Below, piece after piece: positions 1 to 46,736 of a stretch of 46,736 nt of DNA. The stretch is from a virus, in IMG/VR virus record IMGVR_UViG_3300042307_000631, positions 1 through 46,736 of that record; one strand, given 5' to 3'. The stretch's first letter is position 1, and the number at the start of each line of letters is the position of its first letter. The translations under genes were made by a program, and so were the position numbers. The notes beneath the pieces were generated by a model, which saw nothing but the letters and a program-made list of their open reading frames with translations, searched no databases and was not told where the DNA came from.

Positions 1-737
1 GCAAGTTGTGCTTGGGTGGCTGATGCACTTGCAGTTGCAGCAGCTGCTTGAGCCTGTGATGCTGTAATTTGAGCTTGTGCTAATAATTGTTGTGCGTTTG
101 TAACTTGATTTTGTAATTCAATTGCCCTTGCATTTGCAGCTTCTAATTGTGCAGTTAAATTCTTTTGTAATTCATCAAAGGTTTGTTTCTCGGCCTGTAA
201 TCCTCTAAGTTGTGCTTCTAATGAAACCCTTTCAATACCTTCTTTAATACCCTTTGAAAGTGCATTTTGAAAATCTTGAATTAGCGAAACATATTTATTA
301 TTTGTAATTTGTGATTCGTTCTCTGCCGATGCTCTTAATAATCTTTCTACATCTATTTGAGTAGCCAATGCCTCGTTTGCAGTATTTAGAGTTTCAATCT
401 CAGCAAGGGCATCACTTAATTGTTTACTTAAATCAGTATTTTTTCCTAATGATTCATTATATAATGTTTCTAATCTATCGTATGTTTTTTGAGGAACAAC
501 TTTTGGTTGTGGTTTAGCAGGTGCTGCTATTAATTCATCAACAACTACATTAACTGCCTTTTTTAATTGCTCTTCGTTATACTTTGGTCTTTCAACATAT
601 CCAGATGTTTCACCATCAAAATCTTCAGCAGTGGGTTTGACATAAAAAGTATGATTACCTTGTTCGTTTTGAGAGGTAATCACAGCAGAACCACTTGATA
701 TTAATTCTGAAACTCTAAATTCGTTTTGTAATGACAT
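1..737 (-). CDS. Coiled-coil virion-type protein, C-terminus outside window
   Basis: This reading frame starts at 737 (M-S-L-Q-N-E-F-R) and runs off the left edge of the window without a stop, so at least 245 residues are seen. The first ~60 residues look globular (V-K-P-T-A-E-D-F-D-G). From about residue 80 it becomes a long Glu/Gln/Ala/Leu-rich heptad-like stretch and ends in Ala/Gln-rich repeats (A-Q-A-Q-A-A-A-A), so a long coiled coil or rod is expected. It lies 3 nt downstream of the DNRLRE-like protein, at the end of the baseplate genes, which suggests a structural role such as a fibre or a scaffold. No specific family is recognised. Confidence 0.75.
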   Translation of the reverse strand, partial: MSLQNEFRVSELISSGSAVITSQNEQGNHTFYVKPTAEDFDGETSGYVERPKYNEEQLKKAVNVVVDELIAAPAKPQPKVVPQKTYDRLETLYNESLGKNTDLSKQLSDALAEIETLNTANEALATQIDVERLLRASAENESQITNNKYVSLIQDFQNALSKGIKEGIERVSLEAQLRGLQAEKQTFDELQKNLTAQLEAANARAIELQNQVTNAQQLLAQAQITASQAQAAAATASASATQAQL

Positions 738-740
738 ATC

Positions 741-1856
741 TTATTTCTCTATTGTAAACGTTAAATCTTTATCTGAAAAATATTCTATTACACCACTTCT
801 ATCTATTTTTATTTCAACATAATAACTTCTATTAGTTTCCCAATTGGTTAAATTTAATTTGAAATAACTACCACTAACATCACAACTTACTTTAGAATAA
901 TCACTAAATGGAATAATAACCTCATCAGTAATGACATCTTTAATTTGATAATATGAAGAGGTTGGTAAGTAATAAACATCATTATATGCATATGTATTTT
1001 GATATGTTTTTAATGGATATTTATCTCTACCAAATACTCCAATTTTAGGAATACTTCCTACCTTATATTTTGTTTTTAATTTTTTAAATGTTATATGAAT
1101 ATCATCAGATGTTAATTGAGTTAATGAACCTGTTACGAAGGATTGGTCGTCCCAACCTATTCTAACTTTTGGTTGATATATAGTATTTGTTTCTTTTGAA
1201 AAGAATTTTAATTGACCATAATCTTCCGTATTTCCTTCAATTGAAGATGAGTTATCGGTTGAACCGGAATATTTTAATATTATTCCTTGATTTACAATTA
1301 AGCCAGTTATCCATTTTTCTAACATTGGTTTAATGTTCATTTGAATATCAGTACTTTGATAATTAAATGATTGTGATGCAGCAGATGATGTATAAAATAC
1401 GCCACCTTTACCATTAAACGTACCAGTTGCACCACCCAAAGTTGTTCTATATAAAGATGATGATATTTCATTTGCACCTGTCGTTGATAGCCAATCACCA
1501 TTACTACTTGCCCTATAATTCCAAGTAACACCATCAGTTGATATATCATCAAAACGAGTTCCAACTCCCATATCCCAACTTTCAGAAATGGGATACGCAT
1601 AGATTACATAATCTATTGGTATTTCATTTGCTTCACATTCTCTAAGAATTAATTCTGCAGAACTCATAGTAACCGCCCCACTAGCAAGAGATGCAGAAAG
1701 AGCAGTTGTTTCAAACTTTATTAGAGTATGAGCAACATCTTTTGAATTTCCATAATAAGTTTTAGAAATTTCTAATATTTCATCTAAACCAGTGTTTTGA
1801 GTTGGTTGTTGTAAATAGATTGATGCATCTTTTGATGCTGTTAAAAAAGTATACAT
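741..1856 (-). CDS. DNRLRE-like phage structural protein
   Basis: 371 residues. The N-terminal ~170 residues resemble the DNRLRE/CBM96-type beta-sandwich found in surface and virion proteins: a D-A-S-I-Y start, a T-G-L-D-E-I-L-E-I strand, then A-H-T-L-I-K-F-E and a later S-W-D-M-G-V-G-T segment. The C-terminal part is rich in Tyr, Ser and Thr and looks like further beta domains. Its start codon overlaps the stop of the gp6-like gene by one base (TAATG), so it is translationally coupled to the baseplate genes. A role in a baseplate-attached fibre or decoration protein is inferred from context; the fold assignment is by pattern only. Confidence 0.7.
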   Translation of the reverse strand: MYTFLTASKDASIYLQQPTQNTGLDEILEISKTYYGNSKDVAHTLIKFETTALSASLASGAVTMSSAELILRECEANEIPIDYVIYAYPISESWDMGVGTRFDDISTDGVTWNYRASSNGDWLSTTGANEISSSLYRTTLGGATGTFNGKGGVFYTSSAASQSFNYQSTDIQMNIKPMLEKWITGLIVNQGIILKYSGSTDNSSSIEGNTEDYGQLKFFSKETNTIYQPKVRIGWDDQSFVTGSLTQLTSDDIHITFKKLKTKYKVGSIPKIGVFGRDKYPLKTYQNTYAYNDVYYLPTSSYYQIKDVITDEVIIPFSDYSKVSCDVSGSYFKLNLTNWETNRSYYVEIKIDRSGVIEYFSDKDLTFTIEK

Positions 1857-3874
1857 TAAACAACCCTCCCTTTAATATCTTTTGCTGGAAACTTAACTTC
1901 AAATATTGATGGGTCTAATGATGGGTATACCATTTTACCTTTTGTTGCTTCTGCAATGTTATATGAATTACTTGAATATTGACCTAAACATTTATTTACT
2001 ATTTCACATTTTGGAACGGATTGAACTCCTTCTATTCCTGCAATTAATAATTCTAATTCACTTATGTTAATTGCCATATTAAATGTCCAATCATCTATAT
2101 TAAAGTAATTTGTAATTTCATCAATACATCTTACCAATACTTCTCTTTTATTATATCCACTATAAGTTCTAATTTCAAAATCAACACCAATGTTTATAAT
2201 AAATCCATCCATTAAATTCACACCATCTGTCAACAAACGATATTCATTTAAATAAGTTTTAAGATTTTCTTTTAGTGCCTGATTAGTTCCAATTTGCACT
2301 AAATTCTTATTAGAATTATATCCTAAAATATATAAGTTAATTGCAAATGGATTATTCTTTTCGTTTGTATTATTTTTCTTTCCTACTAAAAATTTGTTAA
2401 CCGCATCTTTAATTTCCATTTCACTCTTACCTTGTAAACTTGTTACAATACCTGTAAATTCGCTTAGGGTATCTGGATTTGCAAGAATAGATGATGGTGA
2501 GTTATTATCCAATTCTCCATCCGGTGCACAATATGCTTTAGCAATACCACCATACTTTGCAGGTAGTGATAGGGCTCTTACTTGATAATCTTTACGAGTT
2601 ACTGCCCTATTTTGAGAACCAAATGTTGCCAGTGCATTTTCTCTTATTTCATCAATAGTTTCAGCACCTCTTGCCCCATTTGCTGCGGTTTCGTTTTCAA
2701 CTGCGATTGAACCCTTAGCTACTCTATATGCTGCTAATTCATCTCCACTAAGTGAAATTGTATCTTCATCAAAAGAAACGTTTGTTATTCTATTTATTTC
2801 ACCTTTTGGAGTATTTGCCAAAATACCACCACCTACTAAATACGAAACTGTAATAATAGTGTTAGCGGGTGCCTGACCATAACTTCTTGTCTTTAAAAAG
2901 TTTGCAGGGTCAAATGATGCACCTAAATTATCTATTGATGAATTCAATCCCAATCCTACATTTTTGAAGTTTGGTATAAGGGTTTCATCAGATGAGGTAG
3001 AATTACCACCACCAAATACAATTGTTGTAGTATTGTCTGGATTTACTTTTGTTACAAATCTTCTAGAAGTTTTTATTAATTTTAAAACGTTTGCAACTGA
3101 ATCTTTAAATTGAAATAAATCCTTATCAGTTTGATTTGATACAGGATAATCAACAAATACCATCTCTTGTGCAAGATATGGAACTTCATACCATTTATTT
3201 CCGCTACTATCTCTTACATCATATATTTGAATTATATTTGTTTCTGCCAAATCTATTTTTGAAAATTCTTGTGCAGTTCCAAATGTAATATCTATTGTCT
3301 TTAATTCTGCAGATATTGCGTTAACATACTTTTTAACCAAATAAAAGGTTGGTTCGTTATCAGTATTTTTTCTATATATTGTAATTTCTCTTTCATCATC
3401 AACACTAAAATCTAATAATTCAGTTGTTCTAAATAGTGTACCGGTTGTATTTGCTTCTACTACCATACCCTCTTTAACTCTAAGAAAATAATCAGAATCG
3501 GGTCTATTATTTACACCTAAACCAGTTGCAGGAACTAATTGATAAACTGATAATCTTACTAATGCAGGCGATGTTACTTTTGGTTTGTATCCTAAATATT
3601 GTGCAAGTGCGATAACATTTTCTTTATCCTCTGCATATAACATTAAGGATTCTTTAAGAGTATCATCTATATAATAACCCAAAACATCCCCAATATACGA
3701 TGCCATTTCAATGAACATCATACCCGGTGAGGTTTCGTTAAAATCTGAATATGTTTGCGGGAAATAAGTTTTTGCGTACTCAATTAAGTTTTGACGGAAA
3801 CCGGCAAAATCTTTATTAAGATATTTTATATCTCTACCTTGATTACTTTTTCTTGTTATACTATTTAATGCCAT
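1856..3874 (-). CDS. Baseplate wedge protein, T4 gp6 type (baseplate J-like)
   Basis: 672 residues, close to the size of T4 gp6. The N-terminus shows the signature of this family: D-I-K-Y-L-N-K-D-F, then F-R-Q-N-L-I-E-Y-A-K-T-Y-F-P and S-P-G-M-M-F-I-E-M-A-S-Y-I-G-D-V, followed by E-S-L-M-L-Y-A-E-D-K-E-N-V and A-Q-Y-L-G-Y-K-P. A central baseplate-J-like region (S-R-R-F-V-T-K-V, then G-G-G-I-L) precedes a C-terminal domain ending in G-R-V-V. In T4, gp6 dimers form the iris-like inner ring of the baseplate together with gp7 and gp53. The gp25-like gene lies 5 nt upstream, as in other T4-type phages. Confidence 0.93.
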   Translation of the reverse strand: MALNSITRKSNQGRDIKYLNKDFAGFRQNLIEYAKTYFPQTYSDFNETSPGMMFIEMASYIGDVLGYYIDDTLKESLMLYAEDKENVIALAQYLGYKPKVTSPALVRLSVYQLVPATGLGVNNRPDSDYFLRVKEGMVVEANTTGTLFRTTELLDFSVDDEREITIYRKNTDNEPTFYLVKKYVNAISAELKTIDITFGTAQEFSKIDLAETNIIQIYDVRDSSGNKWYEVPYLAQEMVFVDYPVSNQTDKDLFQFKDSVANVLKLIKTSRRFVTKVNPDNTTTIVFGGGNSTSSDETLIPNFKNVGLGLNSSIDNLGASFDPANFLKTRSYGQAPANTIITVSYLVGGGILANTPKGEINRITNVSFDEDTISLSGDELAAYRVAKGSIAVENETAANGARGAETIDEIRENALATFGSQNRAVTRKDYQVRALSLPAKYGGIAKAYCAPDGELDNNSPSSILANPDTLSEFTGIVTSLQGKSEMEIKDAVNKFLVGKKNNTNEKNNPFAINLYILGYNSNKNLVQIGTNQALKENLKTYLNEYRLLTDGVNLMDGFIINIGVDFEIRTYSGYNKREVLVRCIDEITNYFNIDDWTFNMAINISELELLIAGIEGVQSVPKCEIVNKCLGQYSSNSYNIAEATKGKMVYPSLDPSIFEVKFPAKDIKGRVV

Positions 3875-3879
3875 TATTA

Positions 3880-4311
3880 TTATCCCCTAACTGTAAAAGT
3901 TATTTCTTGTGTTTCAATTGTATTTCCGACCGTAAACTGAATTGTCATATGTGCAGTATGGTTATCTTTCATAGCATCAGTCATTTCTACATCAATTTGT
4001 TCAATATTAATATATGGTAACCAATAACTGACTGTTTGGGTAATTACATCTTGTAATTGTGATTCAAACGTATCATCCATTGGTTCAAACAAAAGTGATT
4101 GTAATCCCGTACCAAACTCTGGTTGCATTACTCTTTCACCCTTTGCCGTTAGTAGTAAATTTTTTAAATTTGCTTTTGCTTGTTCGAAAGATGTAAAGGC
4201 TTGTTCAAAATAACCAGTATTACCTCTTTTAATAGGTAAAGTTATTCCATACGCGTAAGAATCAAATTCTTGCGTATCCTTTACAATTTTACTACCAAGT
4301 ACATAAGCCAT
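3880..4311 (-). CDS. Baseplate wedge protein, T4 gp25 type
   Basis: 143 residues, the usual length of gp25-like (GPW/gp25, PF04965) proteins. The family core is visible: F-E-Q-A-K-A-N-L-K-N-L-L-L-T, then K-G-E-R-V-M-Q-P-E-F-G-T-G-L at residues ~55-70, L-L-F-E-P and a C-terminal I-T-F-T-V-R-G. The E-P-R-like sheath-docking motif region (Q-P-E-F-G) is present. gp25 is the baseplate component that starts sheath polymerisation. It sits immediately upstream of the gp6-like gene with a 5-nt gap. Assignment is firm. Confidence 0.93.
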   Translation of the reverse strand: MAYVLGSKIVKDTQEFDSYAYGITLPIKRGNTGYFEQAFTSFEQAKANLKNLLLTAKGERVMQPEFGTGLQSLLFEPMDDTFESQLQDVITQTVSYWLPYINIEQIDVEMTDAMKDNHTAHMTIQFTVGNTIETQEITFTVRG

Positions 4312-4312
4312 A

Positions 4313-4939
4313 TTATTTTTTAAACCTCTTAACTAATTCCGAATTATCTCTATTTAAAATTCTATCTAATCCTGCTAATCCAGTCGTAACACCTAATCCA
4401 CCTTTTTTAATCCCACTACCTCCCATATCACCATAACCCATCTTAGAAGCCATCTGAGTTCTCATTGCTTCAATTCCACCTTGTGCTCCCCCACCATATG
4501 ATATTGTTTCATCTATATCAGGTTCTGCATCCATATAATTTGGAATGTGTGAATTTGCATAACCTTCATTTATTGGTTGTTCTATTTGGTAATTATCTAA
4601 AATAGATGAACCACCTCCCACTTGTCCTGCACTTCTTTGTGCAGCAGTAAATGGTTTGGTTTGATTTAGTATTTCATTTATAGTTGAATTTCTACTCAAT
4701 TGTTTTGCAGGTTGAACTTGTCTTACTTCTTCTTTAGTAGTAGTAGTTCTGTCCTTTTCTAATAATAGAGTTGCTAATTCAAATGGGTCAACTTCTTCCA
4801 ATATATCCTTTTTAGGCTTTGGAGTTGCCGTTTCGTTTAATAACTTACTAACTTCCTCCTTAATCATTTTAGGAAGTTGTTTCTTAATTTCTTGTTCTAC
4901 AACTAATTTAATTAGTTGTGCTAATTTTTTAGAATCCAT
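4313..4939 (-). CDS. Hypothetical virion-region protein with basic amphipathic N-terminus
   Basis: 208 residues, not recognised. The first 40 residues form a charged amphipathic helix (L-I-K-L-V-V-E-Q-E-I-K-K-Q-L). The middle is low-complexity and Gln/Thr/Asn-rich, and the C-terminal third is Gly-rich (Y-G-G-G-A-Q-G-G, then G-M-G-G-S-G-I-K-K-G-G) ending in a basic K-R-F-K-K tail. It is one base from the gp25-like gene and preceded by an AT-rich late-promoter-like motif at 4963-4971. Position suggests a minor structural or assembly protein made with the baseplate. Confidence 0.7.
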   Translation of the reverse strand: MDSKKLAQLIKLVVEQEIKKQLPKMIKEEVSKLLNETATPKPKKDILEEVDPFELATLLLEKDRTTTTKEEVRQVQPAKQLSRNSTINEILNQTKPFTAAQRSAGQVGGGSSILDNYQIEQPINEGYANSHIPNYMDAEPDIDETISYGGGAQGGIEAMRTQMASKMGYGDMGGSGIKKGGLGVTTGLAGLDRILNRDNSELVKRFKK

Positions 4940-4962
4940 TTTAAAAATATTTGTTAACTTAC

Positions 4963-4971
4963 TATAAATAT
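4963..4971 (-). promoter_or_regulatory. Candidate late promoter motif (TATATTTATA type)
   Basis: On the minus strand the sequence reads CATATATTTATAG, 24 nt upstream of the ATG at 4939. Matching ATATTTATA motifs sit 20-24 nt before the starts at 8984, 25597 and 30521. The element resembles the Bacteroidota -7 box TAnnTTTG with A in place of the final G. A gp55-like sigma is encoded in this window, so a late-promoter role is plausible, but AT-rich DNA gives such matches by chance. Confidence 0.3.
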
Positions 4972-5020
4972 ATGTTTTGAGTATTTTGCATTTTTATAAA
5001 GGAGTTTAACCTAATTTATC

Positions 5021-6034
5021 TTATGCTTTTTTATTTTTCTGAGATGCAACTGCAGCTTTACCATTTTCATTTAATCTCCACATAGCAATGGTTGTATTAT
5101 CAACATGGTTTGCTTGAATGACATTTTGAGAAAAATCACTAACCCATTTCCAACCCGTCCAAACTTGAATATGACCATATAATTTACCACCTAAATACCC
5201 CATAACAACTATATCACCCACTTGCCACTGTGCAGGATTTTTAGTATAAACTGAATTTATTTTTACTTTTTCGTTGTAATAAACTTTACCACCTATGTTT
5301 CCTGCAAAAGATGCTCTACCACCACCGGTCGATGGGTCTTTGAATGAAAACCAATCTGCATTACCACTTATTTTACCTAATCCGCTTACACCTGTTAATG
5401 CAACTACGACTGATTGTGTACCTTGTGGACATAATCCATGCACACCTTTGATATAACCACTTCTTAAATTTCCATAATTAACTCTTGGATTTTTACCCAA
5501 CTTAGGTGCCCATGCTCCTGCTATTTTTAATAACTCATCTAAATTTTTATACCCACTCTTTAAATCAGTATCAGGTTCAAGTGGTTTAAGAATTCCCTGG
5601 TCATAAAGTGCTTGGTCAATCTTTTCTGCTTTAGAGTTATCCAATTGAGAAACCCTTGCACTGCCACCTTCTAAATCATTTTCTACATACGGGTCTTCAA
5701 AAATCTTTTTACTAATTTTCTTAACATCTGGATTTATTATATCTTGTACTTCGGGGTCATCTTTATCCAATCCAATTTTAGACCAATCCAATTTATCATA
5801 TGCGGTTTTGTTATCAGCAATTTGCTGATTAGCATCTACCGGTGGATTTGGTGGAGATGGACTTGCGGGAGGTATTGTATAACCAACGAAAGGAACTGCC
5901 CCTGGTCCTGGTGTTAGGAGTGGTGGATATAATGATGTAGTTAAAAACATTCCTTGGATTGTAGGCAAGTGAGTTTGAATCGATGCAATCAATTGGTCTA
6001 AAAATACTGCGGAATCATCAGTTGGTTTTGCCAT
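5021..6034 (-). CDS. Baseplate-associated CHAP/NlpC-like cysteine hydrolase
   Basis: 337 residues. A Pro-rich linker (residues 37-66) separates an N-terminal helix from the rest. The C-terminal ~140 residues look like a papain-fold peptidoglycan amidase/endopeptidase: candidate nucleophile Cys202 in G-L-C-P-Q-G-T-Q-S, a Q-V-G-D-I-V-V-M strand, His288 in Y-G-H-I-Q-V-W-T-G and an acidic partner Asp300 in W-V-S-D-F. The gene sits among baseplate genes directly after a second Cys/His hydrolase gene, so a tail-borne cell-wall-cutting function is inferred. Family membership is by motif order only; no lysozyme-type motif is seen. Confidence 0.65.
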   Translation of the reverse strand: MAKPTDDSAVFLDQLIASIQTHLPTIQGMFLTTSLYPPLLTPGPGAVPFVGYTIPPASPSPPNPPVDANQQIADNKTAYDKLDWSKIGLDKDDPEVQDIINPDVKKISKKIFEDPYVENDLEGGSARVSQLDNSKAEKIDQALYDQGILKPLEPDTDLKSGYKNLDELLKIAGAWAPKLGKNPRVNYGNLRSGYIKGVHGLCPQGTQSVVVALTGVSGLGKISGNADWFSFKDPSTGGGRASFAGNIGGKVYYNEKVKINSVYTKNPAQWQVGDIVVMGYLGGKLYGHIQVWTGWKWVSDFSQNVIQANHVDNTTIAMWRLNENGKAAVASQKNKKA

Positions 6035-6056
6035 TTTGTTTAACTATATTATAATT

Positions 6057-7301
6057 TTATTTTTTATCCACACAAGTAGGTGGAATTACAAATCCAGAAA
6101 TAGTTGATACTCTTGGAGTTTTTACAAAACATCCACATCCATTTCTATTGAATCCGCCACCACCGGTATTTCCTTCTATTGTAGTTATCTTACCATCTTT
6201 TGATATTGCTGCTACAACTCCAATGTGATGTTCTTTACCTTCAGGCCCATATAACGCTGCAGCTCCTATTTTTGGTGTTTTAGTATATGTACCATTTTTT
6301 TTACCCCACGTAGCCCAATTCTTACACGATGCAGCACCAGGAGGAGTTTTTAACCCCGCAGATTTCCACCAAGCAGTTACTGCAGCTGCACACCAGTAAT
6401 ATCCCTCACCTGTTGCTCGGACCTGTTCCTGATTATCTAATCCCGCTAATTGAACCATTATATCAATACGACCAGGTTTACCCGGTGGCGTTTCTCCTCC
6501 CGCTTGATTTCCTCCATAATTCAACCCCGCACCTTTATTTGCCTTTGTACCCGTTTCTAATATACCAACATCTTTTTTAGCAAATTCAACTACCTTTAAT
6601 CCAATAGGGCATGAAGTATCAATATTACCATCAATTTTAACTGGCGTTGAATTTATAGGTTCATTTGATTCTATCGAATTAGCTTGTTTTGTATCAATTT
6701 CTTTTTGTGTTTTATCAATATATTCTCTAGCACCATCACGTTGTTCTTCCGTTGCATTGGGATTATTAATTGTTTCTGATGCTCTTTTTACTTCTTCTTT
6801 TTTTACCTCAATATCTTCTTCAGATAATTCATAAGGTTCTTCAAATACTTTTCCGGGTGGTGGTACACTTTCTGCCGGAGTATCTAATAATACAGGTTCT
6901 AAACTTTGTATATCAGTTGGTTGCCAAGTTCCTGGATTCGTAATCATACTACTAACTGTCGCAATATTTACAACTGCACCTGCAGATGGTATAATGGGAG
7001 GTGGAACTGCAGACATTGTAGCACCAGTCCAATATGATATAAACGCAGGGCCCATGTTAGTAATAATAGGATGTTCACCTGATGGTTGTTGGAACGCGGT
7101 TGCAAGAATACCATTTAAGGTTGCTTCCATTAATTCAGTATTACCCTTACCAACTGTAATACTATTGACAGTATCAAATCCTCGCTTAACTGCCATATCA
7201 TATTCTAATGTAAGTTTTTTTGCAAAATCACCATAGGAACTAATTCCTGCTTGGTTCTGCATATAACTCAGCATATTTTGTTTGAATATTTCTAATGACA
7301 T
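6057..7301 (-). CDS. Tail-associated CHAP-like peptidoglycan hydrolase
   Basis: 414 residues. The N-terminal ~130 residues look like a virion-anchoring domain, and residues 150-220 are Glu/Lys-rich and probably helical. The C-terminal domain (~228-410) has papain-fold amidase features: Cys304 in Y-Y-W-C-A-A-A-V-T-A-W-W, then P-K-I-G-A-A-A-L-Y, His359 in H-H-I-G-V-V-A-A-I, and T-I-E-G-N-T-G at 374-380. This resembles bacteriophage TIGR02594/CHAP-type lysins. It lies between the spike-like gene and the other hydrolase, so it probably replaces the lysozyme domain that T4 carries within gp5. The cleaved bond is unknown. Confidence 0.75.
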   Translation of the reverse strand: MSLEIFKQNMLSYMQNQAGISSYGDFAKKLTLEYDMAVKRGFDTVNSITVGKGNTELMEATLNGILATAFQQPSGEHPIITNMGPAFISYWTGATMSAVPPPIIPSAGAVVNIATVSSMITNPGTWQPTDIQSLEPVLLDTPAESVPPPGKVFEEPYELSEEDIEVKKEEVKRASETINNPNATEEQRDGAREYIDKTQKEIDTKQANSIESNEPINSTPVKIDGNIDTSCPIGLKVVEFAKKDVGILETGTKANKGAGLNYGGNQAGGETPPGKPGRIDIMVQLAGLDNQEQVRATGEGYYWCAAAVTAWWKSAGLKTPPGAASCKNWATWGKKNGTYTKTPKIGAAALYGPEGKEHHIGVVAAISKDGKITTIEGNTGGGGFNRNGCGCFVKTPRVSTISGFVIPPTCVDKK

Positions 7302-7302
7302 C

Positions 7303-8574
7303 TTATTCAGTAAAATTTAAAGTTGATTTGAATTTTTCCAATCTACCTTTAATATCGTTAAATGTACCTCTATTTTCAGGACCAGTTGCAGTAGGACCAG
7401 AAGGGGTTTTAAATATTTGTGCATTAATGGCATCAATTAGTTCTTCTAATAATCCTTGTAAAGTTTGACCTCTTACCAATGGTTCTGCATCACTTTCAGT
7501 ATTTAAATATATCTGGCCCTTACCACCTAAAATGTATGTGTTATTATCATTTGTGGTAATTCTAACATCTCCATTAAAATCTAAATCAGCACCTGCTTTA
7601 CCATTATCGATTGACATTTTACCATCTGATATAAATCCGTAATTTCCTTTTGAATAGAAAATCATTTCTTTAGATTTGGCAGATAATATGATTCTATCAG
7701 AATTTACTAATAATTGGTCACTACCTTTTAATTCTGATGGATATGATTCGAAATGAGTTGGTTTAGTTTCAAAATTTGAAGAACCCCCATCATCTATAAT
7801 ACCTGGTTGGAAATTTAATTTATAATCACCTGATGTAATTGCAATAATTGTGCCATCTTTATTTACATCTTCTTCGGTTAACGACCCCTTTTTTAGTTTA
7901 TTAAGTGATTCGCTATTTTGTCTATTTCTTAAAATAATAGTTGGTGCAAATTTTCTATCTTCCCCATCTCCATTATTATATCCACTAAAACGAATTGATT
8001 GGCCAAATCGCGATTGTATTACTTTATCACCTTCATATAATTTTAAAGGATTAACTTGTTGTTCTTTAAAGTACTTACCAATTTCAGTTTTTCTATCATC
8101 AGTACCACCGCCACCACTTGGTGTTCCCGTAGCGTTTGCAGTACTTAGTTCACTTGCACCACTCCCACCTGCCGGTTGTGTATGTGGATAGGTTTTTATA
8201 TCTATATCGGTTCTTGCATTACCTATATTAATATTTCCTGAAATAGTTCTTTTATAATGTAATCTACCTGCTACATCTATAAGTTGAACCGTCTCACCTA
8301 CTAATGGAATACCTTCCTCTGGATTAAATGGTGGATATGCTTTATTTTGTTTAGTAGCCGATGTTGCATCCTTTACTGGTCTTATTGCTGCAAACCCAAT
8401 ATTAGATGTATTTTTTTGTTCTACTTCACTAAAATCATATTTAAGTAATAATTCACTTGTATCATCTAATATGATATCTACTACAATACCTACTGTGTTA
8501 TTTGCAGTTCCTGATGTAGATGTTGAGTTGGGATTAAATCCACTATTTGATATACCTAATCTACTAGTTGCCAT
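7303..8574 (-). CDS. Baseplate spike-like protein (gp5/gpV-type organisation)
   Basis: 423 residues. The N-terminal ~140 residues are consistent with an OB-like domain (V-G-I-V-V-D-I-I-L-D-D, then V-G-E-T-V-Q-L-I-D-V-A-G-R). The C-terminal half has short repetitive strands (R-I-I-L-S-A-K-S-K-E-M, I-F-Y-S-K-G-N-Y-G-F, D-F-N-G-D-V-R-I-T-T) typical of spike beta-helices, followed by a helical tail (L-L-E-E-L-I-D-A-I-N-A-Q). In T4-type phages such proteins form the membrane-piercing central spike. It directly precedes the hydrolase gene in the transcript and overlaps the upstream gene by one base. Assignment is by architecture. Confidence 0.65.
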   Translation of the reverse strand: MATSRLGISNSGFNPNSTSTSGTANNTVGIVVDIILDDTSELLLKYDFSEVEQKNTSNIGFAAIRPVKDATSATKQNKAYPPFNPEEGIPLVGETVQLIDVAGRLHYKRTISGNINIGNARTDIDIKTYPHTQPAGGSGASELSTANATGTPSGGGGTDDRKTEIGKYFKEQQVNPLKLYEGDKVIQSRFGQSIRFSGYNNGDGEDRKFAPTIILRNRQNSESLNKLKKGSLTEEDVNKDGTIIAITSGDYKLNFQPGIIDDGGSSNFETKPTHFESYPSELKGSDQLLVNSDRIILSAKSKEMIFYSKGNYGFISDGKMSIDNGKAGADLDFNGDVRITTNDNNTYILGGKGQIYLNTESDAEPLVRGQTLQGLLEELIDAINAQIFKTPSGPTATGPENRGTFNDIKGRLEKFKSTLNFTE

Positions 8575-8984
8575 TACTTTTTAATTTTTTGTTTTATCTC
8601 TTCTACTTCGTTTGTCAATTCATCTACTTTAGCATCTTGTTCATCTTTTACTTCTAAGACCGTTATTTCAATTTCTCGTAATAATTGTTCCTTCTCCGCA
8701 TCAGATAAGAATCCAACATCTCCTTCGGATTTTGAATTTGCACTAATTATTCTTTGTGCAATTGCTGCAAGTTTTATTAGAGAATCATCATTCCTAACCG
8801 ATACATCGACTAGGTCTTTTATGATTGGACCAATTACTGCCATATCACCCGCGTGACGAATAATATTTTTCATTTCTGCTATTAATTCAGAAATTCTTTT
8901 TCTTTTGTTTTGTTGGTTATCATAGATGTCTTTAAACAATCCACTTAAATCCTTGCCCGGAAATAACTCAAAATTTATACTCAT
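8574..8984 (-). CDS. Small helical protein of the baseplate operon
   Basis: 136 residues from the start M-S-I-N-F-E-L-F-P-G at 8984. A longer frame back to 9035 would place its start inside a strong terminator hairpin, so the internal ATG is preferred. The protein is mostly helical; its C-terminal 50 residues (E-I-T-V-L-E-V-K-D-E, then V-E-E-I-K-Q-K-I-K-K) form a likely coiled coil. It is the first gene after the terminator and is preceded by a TATATTTATA-like motif. No family is recognised; a small baseplate hub or chaperone role is possible. Confidence 0.7.
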   Translation of the reverse strand: MSINFELFPGKDLSGLFKDIYDNQQNKRKRISELIAEMKNIIRHAGDMAVIGPIIKDLVDVSVRNDDSLIKLAAIAQRIISANSKSEGDVGFLSDAEKEQLLREIEITVLEVKDEQDAKVDELTNEVEEIKQKIKK

Positions 8985-9007
8985 ATTTTTATAATTAAGT
9001 TCATTAT

Positions 9008-9016
9008 ATAAATATA
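9008..9016 (-). promoter_or_regulatory. Candidate late promoter motif (ATATTTATA type)
   Basis: On the minus strand CTTATATTTATATAATG lies between the terminator at 9024-9050 and the ATG at 8984. The motif-to-ATG distance of 24 nt equals that at 4963-4971. Its position just after a terminator makes it a sensible start point for the baseplate operon. Confidence 0.35.
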
Positions 9017-9023
9017 AGGAATA

Positions 9024-9050
9024 AAAAAACCCCATTTTAGTGGGGTTTTT
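9024..9050 (-). terminator. Rho-independent terminator (works on both strands)
   Basis: A CCCCA stem (9030-9034) pairs with TGGGG (9041-9045) around the loop TTTTAG. It is flanked by six A on one side and five T on the other, so the hairpin extends with A-T pairs and gives a U-tract on either strand. It ends the transcript of the 9056-9992 genes before the baseplate operon. Confidence 0.88.
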
Positions 9051-9055
9051 CTTAA

Positions 9056-9160
9056 TTATGATTTCTTTTTATAATTTCCTTTTTTCTGCTGTTCTGATAT
9101 TGTCTTTTTAGCAATTTTCTTTCGGTTCTTATCTTTTACTTCTTTTTTTGTAGTTGCCAT
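9056..9160 (-). CDS. Small highly basic protein (34 aa)
   Basis: An uninterrupted frame of 34 codons starts M-A-T-T-K-K-E-V-K-D and ends G-N-Y-K-K-K-S. Fourteen or so residues are Lys or Arg. It begins 5 nt after the stop of the Ntn-hydrolase-like gene and ends just before the terminator, so it completes that transcription unit. Small basic proteins of this kind in T4-like phages often bind nucleic acid or host polymerase, but nothing here proves that. Confidence 0.55.
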   Translation of the reverse strand: MATTKKEVKDKNRKKIAKKTISEQQKKGNYKKKS

Positions 9161-9164
9161 TGCA

Positions 9165-9992
9165 TTATTCCTTTTCTAGTTTGTTTATAATAATTTTTAT
9201 TTTAGGAGTATATCCTTTAGGTAGTTTATTGATAATTCCTTTAAACGATTTGATTTTATGGTCGTAATAGTTTACCTCTAATATAGTTTCGGTTAAGTTC
9301 ATTATAGTTTGAGATGATGTCCACATTTTAGGAGTATCCTTTCTCATATTCAATACACTATCTTTTTTAAAGAATTGTTTTCTTAATGCAATACCTACTT
9401 GTTTCCAATTTGTAATTTTATCAATTATCTTTTCAGCACTCAATTTTCTCATTTTAGAACTTAAATACTTTTTACCATCTGAATATCCCGTACCAACATA
9501 TACGTGTCCGTGATTTGTTCTAACAACCGGACTTTCAGTATTTTGTAATTCTAATTGAGGTTTAAGGTTTGGTATATTTTCAACACTTACCATTTTTTTA
9601 GGGGTAGAAATAAATGTATGACCACTTAATCCTTTATTTTTATTTCCCTTCCATACTATTACTGCTTTGATTGCTTCTTTAAGAGTTTTCTTTGAGAATA
9701 TACTTCTCATCTTAGCACCGTCTTCACCATACCCTCTCATATTTTGAACTAACTTTCCTTCTGCCTCATCGTATCCAACTAAAAGGGCTGAATTAACTAC
9801 TCCTAACCCGTATTCGTTCATCCCCTCACTCCAATCAGTTACCTCATCGTGTAAATACGCAACTTCAACTCCATCTATTAATTCGTGGATTACTTCTAAT
9901 TTAGGATGATATCCTCTATCACGATTCTTTGCTAAAATAAATTTATCATCTATTTCTTTAGAAACTATAATACATTCTTGTATGATATTCAT
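9165..9992 (-). CDS. Ntn-hydrolase-like protein (NRDE / C45 acyltransferase-like)
   Basis: 275 residues. The N-terminal pattern C-I-I-V-S-K (Cys7), F-I-L-A-K-N-R-D-R-G, then S-E-G-M-N-E-Y-G-L-G-V-V-N-S resembles the linear-amide C-N hydrolase / NRDE group of Ntn hydrolases, in which an N-terminal Cys freed by processing acts as nucleophile. A second family-like stretch is S-P-V-V-R-T-N-H-G-H at ~155-165. If so, Cys7 would need removal of six residues. It shares a transcript with a small basic protein, ended by a terminator. Substrate unknown; this is a fold-level guess. Confidence 0.5.
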   Translation of the reverse strand: MNIIQECIIVSKEIDDKFILAKNRDRGYHPKLEVIHELIDGVEVAYLHDEVTDWSEGMNEYGLGVVNSALLVGYDEAEGKLVQNMRGYGEDGAKMRSIFSKKTLKEAIKAVIVWKGNKNKGLSGHTFISTPKKMVSVENIPNLKPQLELQNTESPVVRTNHGHVYVGTGYSDGKKYLSSKMRKLSAEKIIDKITNWKQVGIALRKQFFKKDSVLNMRKDTPKMWTSSQTIMNLTETILEVNYYDHKIKSFKGIINKLPKGYTPKIKIIINKLEKE

Positions 9993-10047
9993 TTTAAGTG
10001 TTCGTATGTGTTGGTTACAAATCTCTACAATAAATATAGTTATAAAT

Positions 10048-10070
10048 AAAAAAAGGAGATAAACTCCTTT
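10048..10070 (-). terminator. Rho-independent terminator
   Basis: The stem AAAGGAG (10052-10058) pairs with CTCCTTT (10064-10070) around a 5-nt loop. On the minus strand it is followed by a run of U. It lies 16 nt after the stop of the carbamoyltransferase gene and ends the late-sigma/carbamoyltransferase transcript. Confidence 0.85.
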
Positions 10071-10085
10071 CTTATTAATTGTATT

Positions 10086-11801
10086 CTATTTTATTTTTTT
10101 CTTAACGATATAGTTGTTAAGAACCAACGTATCCATATCACAATCTAAAAATGTATCTATTGCATCTTTAGGGGTGTTTACAATGGTCTTATCTTTAACG
10201 TTGAATGATGTATTTAAAACAATTGGATACCCATTATCCTCTTCTAATTGTCTAAGCAAGGAATATACTCTACGATGTTGTTTAAAATTTAAAGTTTGTA
10301 TTCTTGCAGAACCATCTATATGTGTAATAGCAGGTAGATTTTTTATATGTTCCTCTTTTACTTGAACTACCTGATTCATATAAGGAACTAATGGTTTATA
10401 ATCAAAGTATTTTAATCGGTCTTCCTCTTTTACAATTGGAGCAAACGGTCTAAATCCTTCTCTTTTTTTAATTACCTTATTTACCCTTGCTTTCATTTGA
10501 GGGTCTCGCGGGTTAGCAAATATAGAACGATTACCGAGTGCTCTTGAACCAAATTCCATTCTACCCTCATACCAACCGATAACGTTACCATTTGTAATTT
10601 CTCTAGAAATAGTTGTAACAATTTGTGAATGATTTTTAAATTCATACCATACTTCATTTTCATAGTTTTTTAATTCAGTTTCAATTTCATCATTAGTATT
10701 AAACGTACCTAAATACGGATTTGTATTTGGAACTCTAACGGCGGATTCGGTATGGGTATAATAGTAATTCAGTGCACACCCAATAGCAGAACCTGCATCA
10801 GATGGAGCCGGTGGAATCCATAATTGTTTATAACCGGTATTTTTTAAAATCTTACCATTTGCAGTTCCGTTATATGCACATCCACCACTTAGACATAAAT
10901 TATTTGTTGCCCTAATAGCAAACATTTTATTTAATAATCTAAAAAATAGAAATTCGTATTGATGTTGAATTGTTGCTGCTAAATCTTTATGTTCTTGTGT
11001 TAACTCATCTTCTGGTAATCTATTTGGGAGTTCAAACAACTCCGCTAATTTTTCATTAAACATTGAATTATTCGAATAATCATATGTAAAATAATTCATA
11101 TTGATTTCAAACCCACCATCTTCCGTTAATTTATATAATTGTTTAAATTTATTTAAATACGTTTCTGAATTACCATATGGTGCTAATCCCATTACTTTAT
11201 ATTCACCTTCATTTGGTTTAAATCCTAAGAAAGCTGTCATTGCAGAATATAACATTCCTAATGAATGTGGGAATTTAATATTTTGTAATTTTGTAATATT
11301 TTTACCTTCTGCAAATGCTAAAACAGTAGTTTCCCATTCACCCACCCCATCTACTGATAATATAGTTGCTCTTTCAAATGGAGATGTATAATACGAATAT
11401 GCTATATGTGATAGGTGATGGTCACCATATGCTAAAATTATATTTGGATTTGTAATCTGATATATTTTAGATTCAATTTCTTTGGCTTGTGCTTTATTTG
11501 AATCAATAATAGATTTTCGTTTAAAGAAATTAACCAATCCACCTCTTTTAGTAGATTCTTCAATTCTCTCTAATTTTAATTTAGGGTTTTCGTAAAAGGT
11601 AACAACTGATATATCATTACCTGTTATTTTATTATCCTTATACAACCAATTAATAGCATTAGTTGGAAACGTAGCATCGTGTTTTACTCCTGTAAAACGT
11701 TCTTCCTCCATTGCACCGATAACTACTCCATCTAATATTAATGCTGCTGAGGAATCGTGATAACCACATGCTATACCTAAAATATATTTTTTATTCATCA
11801 T
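10086..11801 (-). CDS. Carbamoyltransferase, NodU/CmcH family
   Basis: 571 residues, the normal length for this family. The Kae1-like N-terminal domain shows G-Y-H-D-S-S-A-A-L (13-21), M-E-E-E-R-F-T, the metal-binding D-H-H-L-S-H (127-132) and D-G-V-G-E-W-E-T-T (151-159). The C-terminal YrdC-like domain shows G-R-M-E-F-G-S-R-A-L-G-N-R-S-I and R-E-G-F-R-P-F-A-P-I. Such enzymes make carbamoyl-adenylate from carbamoyl phosphate and ATP and transfer the carbamoyl group to a hydroxyl on a sugar or similar acceptor. It overlaps the late sigma gene by 11 nt. The acceptor is unknown; modified nucleotides or virion/cell-surface glycans are both possible. Confidence 0.92.
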   Translation of the reverse strand: MMNKKYILGIACGYHDSSAALILDGVVIGAMEEERFTGVKHDATFPTNAINWLYKDNKITGNDISVVTFYENPKLKLERIEESTKRGGLVNFFKRKSIIDSNKAQAKEIESKIYQITNPNIILAYGDHHLSHIAYSYYTSPFERATILSVDGVGEWETTVLAFAEGKNITKLQNIKFPHSLGMLYSAMTAFLGFKPNEGEYKVMGLAPYGNSETYLNKFKQLYKLTEDGGFEINMNYFTYDYSNNSMFNEKLAELFELPNRLPEDELTQEHKDLAATIQHQYEFLFFRLLNKMFAIRATNNLCLSGGCAYNGTANGKILKNTGYKQLWIPPAPSDAGSAIGCALNYYYTHTESAVRVPNTNPYLGTFNTNDEIETELKNYENEVWYEFKNHSQIVTTISREITNGNVIGWYEGRMEFGSRALGNRSIFANPRDPQMKARVNKVIKKREGFRPFAPIVKEEDRLKYFDYKPLVPYMNQVVQVKEEHIKNLPAITHIDGSARIQTLNFKQHRRVYSLLRQLEEDNGYPIVLNTSFNVKDKTIVNTPKDAIDTFLDCDMDTLVLNNYIVKKKIK

Positions 11802-12552
11802 CGATATCGTCTTCGGTTAAATCAATCTTTGAAATATCAACCCAAAATGGTTCACTCTTAACTGTGAAATCACCAGTTTCTAAGTAATCATTTAACATTT
11901 TTTTCTGATGTTGTTTCATTACATTTACAACCTTTGTAATATAATGAGTCTTACAATCTGTCATTTCTCTTATAAGTAGATATAAATGTTTCTTATTAAA
12001 ATTTTCTATGAACTCACTTCTACGGAATAATTCTAATACTGCATCTGCAATTTGTATATCTCTTTTCTTATTAAAAATAGTAGTAAGATGCTTATCCCAA
12101 TACAATAACATTAGGTCTTTAAATTCTCTAAATTCACTGCCTTCCTCCACTTCATAAAAATCATTCTCAGGATTCCAACTTTCTGGCATATCGGATATTA
12201 ATGCATTTTGTTTCCAACGTTTGTAGTTACCATTATTCTTTAAAATCAAATGATTCTTTGCAATAATAGTAAAATATGAAAACGCCCTTCCTTTACCTTC
12301 TTGAAACATATGCATTTTCTCTACCAATGTAGATACAACTTCCGTTTGAATATCTTTTTTAGGAACATCAAAATAAGAAAATTTAAAAGTGTTAATTACG
12401 TTTTCTGCTAATTTCTCAAAAGGTGCTTTAATCTTTTCTTCGTAAATTTTACTACGTTTTACTGAGTCTTTTGTTTTGTTATACTCTACAATTGCATCTT
12501 GTGCAGGTGTGCCGAAATATATTTTTGATTTTGGTTTTCTTTGTTTTGCCAT
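11791..12552 (-). CDS. Late-transcription sigma factor, T4 gp55-like
   Basis: 253 residues. The central region has the sigma-region-2-like pattern of gp55 relatives: H-M-F-Q-E-G-K-G-R-A-F-S-Y-F-T-I-I-A-K-N-H-L, followed by Y-K-R-W-K-Q-N and later helices ending in V-M-K-Q-H-Q-K-K-M-L. gp55 directs host RNA polymerase to late promoters with a single short element and normally needs a sliding clamp for activation. The presence of such a factor implies a late-promoter class distinct from the host type; candidates are noted at 4963, 9008, 25620 and 30541. Confidence 0.85.
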   Translation of the reverse strand: MAKQRKPKSKIYFGTPAQDAIVEYNKTKDSVKRSKIYEEKIKAPFEKLAENVINTFKFSYFDVPKKDIQTEVVSTLVEKMHMFQEGKGRAFSYFTIIAKNHLILKNNGNYKRWKQNALISDMPESWNPENDFYEVEEGSEFREFKDLMLLYWDKHLTTIFNKKRDIQIADAVLELFRRSEFIENFNKKHLYLLIREMTDCKTHYITKVVNVMKQHQKKMLNDYLETGDFTVKSEPFWVDISKIDLTEDDIDDE

Positions 12553-12560
12553 TTTGGTAA

Positions 12561-12824
12561 TTATAATATTTCGTTTAGGTTTTCAACAATTGTTTTTAAT
12601 TCAGTAAAAGTAGCTCCAACTTCATCATCAGATTCAAATGAACCACGTGAATCTACGTTCCTTAAATTTTCTAATGCGTTAGATACTTTAAATTTAACTT
12701 CTAATGTAGTTTCTACAAGAGTGTCTTCCAATTCCTCGTTTTGTTTCAGTAAATTGAATATACCAATAGTAAATGTTATATTTAACACTACTGAAATCAG
12801 TAAAATGATGTAAATGTATGTCAT
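12561..12824 (-). CDS. Small single-pass membrane protein
   Basis: 87 residues. One N-terminal transmembrane helix (residues 3-25, I-Y-I-I-L-L-I-S-V-V-L) is followed by an acidic, largely helical domain rich in Glu and Asp, consistent with a short coiled coil facing the cytoplasm. It lies 8 nt upstream of the late sigma gene and 9 nt downstream of the next small gene, in the same transcript. No family recognised. Confidence 0.65.
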   Translation of the reverse strand: MTYIYIILLISVVLNITFTIGIFNLLKQNEELEDTLVETTLEVKFKVSNALENLRNVDSRGSFESDDEVGATFTELKTIVENLNEIL

Positions 12825-12833
12825 AGTTTGTTT

Positions 12834-13088
12834 TTATGCTTCACCCATTGGTCCATAATATATTCCTAATTTAGAATCATCATCGGATGTTTGGGTATTT
12901 GCTTTTTTTATATTGTTTTCTAATTGTTTTACTTTTAATTGAACTTTTTCATACCATTCTTTTTCTAAAATTATACCTTTATCTATTAAAAGATTTACAA
13001 GGGTATCTATTACAATACTATGGTTTAAAGTGTGTTGTTCTATCTGTTGAAGAATCAATTTCTTCTGCTCCTTTTTTGTTAATTTCAT
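12834..13088 (-). CDS. Hypothetical small protein (84 aa)
   Basis: The protein is Lys-rich at its N-terminus, then predicted helical (L-V-N-L-L-I-D-K-G-I-I and V-K-Q-L-E-N-N-I-K-K), and ends in an acidic-to-Gly tail (Y-Y-G-P-M-G-E-A). Its first 71 nt overlap the 3' end of the next gene upstream in another frame, and no later start codon would remove the overlap. The gene is therefore translationally embedded in its neighbour. Function unknown. Confidence 0.6.
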   Translation of the reverse strand: MKLTKKEQKKLILQQIEQHTLNHSIVIDTLVNLLIDKGIILEKEWYEKVQLKVKQLENNIKKANTQTSDDDSKLGIYYGPMGEA

Positions 13089-13308
13089 TTATTAAATCTT
13101 TTATAGTAAAATTATTTGTTTCATCTAAATTACCAAACGCTTTTTTAATTGATTCTTCATGATAACCCAATGCTGCAGCTAATCTTGCACATATAGTTTT
13201 AAATTCAAAAATATTCAATTCATCTGGTATTGTAAATTCTATTTCGGATGCTTCTCTTGCATGTTCAATGTAATCATCATCGGTGTACTTAAATATTAGT
13301 TTGGCCAT
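13018..13308 (-). CDS. Hypothetical small acidic protein (96 aa)
   Basis: 96 residues, starting M-A-K-L-I-F-K-Y-T-D-D-D and reading as one beta-strand followed by helices (I-F-E-F-K-T-I-C-A-R-L-A-A-A-L-G). It shares 71 nt with the following gene. The chain is in the same minus-strand run of small genes leading to the late sigma gene. No family is recognised. A small regulatory or accessory role is possible but unsupported. Confidence 0.6.
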   Translation of the reverse strand: MAKLIFKYTDDDYIEHAREASEIEFTIPDELNIFEFKTICARLAAALGYHEESIKKAFGNLDETNNFTIKDLINEINKKGAEEIDSSTDRTTHFKP

Positions 13309-13320
13309 ATTGTTGTTTTT

Positions 13321-14274
13321 TTAGTTTCTATTTATTTTTTTTGTAATATCTCTTGTATAATTGTTATCGTGAAAAAATCCATCAAATAATGATTTGTTTT
13401 TTATATATCCATCCGTACACATTAAATCAAACATATAATCTGCATTTGTTTTAGATACGATTTCATTTGAATTAAACATCTCTAATATAAACTTTTTAAT
13501 TCCATTTACTATTTCAATTTTATTATTAAAATATTTTTGGTTTTCGCTGGGTTGTTCATTTATAAATTCTCCATTTACAATATCAATATAAGTACCAACT
13601 TTATCAGTTAAAACTGATTCTAAAAATATTATATTATCTTTTAATTTATGGGTATAAAAATCATAAAACCCCTTAACATCATCTAATAGTGGATTTCCTT
13701 TATAAGTAATATATCGACCCTTAAATTTTAATCCGTAGGTTTTTTCTATATTATATTGAGTAGTTCCTTGATAGCCAGTATCAACCATTAATATATTTTT
13801 AGAATTTCCTATAACTTCAATTATATATTTTTGATACTCATCTCGTGTTATTTTAGATTTTTCTATTATTTCTTTTAAATACAAATCTAAATTTGGTATT
13901 TTTTTATTACTATCTATCATCACATCATTTTCAATAATTGGAGTTATACCAAACCTATCTTTTAATAAATTGGATAATTTTCCATTATATCTATGCAACT
14001 CAAATGTTCTAAAAATATCTGCAGTGTTATTAATTGAAACTATTGTTGATAATGTGCGAGATGTTTTAAAATATACTGATGGTGGTAAACTATATTTCTC
14101 TTTAAACAATTCATAGATTTCTTGTAAGAACAATCCTTCTCTTGAGTTAAAAAGAATTTTATCACAATCTCCTATTTCGGTTTTTAACCAATCAAAGTAA
14201 TTAAATATAAGTGGGCCAAAATAGGTATATCCTAATTCTTCTAATGATTTTGTATGATTATCAACATGTGTCAT
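13321..14274 (-). CDS. HAD-like protein of surface-polysaccharide type
   Basis: 317 residues. It matches the layout of HAD-like domains often fused to bacterial glycosyltransferases: G-P-L-I-F-N-Y-F-D-W-L, then L-F-N-S-R-E-G-L-F-L at 41-50, Y-F-K-T-S-R-T-L-S and the late motif D-T-G-Y-Q-G-T-T-Q. In bacteria these proteins accompany polysaccharide synthesis. The gene abuts a PNKP-type phosphatase and a radical SAM gene by 1-4 nt overlaps, so all three are probably expressed together. Catalytic activity is not certain because the canonical HAD D-x-D is not seen. Confidence 0.55.
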   Translation of the reverse strand: MTHVDNHTKSLEELGYTYFGPLIFNYFDWLKTEIGDCDKILFNSREGLFLQEIYELFKEKYSLPPSVYFKTSRTLSTIVSINNTADIFRTFELHRYNGKLSNLLKDRFGITPIIENDVMIDSNKKIPNLDLYLKEIIEKSKITRDEYQKYIIEVIGNSKNILMVDTGYQGTTQYNIEKTYGLKFKGRYITYKGNPLLDDVKGFYDFYTHKLKDNIIFLESVLTDKVGTYIDIVNGEFINEQPSENQKYFNNKIEIVNGIKKFILEMFNSNEIVSKTNADYMFDLMCTDGYIKNKSLFDGFFHDNNYTRDITKKINRN

Positions 14275-14711
14275 TATATTACAAACACTTTAAAAGAAGT
14301 TATTCCTAAATCAACCCAAACATCTATTACTCTCTGGTCATCATCATATGCACAAAATACATTTTCTTTTATTTCAGTTTCATATATTTTTTTTTTAAAG
14401 ATGGGTGCTTTTAAAAAATTATTTTCCCAACTTCTCATATATAAATTATCGTATGGGATATTGTATTTTTGTAACCATTCTTTAGTAACCTTTCTTGTAG
14501 ATTCTGGTCTACCTGTTAATATGATAACCTCAAACCCATTTTGTTTATAATTCTTCGCCAATTCAATCATTGGTAGATTTGGTTTGTCTTTTATAAGATT
14601 TTCAGATGAATGCACAATATCCCAATCCAATTTTCCGTTTTCTTTTTCTGCTAATTTAAATCTATCATTAGCTATTGACAATGTATTATCTATATCAATT
14701 ATTATTTTCAT
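14274..14711 (-). CDS. PNKP-type HAD phosphatase
   Basis: 145 residues. Clear HAD motifs: D-I-D-N-T (6-10), L-T-G-R-P-E (65-70) and D-D-D at 123-125. The length and motif spacing match the C-terminal phosphatase half of T4 polynucleotide kinase, which removes 3'-phosphates (or 2',3'-cyclic phosphates) from RNA ends. The kinase half is not fused; a P-loop kinase is encoded separately at 42835-43251. RNA-end repair or nucleotide dephosphorylation is the likely role. It overlaps the radical SAM gene by 4 nt. Confidence 0.8.
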   Translation of the reverse strand: MKIIIDIDNTLSIANDRFKLAEKENGKLDWDIVHSSENLIKDKPNLPMIELAKNYKQNGFEVIILTGRPESTRKVTKEWLQKYNIPYDNLYMRSWENNFLKAPIFKKKIYETEIKENVFCAYDDDQRVIDVWVDLGITSFKVFVI

Positions 14712-15907
14712 AATTCTCTTAATCCTTGTTTTTCATAACTTACTGGCACTTTAATTCCCGTGTTACATCCATTACAATTATCACAAAATGTAATATATCC
14801 TAAATCAGTATAACCTAAATCAAATTTAATTAAATCTTCATTTGATATGTTATTTAAACTAACATAATCATTATCACTTAGAGGAAATAGGTTGGTTCTA
14901 ACTGCTGAAGTATTAAGGTGACAATAGTAAAACTTACCATCATTCAATCCTCTAAATGGTGCTGTGCAACTATCAAAGTGTTTAATTAATTTATCTATTT
15001 CTAAATTCTTTTTAACTCTTAAATCTCCAAAATCATACCACTCTATTTCATTTCTAACATAATGTTTAATTCCATAGTTTTTATATTCTTCAATAGTACG
15101 CATAACTTTATTTTTAAGTTTAGGTAATTTATCCGAATAATCACTTATACTTAAAATAACATCACTATCTTTTAATAATTCAAGAATACTTTCTTTTGGA
15201 GTAACTGTACCATTAGTAGTGATTATAAGTTTATCTAATTTATCTATATGGTTTACTAAAATATGTTGGATTATATTTTCAATATCTGGATGTAGAAATG
15301 GTTCTCCACCAACTAAATGAAACACACTTACAAAGTCTACAACTTTAAAATATGAATCTATATCGGTTATAATAGTTGATAAATTTCTATGATTCGGATT
15401 ATCGTAATGTGGTATAAACATATTACAATGCGAACACGCTAAATTACACCTTTCAGTTACTAATACATCTGTTTGAAATATATGAACTAACTTCTTATAC
15501 ATCAATGGCCAGATTCCTGCTATATGTTTATATGTAGTGTAGGTTGTATTATGTTCATCCAAATATTTTATATAACGTTGTCTATATTCATCCGTTGTAA
15601 TGATAACTTTCTCATTACCATTAAACTCATCTATATGAATTAATTTTATATTCTTTCTATCACTCTTATATTGTTTGGCTTCACGATAATAAGAACTAAT
15701 TTCATTCAAATTATTTATAATCGTACTACTTTTTACATCGTGGTCAACAATATATTTTATTTTTAATCTACCACTTCCAAGCAAAAAATCCATACTCCTA
15801 ATAAATTGGACACATTCTTTACTTGCACCAAATAAAACATATTCGGTTTCAACATCCCAATCAGATATAAATTGTTTGAAATTATGTAAGTGTGGATTAT
15901 AAATCAT
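14708..15907 (-). CDS. Radical SAM enzyme with N-terminal Rossmann-like domain and C-terminal Cys cluster
   Basis: 399 residues. The [4Fe-4S]/SAM-binding motif C-N-L-A-C-S-H-C sits at 154-161, followed by H-L-V-G-G-E-P-F-L (198-206), the usual SAM-contacting element. An extra N-terminal domain (~20-135) begins with a nucleotide-binding-like V-L-F-G-A-S-K. The C-terminus has a SPASM-like Cys set (F-Y-Y-C-H-L, then F-C-D-N-C-N-G-C-N), suggesting auxiliary clusters. Such enzymes modify peptides or sugars. Neighbours are a sugar-type HAD protein and a deformylase. Substrate is unknown. Confidence 0.88.
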   Translation of the reverse strand: MIYNPHLHNFKQFISDWDVETEYVLFGASKECVQFIRSMDFLLGSGRLKIKYIVDHDVKSSTIINNLNEISSYYREAKQYKSDRKNIKLIHIDEFNGNEKVIITTDEYRQRYIKYLDEHNTTYTTYKHIAGIWPLMYKKLVHIFQTDVLVTERCNLACSHCNMFIPHYDNPNHRNLSTIITDIDSYFKVVDFVSVFHLVGGEPFLHPDIENIIQHILVNHIDKLDKLIITTNGTVTPKESILELLKDSDVILSISDYSDKLPKLKNKVMRTIEEYKNYGIKHYVRNEIEWYDFGDLRVKKNLEIDKLIKHFDSCTAPFRGLNDGKFYYCHLNTSAVRTNLFPLSDNDYVSLNNISNEDLIKFDLGYTDLGYITFCDNCNGCNTGIKVPVSYEKQGLREL

Positions 15908-15914
15908 ATTTTAC

Positions 15915-16532
15915 TTATAAGATTTTTCCTCCTTGTTCAATTAAACTTTGTGCTTTTTTATACTTTACAAATTCAGTAGTACCATCTTTTAATTGTACCA
16001 TTACCATCTCATTTCTACCATAAGTTTTTGGTGCAATATAAGTTGTTGAATATCTACGATTTGGATTTGTAATTAGAATTCCATTTAAATGGTCAATTTC
16101 ATGTTGTGCAACAACACATTCCATTAATCCTAAATCATTAAAAAATTCTTCGGAATCTTTCCAATCTCCCAATTCATTATCGGGTGAAAATACAACCGTC
16201 CCTAAATTATCACATTCGACCGTAATCTTCTTTGCACGAATAGTTTTAACGGGACTCTTCATTGTTTTATCAATTGATAAACATTGTTCTACATACGCAA
16301 CTGAGTCCTGTGAATATTCTACAATCTTTGGATTGATTAATACTAATGGGTCTTTTACATTAATTATACATGCTCTCACATCTAATCCTAATTGATTAGC
16401 GGATAAACCAATACCACCGAATTTAACTAACCCACTTGCTAATATTGTAGAAATTGATTCTATATCAGCAGGTGTAAACTTAGTTTCAGCGATTGTTTTT
16501 GATAATTTTAATTTGTCTTTTACTATGTTCAT
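15915..16532 (-). CDS. Peptide deformylase
   Basis: 205 residues. All three active-site motifs are visible: G-I-G-L-S-A-N-Q (40-47, matching GxGLAAxQ with Ser and Asn changes), E-Q-C-L-S (82-86, metal ligand Cys84) and Q-H-E-I-D-H-L (143-149, HExxH). The enzyme removes the formyl group from nascent proteins. Phage-borne deformylases are known from cyanophages, where they are thought to help during heavy translation of phage proteins. It shares a promoter with the upstream 71-residue protein. Confidence 0.9.
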   Translation of the reverse strand: MNIVKDKLKLSKTIAETKFTPADIESISTILASGLVKFGGIGLSANQLGLDVRACIINVKDPLVLINPKIVEYSQDSVAYVEQCLSIDKTMKSPVKTIRAKKITVECDNLGTVVFSPDNELGDWKDSEEFFNDLGLMECVVAQHEIDHLNGILITNPNRRYSTTYIAPKTYGRNEMVMVQLKDGTTEFVKYKKAQSLIEQGGKIL

Positions 16533-16537
16533 TTCGT

Positions 16538-16753
16538 TTATTTTTTTAATGGATGATATGGGTCTATATAATTTGGTTTAAAATATTCATCAGTATATTC
16601 TAACTCATCTGGAAATATAGATAATTGCTTGCCATATGTTTTTTTAGGTTCTACTAATTTGTTTACTAATTTTCTAACTTTCTCACCCAATTCATAATTG
16701 TTTGGGGTTTCGTTTATTAAAGAAATTGGAATTTCAATTGTTAATTTATTCAT
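16538..16753 (-). CDS. Hypothetical small protein (71 aa)
   Basis: 71 residues, with an N-terminal strand (L-T-I-E-I-P-I-S), a basic helix (V-R-K-L-V-N-K-L-V) and an aromatic, Pro-containing C-terminus (Y-I-D-P-Y-H-P-L-K-K). It is the first gene after a well-formed promoter at 16780-16811, and leads the transcript into deformylase and the radical SAM gene. No family recognised. Confidence 0.6.
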   Translation of the reverse strand: MNKLTIEIPISLINETPNNYELGEKVRKLVNKLVEPKKTYGKQLSIFPDELEYTDEYFKPNYIDPYHPLKK

Positions 16754-16779
16754 ACTATTTATTTTAAAATATTATCTTA

Positions 16780-16811
16780 CAAAGATACAACATTTTTTTG
16801 ATAAAACCAAA
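16780..16811 (-). promoter_or_regulatory. Bacteroidota-type promoter (TTTGG / TATCTTTG)
   Basis: On the minus strand TTTGG (-33 box, 16807-16811) is followed after 20 nt by TATCTTTG (-7 box, 16780-16787), a perfect match to TTTG-N20-TAnnTTTG. The expected start site near 16775 lies about 20 nt before the ATG at 16753. It lacks the TTCG extension that the six related promoters carry. Confidence 0.8.
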
Positions 16812-16820
16812 TATTTTTCA

Positions 16821-17066
16821 TTATTTGAATTTAGATAATGTTTTTTCATTATTTTTTGTCTTTGTTTTCTTTGCTGCTTTGGTTTGAGCTTCTAATAATT
16901 TCATTCGTTGTGTCCAAGCAGGTTTGTATTTAAATTCAACTGATATTGGACCGTTAGCAAATTTAGTTTTATCATATTTCCAAATAGAAATACATTCATC
17001 ATCTTCATAGACGTGTTCAAATTTTAATGGTTTATCTTTTACGGATGGTTCTGGTTTCTTTGCCAT
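16821..17066 (-). CDS. Hypothetical small basic protein (81 aa)
   Basis: 81 residues. A Lys-rich N-terminus, a central Y-E-D-D-E-C-I-S-I-W-K-Y segment that looks like a small beta domain, and a Lys/Thr/Asn-rich basic tail (A-A-K-K-T-K-T-K-N-N). It follows the ATPase-GNAT gene by 9 nt and ends just before a promoter. Function unknown; the basic tail could bind nucleic acid. Confidence 0.6.
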   Translation of the reverse strand: MAKKPEPSVKDKPLKFEHVYEDDECISIWKYDKTKFANGPISVEFKYKPAWTQRMKLLEAQTKAAKKTKTKNNEKTLSKFK

Positions 17067-17075
17067 ATAGTAAAT

Positions 17076-18251
17076 TTAAAATGAAAAAAATTGATTTACC
17101 TTTTCGGTATCTACTCTATTTCCTAATCGGAGTTCTCCAATTGGTTTTAATAATTCTTCATACCCAACAATACTCTCACCTGTATACTCGTGACAATATG
17201 ATGCTCTTTGTTTTATTGTTTTATATACATCTGAATGGTCATTATTATTAATTCTAACCTTTCCATTGAATAAGGTTGGTTTCCAATTATCAGTATGATG
17301 GTTTCTATAAATTCCTAATGCAGGATTAATAGTTTTGGTATAAAATTTACCACCAATGCTTTTTAATATACCACCACAAAATTCTGATATTTTACTTCCA
17401 ATCCCCATACCTTGATAATCTGGGTGTACTACGATTCTACTCTCTCTAAACACTTTGAACCCACCATTCTTTCCTAAGTGTCTACCTATAACGTTTATTC
17501 CAATAGGTTTATTGTTCCACTCAAATAAAAGAAATATATAAGTGCGATTTACACTTTCAGTTAGATAATGATGTTTTTTGAAGAAGTCAAAAGTTTGAGG
17601 TTCGACCCTACTAACTTGTAAAGAGATTTCAGGTCTTCCGAGCCGAAGATAGTCAGGCCTTTCGAGCCCGCCTCCTTTTAATGGGGTATAAATCCAATCC
17701 GGCATAACCCATTCCATAATATCAAAATGACAAGATGCTAGTATAACCTTTTTCTTTTCTCTACGAATATATTTTTGTAATGCTAAACTCATTGCCTTAG
17801 CAACATCTCTATCTACTACTGATGTGTATTCGTCTACTAAAATAGTTTCACCTTCTTTTGATGATGCAACTAAATATGCAAGATACGCACGATATTGTTC
17901 TCCATTACTTAATAAACGAAATGGTCGTAACCAAGTCGGAACTGATGATAATCCAATTGATGTTAGGACTCTACATGCTTCTTCTGGTTCTAACCAATCA
18001 AAATTTGAAATAAGAGGTTTATCTACATCAAACTCAATAGTTTTAATACCTCCCAATTCTTTTAATATTGTAGATTTACCACTACCGCTTCCACCATATA
18101 TCACACCTACATTCCACTCAAACGAATTAAGACAATCGATATCCATTGGTATGGTTACGCTGGTCTCTTCTCTATTTTGAATATCAAACGCATCATACAC
18201 ATATTCGGTGTACTTATCATTTTGTATTTTTGATGTAAGTGTAATATTCAT
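17076..18251 (-). CDS. ABC-type ATPase fused to GNAT acetyltransferase domain (COG2401-like)
   Basis: 391 residues, two domains. The N-terminal ABC ATPase has Walker A G-G-S-G-S-G-K-S-T (53-61), signature L-S-N-G-E-Q (114-119), Walker B I-L-V-D-E (137-141) and switch His175. There are no transmembrane segments, so it is a soluble ABC protein. The C-terminal GNAT domain shows H-H-Y-L (227-230) and the acyl-CoA-binding pattern R-I-V-V-H-P-D-Y-Q-G-M-G-I-G (272-285). This arrangement is that of COG2401, whose substrate is unknown. Nucleic-acid modification is a plausible inference because GNAT relatives such as phage Mu Mom act on DNA. Confidence 0.85.
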   Translation of the reverse strand: MNITLTSKIQNDKYTEYVYDAFDIQNREETSVTIPMDIDCLNSFEWNVGVIYGGSGSGKSTILKELGGIKTIEFDVDKPLISNFDWLEPEEACRVLTSIGLSSVPTWLRPFRLLSNGEQYRAYLAYLVASSKEGETILVDEYTSVVDRDVAKAMSLALQKYIRREKKKVILASCHFDIMEWVMPDWIYTPLKGGGLERPDYLRLGRPEISLQVSRVEPQTFDFFKKHHYLTESVNRTYIFLLFEWNNKPIGINVIGRHLGKNGGFKVFRESRIVVHPDYQGMGIGSKISEFCGGILKSIGGKFYTKTINPALGIYRNHHTDNWKPTLFNGKVRINNNDHSDVYKTIKQRASYCHEYTGESIVGYEELLKPIGELRLGNRVDTEKVNQFFSF

Positions 18252-18252
18252 A

Positions 18253-18579
18253 TTAAATAAATTTATTTATTAATCCCAATAGTATATACGATAGTTTGTA
18301 TCCTACAAATGCACCTATTGCTGATGGAAATGGAAATATTATAAGTTTTCCAAAATCAGTTACATATTTAGGTCTATTTACAATTCTACCCATAAAGGTA
18401 TAATACGTTATGTACCCTATTAGTACTGCAATATCTGCTCGAGTTGCAATGAATACAACTAACATTGCACCTAAAAATCCAAAAATGAAATTATCTCTTA
18501 CACCTTCCCATATTTCTTGAGTGGTGCAATCTTTCCATTCTTTAATTATCTTATCTATTTTAGCCCTTTGCTTTCCCAT
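18253..18579 (-). CDS. Small multi-pass membrane protein
   Basis: 108 residues. A basic N-terminus (G-K-Q-R-A-K-I-D-K) precedes two or three hydrophobic segments (residues ~33-63 and ~80-105). It is one base from the ATPase-GNAT gene and 5 nt from thyA, so it is part of the same transcript. The hydrophobic profile is clear but no family is recognised. An inner-membrane location is expected. Confidence 0.6.
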   Translation of the reverse strand: MGKQRAKIDKIIKEWKDCTTQEIWEGVRDNFIFGFLGAMLVVFIATRADIAVLIGYITYYTFMGRIVNRPKYVTDFGKLIIFPFPSAIGAFVGYKLSYILLGLINKFI

Positions 18580-18584
18580 TCTAT

Positions 18585-19700
18585 TTAATTACTTAGGGGT
18601 GCTTTAATTTTTGGATGTGATTCATAACCTATTAATTCAAAACAATCAGGTCTATAACTTTTAAGTTTTTCATCTAAAGTTTTTTCACCCAATCTTTCTT
18701 TAACCAACTGATGTTGATACCAATTCCTTTCCGTTATTTGAATTTTTGGTAAATTATATGGGGTTCTACTAATTTGTTCTTTTGCTTGTTCGATGTGGTT
18801 TTTATATAAATGAACATCTCCTAAGTTTCCAATCAATTCATCTGGCACCATATTAACTTCCTTTGCAATAATCTCCAATAGTAATCCATAAGAAGCAATA
18901 TTAAATGGTAATCCTAAAAATGTATCCACACTTCTTTGATTCCACATTAAAGATATAGACCTCTTTGGGGTTGGTGTATAATATGAATTATCAAAATCAG
19001 GTAGTTTATTCGGGTCAAAGAATCTTTCCATTCCCGTTTCATAATTATTATTAAACCAAATATTATATCTTCTTTCGTCACTCAACTCTTTCGTATAAAT
19101 TTGAAATCCGTAATGACAAGGTGGTAGTACCATTTGGTCTAACTCACCCACATTCCAAGCAGATACCATCAATCTTCTACTATCAGGATTTGTTTTGAGT
19201 TCGTTGATTAGGTTTTGGATTTGGTCAATCGTTTCGGATTGGAGATAAAATCCATCAGTTCCATCCGTATTTCCTTCTACCCAAGTATCACCTTTCCAAC
19301 TTCTCCATTGTTTTCCATAGATTGGTCCTAAATCACCCCACACATTTGCCCAAGCTTTATCTGTTTTAATTAAATTGATAAATTGTTCTTTTGTATAAGA
19401 TGCTTCATGTTGTGTTTCTTCTAAATAATTTTTATAAGCATCACCATCCCAAATATGACAATCATAATCCAATAGGAATTTAATATTAGTATCTCCTCGT
19501 AAGAACCAAAGGAGTTCGGTTACAATAGAATTCCAATGCATTTTCTTAGTAGTAAGTAAAGGAAATCCTTCACTCATATTATGACGTATTTGATGACCAA
19601 ATTCTGATATAGTACCAGTTCCTGTTCTATCGTTTTTCTCTACACCAAACGCAATGATATCACTAAGTAATTGTTGATACTTTTTATCTAATGTATTCAT
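18585..19700 (-). CDS. thyA: Thymidylate synthase (ThyA type)
   Basis: 371 residues, about 100 longer than E. coli ThyA. Hallmarks: N-D-R-T-G-T-G-T (23-30), catalytic Cys195 in L-P-P-C-H-Y-G, the R-R-L-M-V-S-A-W-N phosphate-binding region, Q-R-S-V-D (255-259), and Asn267 in L-P-F-N-I-A-S-Y. That Asn selects dUMP over dCMP. Two insertions explain the length: ~90-120 in the small domain and ~203-248 after the catalytic Cys. It makes dTMP using methylene-tetrahydrofolate. The retained residues favour true thymidylate synthase, although a dUMP hydroxymethylase cannot be excluded from sequence reading alone. Overlaps the WYL_2-like gene by 1 nt. Confidence 0.93.
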   Translation of the reverse strand: MNTLDKKYQQLLSDIIAFGVEKNDRTGTGTISEFGHQIRHNMSEGFPLLTTKKMHWNSIVTELLWFLRGDTNIKFLLDYDCHIWDGDAYKNYLEETQHEASYTKEQFINLIKTDKAWANVWGDLGPIYGKQWRSWKGDTWVEGNTDGTDGFYLQSETIDQIQNLINELKTNPDSRRLMVSAWNVGELDQMVLPPCHYGFQIYTKELSDERRYNIWFNNNYETGMERFFDPNKLPDFDNSYYTPTPKRSISLMWNQRSVDTFLGLPFNIASYGLLLEIIAKEVNMVPDELIGNLGDVHLYKNHIEQAKEQISRTPYNLPKIQITERNWYQHQLVKERLGEKTLDEKLKSYRPDCFELIGYESHPKIKAPLSN

Positions 19701-19972
19701 TAAGCAATTGCTTTTACTTTTGTAAAATTAAAACTTCTCCAACCTGTTTTTTCTACATCCCAAACTGTAATTAAATCTGATTCAACTATGTTTCCATTTT
19801 CATCTAACTTAACAACCTTATCAGTTTTAGGATGAAACTCTTGTGGGATTTTACTAATTAGTTTTGTACATAACATCGTCCTATCAGTACCATCTGCTTT
19901 TGTAAAGGTTACCGATACTACTTCCGTTTGTAATTTTTCTACTAATTCGTGTTTTGTGATAATTAATTCCAT
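19700..19972 (-). CDS. WYL_2-like (SH3-like) phage protein
   Basis: 90 residues. The pattern V-S-V-T-F-T-K-A-D-G-T-D-R-T-M-L-C-T, then I-T-V-W-D-V-E-K and W-R-S-F-N-F-T-K-V matches the WYL_2 / DUF2693 small Sm/SH3-like domain common in T4-type phages. These single-domain proteins are thought to be nucleic-acid or ligand binders with no proven function. It overlaps both neighbours by 1 and 10 nt. Confidence 0.75.
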   Translation of the reverse strand: MELIITKHELVEKLQTEVVSVTFTKADGTDRTMLCTKLISKIPQEFHPKTDKVVKLDENGNIVESDLITVWDVEKTGWRSFNFTKVKAIA

Positions 19973-20343
19973 TTTTCGTTTATTTTTATTGTTTTTAAAT
20001 CGTTCCGTTGTTTAAATTCTCTTTCGGTTTCTCTATCATAGCGTTCTTTAAATTGTGAAATTCTAACAAACTCTTCGTATGCTTCTCTATGATAATGTTT
20101 GATATGTTCTATTCCTAGTTCATATCTGAATATGGTTTCCTCATATCTTAATTCTTTATAATCGAACCCATCTCCTTGAACTTTTATTTCAAGTTGTAAT
20201 GAATCAATTGTACGTTCTAATGAATCTATATTATTATAACTAATTGTAGTAATTTGCTTTTCCGATGAATTTCTACTCAATCCATATGCAATTATTATAA
20301 TTGTTATTACTAATATTATAGCTAATATATTTGTAGTTCTCAT
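19963..20343 (-). CDS. Membrane-anchored coiled-coil protein
   Basis: 126 residues. Residues 6-21 are a hydrophobic Ile/Leu-rich anchor, followed by a Ser/Asn stretch and a long charged helical region (~40-120) with Glu/Arg/Lys-rich heptads, consistent with a coiled coil outside or inside the membrane. It overlaps the WYL_2-like gene by 10 nt. The size and layout recall phage spanin or Rz-like proteins, but no adjacent holin or endolysin is seen, so that label is not adopted. Confidence 0.55.
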   Translation of the reverse strand: MRTTNILAIILVITIIIIAYGLSRNSSEKQITTISYNNIDSLERTIDSLQLEIKVQGDGFDYKELRYEETIFRYELGIEHIKHYHREAYEEFVRISQFKERYDRETEREFKQRNDLKTIKINEKWN

Positions 20344-20344
20344 A

Positions 20345-20629
20345 TTATTTTATTTGTATATATTCTGAACGTTTATACTCTTTTTTTAGTTGGTAATCCA
20401 ATTTCCAATTTTTAATAATTTCTTCTGCTTGAAATTTATTTTGAAATGGATAATCACCTGATACCCATACTTTAAAAGGCAATGTACCCATACTTGTTCT
20501 AAACCAAACTTTTTGTTGTGGTTGGTACATTCGGGTTCCATTGATAACAAAAGTTTCAATTCGATACTTTGGTTTTGCTTCTAACGTTATTACTCCCAAT
20601 AACATTAGTACTATTAATAGTTTTTTCAT
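20345..20629 (-). CDS. Small secreted protein with signal peptide (94 aa)
   Basis: 94 residues. A typical Sec signal (M-K-K-L-L-I-V-L-M-L-L-G-V-I-T-L-E-A, cleavage after A18) is followed by a basic, aromatic beta-rich domain with V-W-F-R-T-S-M-G-T-L-P-F-K-V-W-V-S-G and F-Q-N-K-F-Q-A-E-E. The mature layout (strand, strand, helix) resembles SPOR-like peptidoglycan-binding folds, a weak similarity. It starts 9 nt after a strong promoter, so the mRNA leader is extremely short. Periplasmic location is expected. Confidence 0.6.
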   Translation of the reverse strand: MKKLLIVLMLLGVITLEAKPKYRIETFVINGTRMYQPQQKVWFRTSMGTLPFKVWVSGDYPFQNKFQAEEIIKNWKLDYQLKKEYKRSEYIQIK

Positions 20630-20637
20630 ATTAAAAG

Positions 20638-20669
20638 CTAAGATACGAAAAAAATCTTAGAATACCAAA
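20638..20669 (-). promoter_or_regulatory. Bacteroidota-type promoter with TTCG extension
   Basis: On the minus strand TTTGG (20665-20669) and TATCTTAG (20638-20645) are separated by 20 nt counted from TTTG, with TTTCG directly before the -7 box. CTAAGAT (20638-20644) and ATCTTAG (20654-20660) also form an inverted repeat spanning the -7 region. The -33 box abuts the stop codon of the helicase gene at 20670. The predicted start is only a few nt before the ATG at 20629. Confidence 0.75.
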
Positions 20670-22055
20670 TTATTTCCTAAGATTTTCTAAACGAAGAATT
20701 TCATCTTTAATTTTCTGATTATATGGATTCCATTTTATATTATCCAATAACCACTTACGATAGTAGGGTGGAATGGATGCTACTGGTTTGTTTGTATACT
20801 TACCAAATGTCATATAAATCTTTTGTATCTCACCCTCTTCATTTCGTTGTTCTGATAAATTGATGCCACCCTCTAAGTGAATTCCAATTTCGTGCATTGG
20901 GATACCGGTAAGTTTCTTTTTATTTTCACCATACAATTCCCATATACCATCCTCATCTTCTTTATAGTAAAGAGATTCTACTTTACCGAACTTATCAACT
21001 GCTCCAACAAAATCCACAACTAAACAATTTTGTTTATTATCGTGAATACGAGTTCCTCTCCCCACAAACTGATACCACCACGAAATTGATGCAGTAGGTC
21101 GACCTGTGATTAAACAATCTAATTCTGGATAATCAAATCCAACGGTCAATACGTTTACCTGAACAATAACTCTAATTTTTTGATTACGAAATTCTTCAAT
21201 GATTCGATTACGTTCTCCGGTTGGAGTTTCTCCATGTACTACTGCTGCAGATGGAATCTTTCCTGCTAATTGGGTTGCTTGTTCAATGGTTGGTACTGCA
21301 ATTAATATTGATTTTCTATCTTGTAGTTCTCTAACTTTCTTTACAATTTTATCTTGTAGGTTTTGATTCTCATATGCACGTGCAATGGAATCATTTGTAT
21401 ATTCAGCACCAGATGAATTGTATACTAATGCTCCGGTATCGAAATCATACGATTGATATTCTAATGGAGTCCAAAACCCCATCTTTACAATTTCTTCAAT
21501 TTGAGAAACGTGAATGATATGTTTAAAAAATGTTCCGTGTTTAGACCGATTCGTTAACATTACCAATTTAGAATATGGACCAGTCTCACCCATATTGGTT
21601 TGTAGTTTAAGTGGAGTTGCAGTTAAACCCAATACGTGAGTTGCTTTCATTCCATCTATAAATTTTCTTAGTTGACCATTCTTATCTCTTGGATATCTAT
21701 CACACTCATCTATGATAACTTTGGTAATTCCTAATTCTCTGAACTTCCAAGCAATGTTTATGATAGAACCGATTGTTGCATAAGTAATATCACCAATCTC
21801 TTTCTCACCCATTGATGCAGAATAGATTGATGCTTTACCACCTAAGTTAATAAGTTTATTATAGTTCTGTTCTAATAATTCTTTTGAAGGTTGAATTACC
21901 AATACCTTTTCATTGATACCCTTTGCGATATAGGCAATAACAATTGACTTACCGAATGCAGTAGGTGCAACGATAATTGATGGTGCCATTTTTGGTGTAT
22001 TAAAAAACTCAATACCAATAGCAACTGGTTCTAACTGATAATCTCTTAATTTCAT
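20670..22055 (-). CDS. UvsW-like superfamily 2 helicase
   Basis: 461 residues. Helicase motifs in order: motif I A-P-T-A-F-G-K-S (30-37, with Phe where Gly is usual), motif II D-E-C-D (116-119, an unusual form of DEAD/H), motif III L-T-A-T-P (144-148), a second RecA domain with V-N-V-L-T-V-G-F-D and motif VI Q-F-V-G-R-G-T-R (329-336). Type III-restriction/UvsW-like proteins unwind branched DNA and R-loops and serve in origin-to-recombination replication switching in T4. It is the only large helicase in the window. Confidence 0.85.
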   Translation of the reverse strand: MKLRDYQLEPVAIGIEFFNTPKMAPSIIVAPTAFGKSIVIAYIAKGINEKVLVIQPSKELLEQNYNKLINLGGKASIYSASMGEKEIGDITYATIGSIINIAWKFRELGITKVIIDECDRYPRDKNGQLRKFIDGMKATHVLGLTATPLKLQTNMGETGPYSKLVMLTNRSKHGTFFKHIIHVSQIEEIVKMGFWTPLEYQSYDFDTGALVYNSSGAEYTNDSIARAYENQNLQDKIVKKVRELQDRKSILIAVPTIEQATQLAGKIPSAAVVHGETPTGERNRIIEEFRNQKIRVIVQVNVLTVGFDYPELDCLITGRPTASISWWYQFVGRGTRIHDNKQNCLVVDFVGAVDKFGKVESLYYKEDEDGIWELYGENKKKLTGIPMHEIGIHLEGGINLSEQRNEEGEIQKIYMTFGKYTNKPVASIPPYYRKWLLDNIKWNPYNQKIKDEILRLENLRK

Positions 22056-22175
22056 CTAAAAAAATAATTCAGTCAAAATTATACCCAATAGAGTAAGGAT
22101 TCCTCCAACTACTGCTATTGATGTGAAATTTTCTGAATCTTCAACCTGTTGTTTTGTTTTTCCTTGATTTTCCAT
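22056..22175 (-). CDS. Small membrane protein (39 aa)
   Basis: An open frame of 39 codons starts M-E-N-Q-G-K-T-K-Q-Q at 22175 and stops at 22056, exactly adjacent to the helicase ATG. Residues ~18-39 are hydrophobic (S-I-A-V-V-G-G-I-L-T-L-L-G-I-I-L), one membrane helix at the C-terminus. It fills the gap between the UV endonuclease and the helicase with 1 nt on one side and none on the other, which favours a real gene. Confidence 0.55.
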   Translation of the reverse strand: MENQGKTKQQVEDSENFTSIAVVGGILTLLGIILTELFF

Positions 22176-22176
22176 A

Positions 22177-23070
22177 TTATTTTATAAAAGGTAATATTGC
22201 TAATTCTTTTGCTTTTGCTTCAACCATAATGTCCACATCCAATTCGTATGTATTGGGGAGGGCATTAATAAGATAGGAATGTGCTTGTGGTTTTTCTTTT
22301 GGATTGTTTTCATGTAATGCTTTTGATTCTGAATAATGTACAACTGGAGTAATTCCTTCCGGCCAAGTTGTGGCTGCGAGTTTAAGTGCTTGTTCTTCGG
22401 ATAAATCACCGGTACAAAATTGGTGGTGATGGTAATCAAATACAATAGGAATACCGATTGCATTATGGACATACATAAGGTCTTTAACCGAATACATAGA
22501 TGCCTTATCATCATTCTCAATTGTTAACCGCTTACGAACCGATGGGGAGAGTCTTTTGAAGTTAGTGATGAATCTATCCAATGCAGATTTTTTATCTCCG
22601 TAAACACCATTACAATGGATATTAATTTTATTGTAAGGAGTTTTAGATAATCCCATCATATCGAATATCTTACCATGCAATTCTAAATCAGCAAGTGTTT
22701 TTAATACAACTGATTCGTTGGGTGAAACTAATACGTTGAATGGGCCGGGATGTGATGTAATACGCATATTATGGAATTTAGCAAACAAACCGGCTTTTTT
22801 TAATTCCCATTTAATCTCTTTGTAATCTTTGAGTTGTGTAATATCGATATGGTCACCCCACGGGATAAGAGCAGATGATAAACGAAATAATTTAATTCCG
22901 TTCATTCTATTCCATTCTAAAATCTTAATAATATCTTTGGAGTTAAGTAGGGCTAGTTCGGAAACATAATCCATACCTTTGGCTTGGAATGTTCGGTTAA
23001 CCATACTTCGGTTAGTGGTTACTTTCTTACCCATACTCATATTAATACAAGCATATCCTAAATTCATCAT
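22177..23070 (-). CDS. uvsE: UV damage endonuclease, UvdE/UvsE family
   Basis: 297 residues, the typical length. Family motifs include L-G-Y-A-C-I-N at the N-terminus, F-R-L-S-S-A-L-I-P-W (61-70), R-I-T-S-H-P-G-P (103-110), I-N-I-H-C-N-G-V-Y-G-D-K, T-I-E-N-D-D-K, F-D-Y-H-H-H-Q-F and V-V-H-Y-S-E, which supply the metal ligands of the TIM-barrel active site. The enzyme nicks DNA 5' to UV photoproducts and other lesions. It is the first gene behind the promoter at 23093-23124. Two ATGs are adjacent; the upstream one is used here. Confidence 0.93.
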   Translation of the reverse strand: MMNLGYACINMSMGKKVTTNRSMVNRTFQAKGMDYVSELALLNSKDIIKILEWNRMNGIKLFRLSSALIPWGDHIDITQLKDYKEIKWELKKAGLFAKFHNMRITSHPGPFNVLVSPNESVVLKTLADLELHGKIFDMMGLSKTPYNKINIHCNGVYGDKKSALDRFITNFKRLSPSVRKRLTIENDDKASMYSVKDLMYVHNAIGIPIVFDYHHHQFCTGDLSEEQALKLAATTWPEGITPVVHYSESKALHENNPKEKPQAHSYLINALPNTYELDVDIMVEAKAKELAILPFIK

Positions 23071-23092
23071 TCTAATACAATTTGTTGTTATA

Positions 23093-23124
23093 CAAATATA
23101 CGAAATATATCTGATAATACCAAA
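23093..23124 (-). promoter_or_regulatory. Bacteroidota-type promoter with TTCG extension
   Basis: On the minus strand TTTGG precedes TATATTTG (23093-23100) by exactly 20 nt, with TTTCG just before the -7 box. The -33 box (23121-23124) abuts the stop codon of the nucleotidyltransferase gene. The start near 23088 gives a leader of about 18 nt to uvsE. Strong match to the host consensus. Confidence 0.85.
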
Positions 23125-23523
23125 TTATTTATCATATAATTTATTTATTATATGGGTTGAACTAAAGCCCTCCATTTTAGGGAAATATATGATTTCACCC
23201 ACATATTCACTTCCTATGATTCGTTTACCCCTATATTCTTCACCGATAACCATAATGGTAGGTCTCATTGTTTTAAGGTGGGTTTCTAATTGTTCATCCG
23301 AATCAAATATTACAACTCTATCAACATATTTGATAGCTTCTAATAAGGTGATTCTACTTACAATATTATTTATAGGTCGTTGTTCACCCTTTAACTCTTT
23401 AACTCTCTTGTCACCATCAACTCCAACAATTAGGAAATCCCCTAACTCTGCTGCCCTCTTTAATAATTGAATGTGTCCTAAATGAACAATATCAAATGTA
23501 CCATTTACCCAAACTTTTATCAT
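23125..23523 (-). CDS. Cytidylyl/adenylyltransferase (RfaE/TagD-like)
   Basis: 132 residues. The nucleotidyltransferase signature is clear: V-N-G-T-F-D-I-V-H-L-G-H (6-17, HxGH), G-V-D-G-D-K-R-V, a central R-I-T-L-L-E-A-I-K-Y-V-D and the late G-F-S-S-T-H-I-I. Relatives activate heptose-phosphate, glycerol-phosphate or similar substrates with CTP or ATP. It overlaps the cupin gene by 4 nt. Together with the cupin it points to sugar-precursor activation. The exact nucleotide and sugar are not determinable. Confidence 0.85.
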   Translation of the reverse strand: MIKVWVNGTFDIVHLGHIQLLKRAAELGDFLIVGVDGDKRVKELKGEQRPINNIVSRITLLEAIKYVDRVVIFDSDEQLETHLKTMRPTIMVIGEEYRGKRIIGSEYVGEIIYFPKMEGFSSTHIINKLYDK

Positions 23524-23894
23524 AACAAATCATTTGGTGTTTTTCTATAAATTCTATATGAATCCGAATCAAAGTGTTCCGTACTTACCTCATACACCAC
23601 TCCTTTTTCTTGTAAAGAAGTAAGTTGATGTGGTGTACCCTTTTCAATATAAACTGAATCCCCTTCGTTTAGGATTTCTTTTTTTATTATACCAATTTTT
23701 GTATCAATCCATTTGAATTCAAACTGACCATCTTGAATATACCAAGTTTCATTTTTAAGCATATGATAATGCATTGAAAACTTATCACCCTTCTCTGCGA
23801 AAACTAAAAGTTTACCACAGTATTGTGAATCATTATGAACCCATAGTTCATACCCCCACGACTTTTGTACTTTTGTTGGTCTTGTTATTATCAT
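23520..23894 (-). CDS. Cupin, mannose-6-phosphate isomerase-like
   Basis: 124 residues from the ATG at 23894, which overlaps the preceding stop in an ATGA junction; a longer frame to 23921 would extend into that gene. Cupin motifs: G-D-K-F-S-M-H-Y-H (motif 1 His residues), E-T-W-Y-I-Q-D-G and a later G-D-S-V-Y-I-E-K-G-T-P-H-Q (motif 2). The W-G-Y-E start resembles type II mannose-6-phosphate isomerase C-terminal domains. It probably binds a metal and a sugar phosphate or nucleotide sugar. Confidence 0.75.
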   Translation of the reverse strand: MIITRPTKVQKSWGYELWVHNDSQYCGKLLVFAEKGDKFSMHYHMLKNETWYIQDGQFEFKWIDTKIGIIKKEILNEGDSVYIEKGTPHQLTSLQEKGVVYEVSTEHFDSDSYRIYRKTPNDLL

Positions 23895-24214
23895 ACTGCG
23901 AAAGATTCTCCACATCCACATGTGCGGGATGCATTTGGGTTTATAAATTCAAATCCCTTACCATTCAATCCATCTGAGAAATTTAATTCTGTTCCGAAAA
24001 GATATAATAATGATTTGTTGTCTACTAAAATTTTTACTCCTTTATCTTCGGCAAGAGTATCTCCTACCTGTTGGTCAGTATCAAATGAAAGGTCATATGA
24101 CAATCCACTACATCCACCACCTTTAATGGAAACTCTAACGAATGGAGTTTTAAATCCACTTTCTTCGATAAGTGAACTTAGTTTTTTAGCTGCCGTTTCT
24201 GATACTGTTACCAT
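23891..24214 (-). CDS. A-type iron-sulfur carrier (IscA/ErpA/HesB family)
   Basis: 107 residues. The three cluster-binding cysteines are present: Cys35 in G-G-G-C-S-G-L-S-Y and Cys99/Cys101 in R-T-C-G-C-G. The rest matches the family (F-V-R-V-S-I-K-G-G, then L-N-F-S-D-G-L-N-G-K-G-F-E-F-I-N-P-N-A). These proteins deliver [2Fe-2S] or [4Fe-4S] clusters to client enzymes. Two radical SAM enzymes in this window could be clients. Found in some marine T4-like phages. Confidence 0.92.
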   Translation of the reverse strand: MVTVSETAAKKLSSLIEESGFKTPFVRVSIKGGGCSGLSYDLSFDTDQQVGDTLAEDKGVKILVDNKSLLYLFGTELNFSDGLNGKGFEFINPNASRTCGCGESFAV

Positions 24215-24216
24215 TG

Positions 24217-25416
24217 TTAATAAGTTTTAGTTTCAAAATCGGTTGGATATTGAGATGGTTTTATATATTTAATCCAATAGTTAACCGCGTTCTGGTCATT
24301 TATCCATTTTGATTTATCACTCCAATCAAACCCTGATAACGCGTAATAGGGTTTATAATCTCTAATTATTTGAGCCCTATTTGGATGTGCAGTTACTTCA
24401 TCTATCAACCCGTCACCATCAGTATCATATCCATCAATAGAACCATCTCTATCGTAATCAATAGGTCGGACCGTATAATCTGGCTGGAGATTTAATAAAT
24501 CTTCATCTGGAGTATCAAATGGTGGGTCGTATAATCCTAACTCTTGGTCATCTTCCATCATCTTAGTTAGTAAAGCGTGTCTTTCTTCTTGAGTTGGAGA
24601 TTTTTTTCCACTATCTTCGTATATTTGATAATTTTTTTCCACTAATGGGTCATTCTCACCATACATATTTTTCTTACCAATCAATCCATTGAATGCAATG
24701 ATAAGTGCAACTGCAAGGGGGTCAAACACAAATACTATAATGAATATAAAAAATTTAACAACGGAGTTAAGCGGTACGTTAAACGCTTCTGCTACAAAAC
24801 GAAATCCACCAACTTCCTTTTCTAATTCTATATTGTTATTTTTAATTACGTTTATAGAATCTAATGCTGCGTTATTTTTAATAGTTAATTCATCTATTCG
24901 ATTTGATATGGAACTGATTTCTTTATCTGCAGATTTAATCATCTGAGATACTCTTGATGTAGATTTATCTTTATCAATTTGTTTAGATAAATTACTCTCT
25001 TGAGAATTACGAATATTTTGTTGGTTAGTTAACTGAGTAGTGTATCTGGTTATCTCTGCATCATTCTTAGTGATTTGAGTTTGATAAACTGCAATATCCC
25101 TATCTACTTTTTGTAATCCTAAATTTTGTTGTTGGAATGCATTAGAAAGATATCCAAAAATACCGGCAGAGGTAATCAACATAAGAATACCCACTGCACT
25201 TGTTAGATACCATTTGTTAAACCCACCGATATCATCCCACTTTTGTTTTAGATAAGTGGCTACAACTAATTTAGCAAATTCTAATGAACCTGCCATTACC
25301 ATTACTGAAAGTGAAGCTCCGGCAAATAGAACACCTAATCCCGTTACCGAAAAGTACGCAGCACATCCAGCAACGATTACTGCTGATAATCCGACCAAAT
25401 ACTTTAACCAATTCAT
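24217..25416 (-). CDS. Membrane protein with coiled coil and Ca-binding-like loops
   Basis: 399 residues. Hydrophobic segments near 5-22, 25-45, 72-92 and 221-243 suggest a four-helix membrane protein. Between the third and fourth lies a long coiled coil (residues ~100-205). The C-terminal domain contains tandem D-x-D-x-D-G loops (D-R-D-G-S-I-D-G-Y-D-T-D-G-D-G, about 322-336) like dockerin/EF-hand calcium sites. Large membrane proteins with this shape occur in T4-type phages without known function. It precedes the Fe-S carrier gene by 2 nt. Confidence 0.7.
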   Translation of the reverse strand: MNWLKYLVGLSAVIVAGCAAYFSVTGLGVLFAGASLSVMVMAGSLEFAKLVVATYLKQKWDDIGGFNKWYLTSAVGILMLITSAGIFGYLSNAFQQQNLGLQKVDRDIAVYQTQITKNDAEITRYTTQLTNQQNIRNSQESNLSKQIDKDKSTSRVSQMIKSADKEISSISNRIDELTIKNNAALDSINVIKNNNIELEKEVGGFRFVAEAFNVPLNSVVKFFIFIIVFVFDPLAVALIIAFNGLIGKKNMYGENDPLVEKNYQIYEDSGKKSPTQEERHALLTKMMEDDQELGLYDPPFDTPDEDLLNLQPDYTVRPIDYDRDGSIDGYDTDGDGLIDEVTAHPNRAQIIRDYKPYYALSGFDWSDKSKWINDQNAVNYWIKYIKPSQYPTDFETKTY

Positions 25417-25417
25417 T

Positions 25418-25597
25418 TTACGATAAATCTACGATGTTTGTTGTTAGTTCTACTAGTTTTTCAATTTCATTTGATAACTTAATGGCTTCTGCTTGATTAG
25501 CAGGACGTTCGCCCTTTAACATTTCTGCGATAACTTTAGCTCTTTTAGTAATTGCTTCTAAATTTTCCTGAGCTCTCATTTTGTATTCTGATTTCAT
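25418..25597 (-). CDS. Small helical protein (59 aa)
   Basis: Frame starts M-K-S-E-Y-K-M-R-A-Q-E-N-L at 25597 and stops at 25418, overlapping the start of the membrane protein gene at 25416 by none but within 2 nt. It is nearly all helical, with Ala/Glu/Lys heptads (A-I-T-K-R-A-K-V-I-A-E-M-L and A-I-K-L-S-N-E-I-E-K-L). It is the first gene after an AT-rich late-promoter-like motif at 25620. No family recognised. Confidence 0.6.
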   Translation of the reverse strand: MKSEYKMRAQENLEAITKRAKVIAEMLKGERPANQAEAIKLSNEIEKLVELTTNIVDLS

Positions 25598-25619
25598 AAT
25601 TTGTATTTAAATGTACACC

Positions 25620-25628
25620 TATAAATAT
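25620..25628 (-). promoter_or_regulatory. Candidate late promoter motif (ATATTTATA type)
   Basis: On the minus strand CATATTTATAGG lies 23 nt before the ATG at 25597, in the gap that separates the tagged enzyme cassette from this small gene. Same motif and spacing as at 4963 and 9008. Confidence 0.3.
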
Positions 25629-25678
25629 GTCTGATATGAAAAAGAGGTAATTTATATATTTATATATTACCAAATTGG

Positions 25679-26323
25679 TTATATTAGGGTTTTTGAAAAT
25701 GGAACGTTATTATTTTCATTTTTAATAAATTCTGAATAAGGTTTCCAATCTATTCCCATTTGGACGTATTGTAATTCAGAATTACACCTATTTGTAATAT
25801 CAACCTTACTTATATCTATCGTTTTAGCATATTCCCCAGTCATCCACCAAAAATTACCAGAATACATTATATTTGTAGGATTGATTACTGTTTCTAATAA
25901 AACACCATAGGTATTAAACGTACTACTATTTAAAACATTAAATACATTATCAATATATTGAATATTGTATAATTGCATCACATTTCTCCATCGGATAGAT
26001 TCGGAATCGGTTTGTTTAGTTGCCCCCTTTGTGTGTAGGTAAAAAATATAATCATTATCATTAAATAATGGTTTATCTCTTTCTATTAAATTTAAAGTTA
26101 CAAACTCATTACCCATTAATTTAGTATCGCCAATTATAATTCTTGAATTGTACTCATAAATTAATTTAATTATATCATCTAATGAGTTGTTATTTTCTGA
26201 TATTGAAATACCAATAGTTAATGAGTATGGTTGATTAATATATTTTTTTATTAATGTCAGTTGTTCATTTATTATAGATTCAATGTCATCTATAAGGTAT
26301 ATGTGGTAATATATTCGTATCAT
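25679..26323 (-). CDS. Glycosyltransferase-like protein ending in KTLI
   Basis: 214 residues. The pattern F-Y-L-H-T-K-G-A (94-101), a following R-W-R-N-V-M, and Y-S-G-N-F-W-W-M (154-161) matches a GT-A-like group found in polysaccharide loci. Residues before this (D-D-I-I-K-L-I, then I-I-I-G-D-T-K) are consistent with a nucleotide-sugar fold. It ends S-K-T-L-I, the C-terminal tag shared across this cassette, and it is the last gene of the run, with no gene starting near its stop. Donor and acceptor unknown. Confidence 0.65.
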   Translation of the reverse strand: MIRIYYHIYLIDDIESIINEQLTLIKKYINQPYSLTIGISISENNNSLDDIIKLIYEYNSRIIIGDTKLMGNEFVTLNLIERDKPLFNDNDYIFYLHTKGATKQTDSESIRWRNVMQLYNIQYIDNVFNVLNSSTFNTYGVLLETVINPTNIMYSGNFWWMTGEYAKTIDISKVDITNRCNSELQYVQMGIDWKPYSEFIKNENNNVPFSKTLI

Positions 26324-26332
26324 ATTAATGAT

Positions 26333-27124
26333 TTATAATAATTTATTTTCATATTTCTTTAATGTAAAGATATTTGGGTATTTAATTGACACCCAATCAA
26401 ATAATTTATTACTGTATTGATTATTATGTAATTTACCTGGATGTGAACCATCCGCACCAAAATCTATAAAGGGCGTATATGATATAATAAATTTATTATT
26501 ATCAATATAATCAGTATCTACACTATTCCATATAAATGGAATTTTTTTATTTTCTAAATAATTTGTTATCAATAAATGATTTTTATACCAATTTATATAA
26601 TCATCACTATCGTTTTGTAATCCCTCTTTTAGTTTTTGTATGGTCTTTCCTTCTTCAGTTTCTTCTAAGTATCCCCAACTTTGAGTGGGAATGTATGGTT
26701 CTATTTGTTCAGATTGTGTATATATTTCTCTTCGATGATTAAATGTATATAAAATTAAAACTAAATCTGGTTTGATTTCATCACAATATGAAATCAAACA
26801 TCTTGAAATATAATCATTACTTCTTCCACTTACTCCAAAATTTAAATTAACACTATTTGGTATATGTGAACAAAATTGTGCGGGCCAAGTTTCATTATTA
26901 TTTACACCAACCCCTTCCGTTAAAGAACATCCGATAGACATAACCTTTAATCCTTTTTTATGTATCGAATCCCCCCTAAATCCTAATTCATTATAACCAT
27001 AAGTACATAATCCCGTATTATCACTTCCACATGTTTTATATGTTTTATTTATTCTTCCTTTTAATGAATATTTGTAAGATGCAATCTCAAACCCTTCCGA
27101 ATTCCAATATTGTAATGGTTTCAT
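26333..27124 (-). CDS. SGNH/GDSL-type hydrolase
   Basis: 263 residues. Block I is S-I-G-C-S-L-T-E-G (63-71, nucleophile Ser67), followed by N-F-G-V-S-G-R-S-N-D (95-104) holding the oxyanion-hole Gly and Asn, and D-G-S-H-P-G (225-230) holding the Asp-His pair. Members deacylate sugars or lipids. It lacks a signal peptide, so it acts in the cytoplasm. It ends E-N-K-L-L, a weak version of the cassette tag. Acetyl-ester removal from a glycan or peptide is a reasonable inference. Confidence 0.8.
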   Translation of the reverse strand: MKPLQYWNSEGFEIASYKYSLKGRINKTYKTCGSDNTGLCTYGYNELGFRGDSIHKKGLKVMSIGCSLTEGVGVNNNETWPAQFCSHIPNSVNLNFGVSGRSNDYISRCLISYCDEIKPDLVLILYTFNHRREIYTQSEQIEPYIPTQSWGYLEETEEGKTIQKLKEGLQNDSDDYINWYKNHLLITNYLENKKIPFIWNSVDTDYIDNNKFIISYTPFIDFGADGSHPGKLHNNQYSNKLFDWVSIKYPNIFTLKKYENKLL

Positions 27125-27183
27125 ATTAATTTATTTTATCTAATTCTGTTGATAAATTGATTATGTAAGTGCATTCCTCTTTA

Positions 27184-27744
27184 CTAAATAATATTTTTTC
27201 TCTTAAAATCATGTGTTAAAGTATATGTGTCTTTTCTATATTTTTTATCATAATCAAGTATATCCAAATGGGTTGGGTTTTCAATATTTAAATATCTAAT
27301 CACCCTATTAATATCTGTTTTATTAATATATACATTTTCATATGTTATTTGAAATAAATTTTTATTTTTTAAACGGGTTTTTAAATGTTTATATTTATAA
27401 CTCGTTTCTATTATTTTATTTTTATTATCGTTAATCCACTCATTTGTTATTTCATATGGCTCGTGCCATTTACTTTTATTATCCGCATTAAGAAAACTTA
27501 TTGCTGTATCAATGCTATTTTCCCTTCTTAAACAAATAACCTTATCAAATTTATTAATATCATTATCTGATGGCCAATATGCTTCTATAACTATTTTTCT
27601 AATTATTTTATTTTTTTTAAATATAGAATCAAATGTGTTTTTGTCATATGGGGTTTCATCTAATTCAAAATTCAATTCTTTAGATATCCATTTACATAAT
27701 GTAGTAGAACCACATCGTGTATGAGATAAAATTAAAATCTTCAT
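27184..27744 (-). CDS. Sulfotransferase-like P-loop protein
   Basis: 186 residues. The 5'-phosphosulfate-binding-like loop is S-H-T-R-C-G-S-T-T-L (7-16) and the 3'-phosphate-binding-like element is I-C-L-R-R-E-N-S-I-D-T-A-I-S (69-82). These two motifs define the PAPS-dependent sulfotransferase fold. Its start overlaps the stop of the radical SAM gene (TAATG). It ends K-R-K-N-I-I, a variant of the cassette tag. Sulfation of a sugar or peptide Tyr is possible; substrate is not evident. Confidence 0.75.
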   Translation of the reverse strand: MKILILSHTRCGSTTLCKWISKELNFELDETPYDKNTFDSIFKKNKIIRKIVIEAYWPSDNDINKFDKVICLRRENSIDTAISFLNADNKSKWHEPYEITNEWINDNKNKIIETSYKYKHLKTRLKNKNLFQITYENVYINKTDINRVIRYLNIENPTHLDILDYDKKYRKDTYTLTHDFKRKNII

Positions 27745-28793
27745 TACATTAAAGTTTTTTTTGTAGTATCAATGAACTCATATAAATTATGAAAAAGGTA
27801 TCCGTTTTTCCATATCTTATTAAGTTCTTTTTTAAATAACTGATGTTCTGGGTGTTCCATATTCCACACTTGTTTTAATTTAAATTCACCCTCCGAAAAT
27901 GTACCCCAATTAGTTATTTTACCAAAGAATACGTTTACTTTTTTACCAAAAATAGAATACATTAGGTTATAAAACGTTTCCATTTCCATATAGTTACTAT
28001 CTTGTACAACAAATGATGTTTTAACTGATATTGGTAGGGTGCTTATAAATTTAAGATTATTTAATAAAGTTTCCCAATTTCCACCTATTCTAGTTTTATT
28101 TTCATAAGTATCACGCGTTCCTGCATCTATTGATATTTCACAAGTATGTACAAATTTATGAATGTTTGACATACTATCCCACATCTCTTTATTCCACATT
28201 GATGCGTTAGTATGAAGATGTATGGATTTTAAATTAGGATATTTTTTAGGATTAAAATTTCTTAAATAATTTCTAAACCCAACAGATACAAATGGGTCAC
28301 CGGAGCCGGTAATGTATAATGTTTTTACATGCTGTGAATAATAGTTATCAATATCTTCAATTGTTTTTTCAACTCGTTTTATACCTTGACTATTTTCTAC
28401 AATTAAATCTACTCTACAAGAAGGACATTTATAATTACACGTCCTATCAAAATTCATTACCACATTATCGGGTGTGTTATTTTTTATAATAGGACTATTA
28501 ATATTTGAATCAGATTTTAAAATAATAGGTCCTGATGTTGCTCCGTAGTTTACTAATTTACTTAAATAGGGACAAAGTTCTTTACTACAATATTTAAATG
28601 AACCATCTAATATAGAATTTCTAATGTCGATAATTGGTTCACTATTCCATATATCTTTTAATGGAATTTCACCAATTTCTACTTTATTTGGTAACCACGA
28701 TGGACAACAAACAAAACAAACATTATTATGTATTTCTAATGAATTAAAGGGAACACTACAAAAATAATTTTTTAAATTTATTTTAGATTTCAT
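27744..28793 (-). CDS. Radical SAM enzyme with N-terminal SPASM-like Cys region
   Basis: 349 residues. The cluster motif C-N-Y-K-C-P-S-C is at 119-126, followed by Y-I-T-G-S-G-D-P-F (GGEP-like). Unusually, a Cys-rich SPASM-like segment precedes the barrel: Cys12, Cys26, Cys29, Cys30, then G-E-I-P-L-K-D-I-W-N-S (41-51) and Cys69/Cys74. That resembles SPASM/twitch domains placed N-terminally in some sugar- or peptide-modifying enzymes. It follows a 49-residue peptide gene and an ATP-grasp/Hint-like gene. It ends K-K-T-L-M, the cassette tag. Substrate unknown. Confidence 0.85.
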   Translation of the reverse strand: MKSKINLKNYFCSVPFNSLEIHNNVCFVCCPSWLPNKVEIGEIPLKDIWNSEPIIDIRNSILDGSFKYCSKELCPYLSKLVNYGATSGPIILKSDSNINSPIIKNNTPDNVVMNFDRTCNYKCPSCRVDLIVENSQGIKRVEKTIEDIDNYYSQHVKTLYITGSGDPFVSVGFRNYLRNFNPKKYPNLKSIHLHTNASMWNKEMWDSMSNIHKFVHTCEISIDAGTRDTYENKTRIGGNWETLLNNLKFISTLPISVKTSFVVQDSNYMEMETFYNLMYSIFGKKVNVFFGKITNWGTFSEGEFKLKQVWNMEHPEHQLFKKELNKIWKNGYLFHNLYEFIDTTKKTLM

Positions 28794-28835
28794 TTCATAA
28801 CAATTTAACTAATGAAACCAAATACTTAGTAGATA

Positions 28836-28985
28836 TTATTCTCCTAAATGTTTAACTTTAATTGCAGATACAACCGCTTCAAATGCTGCAGCTATTTTTG
28901 TTTTTAAGTCATTAGATATCGGACCAGTAACCACTTTAACTAATTGTGCAGGTCTTGCTACTTTTATTTTTTCTACTTTTGCCAT
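28836..28985 (-). CDS. 49-residue peptide next to radical SAM gene
   Basis: A frame of 49 codons (M-A-K-V-E-K-I-K-V-A at 28985, ending K-V-K-H-L-G-E at 28836). It is basic at the N-terminus, then helical and Ala/Val-rich (I-A-A-A-F-E-A-V-V-S-A-I). It sits between the ATP-grasp/Hint-like gene and the radical SAM gene and lacks the cassette tag. The position is where a modified precursor peptide would be expected, but the sequence has no Cys and only three Ser/Thr residues. A T4-late-like TATAAATA occurs at 29006-29013, 21 nt upstream. Confidence 0.55.
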   Translation of the reverse strand: MAKVEKIKVARPAQLVKVVTGPISNDLKTKIAAAFEAVVSAIKVKHLGE

Positions 28986-29045
28986 GATTTTATTTTTATT
29001 TGAATTATTTATACTTTGGGATTAGAACTATATTACCTATATAAC

Positions 29046-30521
29046 TTATTTCTGACCTAAACAGGTTGGGCAATAGGATTGATAACAATAATTACCACAA
29101 TAACTCCAACTACACCAACAAGCATTATGCATTACAGCAAAATCACTATCTCCCACATCCACTAAAAATAAATCGGATGGTGCAAAATCTAAAGTATATA
29201 TTGTTTTACTTTCATATATCATCTCTAAATTAGAAATTTCTATTGCCCTTAATTCAGTTGTATTTGAATCAGTTACAACTATTTTATCACCAATATAACA
29301 TTTATTTATTACCTCCCATCTGGTTTCGGTCGAGTCTTTTTCCTCAATAAAAAAAGTAGAATTTGGGGCTTCTGTCCAAGTTCGTCCATCTACTAACGTA
29401 ACATTTACCATCACCATTTCTACTGATGCTGATACCATACCTATTAATTCAGATTGTATTGGTGTTAACGTATTATTTAATTGTGATAGTGTACCAGTCC
29501 ATCCAAATGTGGCAATATTATTTGTAAATGTGGCCGCTTCGTTTTCATTTGTATCGGTAAAGTTAATAGAACGAATATAATCACCTAATTGAATAATATC
29601 AACATCTACTAAAGTACCATCATATTTTAAAATATTTGAATCGTCATCTGTATGGTAGTCGTTTCCTTCTACTCGATTCCTAATAGATTTTGTAATATAT
29701 TTATGTCTAGTTTTTTGATTAAACTTTCTAGTATCAGAAATAAATTCATCCTCACTAAATATAAGTGGTAATCTAGTAGAATGAGTATATCCACCCATAT
29801 TAATAATATCTAAATCAGAGCCGTAAATAATATCAATACTCCTTATTGTTGAATACCTACCATCTACTACATTATCTTCAGAATATATAAATTCTTGAAC
29901 TAAATACCCGTCTTCAACGGAATCAATAACTTCAGATAATTGGATTGAATCAGAAACATTATATATTGCAGGATATACCATAACATCATACAAAGCCTGA
30001 TTTGATTTTACTACAAGATTTGGTTTTGTCGTGGTGTAATCTACGTCATCTAAGGTATTTAAATTTAATTCTTCAGATGTAAAATATGTTTTTGGAATAT
30101 ATGCAGACCCACTCATTAAGTTAAAAAACTCAAATTTATTAGCACAATATAAATCATCTACTAATGCGGTCGTATCAAACGCTTGTCTTAAAATAAATTT
30201 ATAAGATGCATCTTCTATATATGGGACAGTAACCGAATTAGTTGGTACAATATGTTCGTTAAAAGTTATATTGTTTTCTAAACATTTAGTTTGTAATATA
30301 TTACGAAATATGTGCGGCTCATCTGAAGGTGTAAACGCCTTCCCTTCAGTCCATATATAATGAAATTCAGTAATATTATTACTGGTTAATACATTAAATA
30401 ACACTGTATAATCTAATAAGTTTGCACCGGCATTAGAGATACATGTATTAGTGTTTATTTCTATAATTTTAACTGAACCATTTTGTTGTAGCAAATCACT
30501 ACCAATTATTGTTGCTTTCAT
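29046..30521 (-). CDS. ATP-grasp-like / Hint-like protein with Cys-rich C-terminal tail
   Basis: 491 residues. The N-terminal half looks ATP-grasp-like: I-I-E-I-N-T-N-T (19-26), F-I-L-R-Q-A-F-D-T-T-A-L-V-D-D (109-123), L-V-V-K-S-N-Q-A-L (169-177). Residues ~293-466 look like a Hint domain (D-G-T-L-V-D-V-D-I-I-Q-L-G-D, then C-Y-I-G-D-K-I-V-V, then F-A-V-M-H-N-A). No N-terminal Cys/Ser nucleophile is obvious, so splicing is unlikely, but Asn466 cyclisation after His465 could release the last 25 residues. That tail has six Cys (468, 470, 475, 479, 484, 487) and many Tyr/Trp. This fold reading is by eye. Confidence 0.6.
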   Translation of the reverse strand: MKATIIGSDLLQQNGSVKIIEINTNTCISNAGANLLDYTVLFNVLTSNNITEFHYIWTEGKAFTPSDEPHIFRNILQTKCLENNITFNEHIVPTNSVTVPYIEDASYKFILRQAFDTTALVDDLYCANKFEFFNLMSGSAYIPKTYFTSEELNLNTLDDVDYTTTKPNLVVKSNQALYDVMVYPAIYNVSDSIQLSEVIDSVEDGYLVQEFIYSEDNVVDGRYSTIRSIDIIYGSDLDIINMGGYTHSTRLPLIFSEDEFISDTRKFNQKTRHKYITKSIRNRVEGNDYHTDDDSNILKYDGTLVDVDIIQLGDYIRSINFTDTNENEAATFTNNIATFGWTGTLSQLNNTLTPIQSELIGMVSASVEMVMVNVTLVDGRTWTEAPNSTFFIEEKDSTETRWEVINKCYIGDKIVVTDSNTTELRAIEISNLEMIYESKTIYTLDFAPSDLFLVDVGDSDFAVMHNACWCSWSYCGNYCYQSYCPTCLGQK

Positions 30522-30540
30522 AATTTTTATTCTATTTATG

Positions 30541-30549
30541 TATAAATAT
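30541..30549 (-). promoter_or_regulatory. Candidate late promoter motif (ATATTTATA type)
   Basis: On the minus strand CACATATTTATAC is 20 nt before the ATG at 30521, within a 54-nt gap, and is followed by CATAAATAG. It could give separate expression of the ATP-grasp/Hint-like gene. Confidence 0.3.
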
Positions 30550-30575
30550 GTGAATTACTAATTTTAATTAAAATA

Positions 30576-30878
30576 TTACATTAAGGTTTTGTTTACTTTA
30601 TCTTCTTTTGGTTCTATATACCCAAAATCGGTATTTTCCCATTTTTTTGCTGGGCAGGCGTTGTAGTTTGTTGAGAACACTTTCTTATTCAAAGGGCACC
30701 CACATTTTCCACAAAGGGCACTCCATTTTAACCCTTTTATTGTTTCTTTTCTAAATTCACACCCCAAACATACTTCGAGTCTTAATTTAGCTAACTCCTC
30801 TTGTTTTGGTGTTGGATTATATGAAATTATCCAAGCATCAAATATTTCTTTATAATTAATAGTAGGTATTTTAATCAT
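30576..30878 (-). CDS. Small zinc-binding-type protein ending in KTLM
   Basis: 100 residues. Cysteines are spaced C-L-G-C (37-40), C-G-K-C-G-C (56-61) and A-C-P (74-76), typical of a treble-clef or zinc-ribbon-like module, with W52 and W80 nearby. Such proteins are found in phage and bacterial small-protein sets without defined function. It ends V-N-K-T-L-M, the tag seen across this cassette, although no gene starts near its stop. It is 1 nt from the next gene upstream. Confidence 0.7.
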   Translation of the reverse strand: MIKIPTINYKEIFDAWIISYNPTPKQEELAKLRLEVCLGCEFRKETIKGLKWSALCGKCGCPLNKKVFSTNYNACPAKKWENTDFGYIEPKEDKVNKTLM

Positions 30879-30879
30879 C

Positions 30880-31335
30880 TTATATTAGTGTCATTTTTGT
30901 TTCAAATAATTTATTGTGTAGGAATCCAACTAGTGTAAATCGTGCACCAATACAATTTTCTACTTTATGTGATTCTTCTTTAGTAAAATATACAATAGTT
31001 CCTATTTTGGGGGTTATAGATATTTCATCAAAGATTAATTTGCCTCCGGTATAATTATTGTTTAAAAAAATAACAAAAGAGTAGTTATTTTTATGTGCAT
31101 GTTTAGTTTTTACTTGTACGATACTTTCGTCTGTGCGTTGTATCCTAAGTTTTTTAAAATCACACCTTTCAAATTTGGGAATAATATCTATAACTTTTTT
31201 TAAATATGGAATTAAATCAACACCAAAAAAGTGATAGATATTATCATTTACATTCATAACATTTATATCGTCCCATAAATTAATAACAGAATCACATTGT
31301 TGTGGTGTTATGTAGTTATCAATAATTTTAATCAT
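30880..31335 (-). CDS. 2OG-Fe(II)-oxygenase-like protein, metal motif altered
   Basis: 151 residues. It has the DSBH features of prolyl-4-hydroxylase-like enzymes: S-F-V-I-F-L-N-N-N-Y-T-G-G-K-L-I-F, then P-K-I-G-T-I-V-Y-F, a distal His in E-S-H-K-V and the 2OG-binding Arg in G-A-R-F-T-L. The proximal HxD is replaced by H-A-H (97-99 region, K-H-A-H-K-N-N), so iron binding is uncertain. It ends E-T-K-M-T-L-I, the cassette tag with Met in place of Lys. Confidence 0.65.
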   Translation of the reverse strand: MIKIIDNYITPQQCDSVINLWDDINVMNVNDNIYHFFGVDLIPYLKKVIDIIPKFERCDFKKLRIQRTDESIVQVKTKHAHKNNYSFVIFLNNNYTGGKLIFDEISITPKIGTIVYFTKEESHKVENCIGARFTLVGFLHNKLFETKMTLI

Positions 31336-31336
31336 T

Positions 31337-32098
31337 TTATATTAGTGTCTTATTAGTTTTTGGTATATCATAGAAATCATAAATACTATTGTACCTTTCT
31401 TTGAAATTTTGATTTAGTTTTAGAGAACACTCCATATGTTGGCTAGAATTAACTTGTTTTAGGTTAAATTCTTTTCCAATTTTATTTGAGACCCATTTTT
31501 CCATAAGATTTAATTCTTTAATATCAAACCAAATAATATCCTTGTCGTGATTGTGCCAATATGATGATGGGGTTATTAATATATTAATTACGTTAACTAT
31601 ATATTCTTCGGAATATAAGTCCATAAGTTTAGATGGTCTAGCAGGATTTTTAATAAATTCGTTTTTTAATAAAAAATCGTTTATTATGTTAAGTCTATTC
31701 TCATTAGAGTATAAATCTTCTGTTTTAAAAAAAAATAATTCATCTAAACTTATATTTTTAAAAAAATCATAAACCTTGCGTGCGTTAGCCCTTTTCAAAT
31801 CAAAAAGAATATGTTTATATAATGAATAAAAAGTATCGTGTCTATCCCTTTTAACAGCAATTACGGGATATTGAAATCCAAACTTTTCTCTAAGCAATTG
31901 TAACTCCTCATGTCCATGTGTAATTAACTGCATTATATGTTTTTCATCTATATTTTCAAAATTAATTTTAGAATTTATTTTTCCCCATTCTGAATTTATA
32001 CTTTTTATTTCTAAATCGTGTAATATACAAGAATAATGAAATGAGGTTGACCCACATCTTGGTAAATTTACATATATAAACTTATTATCTACTAACAT
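31337..32098 (-). CDS. Sulfotransferase-like protein ending in KTLI
   Basis: 253 residues. The N-terminal P-loop-like motif V-N-L-P-R-C-G-S-T-S-F-H (10-21) matches the 5'-PSB of sulfotransferases, and A-V-K-R-D-R-H-D-T-F-Y-S-L-Y matches the 3'-PB region. The middle contains a long helical segment. It is the second such protein in the cassette. It ends T-N-K-T-L-I, and its start overlaps the preceding stop (TAATG). Substrate unknown. Confidence 0.75.
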   Translation of the reverse strand: MLVDNKFIYVNLPRCGSTSFHYSCILHDLEIKSINSEWGKINSKINFENIDEKHIMQLITHGHEELQLLREKFGFQYPVIAVKRDRHDTFYSLYKHILFDLKRANARKVYDFFKNISLDELFFFKTEDLYSNENRLNIINDFLLKNEFIKNPARPSKLMDLYSEEYIVNVINILITPSSYWHNHDKDIIWFDIKELNLMEKWVSNKIGKEFNLKQVNSSQHMECSLKLNQNFKERYNSIYDFYDIPKTNKTLI

Positions 32099-32751
32099 TA
32101 TATTAACGATTTTTCCTTCTTAATAAAATCAAATCCAACATTTCCCGCTATAACGATTCTATCAATTGTTGAATTAGGTGCGTTATTAGGTGCGTGAGGC
32201 ATATCCGCCTCCATAATAATCAAATCATCTTCTTCAGGTCGAATCCAATATTCGTTTTTATTTTTACCTCTGAAATATAAAACGCCATCTTCCCCATCCA
32301 TAACATCTGGCATTTGTATGTAGTAAACCCAAGTATAGTGAGGAACAAATTGTTTATTACCTTTACTTATATCGGTATGGATATGGTATTTATCAATACC
32401 TTTTAGTTCTTCGTGTTTGAATTGAATTTGAATTGGATTAATAGAACGTACCATATTAACCCACGTCTCCATATTAATTTTATTATGAGTTATATTTTTT
32501 TCTTTATAAATTTCTTTACATTTATCAATACCAATTTGAATTATTTCATCTAACTTCGTTTTTATATCAATACTACCATCAAAGTTAATATTTTTATTCC
32601 ATTCCATTGTGTATCCAAATCCATCAGTTCTATTTTTAGTTGCAGATTCTATTACTAATTTAGTCTCATCTAATAAAATAGATTTATCCAATAATCTATT
32701 TAATTTGGTTTTCCAAATATATGTGGTTTCATCAAAATATATTTTTTCCAT
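32098..32751 (-). CDS. 2OG-Fe(II)-oxygenase-like protein
   Basis: 217 residues. A double-stranded beta-helix core is indicated by K-Y-H-I-H-T-D (HxD motif His/Asp), Y-T-W-V-Y-Y-I-Q-M, G-V-L-Y-F-R-G, then the distal His in A-D-M-P-H-A-P-N and Arg in I-D-R-I-V-I-A-G-N-V. These are the iron ligands and 2OG-binding Arg of this superfamily. It ends E-K-S-L-I, a tag variant. The hydroxylated substrate could be a peptide, base or sugar. Confidence 0.75.
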   Translation of the reverse strand: MEKIYFDETTYIWKTKLNRLLDKSILLDETKLVIESATKNRTDGFGYTMEWNKNINFDGSIDIKTKLDEIIQIGIDKCKEIYKEKNITHNKINMETWVNMVRSINPIQIQFKHEELKGIDKYHIHTDISKGNKQFVPHYTWVYYIQMPDVMDGEDGVLYFRGKNKNEYWIRPEEDDLIIMEADMPHAPNNAPNSTIDRIVIAGNVGFDFIKKEKSLI

Positions 32752-32754
32752 ACT

Positions 32755-33270
32755 TTAAATTATACTTTTAGTTTGATTATCTATAAACCCAAAAAAAGCC
32801 ACCAAACTATATCTTACTCCATTAGTAATAGGCAGGACTCTATGTTGTAACTGATTATTCATAATAACTACTAAATTTTTTTGTGGAATAATTTTTAATT
32901 TATTATTGGTATCATTAATATATTCTAACTCCCCTCCAATATAATCATCATTTAAATATAATATTAATGAACACGGCGATATATCTTTATGAAAATTATC
33001 ATTTTTATTAGAGTTACTATCAATTTTATTAATCCACATTGATTTTAATTCTAAATTAGTGTATAATTTAGTTTTAATATATGATTCTATCCCCATAACA
33101 ATATTATATATTAAGGGGTCTTTTAAATCTAAAAATTGTCTAAAATAAAAATTTGTACTATTTTTTTCGTTGGTTGGTGATTCAGATAAAATAAAATTAT
33201 TACATTGTTTATGTAAAAATTCCATATCAGCATCACTTATTACTTTACTATTTTTATCTACTAAAATCAT
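32755..33270 (-). CDS. Prolyl-4-hydroxylase-like 2OG-Fe(II) oxygenase
   Basis: 171 residues. The iron triad appears complete: H-K-D in N-F-H-K-D-I-S and the distal His in Q-L-Q-H-R-V-L-P, with 2OG-binding Arg in G-V-R-Y-S-L-V. A family-typical Y-L-N-D-D-Y-I-G-G-E-L-E-Y lies between. Its paralogue is the next gene upstream, 33272-33835, which shares H-R-V-x-P-I and G-V-R-Y-S-L-V. It ends Q-T-K-S-I-I, a tag variant. Confidence 0.85.
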   Translation of the reverse strand: MILVDKNSKVISDADMEFLHKQCNNFILSESPTNEKNSTNFYFRQFLDLKDPLIYNIVMGIESYIKTKLYTNLELKSMWINKIDSNSNKNDNFHKDISPCSLILYLNDDYIGGELEYINDTNNKLKIIPQKNLVVIMNNQLQHRVLPITNGVRYSLVAFFGFIDNQTKSII

Positions 33271-33271
33271 A

Positions 33272-33835
33272 CTATATTAAATTTTGTTTTTTTGAATTAG
33301 TTTTAACTAAGGATATCCAATTTACCAATGAATACCTAACTCCATTCAAAATAGGAGTTACTCTATGAAGTAATCTTGAATTAAAAATATATAATGTTCC
33401 AATTTTGTTTTCTATCGGTACAATTTCACCTTTAATATTTTTTATTTCTAATATACCTCCGTTGTATGTATCGTTTAACTGAATTACTATCGATGTAAAT
33501 CTATCTCTATATATGGTATCGGTACTATCAGTATGCCAATCAAAATACTCACCTTCTTTATATTCAGTAAATTGGAAATCCCCAAATCCAGTAACTTCCA
33601 TACCATTTATATTAAAAGTTTCTTTTAATCTTATTTTTAATCTTTCGTTTAAAAATCCCAAATCCGATATCCACCCAATCGATGATTTTCTAGTTGTTTT
33701 TGTAGACAAAGTATTAGAGTGACCACTATATACTTCGGCGTTTGATAATGTTAATTCTTTTTTACATTTATTTAAAATAAAATCACACTCTTCGGCCGAC
33801 AGGAAATTTTTAAATATGTCTATGTTACCAACCAT
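33272..33835 (-). CDS. Prolyl-4-hydroxylase-like 2OG-Fe(II) oxygenase
   Basis: 187 residues. Motifs: D-W-H-T-D (HxD), L-N-D-T-Y-N-G-G-I-L-E-I, F-N-S-R-L-L-H-R-V-T-P-I (distal His) and G-V-R-Y-S-L-V (2OG Arg). The G-D-F-Q-F-T-E-Y-K-E-G-E-Y segment before HxD matches PKHD-type hydroxylases. It is first in the cassette, just after a terminator, and paralogous to its downstream neighbour. It ends K-K-Q-N-L-I, the most divergent tag variant. Confidence 0.85.
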   Translation of the reverse strand: MVGNIDIFKNFLSAEECDFILNKCKKELTLSNAEVYSGHSNTLSTKTTRKSSIGWISDLGFLNERLKIRLKETFNINGMEVTGFGDFQFTEYKEGEYFDWHTDSTDTIYRDRFTSIVIQLNDTYNGGILEIKNIKGEIVPIENKIGTLYIFNSRLLHRVTPILNGVRYSLVNWISLVKTNSKKQNLI

Positions 33836-33856
33836 ATATATAAATATATAAATAAT

Positions 33857-33888
33857 AAAAAAAGGGTCACCTTTTGATGATGACCCTT
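33857..33888 (-). terminator. Rho-independent terminator after hsp20
   Basis: AAGGGTCA (33862-33869) pairs with TGACCCTT (33881-33888) around an 11-nt loop, and the minus strand continues into a U-rich run (A-tract 33857-33863 on the plus strand). It ends the Hsp20 transcript and separates it from the tagged enzyme cassette. Confidence 0.88.
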
Positions 33889-33907
33889 ATCACTTTTTTA
33901 AATTAGA

Positions 33908-34315
33908 TTATCCAATTTTGATTTGAACTTTCTTTGGTTTTGCCTCATCCCTTTTATCGGTTGTAATAATTAATAAACCATTATCAAATTTGGCTTCTGA
34001 TTTAGTTCCATCATAATCTTTGCCAAGTGCAAAAGTTAAATCAATGTCTTTAACCAATGAAGAACTACCTTCTTCTTTTTTTGATTTAATTAGAATTTGA
34101 GTATCAGTAACTTCTAATTTAATGTTCTTTGGGTTGTGACCTAAAACATTTAAAGTTAATTGGTATTTACCATCATCTAATATTTTACCATCATATCCAT
34201 TGAATGAAAATACGTTACCATCATATTCATTGAATGAATAGGTTGATGTTCCGTTCCACTTTGGTAATTTGGATTCAAATAAATCTAATAAGTTTGTAAT
34301 GTTTGCTGTGTACAT
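33908..34315 (-). CDS. Small heat-shock protein, Hsp20/alpha-crystallin family
   Basis: 135 residues. The alpha-crystallin domain is visible: Y-Q-L-T-L-N-V-L-G-H-N-P-K-N-I-K-L-E-V, then I-L-I-K-S-K-K, F-A-L-G-K-D-Y-D and A-K-F-D-N-G-L-L-I-I-T-T. It lacks the usual A-x-x-x-n-G-v-L spacing only slightly. ATP-independent holdases of this kind occur in cyanophages and may help virion assembly. Two palindromic sites lie upstream at 34380-34423, and a terminator follows. It is a stand-alone transcript. Confidence 0.9.
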   Translation of the reverse strand: MYTANITNLLDLFESKLPKWNGTSTYSFNEYDGNVFSFNGYDGKILDDGKYQLTLNVLGHNPKNIKLEVTDTQILIKSKKEEGSSSLVKDIDLTFALGKDYDGTKSEAKFDNGLLIITTDKRDEAKPKKVQIKIG

Positions 34316-34379
34316 AATTTTTTTTATTTTAGTTAAACAATACCCTAATAGTACAATTGTTATACCAATTGGAGTTTAC

Positions 34380-34423
34380 TGACAATATGTCAGTATTTTA
34401 AAATTTTATTTGACAACTTGTCA
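34380..34423 (-). promoter_or_regulatory. Twin palindromic operator-like sites upstream of hsp20
   Basis: Two 13-bp palindromes, TGACAATATGTCA (34380-34392) and TGACAACTTGTCA (34411-34423), share TGACAA-n-TTGTCA/TGTCA ends. Their centres are 31 bp apart, about three helical turns, so a dimeric regulator could bind both on one face. They lie between the HD hydrolase stop codon and hsp20, where a promoter for hsp20 would be expected. Strand is nominal. Confidence 0.55.
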
Positions 34424-34424
34424 G

Positions 34425-35084
34425 TTAGAATGGTTTACTATCTTCCCATTGTTTGTTCTCCTGTCGACAACTCATATGGTCAGCCCAATGTAGAATGTAC
34501 GGAAGGTCGGTTTTTAACCTCATCTCGGGACGGAAACTAATAAAGTAAGGTTTAGTACCTTCGTTATATAATCCGTCTGCTAACATAATCCCAATCATCT
34601 CCTTTTCGGAATAGGTAATACCATATTGGTTAAGTAACCACAATGCCCTATGTGTTACATCCATATAATGGTTCTCACCATTAATTTTAAACAATGCACC
34701 TTGATTCTTTTTATGCCAATCAGAACCCTCCTCTACATAATGAGGTTGACCCTTCACTCCTAACTTACCCAAATCATGATGAAAGGCTGCGAAGAATAAT
34801 TCCTCATCGGTAAAATCTACTTTCAATCCACCCTCCTCATAAATCTTTTTCATCTTATATGCGTTTCGGGCAACGTTCATCACGTGGTCTAAATATCCAC
34901 CAACATATGCAGAGTGATAATGTTCTTTACTGCTTGCAGGGGCAAGAACTAATTCAGTTCCTAATTCCTCTTGTGAATACATAAACTTTAATTTCTCTAA
35001 ACGTTCACCACTAAATACTTTACTTAATGCCTCAATGAATTTATCATAATTCTTTTGTAGGTCTTCTGCTGAATAGTTTTTCAT
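34425..35084 (-). CDS. HD-domain phosphohydrolase
   Basis: 219 residues. HD-domain ligands are seen in order: His67 in Y-L-D-H-V-M-N, the doublet H-H-D-L-G-K (102-107), and a late A-D-G-L-Y-N with the terminal Asp. The fold is the metal-dependent phosphohydrolase type (nucleotide or cyclic nucleotide cleavage). It directly abuts the second palindromic site at its 3' end. It has no fused regulatory domain, and substrate is unknown. Confidence 0.8.
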   Translation of the reverse strand: MKNYSAEDLQKNYDKFIEALSKVFSGERLEKLKFMYSQEELGTELVLAPASSKEHYHSAYVGGYLDHVMNVARNAYKMKKIYEEGGLKVDFTDEELFFAAFHHDLGKLGVKGQPHYVEEGSDWHKKNQGALFKINGENHYMDVTHRALWLLNQYGITYSEKEMIGIMLADGLYNEGTKPYFISFRPEMRLKTDLPYILHWADHMSCRQENKQWEDSKPF

Positions 35085-35094
35085 ATTTTATATT

Positions 35095-35442
35095 TTAATC
35101 TTCAATTTCTTGTCCTGTTAATGCTCTATATAGAATTTCTAATTGTTCTTCACTTTCACAATATCCTAACCCAACCGCATCTCCAATCTCAACTATATAA
35201 CTTCCCTTTGGTAATTCCATATGTTTCCATTCATCATTTATTGATGATATTAAACAAGGTGCATCTTCAGATGGATTATCTTTTGGTAGAGGTAATAGAT
35301 AATAGTACATTCCACTTGGAGCAGATTCCTCATCATCGCCTTCTTCCATCACCTCATCTATCTTTTCCCAACCCTGTCTTTCAAACGTTTCTTCGGTTAT
35401 GGGTGTTTCTGGAAATTCTATTGGGGGTTGTTCTATACTCAT
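35095..35442 (-). CDS. Hypothetical acidic protein (115 aa)
   Basis: 115 residues, strongly acidic and with a Pro-rich N-terminus (M-S-I-E-Q-P-P-I-E-F-P-E-T-P). The middle looks like a small alpha/beta domain (Y-Y-Y-L-L-P-L-P, then S-Y-I-V-E-I-G-D-A-V-G-L-G-Y). It overlaps the lipoprotein gene stop by 4 nt and precedes the HD hydrolase by 10 nt. Highly acidic phage proteins sometimes mimic DNA, but this is only a possibility here. Confidence 0.6.
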   Translation of the reverse strand: MSIEQPPIEFPETPITEETFERQGWEKIDEVMEEGDDEESAPSGMYYYLLPLPKDNPSEDAPCLISSINDEWKHMELPKGSYIVEIGDAVGLGYCESEEQLEILYRALTGQEIED

Positions 35443-36044
35443 TCTAAAACTATTTTAGTATATAAAATTATTTTTGATTCATAATGATATGTTTTTAATA
35501 CTAATGTATCACCAATCATATTACCGGTTGGTGATATTATTGTATTTATTTCACCTGTCCTATCATCACTATAAGATGCTGGATTTGTGGTTGGAACTAA
35601 TGCAGTTACATTTGATATTAATGCTGGTAAATTTACAATAGTATATTGACCTGTAAAATAGTTTATATATGATTTTGTTATTATTGCAATTGTATCACCT
35701 TTATTAAGATGCCAATATAAATTACTTTCCCATTCTATTTTTTCTACTGGTTTATTTGGTATTTTACCATTTAATAAAATTCTACCGGTAACTCTATATG
35801 ATTGTTGCTGGGGATTTGGTATTAATTTTATATGATAGTAACCTTTTGTATCCTTTGCAACTGAACGTAATCCATCTCTTGTTAATACAGAATCTATTGA
35901 TATTGTGTATTTATTAACTATTATTGGTGTGGTATTTGTTTTTGTTTGAATCTCCGGTCCCCATTTTAAAATTGGAGTGGGTATATCATCTTTACTGCAA
36001 GCAGTAAATAGTAAAGAACTTAATACTAACCATTTGATTCTCAT
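35439..36044 (-). CDS. Putative surface lipoprotein with CSKDD export signal
   Basis: 201 residues from the ATG at 36044, which makes an ATGA overlap with the nucleotidase stop and gives a proper signal peptide (M-R-I-K-W-L-V-L-S-S-L-L-F-T-A-C). Cys16 would be lipidated; residues +2 to +4 after it are K-D-D following S, fitting the lipoprotein export signal of Bacteroidota. The mature part is beta-rich. A surface-exposed phage lipoprotein could alter host receptors, for example to block superinfection. Function not shown. Confidence 0.75.
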   Translation of the reverse strand: MRIKWLVLSSLLFTACSKDDIPTPILKWGPEIQTKTNTTPIIVNKYTISIDSVLTRDGLRSVAKDTKGYYHIKLIPNPQQQSYRVTGRILLNGKIPNKPVEKIEWESNLYWHLNKGDTIAIITKSYINYFTGQYTIVNLPALISNVTALVPTTNPASYSDDRTGEINTIISPTGNMIGDTLVLKTYHYESKIILYTKIVLE

Positions 36045-36526
36045 AACAATCGTTTTAAAATACTTTCCCAATTTGGGTACTCATTCCAAGTCTCAGTTTC
36101 ATACGCCCAACCAAATTTAAGTAACTCACCTTTGAACTCTCCGGCTCCATTCTTAATTCGGTCGTCAATTAGGTAATCACCAGTCAAAAGGTCTTTTCGG
36201 TGAGTAACCATCATTTTCTTATGGAAAAGGTTTCCGAAGTAATTCTCAATCCAATATCTTTTATCAGTTGAAGCATCAGGGTTTCCCCACGGGGCTGCGG
36301 TCGCGATATACATTTCATACTTTCCACTTGCTGCCAATTTCTTTACGGCCTCAATTGCTCCTTCGTATGGAGGTGGGTTTCGGAATATACCGGGTATGTG
36401 GTCAGGACATTTTTTGTATTTATCAACTAAGTGTGGGTGGAGTTCAAACCACTTATCAAACTCGGCTTTTAAATCCACTAAAACGCCATCCATGTCAATG
36501 TAAAGAATCTCTTTGTTTTTATTCAT
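36041..36526 (-). CDS. 5'(3')-deoxyribonucleotidase-like HAD phosphatase
   Basis: 161 residues. N-terminal HAD motif D-M-D-G-V-L-V-D (11-18), then A-T-A-A-P-W-G-N (motif II Thr region) and D-Y-L-I-D-D-R (motif IV). This is the NT5C/YorS-like pattern that dephosphorylates pyrimidine deoxynucleotides. It is the first gene after the promoter at 36565-36596 and is coupled by an ATGA overlap to the lipoprotein gene. A role in host DNA-nucleotide salvage or exclusion of certain bases is possible. Confidence 0.85.
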   Translation of the reverse strand: MNKNKEILYIDMDGVLVDLKAEFDKWFELHPHLVDKYKKCPDHIPGIFRNPPPYEGAIEAVKKLAASGKYEMYIATAAPWGNPDASTDKRYWIENYFGNLFHKKMMVTHRKDLLTGDYLIDDRIKNGAGEFKGELLKFGWAYETETWNEYPNWESILKRLL

Positions 36527-36564
36527 AATGTTAATTGTTGTTATTATCTCTCTTTCTTATACAA

Positions 36565-36596
36565 TAAAGATACGAAGAATAATTGAATTTTCCAAA
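36565..36596 (-). promoter_or_regulatory. Bacteroidota-type promoter with TTCG extension
   Basis: On the minus strand TTTGG precedes TATCTTTA (36565-36572) with TTCG just before the -7 box; the -33 TTTG is at 36593-36596, so the spacer is again 20 nt. The last base of the -7 box is A, not G. It drives the nucleotidase-lipoprotein transcript, whose ATG is at 36526. Confidence 0.8.
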
Positions 36597-36652
36597 TTTT
36601 ATGTAGTTTATTTCCAAACTAATTTTAAGTATAGTGTGTAACTCATTGATTA

Positions 36653-37879
36653 TCAATTAAAGGAGAATTTTATCCAATTCCCCCCTACCTTTTTATACCC
36701 ATTTGTTTGAGAATCGTGGAAATTTTCAGCCACTATATCTAATACCTTATCCCCGTCCACATCATCTACTTTAAAGGTGCTCCAGCCGTATTTATCATAT
36801 TGACCATATACACCCCCACCATCTAATGAATCGTTGAAATACGCCGGGTCTAATAAGTAACCATCGTTGGTCTTTATATATGCAATCAGTTTAGTTTGTA
36901 TTTGTTCTTTATCAGTCCTAAGTTCTACCATATCTAAATCACCGTCTGAATCTAAATCTATGAATTCAAAATCAACACAAAATGGAAATTCAATATATTT
37001 TTTAAATTGTATAGTTTTAGAATTTATAAAACTCCCATTATTAAAAATAAGAGTAGTATTTCCATATATATCATTACCACCAATTATAATATCATCTTTG
37101 CCATCTTTATCTATATCTAATATTTCATATACCAAAATTGCTGATGTATAGTTATTTAATTCGATATTTGATTTTATAAAATTTCCATTACCATCACCAT
37201 ACCAAACAAATGTTGCAGTAACAACATCTACATTTCCATCCCCATTTAAATCGCCAGCGGCACCATTATGAAACCAATATTTATTTGGGTTTGGTATAGT
37301 GCGGTATTCAAATTTATTTGTAGGGGTTGATAAGAGTACATTAAAGTTTCCAGTATAATCACCTATAACTCGTTCATCCACTCCTAATATTACAAAATCG
37401 GGTTTGTCATCTTTATTAATATCAGTTTTTAAAACTTTATGTGCAGTACTTCCAAATGTATTACCATTAATATAGGTTGTATCTGAATAGAAGTTTTTAT
37501 TATCTCCTTTATTTATATACCATCGTATTCCTTTATAGCCAGTTAACCCATTACTATATGAGGTAAGAATATCTATAAACCCATCGCCATTAATATCAGA
37601 ATAGGATTGGCCTGCACCATAATCACCCTTCTCATCATTGTTTAATATTTTTTTAGCAGAATTTAATTCGATGTTATAATGCCACATAAAAAATATCCCA
37701 GATTTTTGATTAAGATATGATTGTGAATATAGGGTATCTACTTTTTTGACAACAATAGGGGGTTCTATTGGTTTTGGGTGTGGTATATCCTCTTTACTAC
37801 AACTTGCTAAAAGTAGGAGGGGTAGTAGTAAAATAGGTAAGTAATGCTTCAGATTTTTCTTTTTCAAATTGGGTTTCAT
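36653..37879 (-). CDS. VCBS/FG-GAP beta-propeller lipoprotein
   Basis: 408 residues. A lipoprotein signal with Cys27 (L-L-L-L-A-S-C-S-K-E-D) and the S-K-E-D export-like signal. At least six Ca-binding D-x-x-x-D-G-x-x-D repeats occur (D-I-N-G-D-G-F-I-D, D-I-N-K-D-D-K-P-D, D-L-N-G-D-G-N-V-D, D-I-D-K-D-G-K-D-D, D-L-D-S-D-G-D-L-D, D-V-D-G-D-K-V-L-D), typical of integrin-alpha-like propellers. Its first 83 nt overlap the upstream metalloprotease gene in another frame. A surface-exposed phage lipoprotein of this size is unusual; superinfection exclusion or surface remodelling are guesses. Confidence 0.85.
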   Translation of the reverse strand: MKPNLKKKNLKHYLPILLLPLLLLASCSKEDIPHPKPIEPPIVVKKVDTLYSQSYLNQKSGIFFMWHYNIELNSAKKILNNDEKGDYGAGQSYSDINGDGFIDILTSYSNGLTGYKGIRWYINKGDNKNFYSDTTYINGNTFGSTAHKVLKTDINKDDKPDFVILGVDERVIGDYTGNFNVLLSTPTNKFEYRTIPNPNKYWFHNGAAGDLNGDGNVDVVTATFVWYGDGNGNFIKSNIELNNYTSAILVYEILDIDKDGKDDIIIGGNDIYGNTTLIFNNGSFINSKTIQFKKYIEFPFCVDFEFIDLDSDGDLDMVELRTDKEQIQTKLIAYIKTNDGYLLDPAYFNDSLDGGGVYGQYDKYGWSTFKVDDVDGDKVLDIVAENFHDSQTNGYKKVGGNWIKFSFN

Positions 37880-38237
37880 TTATTTTAAGGTTTAATTTTT
37901 TAGCGATTTCCATTCCACGATTCCATGCATCTAATTCATTTAAGAACTGACCCATCATAAATTCTTTTGGGTGGTCGGTATCATCAATGTTTTTATATGC
38001 ATTACATCCAATATTAGTTGCCGGTTGTAGGACGTGACCACATTCATGTAATAGTGCATATAATCCATTATTATTTAAATCATAATTATGGTGTATCGAT
38101 ATACGACGTGTAAAGTGTCCCATAAACAAAGTGGAATCACTCAATATAACATCAACTCCTTTTGTATCAGAAATCCAATCAACTACTTTTTGAAATTGAA
38201 CTGGAAACTTACGATTTTTAAATTTATATTTACCCAT
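37797..38237 (-). CDS. HEXXH metallopeptidase-like protein (HECGH)
   Basis: 146 residues. The zinc motif L-L-H-E-C-G-H-V-L (62-70) is followed by N-E-L-D-A-W-N-R-G (100-108), where Glu101 is a likely third ligand. This Glu-zincin pattern is common in small phage-encoded peptidases. Its 3' 83 nt also encode the signal peptide of the downstream lipoprotein in another frame. It is the third of three adjacent zincin-like genes. Target unknown. Confidence 0.75.
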   Translation of the reverse strand: MGKYKFKNRKFPVQFQKVVDWISDTKGVDVILSDSTLFMGHFTRRISIHHNYDLNNNGLYALLHECGHVLQPATNIGCNAYKNIDDTDHPKEFMMGQFLNELDAWNRGMEIAKKLNLKINETQFEKEKSEALLTYFTTTPPTFSKL

Positions 38238-38245
38238 AGTATATT

Positions 38246-38623
38246 TTAATATTTTATTCCGTGTCTTTCTTCAAACTTATCTTTAACCATTTGTGCAGAT
38301 TTGGTATAACCTTTATCATCTAACATTTGGTATGCTAATCTATCTGCCTCAATCTCTTCTTCTGCCGAATTATTCTTTGTTAATCCGTGTCCTAACATAA
38401 AGTGTGCAACTTCATGTGCTTCAATCCATTTTAGAATATGTTTATTTAATTTTTGTTCACCATCTATTAACATCAATTTTTCAGATATGTTAGCTGGTAT
38501 CATAAACCCAAATCCATATGATTCAAATAATGGTTTAACAACTGAATAACGGAAATCATCAGAGCCAATTATATTGACAATGATATCATTACCAAATTCA
38601 CTTCTAAATTGTTTCGTTTTCAT
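38246..38623 (-). CDS. ImmA/IrrE-like metallopeptidase (HEVAH)
   Basis: 125 residues from M-K-T-K-Q-F-R-S at 38623; a longer frame to 38689 lies entirely within the preceding gene and has a less likely start. The zinc motif A-H-E-V-A-H-F-M-L-G-H (residues 69-79) and the late E-I-E-A-D-R-L-A-Y (90-98) match the M78 (ImmA/IrrE) family, which cleaves repressors in several mobile elements. The start overlaps the upstream zincin gene by 20 nt. In a phage such an enzyme could inactivate a repressor or anti-phage regulator. Confidence 0.75.
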   Translation of the reverse strand: MKTKQFRSEFGNDIIVNIIGSDDFRYSVVKPLFESYGFGFMIPANISEKLMLIDGEQKLNKHILKWIEAHEVAHFMLGHGLTKNNSAEEEIEADRLAYQMLDDKGYTKSAQMVKDKFEERHGIKY

Positions 38624-38981
38624 AAAATAAGTTATATTCGTTTTCCTTTGCATAGGCAATAACTTCATATGGATGAGTGTGATAATCACACCCCATATTA
38701 TAGTATCGTGTCATCCAAGCAGGAGATTGTAAATAATGTTGATATTCATGAATAAGGGTACGAACCAACTCTTCGATTGATTTAATATTTTTCCAATATA
38801 CAATCAATTCATTTTCATCAGAACAATACTCACCGATTAAATTCGGTTCGTCTGCATCTGAGTATGGGGAATCCTCAATTGATAAGTACGGAAATGATTC
38901 TTGATATTTAGAATACCCATAGTGTTTACATATCTTATCATAGTAAACATTAACTATATTTGTAATATCTTTCTTAGTCAT
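38604..38981 (-). CDS. Metallopeptidase-like protein (HEYQH)
   Basis: 125 residues. A third zincin-type motif, T-L-I-H-E-Y-Q-H-Y-L (75-84), with a later H-P-Y-E-V-I-A-Y-A (103-111) whose Glu106 could be the third ligand. The pattern resembles SprT-like or small phage metallopeptidases. The gene lies just after a promoter at 38988-39019 with almost no leader, so this and the two following peptidases are co-transcribed. Substrate unknown. Confidence 0.7.
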   Translation of the reverse strand: MTKKDITNIVNVYYDKICKHYGYSKYQESFPYLSIEDSPYSDADEPNLIGEYCSDENELIVYWKNIKSIEELVRTLIHEYQHYLQSPAWMTRYYNMGCDYHTHPYEVIAYAKENEYNLFYENETI

Positions 38982-38987
38982 ATAAAG

Positions 38988-39019
38988 CTAATATACGAAC
39001 TATTATTGGTATTACCAAA
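38988..39019 (-). promoter_or_regulatory. Bacteroidota-type promoter with TTCG extension
   Basis: On the minus strand TTTGG and TATATTAG (38988-38995) are 20 nt apart, with TTCG before the -7 box; the -33 TTTG is at 39016-39019. The ATG at 38981 is only 7 nt from the -7 box, so the metallopeptidase mRNA should be nearly leaderless. Confidence 0.78.
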
Positions 39020-39060
39020 TATTTTTTGATGTTTTTTCGAACCAATTGATAACCAATTAG

Positions 39061-39783
39061 TTAGCGAGTAGGGTTACTTTTTTCCTTAAATTCTTCGTAT
39101 GCATCTAATAGGGCATCTACAACTGGATGACGGTGGTTTGTAAGTAGAGTCTGAGAATCCATATCCTTAATTTTCTTTGCTGCCGTTACTAAGAATTTGA
39201 ATCCACTATCCCCTCTATATTTTAAATCCACTTGTTGTGAATCGCCACACACTACCATCTTGCTCCTTAATCCCAAACGAGATGTAATCATTTCCATTTG
39301 GTCATTAGTGCAGTTTTGTGCCTCATCTACGATAATGAATGCATCTAAGAAAGTTCTACCTCTCATAAATGCAAGGGGTACTATTTCCACTTCACCGCTT
39401 TCTAATATCTTATCAATCTTTTCTTTGTTATACAATTGATAAAAGTTAGAATAGATTGGTTGCATCCACGGCTCCATCTTTTCTCTAAGGTCACCGGGTA
39501 AGAATCCAATTTCTTCTTTACTTACCGTCGGACGAGTGATGATGATTTTGTTTATGGTTTTTTTAAAAAGTAAATCTAACGCTACCTGACATGCCAAAAG
39601 GGTCTTACCACTTCCAGCTTTACCACTTAAAATGGTAATTGCATTATTTAGGATTTTATCTTTAGCTTCTTTTTGTTCTTCGTTAAGAGTTAATTGAAAT
39701 TTTATTGGACTCTTAGGTCTTTGTTTTTGGTCTTTGATATTTTCTGTAATCTCTTTATGTTTTGATGATGAATTATCGGCCAT
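39061..39783 (-). CDS. phoH: PhoH-like ATPase
   Basis: 240 residues. Walker A G-K-A-G-S-G-K-T (54-61), R-P-T-V, the L-P-G-D-L-R-E-K segment, Walker B I-I-V-D-E-A-Q (150-156) and a late R-G-D-S-G motif. PhoH is a P-loop ATPase/RNA-binding enzyme widespread in T4-like phages, often used as a phage marker gene, of uncertain function. It is 20 nt downstream of the 119-residue gene. Confidence 0.92.
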   Translation of the reverse strand: MADNSSSKHKEITENIKDQKQRPKSPIKFQLTLNEEQKEAKDKILNNAITILSGKAGSGKTLLACQVALDLLFKKTINKIIITRPTVSKEEIGFLPGDLREKMEPWMQPIYSNFYQLYNKEKIDKILESGEVEIVPLAFMRGRTFLDAFIIVDEAQNCTNDQMEMITSRLGLRSKMVVCGDSQQVDLKYRGDSGFKFLVTAAKKIKDMDSQTLLTNHRHPVVDALLDAYEEFKEKSNPTR

Positions 39784-39802
39784 AAGTTTTTTGTTATAAA
39801 AG

Positions 39803-40162
39803 TTAAATTAATTTTCTTACCTCTTTTTTTTTCTGAATCGGTTTTCTAAAATTTAAAATGTCTTGTTTGTATTTGACTATCTTTGCACACATTTCATATT
39901 CTTCCTTTTCTTGAAACCAATCTTTACAATGGTCTAATGCTTCAATGAAATCACTCTTAGGTACAATTGAAATTGCACTGGCGTTTGGATGAACTAATAT
40001 TGCTACTTCGTTTAATCCCTTACTTGCTGCTTTATAAATGTTTGTTGAAACTTGATTCATCACTTCATACCCACGTTTTTCTAAGAAACGAGCAACCCTT
40101 ACATTATTATTTGGGTCTAAATATTTTTTCCAATCAAGTGTAGTAAATGTTCTGCTTTTCAT
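39803..40162 (-). CDS. Hypothetical protein (119 aa)
   Basis: 119 residues. The layout is helix, strand, helix: L-D-W-K-K-Y-L-D-P, G-Y-E-V-M-N-Q-V-S-T, then V-A-I-L-V-H-P-N-A-S-A and a charged C-terminal helix ending R-K-L-I. No motif is recognised. It precedes phoH by 19 nt and probably shares its transcript. The C-terminal K-L-I differs in sequence from the tag of the 25.7-33.8 kb cassette. Confidence 0.55.
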   Translation of the reverse strand: MKSRTFTTLDWKKYLDPNNNVRVARFLEKRGYEVMNQVSTNIYKAASKGLNEVAILVHPNASAISIVPKSDFIEALDHCKDWFQEKEEYEMCAKIVKYKQDILNFRKPIQKKKEVRKLI

Positions 40163-40211
40163 GATGAAATTATTAGATTACTATTAAATATAAGTTACTA
40201 AAACTTTTGGG

Positions 40212-41138
40212 CTATCGCATGTTATAGGAATCGTTACGAAATTGTATTTGTGAATTGTAACCATCGTTATAATATCCTGGCCCATAATAATCTGCTGGAT
40301 AATATATTCCACCATTTTGGTATCCACTATATGAATACACTGGCCTATAATTATCATAATTATATGGGGGAGATGGAGGAGATGGAGGAGACGGTTCTGG
40401 TTCTGGTGGTGTTACAATCTTATTACTTTTACTCGAAGGTTGAGATATTTGTACTTCAATTGGTTTAAGTGTATCTGCCGTTATTTCCATTGCAAATTCC
40501 TTATCCGTAAGTGTTTGTTTTAAATAATCAGCCCACCCAAATCCAAATGCACCATTCGGGTCGTGAGTAGTTATCCAAGTACCAATACCATCAATCGGAT
40601 ATATGGGTTCATCAAGTGTTTTGCCAGATTCTGTATTTCTAAACGAATCAGTAAATACTACCATCCATTGGATATGTAATATCATTTCTTCAATAGTAGA
40701 AATTGTTTTACTAACTTTAGTTTCTGAATAAAGTTCTCCTATTGCTAATTTATTTATTCTATGATAATTTTTTAATTCACCATAATCTAATGGAACAATT
40801 GGAACTGTAAATTTATTAAAATATGGATTACCATCTGCCTGTGCTTTTTTTAGTAATTCTTTAAATTGATACGATGTCCATTCTTCCATAAATTCGGATT
40901 CTTCATCATAAAATTGAACAATAAAATTAAAGTCAACATATGGATATACATCGGGGTCTAAACATTGAAGTTTATCAAGTGGATATGTTTTAAAATCAAG
41001 ATAATTATTTACTCTATCTTTTCCATATTTACGGACACCAAATTCCTCTTTTGAATAAAATGTTTTTATATTATTCAAATCAGTAGTTGTTTGTGCCGGA
41101 TAAGTGTTTCGTAAATTTTCTAATCGAGTATATTCCAT
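40212..41138 (-). CDS. Hypothetical protein with Pro-rich and Tyr/Gly-rich C-terminus
   Basis: 308 residues. The N-terminal ~220 residues are acidic and Tyr-rich with no recognised motif (F-Y-S-K-E-E-F-G-V-R, then G-I-G-T-W-I-T). Residues ~240-260 form a Pro-rich hinge (E-P-E-P-S-P-P-S-P-P-S-P-P), and the last 50 residues are Tyr/Gly/Asn-rich (Y-S-G-Y-Q-N-G-G-I-Y-Y-P). Such a tail suggests a flexible, aggregation-prone or surface segment. It stands between PhoH-region genes and a pair of small genes. Function unknown. Confidence 0.6.
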   Translation of the reverse strand: MEYTRLENLRNTYPAQTTTDLNNIKTFYSKEEFGVRKYGKDRVNNYLDFKTYPLDKLQCLDPDVYPYVDFNFIVQFYDEESEFMEEWTSYQFKELLKKAQADGNPYFNKFTVPIVPLDYGELKNYHRINKLAIGELYSETKVSKTISTIEEMILHIQWMVVFTDSFRNTESGKTLDEPIYPIDGIGTWITTHDPNGAFGFGWADYLKQTLTDKEFAMEITADTLKPIEVQISQPSSKSNKIVTPPEPEPSPPSPPSPPYNYDNYRPVYSYSGYQNGGIYYPADYYGPGYYNDGYNSQIQFRNDSYNMR

Positions 41139-41166
41139 ATCTATAAATATGGATAACTGAAAAATA

Positions 41167-41376
41167 TTATTGTGGAGGGTCTTCTACTATTTCTGCTTCC
41201 TCAATTGTTCTGCAAAAGATATAGGTAGCGGTTTTTGTTCTAAAAGCAGAATCACATTCTAACCATTCCTTTATTGGGGCTACATCAGGTACACGTTCGG
41301 TTGGGTATTCTGCCACTATCTGATAGAGTTTATCATTTATTTTTTGTATTGGAAATGGTATTCCTGAGTAACGCAT
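41167..41376 (-). CDS. Hypothetical small protein (69 aa)
   Basis: 69 residues, a compact beta-rich domain by pattern (L-Y-Q-I-V-A-E-Y-P, then A-T-Y-I-F-C-R-T-I) with an acidic C-terminus. Its start codon overlaps the stop of the preceding small membrane protein gene by one base (TAATG). No family recognised. Confidence 0.6.
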   Translation of the reverse strand: MRYSGIPFPIQKINDKLYQIVAEYPTERVPDVAPIKEWLECDSAFRTKTATYIFCRTIEEAEIVEDPPQ

Positions 41377-41555
41377 TATTTATTGTATTCTTTGAATCCA
41401 ACAATAACAACCATTACCAACATCAATGCACCAAATATTTCTAGTAGAGATGATTGATTAGTTGGGTGGAGGTGTCCATCATATACATATACTGCTAGGG
41501 TTATCAATAGTATCGTAAGGATTCCTTTTAAGTAATTTGAAAATGATTCGTTCAT
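41376..41555 (-). CDS. Small two-helix membrane protein (59 aa)
   Basis: A frame of 59 codons runs from M-N-E-S-F-S-N-Y-L at 41555 to a stop at 41376. Two hydrophobic segments (residues ~10-25, L-T-I-L-L-I-T-L-A-V, and ~37-53, G-A-L-M-L-V-M-V-V-I-V-G) indicate a hairpin membrane protein. It is coupled to the 69-residue gene by a 1-nt overlap. Could be a holin- or membrane-modifying protein, but nothing specific supports that. Confidence 0.55.
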   Translation of the reverse strand: MNESFSNYLKGILTILLITLAVYVYDGHLHPTNQSSLLEIFGALMLVMVVIVGFKEYNK

Positions 41556-41566
41556 AATTTATAATT

Positions 41567-42685
41567 TTAATGTGAATCTTCTACATTATGTTTTTCTGCA
41601 AAGATTAAATAATCTGGGTTAATAACTTTTGCAATCTTTTGTCTTTCGCCGGTTTGGTGTTTGATTACAATTCCTTCCTCTGGTACTTTTGTATTTGGAA
41701 TAAAATTATTGAATGTGTATTTATCTTGCACCTCTTGTGACCATTTTCCAAAATATAATTGTTCAACATATGGTAAGTCCAAAATGTGTTTGATTAACAA
41801 CTTTGAATTGATTGGGTCTAAATACTCACCATTCTCCTTTATATCGAATCCTACGAACTCAATCTCCGTCAACCCATAATCATATCCTTTTTGGATTCCA
41901 GCTCCGTAAATCTCACCATATAAGGTAATACCATCACCGATGACCACATCCATATCTACATCCTTCTTAATATAGTCCCATAATTTTTGTTTGATACCAT
42001 ATTTCTTATCGATTTCATACCAAACATTCGTATCATAGAATCCGTTAGAATCCGAACCTTTCTCTACATTATGCGAACCCACTACGAATTCATATTCAGT
42101 CCATTTGTTACCAAACAACTTTTTAATTCTATCTAATATAGATAATTTAGTTTTCTTAACAATACCATAACGAGCATTTGTTCCGTGAATCTTACGAGTA
42201 ATTTCCACAGTGTCATCTTCAGTAAACATTCCCGGTACATTTTTTAAGTTAGGAAACTTATAGTATACATGAAAGTGTGGGTTATCTTGATAACGAATCT
42301 TTCTACCACTTGCTAATTGAACCATTTTAACTGGTGGTTCATATTTGTAAATACCTAAATAATCCATCATATCATCACCTTCACTAACGATTGGTGTTAA
42401 CGTATATGGAATAATTAAAGACTCACTATAAACTCCTCTTAACTTAACAGTTCTAACCCTACCACCATTACGAAGATAATTGGTTACTCCTAATTTTTCG
42501 GATAAATCAAATGGAATTACCGCATCGGTTGTTGCACATATTACTAACTCACCAACATTATGAGCATCTTTTTTTACTATACAATTCCAACCGCCAACTA
42601 CTGCTAATTCAATATTATCAGCTCCTTCGATTGGTTTGATTTCATTTATTGTTGCAACATAGCAAACTGAATTATTATTTTCCAT
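41567..42685 (-). CDS. RNA ligase, DRB0094/Rnl5-like
   Basis: 372 residues. N-terminal OB-like domain (T-I-N-E-I-K-P-I-E-G-A-D-N-I-E-L) then the ligase nucleotidyltransferase core: motif I K-I-H-G-T-N (165-170, nucleophile Lys165), motif III F-V-G-F-D-I, motif IV E-E-G-I-V-I-K and motif V K-V-I-N-P-D-Y. This order and the N-terminal domain match the DRB0094 family of RNA-joining enzymes. With the kinase at 42835 and phosphatases at 14274 and 43257, it could repair tRNAs or mRNAs broken by host nucleases. Confidence 0.88.
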   Translation of the reverse strand: MENNNSVCYVATINEIKPIEGADNIELAVVGGWNCIVKKDAHNVGELVICATTDAVIPFDLSEKLGVTNYLRNGGRVRTVKLRGVYSESLIIPYTLTPIVSEGDDMMDYLGIYKYEPPVKMVQLASGRKIRYQDNPHFHVYYKFPNLKNVPGMFTEDDTVEITRKIHGTNARYGIVKKTKLSILDRIKKLFGNKWTEYEFVVGSHNVEKGSDSNGFYDTNVWYEIDKKYGIKQKLWDYIKKDVDMDVVIGDGITLYGEIYGAGIQKGYDYGLTEIEFVGFDIKENGEYLDPINSKLLIKHILDLPYVEQLYFGKWSQEVQDKYTFNNFIPNTKVPEEGIVIKHQTGERQKIAKVINPDYLIFAEKHNVEDSH

Positions 42686-42692
42686 TTTAGTC

Positions 42693-42830
42693 TTATTTTA
42701 ATTTTATATTAAGTGAAGCATAAATTTTCCTAGCTGCAATTTCATACCAATTTGGAATACTATGTTCATGCTTCTTTTGTTCATTCTTAATTCTTTCGGT
42801 TATAATTTGTATAATCAATTCTTTTTCCAT
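42693..42830 (-). CDS. Small helical protein (45 aa)
   Basis: A frame of 45 codons (M-E-K-E-L-I-I-Q-I-I-T-E-R-I-K at 42830) lies between the kinase and ligase genes, 4 nt after the kinase stop. It is basic and helical, with P-N-W-Y-E-I-A-A-R-K-I-Y in the middle. No known family; it might be a cofactor of the flanking RNA-repair enzymes, which is only positional inference. Confidence 0.5.
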   Translation of the reverse strand: MEKELIIQIITERIKNEQKKHEHSIPNWYEIAARKIYASLNIKLK

Positions 42831-42834
42831 CTTA

Positions 42835-43251
42835 TTATAACTTCACCTCAAATCTATTTTTCATTTGTTCTAACTTTTCAGCAGGAACTCCATGCTGATT
42901 TACGCCACCATGCCTATTCTCTACAATAATAGTAAATACCATATAACCATACTTTTCAGCTAACTTAAAATATTCTTCCATCTCCCACTCCTGAGTAAAT
43001 GTATTTGATACTACAATCTCTGGATAGAATTGTGGATTGGCTTCGTTATCTTTCATACGAATTTCCACTTGTTCTTTACACCACTTATGTGCATCTTTTA
43101 TTTTAGAACCATCAAAATTATAGTTTCCTTCTTTATCATAAAAGAATTTATCTGCTTCACAAATTGAGTAATCATTCCAAATGAATCCGGCTAATGTTGA
43201 TTTACCACTTCCTGGTAATCCCCTTACTAATGTTAATACTTTTGGTATCAT
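42835..43251 (-). CDS. P-loop kinase (polynucleotide-kinase-like AAA_33)
   Basis: 138 residues. Walker A L-V-R-G-L-P-G-S-G-K-S-T (8-19), then E-A-D-K-F-F-Y-D (typical of AAA_33/PNK-like kinases) and A-H-K-W-C-K-E-Q; no separate lid motif is obvious. Similar small proteins phosphorylate 5'-OH ends of nucleic acid. It directly precedes the small gene and RNA ligase gene and follows the metallophosphoesterase by 5 nt. Activity on RNA ends is the likely role. Confidence 0.78.
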   Translation of the reverse strand: MIPKVLTLVRGLPGSGKSTLAGFIWNDYSICEADKFFYDKEGNYNFDGSKIKDAHKWCKEQVEIRMKDNEANPQFYPEIVVSNTFTQEWEMEEYFKLAEKYGYMVFTIIVENRHGGVNQHGVPAEKLEQMKNRFEVKL

Positions 43252-43256
43252 ATATT

Positions 43257-43910
43257 TTATTTATAATTTTCTACAATCTCATGATGGTCTTTACTGAATA
43301 AACTCTTAACTGGTCTATCTCTCATAATCGATAATATCTCACTCATATCAATTGGGTATAAGTTATTACCTTCGCATCCTACATCCATCATCTTACCTGC
43401 TTGCAATCTCATTGATGGATTAAAGTGAACATGTCCATGTAAGTGAATTGCTCCTCTTGCCATATTATCCCAACTTGCGATTGGAAAGTGCATTAAAGCA
43501 AAACGGACTTCACCTTGTAATGGAGTTCCCACATTATACTTTACAATCAAATCCAAATATTTGTTTACCGAACTAAAAAGGGATTGCACTCCTTCTTTGT
43601 TGTTTCCAATATGATGGTCGTGATTACCCAATATTAAGTGAACGTTTTTACATATGATTTGGTCTCTGAACTTTTGTATTTGTTCAAATCCGCCAAAACT
43701 CCAATCGCCTAAATGAAATAGGATATCATCTTGTCCGACCATTTCGTTGATGTTACCAACAAGGTGGGAATTCATATGTTCTAATGATTTAAACTCCCTT
43801 ATTGTTACGGGGTCTGACCATTGGGTTGTAGATGAACATATATTAGCATGGTTGTAGTGGGTATCACTTGTGAACCATAACCTTTGTCCTTTGTTTAGAT
43901 TTAATTTCAT
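43257..43910 (-). CDS. Calcineurin-like metallophosphoesterase
   Basis: 217 residues. All metal motifs are present: D-T-H-Y-N-H (16-21), G-D-W (68-70), G-N-H-D-H-H (95-100) and H-G-H-V-H (158-162). This phosphoesterase type includes 2',3'-cyclic phosphodiesterases and nucleases. Being first in the transcript with a PNK-like kinase and an RNA ligase, it may act in RNA-end processing. It is driven by the promoter at 43927-43958. Confidence 0.88.
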   Translation of the reverse strand: MKLNLNKGQRLWFTSDTHYNHANICSSTTQWSDPVTIREFKSLEHMNSHLVGNINEMVGQDDILFHLGDWSFGGFEQIQKFRDQIICKNVHLILGNHDHHIGNNKEGVQSLFSSVNKYLDLIVKYNVGTPLQGEVRFALMHFPIASWDNMARGAIHLHGHVHFNPSMRLQAGKMMDVGCEGNNLYPIDMSEILSIMRDRPVKSLFSKDHHEIVENYK

Positions 43911-43926
43911 AATCTTTTCTTATAAC

Positions 43927-43958
43927 CAAATATACGAAAAAAACCTCACATTACCAAA
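43927..43958 (-). promoter_or_regulatory. Bacteroidota-type promoter with TTCG extension, built into a terminator
   Basis: On the minus strand TTTGG (-33 box, TTTG at 43955-43958) and TATATTTG (43927-43934) are 20 nt apart, with TTTTTTTCG before the -7 box. The T-tract of the overlapping terminator lies inside its spacer. It drives the metallophosphoesterase gene at 43910. Confidence 0.85.
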
Positions 43959-43976
43959 TAATTTATGAGGTTTTTT
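43937..43976 (-). terminator. Terminator overlapping a promoter
   Basis: CCTCA (43944-43948) pairs with TGAGG (43966-43970), extended by A6-7/T6 flanks, around a 17-nt loop. On the minus strand it ends transcription from the tRNA genes; its loop holds the -33 box and its U-tract is the spacer of the next promoter. Confidence 0.7.
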
Positions 43977-43980
43977 ATAG

Positions 43981-44054
43981 TGGACCAGATAGGATTCGAA
44001 CCTATGACCTCAACATTATGAGTGTTTTGCTCTAACCAACTGAGCTACAAGTCC
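43981..44054 (-). tRNA. tRNA-Met (CAT), elongator type
   Basis: A 74-nt cloverleaf folds with anticodon loop CTCATAA and TTCGAAT T-loop. The acceptor stem (GGACTTG with CTGGTCC) has one T-T mismatch. The sequence around the anticodon matches elongator tRNA-Met. Discriminator A; CCA is not encoded (next bases CTA). Confidence 0.9.
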
Positions 44055-44055
44055 A

Positions 44056-44104
44056 TTATCGTTTAATCTAACGATAAAATCTGATATCGTTTCTTTCAAC
44101 GATA
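44056..44104 (-). repeat. Tandem identical-stem hairpins between tRNA-Met and the ncRNA
   Basis: TATCGTT and AACGATA form two hairpins, at 44057-44076 and 44085-44104, with different 6-nt loops (TAATCT and TCTTTC) and a 28-bp period. They lie directly upstream of tRNA-Met in the transcript. They may be processing sites. Confidence 0.65.
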
Positions 44105-44134
44105 AAAAATAAGCAGGTGTGGAATCACCTACTT
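44104..44134 (-). terminator. Rho-independent terminator of the tRNA-Leu-like ncRNA
   Basis: AAGCAGGTG (44111-44119) pairs with CACCTACTT (44126-44134; one G-U pair) around a 6-nt loop, and is followed on the minus strand by a U-run (44104-44109). It ends the structured RNA at 44104-44306. Confidence 0.88.
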
Positions 44135-44306
44135 ATATAGTGAATGAGAAACATATGAATCTCTTGCGGCTATATCACCAAAGCCCATTAGGTGCCGGAG
44201 GAAGGATTGGTTACCTACACGATTTCCTTACGGAGTAATCAACTTTTTACAAAGTCACGTCTCAAGGTTTACTACCCAAAGGGAATGCTCTTTCCGCCAC
44301 TCCGGC
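44104..44306 (-). ncRNA. tRNA-Leu-like structured RNA with 3' extension
   Basis: The 5' domain (44193-44306, 114 nt) has a perfect 7-bp acceptor-like stem GCCGGAG/CTCCGGC. Its first 16 nt match the adjacent tRNA-Leu(TAA) with one difference. A possible enlarged D-arm, a hairpin ACTTT-GTAA-AAAGT in place of the anticodon arm, a variable-arm-like hairpin with a GTAA tetraloop, and a T-arm-like hairpin (GTAGG/CCTTC, loop TAACCAAT) follow, but no proper anticodon is seen. After the acceptor stem, 44104-44192 forms another stem (ATATAG/CTATAT around GAGA/TCTC) and a terminator. This looks like an RNA derived from tRNA-Leu rather than a working tRNA. Its role is unknown. Confidence 0.6.
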
Positions 44307-44323
44307 ATATATCTTTTTTTTTG

Positions 44324-44397
44324 TGGAGGATATCGGAGTCGAACCGATGACCCTCTGCGTGCAAGGCAGATGCTCTAGCCAACTGAGCTAACCCCCC
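44324..44397 (-). tRNA. tRNA-Ala (TGC)
   Basis: A 74-nt cloverleaf with anticodon loop CTTGCAA, acceptor stem GGGGGGT/ATCCTCC (two G-T pairs) and T-loop TTCGACT. Discriminator A, followed by CAA rather than CCA. Confidence 0.95.
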
Positions 44398-44410
44398 ATA
44401 AAATTTAACG

Positions 44411-44496
44411 TACCAGAGGTGGGAGTCGAACCCACACGAGCGATTTATGCTCAATAGATTTTAAGTCTATCGTGTCTACCATTCCACCACTCCGGC
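44411..44496 (-). tRNA. tRNA-Leu (TAA)
   Basis: An 86-nt class II tRNA with anticodon loop CTTAAAA and a long variable arm (GAGCATAAATCGCTC). The acceptor stem is GCCGGAG/CTCTGGT. Discriminator A. The 5' end is shared with the tRNA-Leu-like RNA just downstream. Confidence 0.95.
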
Positions 44497-44512
44497 ATTT
44501 ATTCTAATTATC

Positions 44513-44947
44513 CTAATTTAGTTTACTTAATATTACCCCATTAAGTTTAGTATGATTATCATCTGGATTTATTAATATATCGATTTTATTTTTCCATCGC
44601 GGATTCATTAAATCCCTAACGTAGTAAACTCCATTGTATTTTCCAGCATTTGACACTCTTACTTTTTCACCAAATTTAAATTTCTTTTTTATATCTCTAC
44701 TTACTGCAATCACTCTATGTTTTTTAGGATTATCCTCATCTAATTCAAAGCCACTAGCCGTTTCTAACGGAGTATCATCAGTTTGTAAAGGGTCAATTGT
44801 ATATGTAGTCATCGTAACAACAAATTTCTTAATTTCCTTAACAACCTCTTCCTTTACCATAGTTTCGATTTTGAATGGATTGGGTGGGGTTACATTTGAT
44901 GGTAGGATTACCGCCGTAATTAATAATATCAATATTAATCTTTTCAT
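44513..44947 (-). CDS. Secreted 3D-domain (double-psi barrel) protein
   Basis: 144 residues. A signal-peptide-like N-terminus (M-K-R-L-I-L-I-L-L-I-T-A-V-I-L-P) precedes a 3D domain: M-T-T-Y-T-I-D-P-L-Q-T-D-D-T-P-L-E-T-A-S-G, then I-A-V-S-R-D and Y-V-R-D-L-M-N-P-R-W-K-N-K-I-D-I. The three Asp that name the domain (D in T-D-D, V-R-D, I-D-I) are visible. 3D proteins resemble lytic transglycosylases such as MltA and RpfB/YuiC. A peptidoglycan-acting role is likely. It is embedded in the tRNA cluster. Confidence 0.8.
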   Translation of the reverse strand: MKRLILILLITAVILPSNVTPPNPFKIETMVKEEVVKEIKKFVVTMTTYTIDPLQTDDTPLETASGFELDEDNPKKHRVIAVSRDIKKKFKFGEKVRVSNAGKYNGVYYVRDLMNPRWKNKIDILINPDDNHTKLNGVILSKLN

Positions 44948-44986
44948 AATTTACATTTATGGTTAATAATAACTATTACACTTTTG

Positions 44987-45060
44987 TGATTCGGAAAGGA
45001 TTCGAACCTTTGGCCTATTCATTAGAAGTGAATTGCTCTATCCAACTGAGCTACCGAACC
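44987..45060 (-). tRNA. tRNA-Arg (TCT)
   Basis: 74 nt; anticodon loop CTTCTAA, acceptor GGTTCGG/CCGAATC fully paired, T-loop TTCGAAT. Reads AGA/AGG codons, frequent in AT-rich genomes. Discriminator A, next bases CAA. Confidence 0.95.
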
Positions 45061-45064
45061 ATTG

Positions 45065-45138
45065 CGGAATGTATGGGACTCGAACCCATGACCTCATCCG
45101 TGACAGGGATGCATTCTAACCAACTGAACTAACACTCC
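45065..45138 (-). tRNA. tRNA-Asp (GTC)
   Basis: 74 nt; anticodon loop CTGTCAC, acceptor GGAGTGT paired with ACATTCC (one G-T). Discriminator G, as expected for tRNA-Asp, then CAA. Confidence 0.95.
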
Positions 45139-45143
45139 AACTG

Positions 45144-45217
45144 AGCCTCCTGTCGGATTCGAACCAACGACCACCTCATTACAAGTGAGGAGCTCTGGCC
45201 AACTGAGCTAAGGAGGC
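45144..45217 (-). tRNA. tRNA-Thr (TGT)
   Basis: 74 nt; anticodon loop CTTGTAA, acceptor GCCTCCT/AGGAGGC perfectly paired, T-loop TTCGAAT. Discriminator T (U), next bases CAG. Confidence 0.93.
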
Positions 45218-45305
45218 AATTGATAGGTGACCCTCCTATCGTGAAACTATGCATCGTTTCTTTTCTTTATAGAACTCTATTCAGAGAACTGCTGGAACAT
45301 TTTTG
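45218..45305 (-). other. Structured spacer between tRNA-Thr and tRNA-Glu (possible ncRNA)
   Basis: An 88-nt gap with three inverted repeats: GATAGG/CCTATC (45222-45227 and 45235-45240), GAAAC/GTTTC (45243-45247 and 45256-45260) and CTCT/AGAG (45275-45278 and 45283-45286). No gene or promoter is seen. It would be transcribed as part of the tRNA precursor. Confidence 0.5.
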
Positions 45306-45377
45306 TACTCAGTACGGGATTCGAACCCGTATTACATCCGTGAAAGGGATGTGACCTAACCCTTAGTCGAACTGAGC
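45306..45377 (-). tRNA. tRNA-Glu (TTC)
   Basis: 72 nt; anticodon loop CTTTCAC, acceptor GCTCAGT/ACTGAGT, T-loop TTCGAAT. First tRNA after the promoter at 45397-45428. Discriminator A, then CAA. Confidence 0.93.
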
Positions 45378-45396
45378 ATTTAATTTTATAACAATG

Positions 45397-45428
45397 TAAA
45401 GATACGAAGAATATTCCACATATCCAAA
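45397..45428 (-). promoter_or_regulatory. Bacteroidota-type promoter for the tRNA cluster
   Basis: On the minus strand TTTGG (TTTG at 45425-45428) and TATCTTTA (45397-45404) are 20 nt apart, with CTTCG before the -7 box. The predicted start lies about 15 nt before tRNA-Glu. It is 1 nt after the stop of the RNase H-like gene. Confidence 0.85.
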
Positions 45429-45429
45429 T

Positions 45430-45891
45430 TTAATTGTGTATTTTTACTAAGTGGTCAGCAGCATAAGTTGCTATTGGCCCTAATGATTTATATCTTACTG
45501 AATACCCCATACCTTCAACCATACCCACTGCTTGTCTAAACACTTCGTTAGATTTAAAGCGTGGGTCTGGGTTCAAGTCAATATCAATCCACTTAGGTTT
45601 TGGAATACCAGCCTCACGCAATTCTTCGGCAGTTTCAATTGCAAACCAAACTTCACTTAATAACCTAACTGAACGAACTCTTTCTCTTTCCGTTTTCCAT
45701 CTCCTATACAATACGTGTGCACCCTTTCCTTTTCTATATAAGGCAACTACGATTGCATAGATAGTGTGTTTACCCGAATTTTGTGAATCACATCCAATTA
45801 GGATTTCCATATCAGTATTTTCAATCATATATTCTTTGATATATGAAATCAATTCCACTTCTTCTGCCGTATACAATTTTTTATAAACCAT
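45430..45891 (-). CDS. RNase H-like protein, YkuK/DUF458 family
   Basis: 153 residues. Family pattern: L-I-G-C-D-S-Q-N-S-G-K-H-T-I-Y (32-46), the R-L-L-S-E-V-W-F segment, then I-D-I-D-L-N-P-D-P-R-F-K-S-N (102-115) and G-M-V-E-G-M-G-Y plus a terminal A-A-D-H-L-V-K. Conserved Asp residues suggest an RNase H-fold metal site. The family's function is unproven; location among tRNA genes hints at RNA processing. Confidence 0.8.
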   Translation of the reverse strand: MVYKKLYTAEEVELISYIKEYMIENTDMEILIGCDSQNSGKHTIYAIVVALYRKGKGAHVLYRRWKTERERVRSVRLLSEVWFAIETAEELREAGIPKPKWIDIDLNPDPRFKSNEVFRQAVGMVEGMGYSVRYKSLGPIATYAADHLVKIHN

Positions 45892-45910
45892 AGTTTTACC
45901 TTTTTGTTTG

Positions 45911-45985
45911 TACCCATAGAAGGACTCGAACCTTCAATTGTGTGGTGTCTAAAGCCACTGCGTATTCCAATTCCGCCATACGGGT
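45911..45985 (-). tRNA. tRNA-Leu (TAG) with short variable region
   Basis: 75 nt; anticodon loop TTTAGAC (TAG) with one mismatch at the base of the loop, Leu-like D-arm (GCG/CGC) and acceptor ACCCGTA/TATGGGT. The variable region is only about six nt (ACAATT), whereas Leu tRNAs normally have a long variable arm. Discriminator A, then CAA. Confidence 0.8.
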
Positions 45986-45994
45986 ATATTTCAG

Positions 45995-46080
45995 CAGAGA
46001 GTGAGGGGCTCGAACCCTCGCGGCTTTAACACCCTAACGATTTAGCAAACCGTCCCCTTCACCAACTTGGGTAACTCTCT
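45995..46080 (-). tRNA. tRNA-Ser (GCT)
   Basis: 86 nt class II tRNA; anticodon loop TTGCTAA, long variable arm, acceptor AGAGAGT/ACTCTCT perfectly paired. Discriminator G, as expected for Ser, then CTG. Confidence 0.93.
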
Positions 46081-46085
46081 ATTGG

Positions 46086-46159
46086 GGTGATTAATGGGAT
46101 TCGAACCCATACTATCAGTACCACAAACTGACGTGCTAACCATTAACACTATAAACACC
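46086..46159 (-). tRNA. tRNA-His (GTG)
   Basis: Anticodon loop TTGTGGT with an extra 5' G pairing with C73, the hallmark of tRNA-His. Acceptor has one T-T mismatch. The three bases after C73 read CCA, the only tRNA here whose genomic trailer spells CCA. Confidence 0.9.
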
Positions 46160-46164
46160 ATATG

Positions 46165-46234
46165 TTGCGTGTTTGAGGTTTGAACTCAATTGGTCATCCT
46201 TATGAGAGATAACTCTTTTCCACTAAGCCACGCA
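46165..46234 (-). tRNA. Aberrant tRNA with CAT anticodon
   Basis: About 70 nt. The anticodon loop CTCATAA and T-arm (TTGAG/CTCAA, loop TTCAAAC) are clear, and the acceptor pairs as TGCGTG/CACGCA. The D-arm is hard to fold in the standard length, position 8 is not T, and position 66 is mispaired. It could be a second tRNA-Met, a tRNA-Ile2 (with lysidine) or a decaying tRNA. Boundaries are uncertain by a base or two. Confidence 0.65.
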
Positions 46235-46239
46235 ATGTG

Positions 46240-46311
46240 AGGCGGGTATTGGATTCGAACCAATGTTAAAGGTTTTGCAGACCTCCTCCTAACCACTCGA
46301 GACAACTCGCC
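46240..46311 (-). tRNA. tRNA-Cys (GCA)
   Basis: 72 nt; anticodon loop CTGCAAA, acceptor GGCGAGT with ACCCGCC (one A-C mismatch), discriminator T, the Cys identity base. Trailer CAC. Confidence 0.93.
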
Positions 46312-46320
46312 ATTATTTGT

Positions 46321-46373
46321 TGTTCACTTTTTTTGTTTGTTCACCGATAGTGAACACTTCAAATTTGTGAACA
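46321..46373 (-). repeat. Symmetric nested TGTTCAC/GTGAACA repeats
   Basis: TGTTCAC occurs at 46321 and 46338; its complement GTGAACA at 46350 and 46367. Both pairs are 17 bp apart, giving two nested palindromes centred on 46347. It lies in the 65-nt gap between tRNA-Cys and tRNA-Arg(ACG). It could be an operator or a stem with an AT-rich internal loop. Confidence 0.6.
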
Positions 46374-46376
46374 TTG

Positions 46377-46449
46377 TAGTTCCATAAGGACTCGAACCCT
46401 AACTTTTTCATCCGTAGTGAAAGGTGCTATCCAATTACACCATAGAACT
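46377..46449 (-). tRNA. tRNA-Arg (ACG)
   Basis: 73 nt; anticodon loop CTACGGA in stem TTTCA/TGAAA, acceptor AGTTCTA/TGGAACT. A34 would need deamination to inosine by the host TadA. Discriminator A, then CAA. Confidence 0.88.
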
Positions 46450-46455
46450 ATTTTG

Positions 46456-46526
46456 CACCCCCTGAAAGATTCGAACTTTCATCTGCGGTTTTGGAGACCG
46501 ATATGCTACCATTGCACCAAAGAGAT
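46456..46526 (-). tRNA. tRNA-Trp (CCA)
   Basis: 71 nt; anticodon loop CTCCAAA, discriminator G as expected for Trp. The acceptor stem is weak, with three G-T pairs (ATCTCTT/AGGGGGT). Trailer CAA. Confidence 0.88.
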
Positions 46527-46531
46527 GTATG

Positions 46532-46605
46532 TTGGTAATGCGGGAATCGAACCTGCCACCTTCTCGGTATCAGCGAGATGCTCTAACCAAATGAGCTAAT
46601 TACCA
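46532..46605 (-). tRNA. tRNA-Ile (GAT)
   Basis: 74 nt; anticodon loop CTGATAC in stem TCTCG/CGAGA, acceptor TGGTAAT/ATTACCA perfectly paired, discriminator A. Trailer CAT. Confidence 0.93.
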
Positions 46606-46607
46606 AT

Positions 46608-46662
46608 TTTCCTCACTTCTCCGGCTTATTGGACCGGATGCCATATAGGGAGTGTGAGGAAA
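46608..46662 (-). other. Long hairpin between tRNA-Pro and tRNA-Ile
   Basis: TTTCCTCAC (46608-46616) pairs with GTGAGGAAA (46654-46662), a 9-bp perfect outer stem, enclosing an inner hairpin TCCGG/CCGGA (46620-46624 and 46634-46638). No gene or U-run follows, so this is not a terminator. Probably a processing or stability element of the tRNA precursor. Confidence 0.6.
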
Positions 46663-46667
46663 CTCCG

Positions 46668-46736
46668 TAGGGTAAACAGGATTCGAACCTGCGTGCTCTT
46701 CGTCCCAAACGAAGCGAGATAGACCGGACTCCTCTA
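46668..46736 (-). tRNA. tRNA-Pro (TGG), 5' acceptor cut by window edge
   Basis: The T-arm (TTCGAAT), anticodon arm CTTCG/CGAAG with loop TTTGGGA (TGG) and D-arm are complete; the first seven bases lie beyond position 46736. The 3' acceptor half is TTACCCT with discriminator A. Trailer CGG. Confidence 0.88.

Follow-up and report, generated by a model that had tools for sequence, protein, structure and literature searches.

The DNA analysed here, which we call the window, comprises 46,736 nt of the virus record IMGVR_UViG_3300042307_000631. It carries a cassette of 12 consecutive genes on the minus strand, listed below in order of transcription with the tail of each protein.

33272..33835, minus strand: 2OG-Fe(II) oxygenase, 187 aa, tail KKQNLI (ORF; phrog_61, 4.7e-30)
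32755..33270, minus strand: 2OG-Fe(II) oxygenase, 171 aa, tail TKSII (PF13640, 2.8e-9)
32098..32751, minus strand: 2OG-Fe(II) oxygenase-like protein, 217 aa, tail EKSLI (PF13640, 2.3e-4, below the curated cut-off; phrog_81, 1.1e-8)
31337..32098, minus strand: sulfotransferase-like protein, family ST4, 253 aa, tail NKTLI (weak heparan sulfate 2-O-sulfotransferase profile match, E 0.003)
30880..31335, minus strand: 2OG-Fe(II) oxygenase, 151 aa, tail KMTLI (PF13640, 2.1e-7)
30576..30878, minus strand: small Cys-rich, probably Zn-type protein, 100 aa, tail NKTLM (21 homologues)
29046..30521, minus strand: carrier ("Hint-like") protein, 491 aa, untagged (A1 alignment, structure models)
28836..28985, minus strand: conserved helical peptide, 49 aa, untagged, directly downstream of the carrier (present in A-type loci)
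27744..28793, minus strand: radical SAM enzyme, 349 aa, tail KKTLM (PF04055, 9e-9)
27184..27744, minus strand: sulfotransferase-like protein, family ST5, 186 aa, tail RKNII (homologues weakly match PF13469, PF09037 and PF00685)
26333..27124, minus strand: SGNH/GDSL-like protein, 263 aa, weak tail ENKLL (PF13472, 0.002, and PF19547, 0.0013, both below cut-off)
25679..26323, minus strand: glycosyltransferase-like protein, 214 aa, tail SKTLI (ORF; without family match)

An earlier note on this DNA had reported that ten of the twelve genes end in related residues. We checked all 12 ORFs, and coordinates and tails agreed with those first listed. The last four residues are, in order, QNLI, KSII, KSLI, KTLI, MTLI, KTLM, LGQK, HLGE, KTLM, KNII, NKLL and KTLI. 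The loose pattern [polar]-[TSNK]-[LI]-[ILM] thus ends 10 of 12 genes, and it is missing, as had been noticed, from the carrier (LGQK) and the 49-aa peptide (HLGE). The 171-aa oxygenase matches the PF13640 domain up to residue 160, and the 151-aa oxygenase up to residue 140. Alignments of cyanophage homologues with the 187-aa oxygenase, whose tag is encoded at 33275-33286, stop at residue 173-175. The 21 homologues of the Zn-type protein share six invariant Cys, followed by an unalignable linker and then by K..xx[TS][LI][IL]. The tag was found in 43 of 46 radical SAM homologues and in four of five homologues of the glycosyltransferase-like protein. A Pfam scan of the ST4 protein gave no match, and ST5 matched the LPS sulfotransferase NodH at E 0.059.

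The strict pattern K[TSN][LI][IM] ends 7 of 12 cassette genes and not one of the window's remaining 48 minus-strand ORFs. Among internal 4-mers it is matched at a rate of 1.5e-4, which gives a binomial probability of 1.6e-24; this value is partly circular, as the pattern was derived from the same window. Therefore the pattern was tested in other loci. A set of 106 loci (1,112 non-redundant genes) gave strict matches in 13.4% of genes when the exact C-terminus was read and in 0-0.3% when the reading was shifted by offsets 1-15. In the same loci 20 of 68 families were tagged in their majority at offset 0, compared with 0-1 at offsets 1-12. In four large records of related phages, genes at a long distance from the cassette matched the strict pattern in 1 of 376 cases and the loose one in 13 of 376. 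These offset and far-gene controls rule out that the tails are a chance product of AT-rich codon use. Of the 1,843 non-redundant genes in 180 loci, members of about 17 families carried the motif, always at the exact C-terminus, and it was absent from the neighbouring families, so the shared tail extends well beyond the window. It can be written approximately as K-x-x-[KN]-[TS]-[LI]-[IL]-COOH, preceded by a short variable linker. Position -3 of tagged families is T or S in about 52% of cases, with Lys, Asn and Glu also common, and the last residue is I, L or M.

We compared conservation of the tag at the peptide and the codon level. Amino-acid identity was 0.63-0.71 at positions -1 and -2 and 0.21-0.31 at positions -5, -6, -8 and -9, and the polar K/T positions were conserved as well. 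Codon identity at the tag was not raised. The tag codons followed the usage of each gene, with synonymous variation, in agreement with what had been proposed from the window. The relative of the 217-aa oxygenase-like gene in locus L010 has Ser changed from TCG to AGC with the peptide kept; CTA/TTA switches and stop changes were also seen between relatives. In principle the tail could be a chance by-product of a nucleic-acid signal located at the ends of genes, in DNA or RNA, that serves translation coupling, ribosome binding or recombination joints. Indeed, 63% of tagged genes abut or overlap their downstream neighbour, and the last codon shows some preference for ATA and TTA. However, codons were otherwise at gene background, and stop-start junctions of at most 5 nt occurred in 256 untagged as well as 246 tagged cases. 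Moreover, for 14% of tagged genes there is no gene close downstream, which bears out the previous remark that coupling cannot explain all of the tails; in the window no gene starts at the stop of the Zn-type gene and no gene lies at the stop of the glycosyltransferase-like gene. The stop-start junction is ruled out as the source of the tag by the codon usage, the synonymous changes and the many junctions that lack a tag, and we regard a nucleic-acid signal of any kind as very improbable. Sequence comparison thus strongly supports selection on the tag peptide. The earlier note had named two findings that would speak against such a tag, namely homologues without C-terminal similarity and tails expected from AT-rich codon use or junctions, and neither was obtained.

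The tagged families include 2OG oxygenases, radical SAM enzymes, a Trp halogenase, two sulfotransferase-like families, SET proteins, methyltransferases and the Zn protein. They belong to unrelated Pfam families, as had been suggested for the window, which excludes common descent of the tails across families; inside the 2OG cluster tail sharing is explained by paralogy. In total, at least eight unrelated enzyme kinds carry the tag in a large group of uncultured T4-like phages. The genes cluster about the untagged carrier, which had been regarded as an exception to the tag; it is indeed untagged, but it proved to be the central gene of the tagged cluster. Tag frequency was 0.5-0.86 within five genes of the carrier and 0.05-0.12 at 12 genes, and 57% of genes inside 6 kb of it were tagged compared with 9% elsewhere in the same loci. 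Tagging nevertheless tracks the gene family more closely than it tracks distance inside a family. In the 49 flanked loci, which were chosen for presence of the carrier, every locus contained 3-13 tagged genes, and the tagged 2OG cluster was the only tabulated family found in 49 of 49. Every carrier subgroup is accompanied by the same tag. The 49-aa peptide was present in 32 of 34 A-type loci and in none of 12 B-type loci, which rules it out as a universal receptor. Relatives of the carrier are encoded in more than 200 contig stretches. We found neither the carrier nor the radical SAM enzyme in isolated phages, no carrier in GTDB genomes, and no megablast match of a halogenase DNA stretch in isolated phages; homologues from isolated phages did not carry the tag.

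A tag that joins one enzyme set is strongly supported by these comparisons, because it is conserved at the peptide level, is shared by at least eight unrelated enzyme kinds, lies close to the carrier and is absent from homologues elsewhere. The earlier note had left docking, localisation and degradation side by side. Its uniting tag stands, and docking appears to be the best fit of the three, since only enzymes next to a single conserved protein, itself untagged, carry the tag. Bacterial proteases recognise short hydrophobic C-termini, and a degron or protease-control signal clearing the enzymes after use would agree with the hydrophobic end of the tag. We nevertheless consider it improbable, as it leaves unexplained why the tag is restricted to carrier-adjoining enzymes (1 of 376 far genes) and why its polar positions are conserved.

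The carrier consists of three parts:

29682..30521, minus strand: ATP-grasp-like domain, residues 1-280 (AF2 pLDDT 89.6; Foldseek)
29124..29672, minus strand: Hint/intein fold, residues 284-466, ending in H465-N466 (Foldseek match to inteins, BIL and hedgehog, 2e-7)
29049..29123, minus strand: Cys-rich C-terminal peptide ACWCSWSYCGNYCYQSYCPTCLGQK, residues 467-491, 6 Cys (tail Cys counts)

The N-terminal domain matched glutathionylspermidine synthetase (GspS-type) in Foldseek at 2e-5 with a low TMq of 0.39, and tubulin-tyrosine ligase in the viral library at E 0.01; a sequence profile search of the carrier for ATP-grasp gave no match. We therefore describe residues 1-280 as ATP-grasp-like by predicted fold, with a low TM score. 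Residues D9, E21, N23, K172 and R227 are invariant in 36 sequences. In the Hint domain the C-terminal HN is invariant (31/31), Cys in the Cys1 region is absent (0/31) and the block-B His is nearly absent (seen in 2/31). The tandem-Hint carrier of locus L072 matched Intein_splicing at 3.4e-24. Carrier tails contain 6 Cys in 56 of 56 A-type and 6 or 8 in 23 of 23 B-type carriers; Cys makes up 18-21% of the tail and 0.6% of the body. The Cys-rich segment is 25-49 aa long, and tail identity was 0.23 vs 0.59 in B-type carriers. Four tandem-Hint carriers (e.g. those of L072 and L089) have no Cys-rich tail, and tagged enzymes are still there. Halogenase loci had at least two Trp in the carrier tail (25/25), while eight Trp-free tails occurred without halogenase (Fisher, p = 6e-4). 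This association follows carrier subgroups and disappears within subgroup A (p = 0.61), so we rejected it as confounded. Pfam scans of carriers named no toxin-type domain. The carrier is likely to be the substrate or the receptor of the tagged enzymes.

Two further readings give the carrier a different part. The tag could itself be a substrate, with the ATP-grasp joining the enzyme's C-terminal carboxylate to an amine as a covalent tether or modification. The invariant residues and the activation of peptide carboxylates by fold relatives agree with this, but the fold match is weak, there is no known product, and conservation of the last residue is for a hydrophobic side chain, which is also seen in simple binding motifs; we hold this reading to be quite improbable. 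The enzymes could also dock on the virion or tail fibre, or on some structure of the host, and decorate a neighbouring collagen-like or Gly/Ser-rich fibre, the carrier being one virion part among several. In several loci, including L028, long fibre proteins that contain Peptidase_S74 and collagen repeats are encoded after the cassette (in L048 collagen at 3e-13 and S74 at 2e-17; in L089 GS repeats), collagen repeats could be hydroxylated by 2OG oxygenases, and the carrier of L099 continues into a weakly S74-like segment (E 0.02). The window, however, has no fibre after the cassette and the record no S74 match, the tags centre on the carrier rather than on the fibre, and the large glycosyltransferases adjoining the fibre (cluster 20) are untagged. 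Decoration of a fibre is in our view unlikely, though it deserves some weight.

We favour docking at the carrier, and we put it a little short of an even chance that the tag docks swappable tailoring enzymes there and that the carrier peptide is modified and then released. Receptor, docking, substrate and release are what we infer here. The tag would bring 2OG oxygenases, radical SAM enzymes, halogenase, sulfotransferase-like proteins, methyltransferases and glycosyltransferases to the carrier, where they would modify the disulfide-type Cys-rich peptide at its C-terminus. The likeliest candidate for the tag receptor is the ATP-grasp-like domain, because related enzymes bind peptide C-terminal carboxylates. 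Asn cyclisation at the invariant HN may free the modified peptide; since the Hint domain lacks Cys1, release would depend solely on this step. Somewhat more tentatively, the system can be pictured as a combinatorial viral machine, in which any enzyme plugged by K-[TS]-[LI]-[IL] might join the set at a Hint-released hypervariable disulfide-type peptide, chemistries being swapped via tagged genes and the ATP-grasp-like domain acting as receptor. If this is true, nature has in the C-terminal plug a modular code that recruits enzymes for peptide modification, of use in the design of enzyme assemblies and in the search for peptides made by phages, and common uncultured phages make modified Cys-rich peptides.

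A literature search returned no title or abstract describing such a tag or carrier, and no paper joining four of the five terms Trp halogenase, phage, sulfotransferase, radical SAM and oxygenase. The tag system is thus without a described counterpart in the searched literature, and we compared it with systems that resemble parts of it. Encapsulin cargo-loading (targeting) peptides (e.g. PMC7925596) are similar as short C-terminal peptides that bring proteins to one partner. Here, in contrast, each locus tags many unrelated enzyme kinds and the candidate partner is not a shell; the encapsulin shell PF04454 was found in 0 of 10 related records. PDZ class I ligands (x-[ST]-x-hydrophobic-COOH) resemble about half of the tails, which have Thr or Ser third from the end and a hydrophobic end. 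PDZ domains PF17820 and PF13180 were found in 0 of 10 records; a host PDZ domain could serve.

RiPP clusters likewise encode a variable peptide beside oxygenases, radical SAM enzymes, halogenase and methyltransferases. A PqqD/RRE-type recognition element is common, though not universal, on RiPP enzymes; the PqqD-type element PF05402 was found in 0 of 10 records. In the phage loci the precursor would be the ATP-grasp/Hint carrier of about 490 aa with the candidate core at its C-terminus, the enzymes share a C-terminal tag, and the candidate for leader removal is the Hint fold with its invariant HN ahead of the peptide. Cyanophage Trp halogenases (VirX1, 6qgm) belong to the same family of phage flavin halogenases, whereas the isolated-phage homologues have neither tag nor cassette. 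PT-HINT polymorphic toxins, bacterial intein-like domains and hedgehog share a Hint domain followed by a variable, possibly cleavable C-terminal segment. The carrier differs from these in that its HN is invariant but Cys1 and the block-B His are lacking, and the segment, unlike the toxin domain of PT-HINT proteins, is a Cys-rich peptide of 25-49 aa.

The record is a virus contig of 46.7 kb, and the cassette of twelve consecutive genes runs on its minus strand from 33835 to 25679. The earlier note had read closely related C-terminal ends, approximately K-T-L-I, on ten of these genes, and all twelve tails were confirmed as it stated them. The strict tag, K[TSN][LI][IM], was present in 7/12 cassette tails and the looser form, [polar][TSNK][LI][ILM], in 10/12; outside the cassette, none of 48 ORFs in the window carried the strict tag. 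The window features are:

25679-33835, minus strand: cassette
29046..30521, minus strand: carrier, 491 aa, middle gene of the cassette
28836-28985: 49-aa peptide, directly downstream of the carrier
14708-15907: second radical SAM enzyme, untagged
10086-11801: carbamoyltransferase, untagged

Since the pattern was derived from the window itself, we tested it in other loci. We reached 180 loci (1,843 genes, 369 clusters) through sequences related to the carrier or to one of three cassette proteins; a first subset comprised 106 loci and 1,112 genes. For gene calling, a simple script kept the longest ORFs that did not overlap, with a minimum of 60 aa; no trained gene finder was used. Genes with identical last 60 residues were dropped, and clustering was performed by BLASTP. 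Since window proteins served as the way in, the sample of loci is not random, nor are related sequences independent of one another; the counts should be read as descriptive. T4-type gp23 capsid matches were detected in 8 of 10 large related records, 5 above the curated cut-off. Four records (G005:302958-303137, G007:23899-24081, G010:122409-122513, G014:55376-55525) also had short ORFs of 73-107 aa that match a small internal stretch of T4 gp23 and are separate from the main capsid gene wherever that gene was identified.

In the first subset, the strict motif was present at 13.4% of C-termini versus 0-0.3% at positions 1-15 residues inward. Families in the full set were bimodal. Tagged members were radical SAM 48/51, sulfotransferase-like families ST4 84/93 and ST5 66/78, the small Cys-rich, probably Zn-type protein (Zn protein) 69/79, 2OG-Fe(II) oxygenase (2OG) 191/224, other 2OG clusters 53/63, 11/12 and 10/10, and halogenase 22/39 by the loose pattern, whereas dozens of families neighbouring them had none. 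Among 376 genes distant from the cassette, taken from four large records, 1 matched the strict and 13 the loose form. A 335-kb record has two possible tagged genes well away from the cassette (L192:844-1473 and 2333-2968), a sulfotransferase-like one ending in RPKLI and an SGNH-like one ending in AKQLI. In L021 and related B-type loci, a 156-aa 2OG oxygenase within the cassette has NFWFH at its end where the tag would be.

Kinds of tagged protein and basis of assignment
2OG-Fe(II) oxygenase: PF13640
Asp/Asn hydroxylase: PF05118, 4e-12
Radical SAM: PF04055
Flavin Trp halogenase: PF04820, 1.8e-88
SET: PF00856, 1.7e-11
FkbM methyltransferase: PF05050
Glycosyltransferase 90: PF05686, 2e-20
SDR: PF00106, 2e-5, under the curated cut-off
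SGNH-like: weak basis
Two sulfotransferase-like families: weak basis
Small Cys-rich protein

The earlier note had proposed that selection acts on the peptide and not on the DNA; codon use, residue conservation and synonymous changes agree with this. In comparisons between family members that are 35-75% identical, the amino-acid identity of the final two residues was 0.63 and 0.71 and that of position -4 was 0.49, against 0.21-0.31 at -5, -6, -8 and -9; codon identity given the same residue was not raised at the tag. Codons at -4 to -2 followed usage within the same genes; the last codon alone favoured ATA/TTA, which we attribute to ATGA overlaps. The synonymous variation noted earlier was also seen between the window and the related locus L010 (Ser TCG to AGC, Leu CTA to TTA, different stops, same peptide). 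The Zn protein was the clearest case, with an unalignable linker followed by K-x-x-x-[TS]-[LIM]-[ILM] in 21 sequences, of which 2 differ at the last residues, one with a terminal Y. The 2OG domain stops approximately 11 residues short of the tag. A decayed 84-bp copy of the ST4 C-terminus between two genes (L006:11379-11466), still reading NKTLI before the stop, shows that genes have turned over in the cassette.

The C-terminal tag on unrelated enzymes that surround one carrier is a peptide-level one. Tag frequency fell from 0.5-0.86 among the five genes on either side of the carrier to 0.05-0.12 at twelve. All 49 carrier loci with long flanks had 3-13 tagged genes (radical SAM in 27/49, halogenase in 22/49), and the same tag accompanied all carrier subgroups. 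The 49-aa peptide, helical-looking and approximately 62-100% conserved, was found only beside A-type carriers (32/34 A-type, 0/12 B-type loci).

The carrier, which the earlier note called Hint-like and untagged, indeed lacked the tag in all 92 cluster members. In its structure model, which falls into two parts, the N-terminal one (pLDDT 89.6) is similar, in fold only, to ATP-grasp ligases of the glutathionylspermidine-synthetase type (2e-5, TMq 0.39); its top match in the viral library was tubulin-tyrosine ligase (E 0.01). Residues D9, E21, N23, K172 and R227 are invariant. The C-terminal part is modelled as a Hint/intein fold (Foldseek 2e-7). No Cys was present in the Cys1 region of 31 sequences and the block-B His in only 2/31, so N-terminal intein chemistry looks dead; HN is invariant (31/31), and C-terminal Asn cyclisation there is possible.

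The 25-49 residues after HN form a peptide in which Cys makes up 18-21%; the Cys count is exactly 6 in 56/56 A-type tails and 6 or 8 in 23/23 B-type ones. For B-type carriers, pairwise identity was 0.59 across the body but 0.23 in the tail; the fall was smaller in A-type ones (0.65 to 0.53). A-type peptides often end in K-[LIVA] (PKL, EKV, SKL), which bears a faint resemblance to the enzyme tag. Four carriers end in further Hint modules in place of the Cys-rich tail; in L072:3230-5968 (in tandem) and L089:6075-7937 these are canonical, with Cys1, after the degenerate one. Another carrier (L099:12922-14616) extends beyond the Cys-rich peptide, and the extra segment has a weak resemblance to the Peptidase_S74 tail-fibre chaperone (E 0.02).

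We suggest that the tag would dock the enzymes at the carrier, that the Cys-rich peptide would be modified, and that cleavage at HN would free it. At least two Trp were present in the peptide at 25/25 halogenase loci, and halogenase at 0/8 loci with Trp-free peptides (Fisher, 6e-4); inside subgroup A there was no difference, so the link is no more than consistent with modification. Tagged enzymes may alternatively decorate fibre proteins, which lie downstream of the cassette in several loci and have S74 domains and repeats of the collagen or Gly/Ser type, but none follows the cassette in the window. No PDZ, encapsulin or PqqD partner turned up in the ten records searched.

The oxygenase and halogenase homologues inspected from isolated phages all lacked the tag; among the matches listed, 2OG homologues from 343 isolated-phage records aligned only to residue 173-175 of 187. 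Neither the carrier nor the radical SAM enzyme had a match in 50,697 isolated-phage records, the carrier had none in GTDB genomes within the sensitivity of that scan, and literature searches returned no counterpart of the system. Closest in concept are encapsulin targeting peptides, PDZ ligands and RiPP clusters; on the features tested, the tag system belongs to none of the three.
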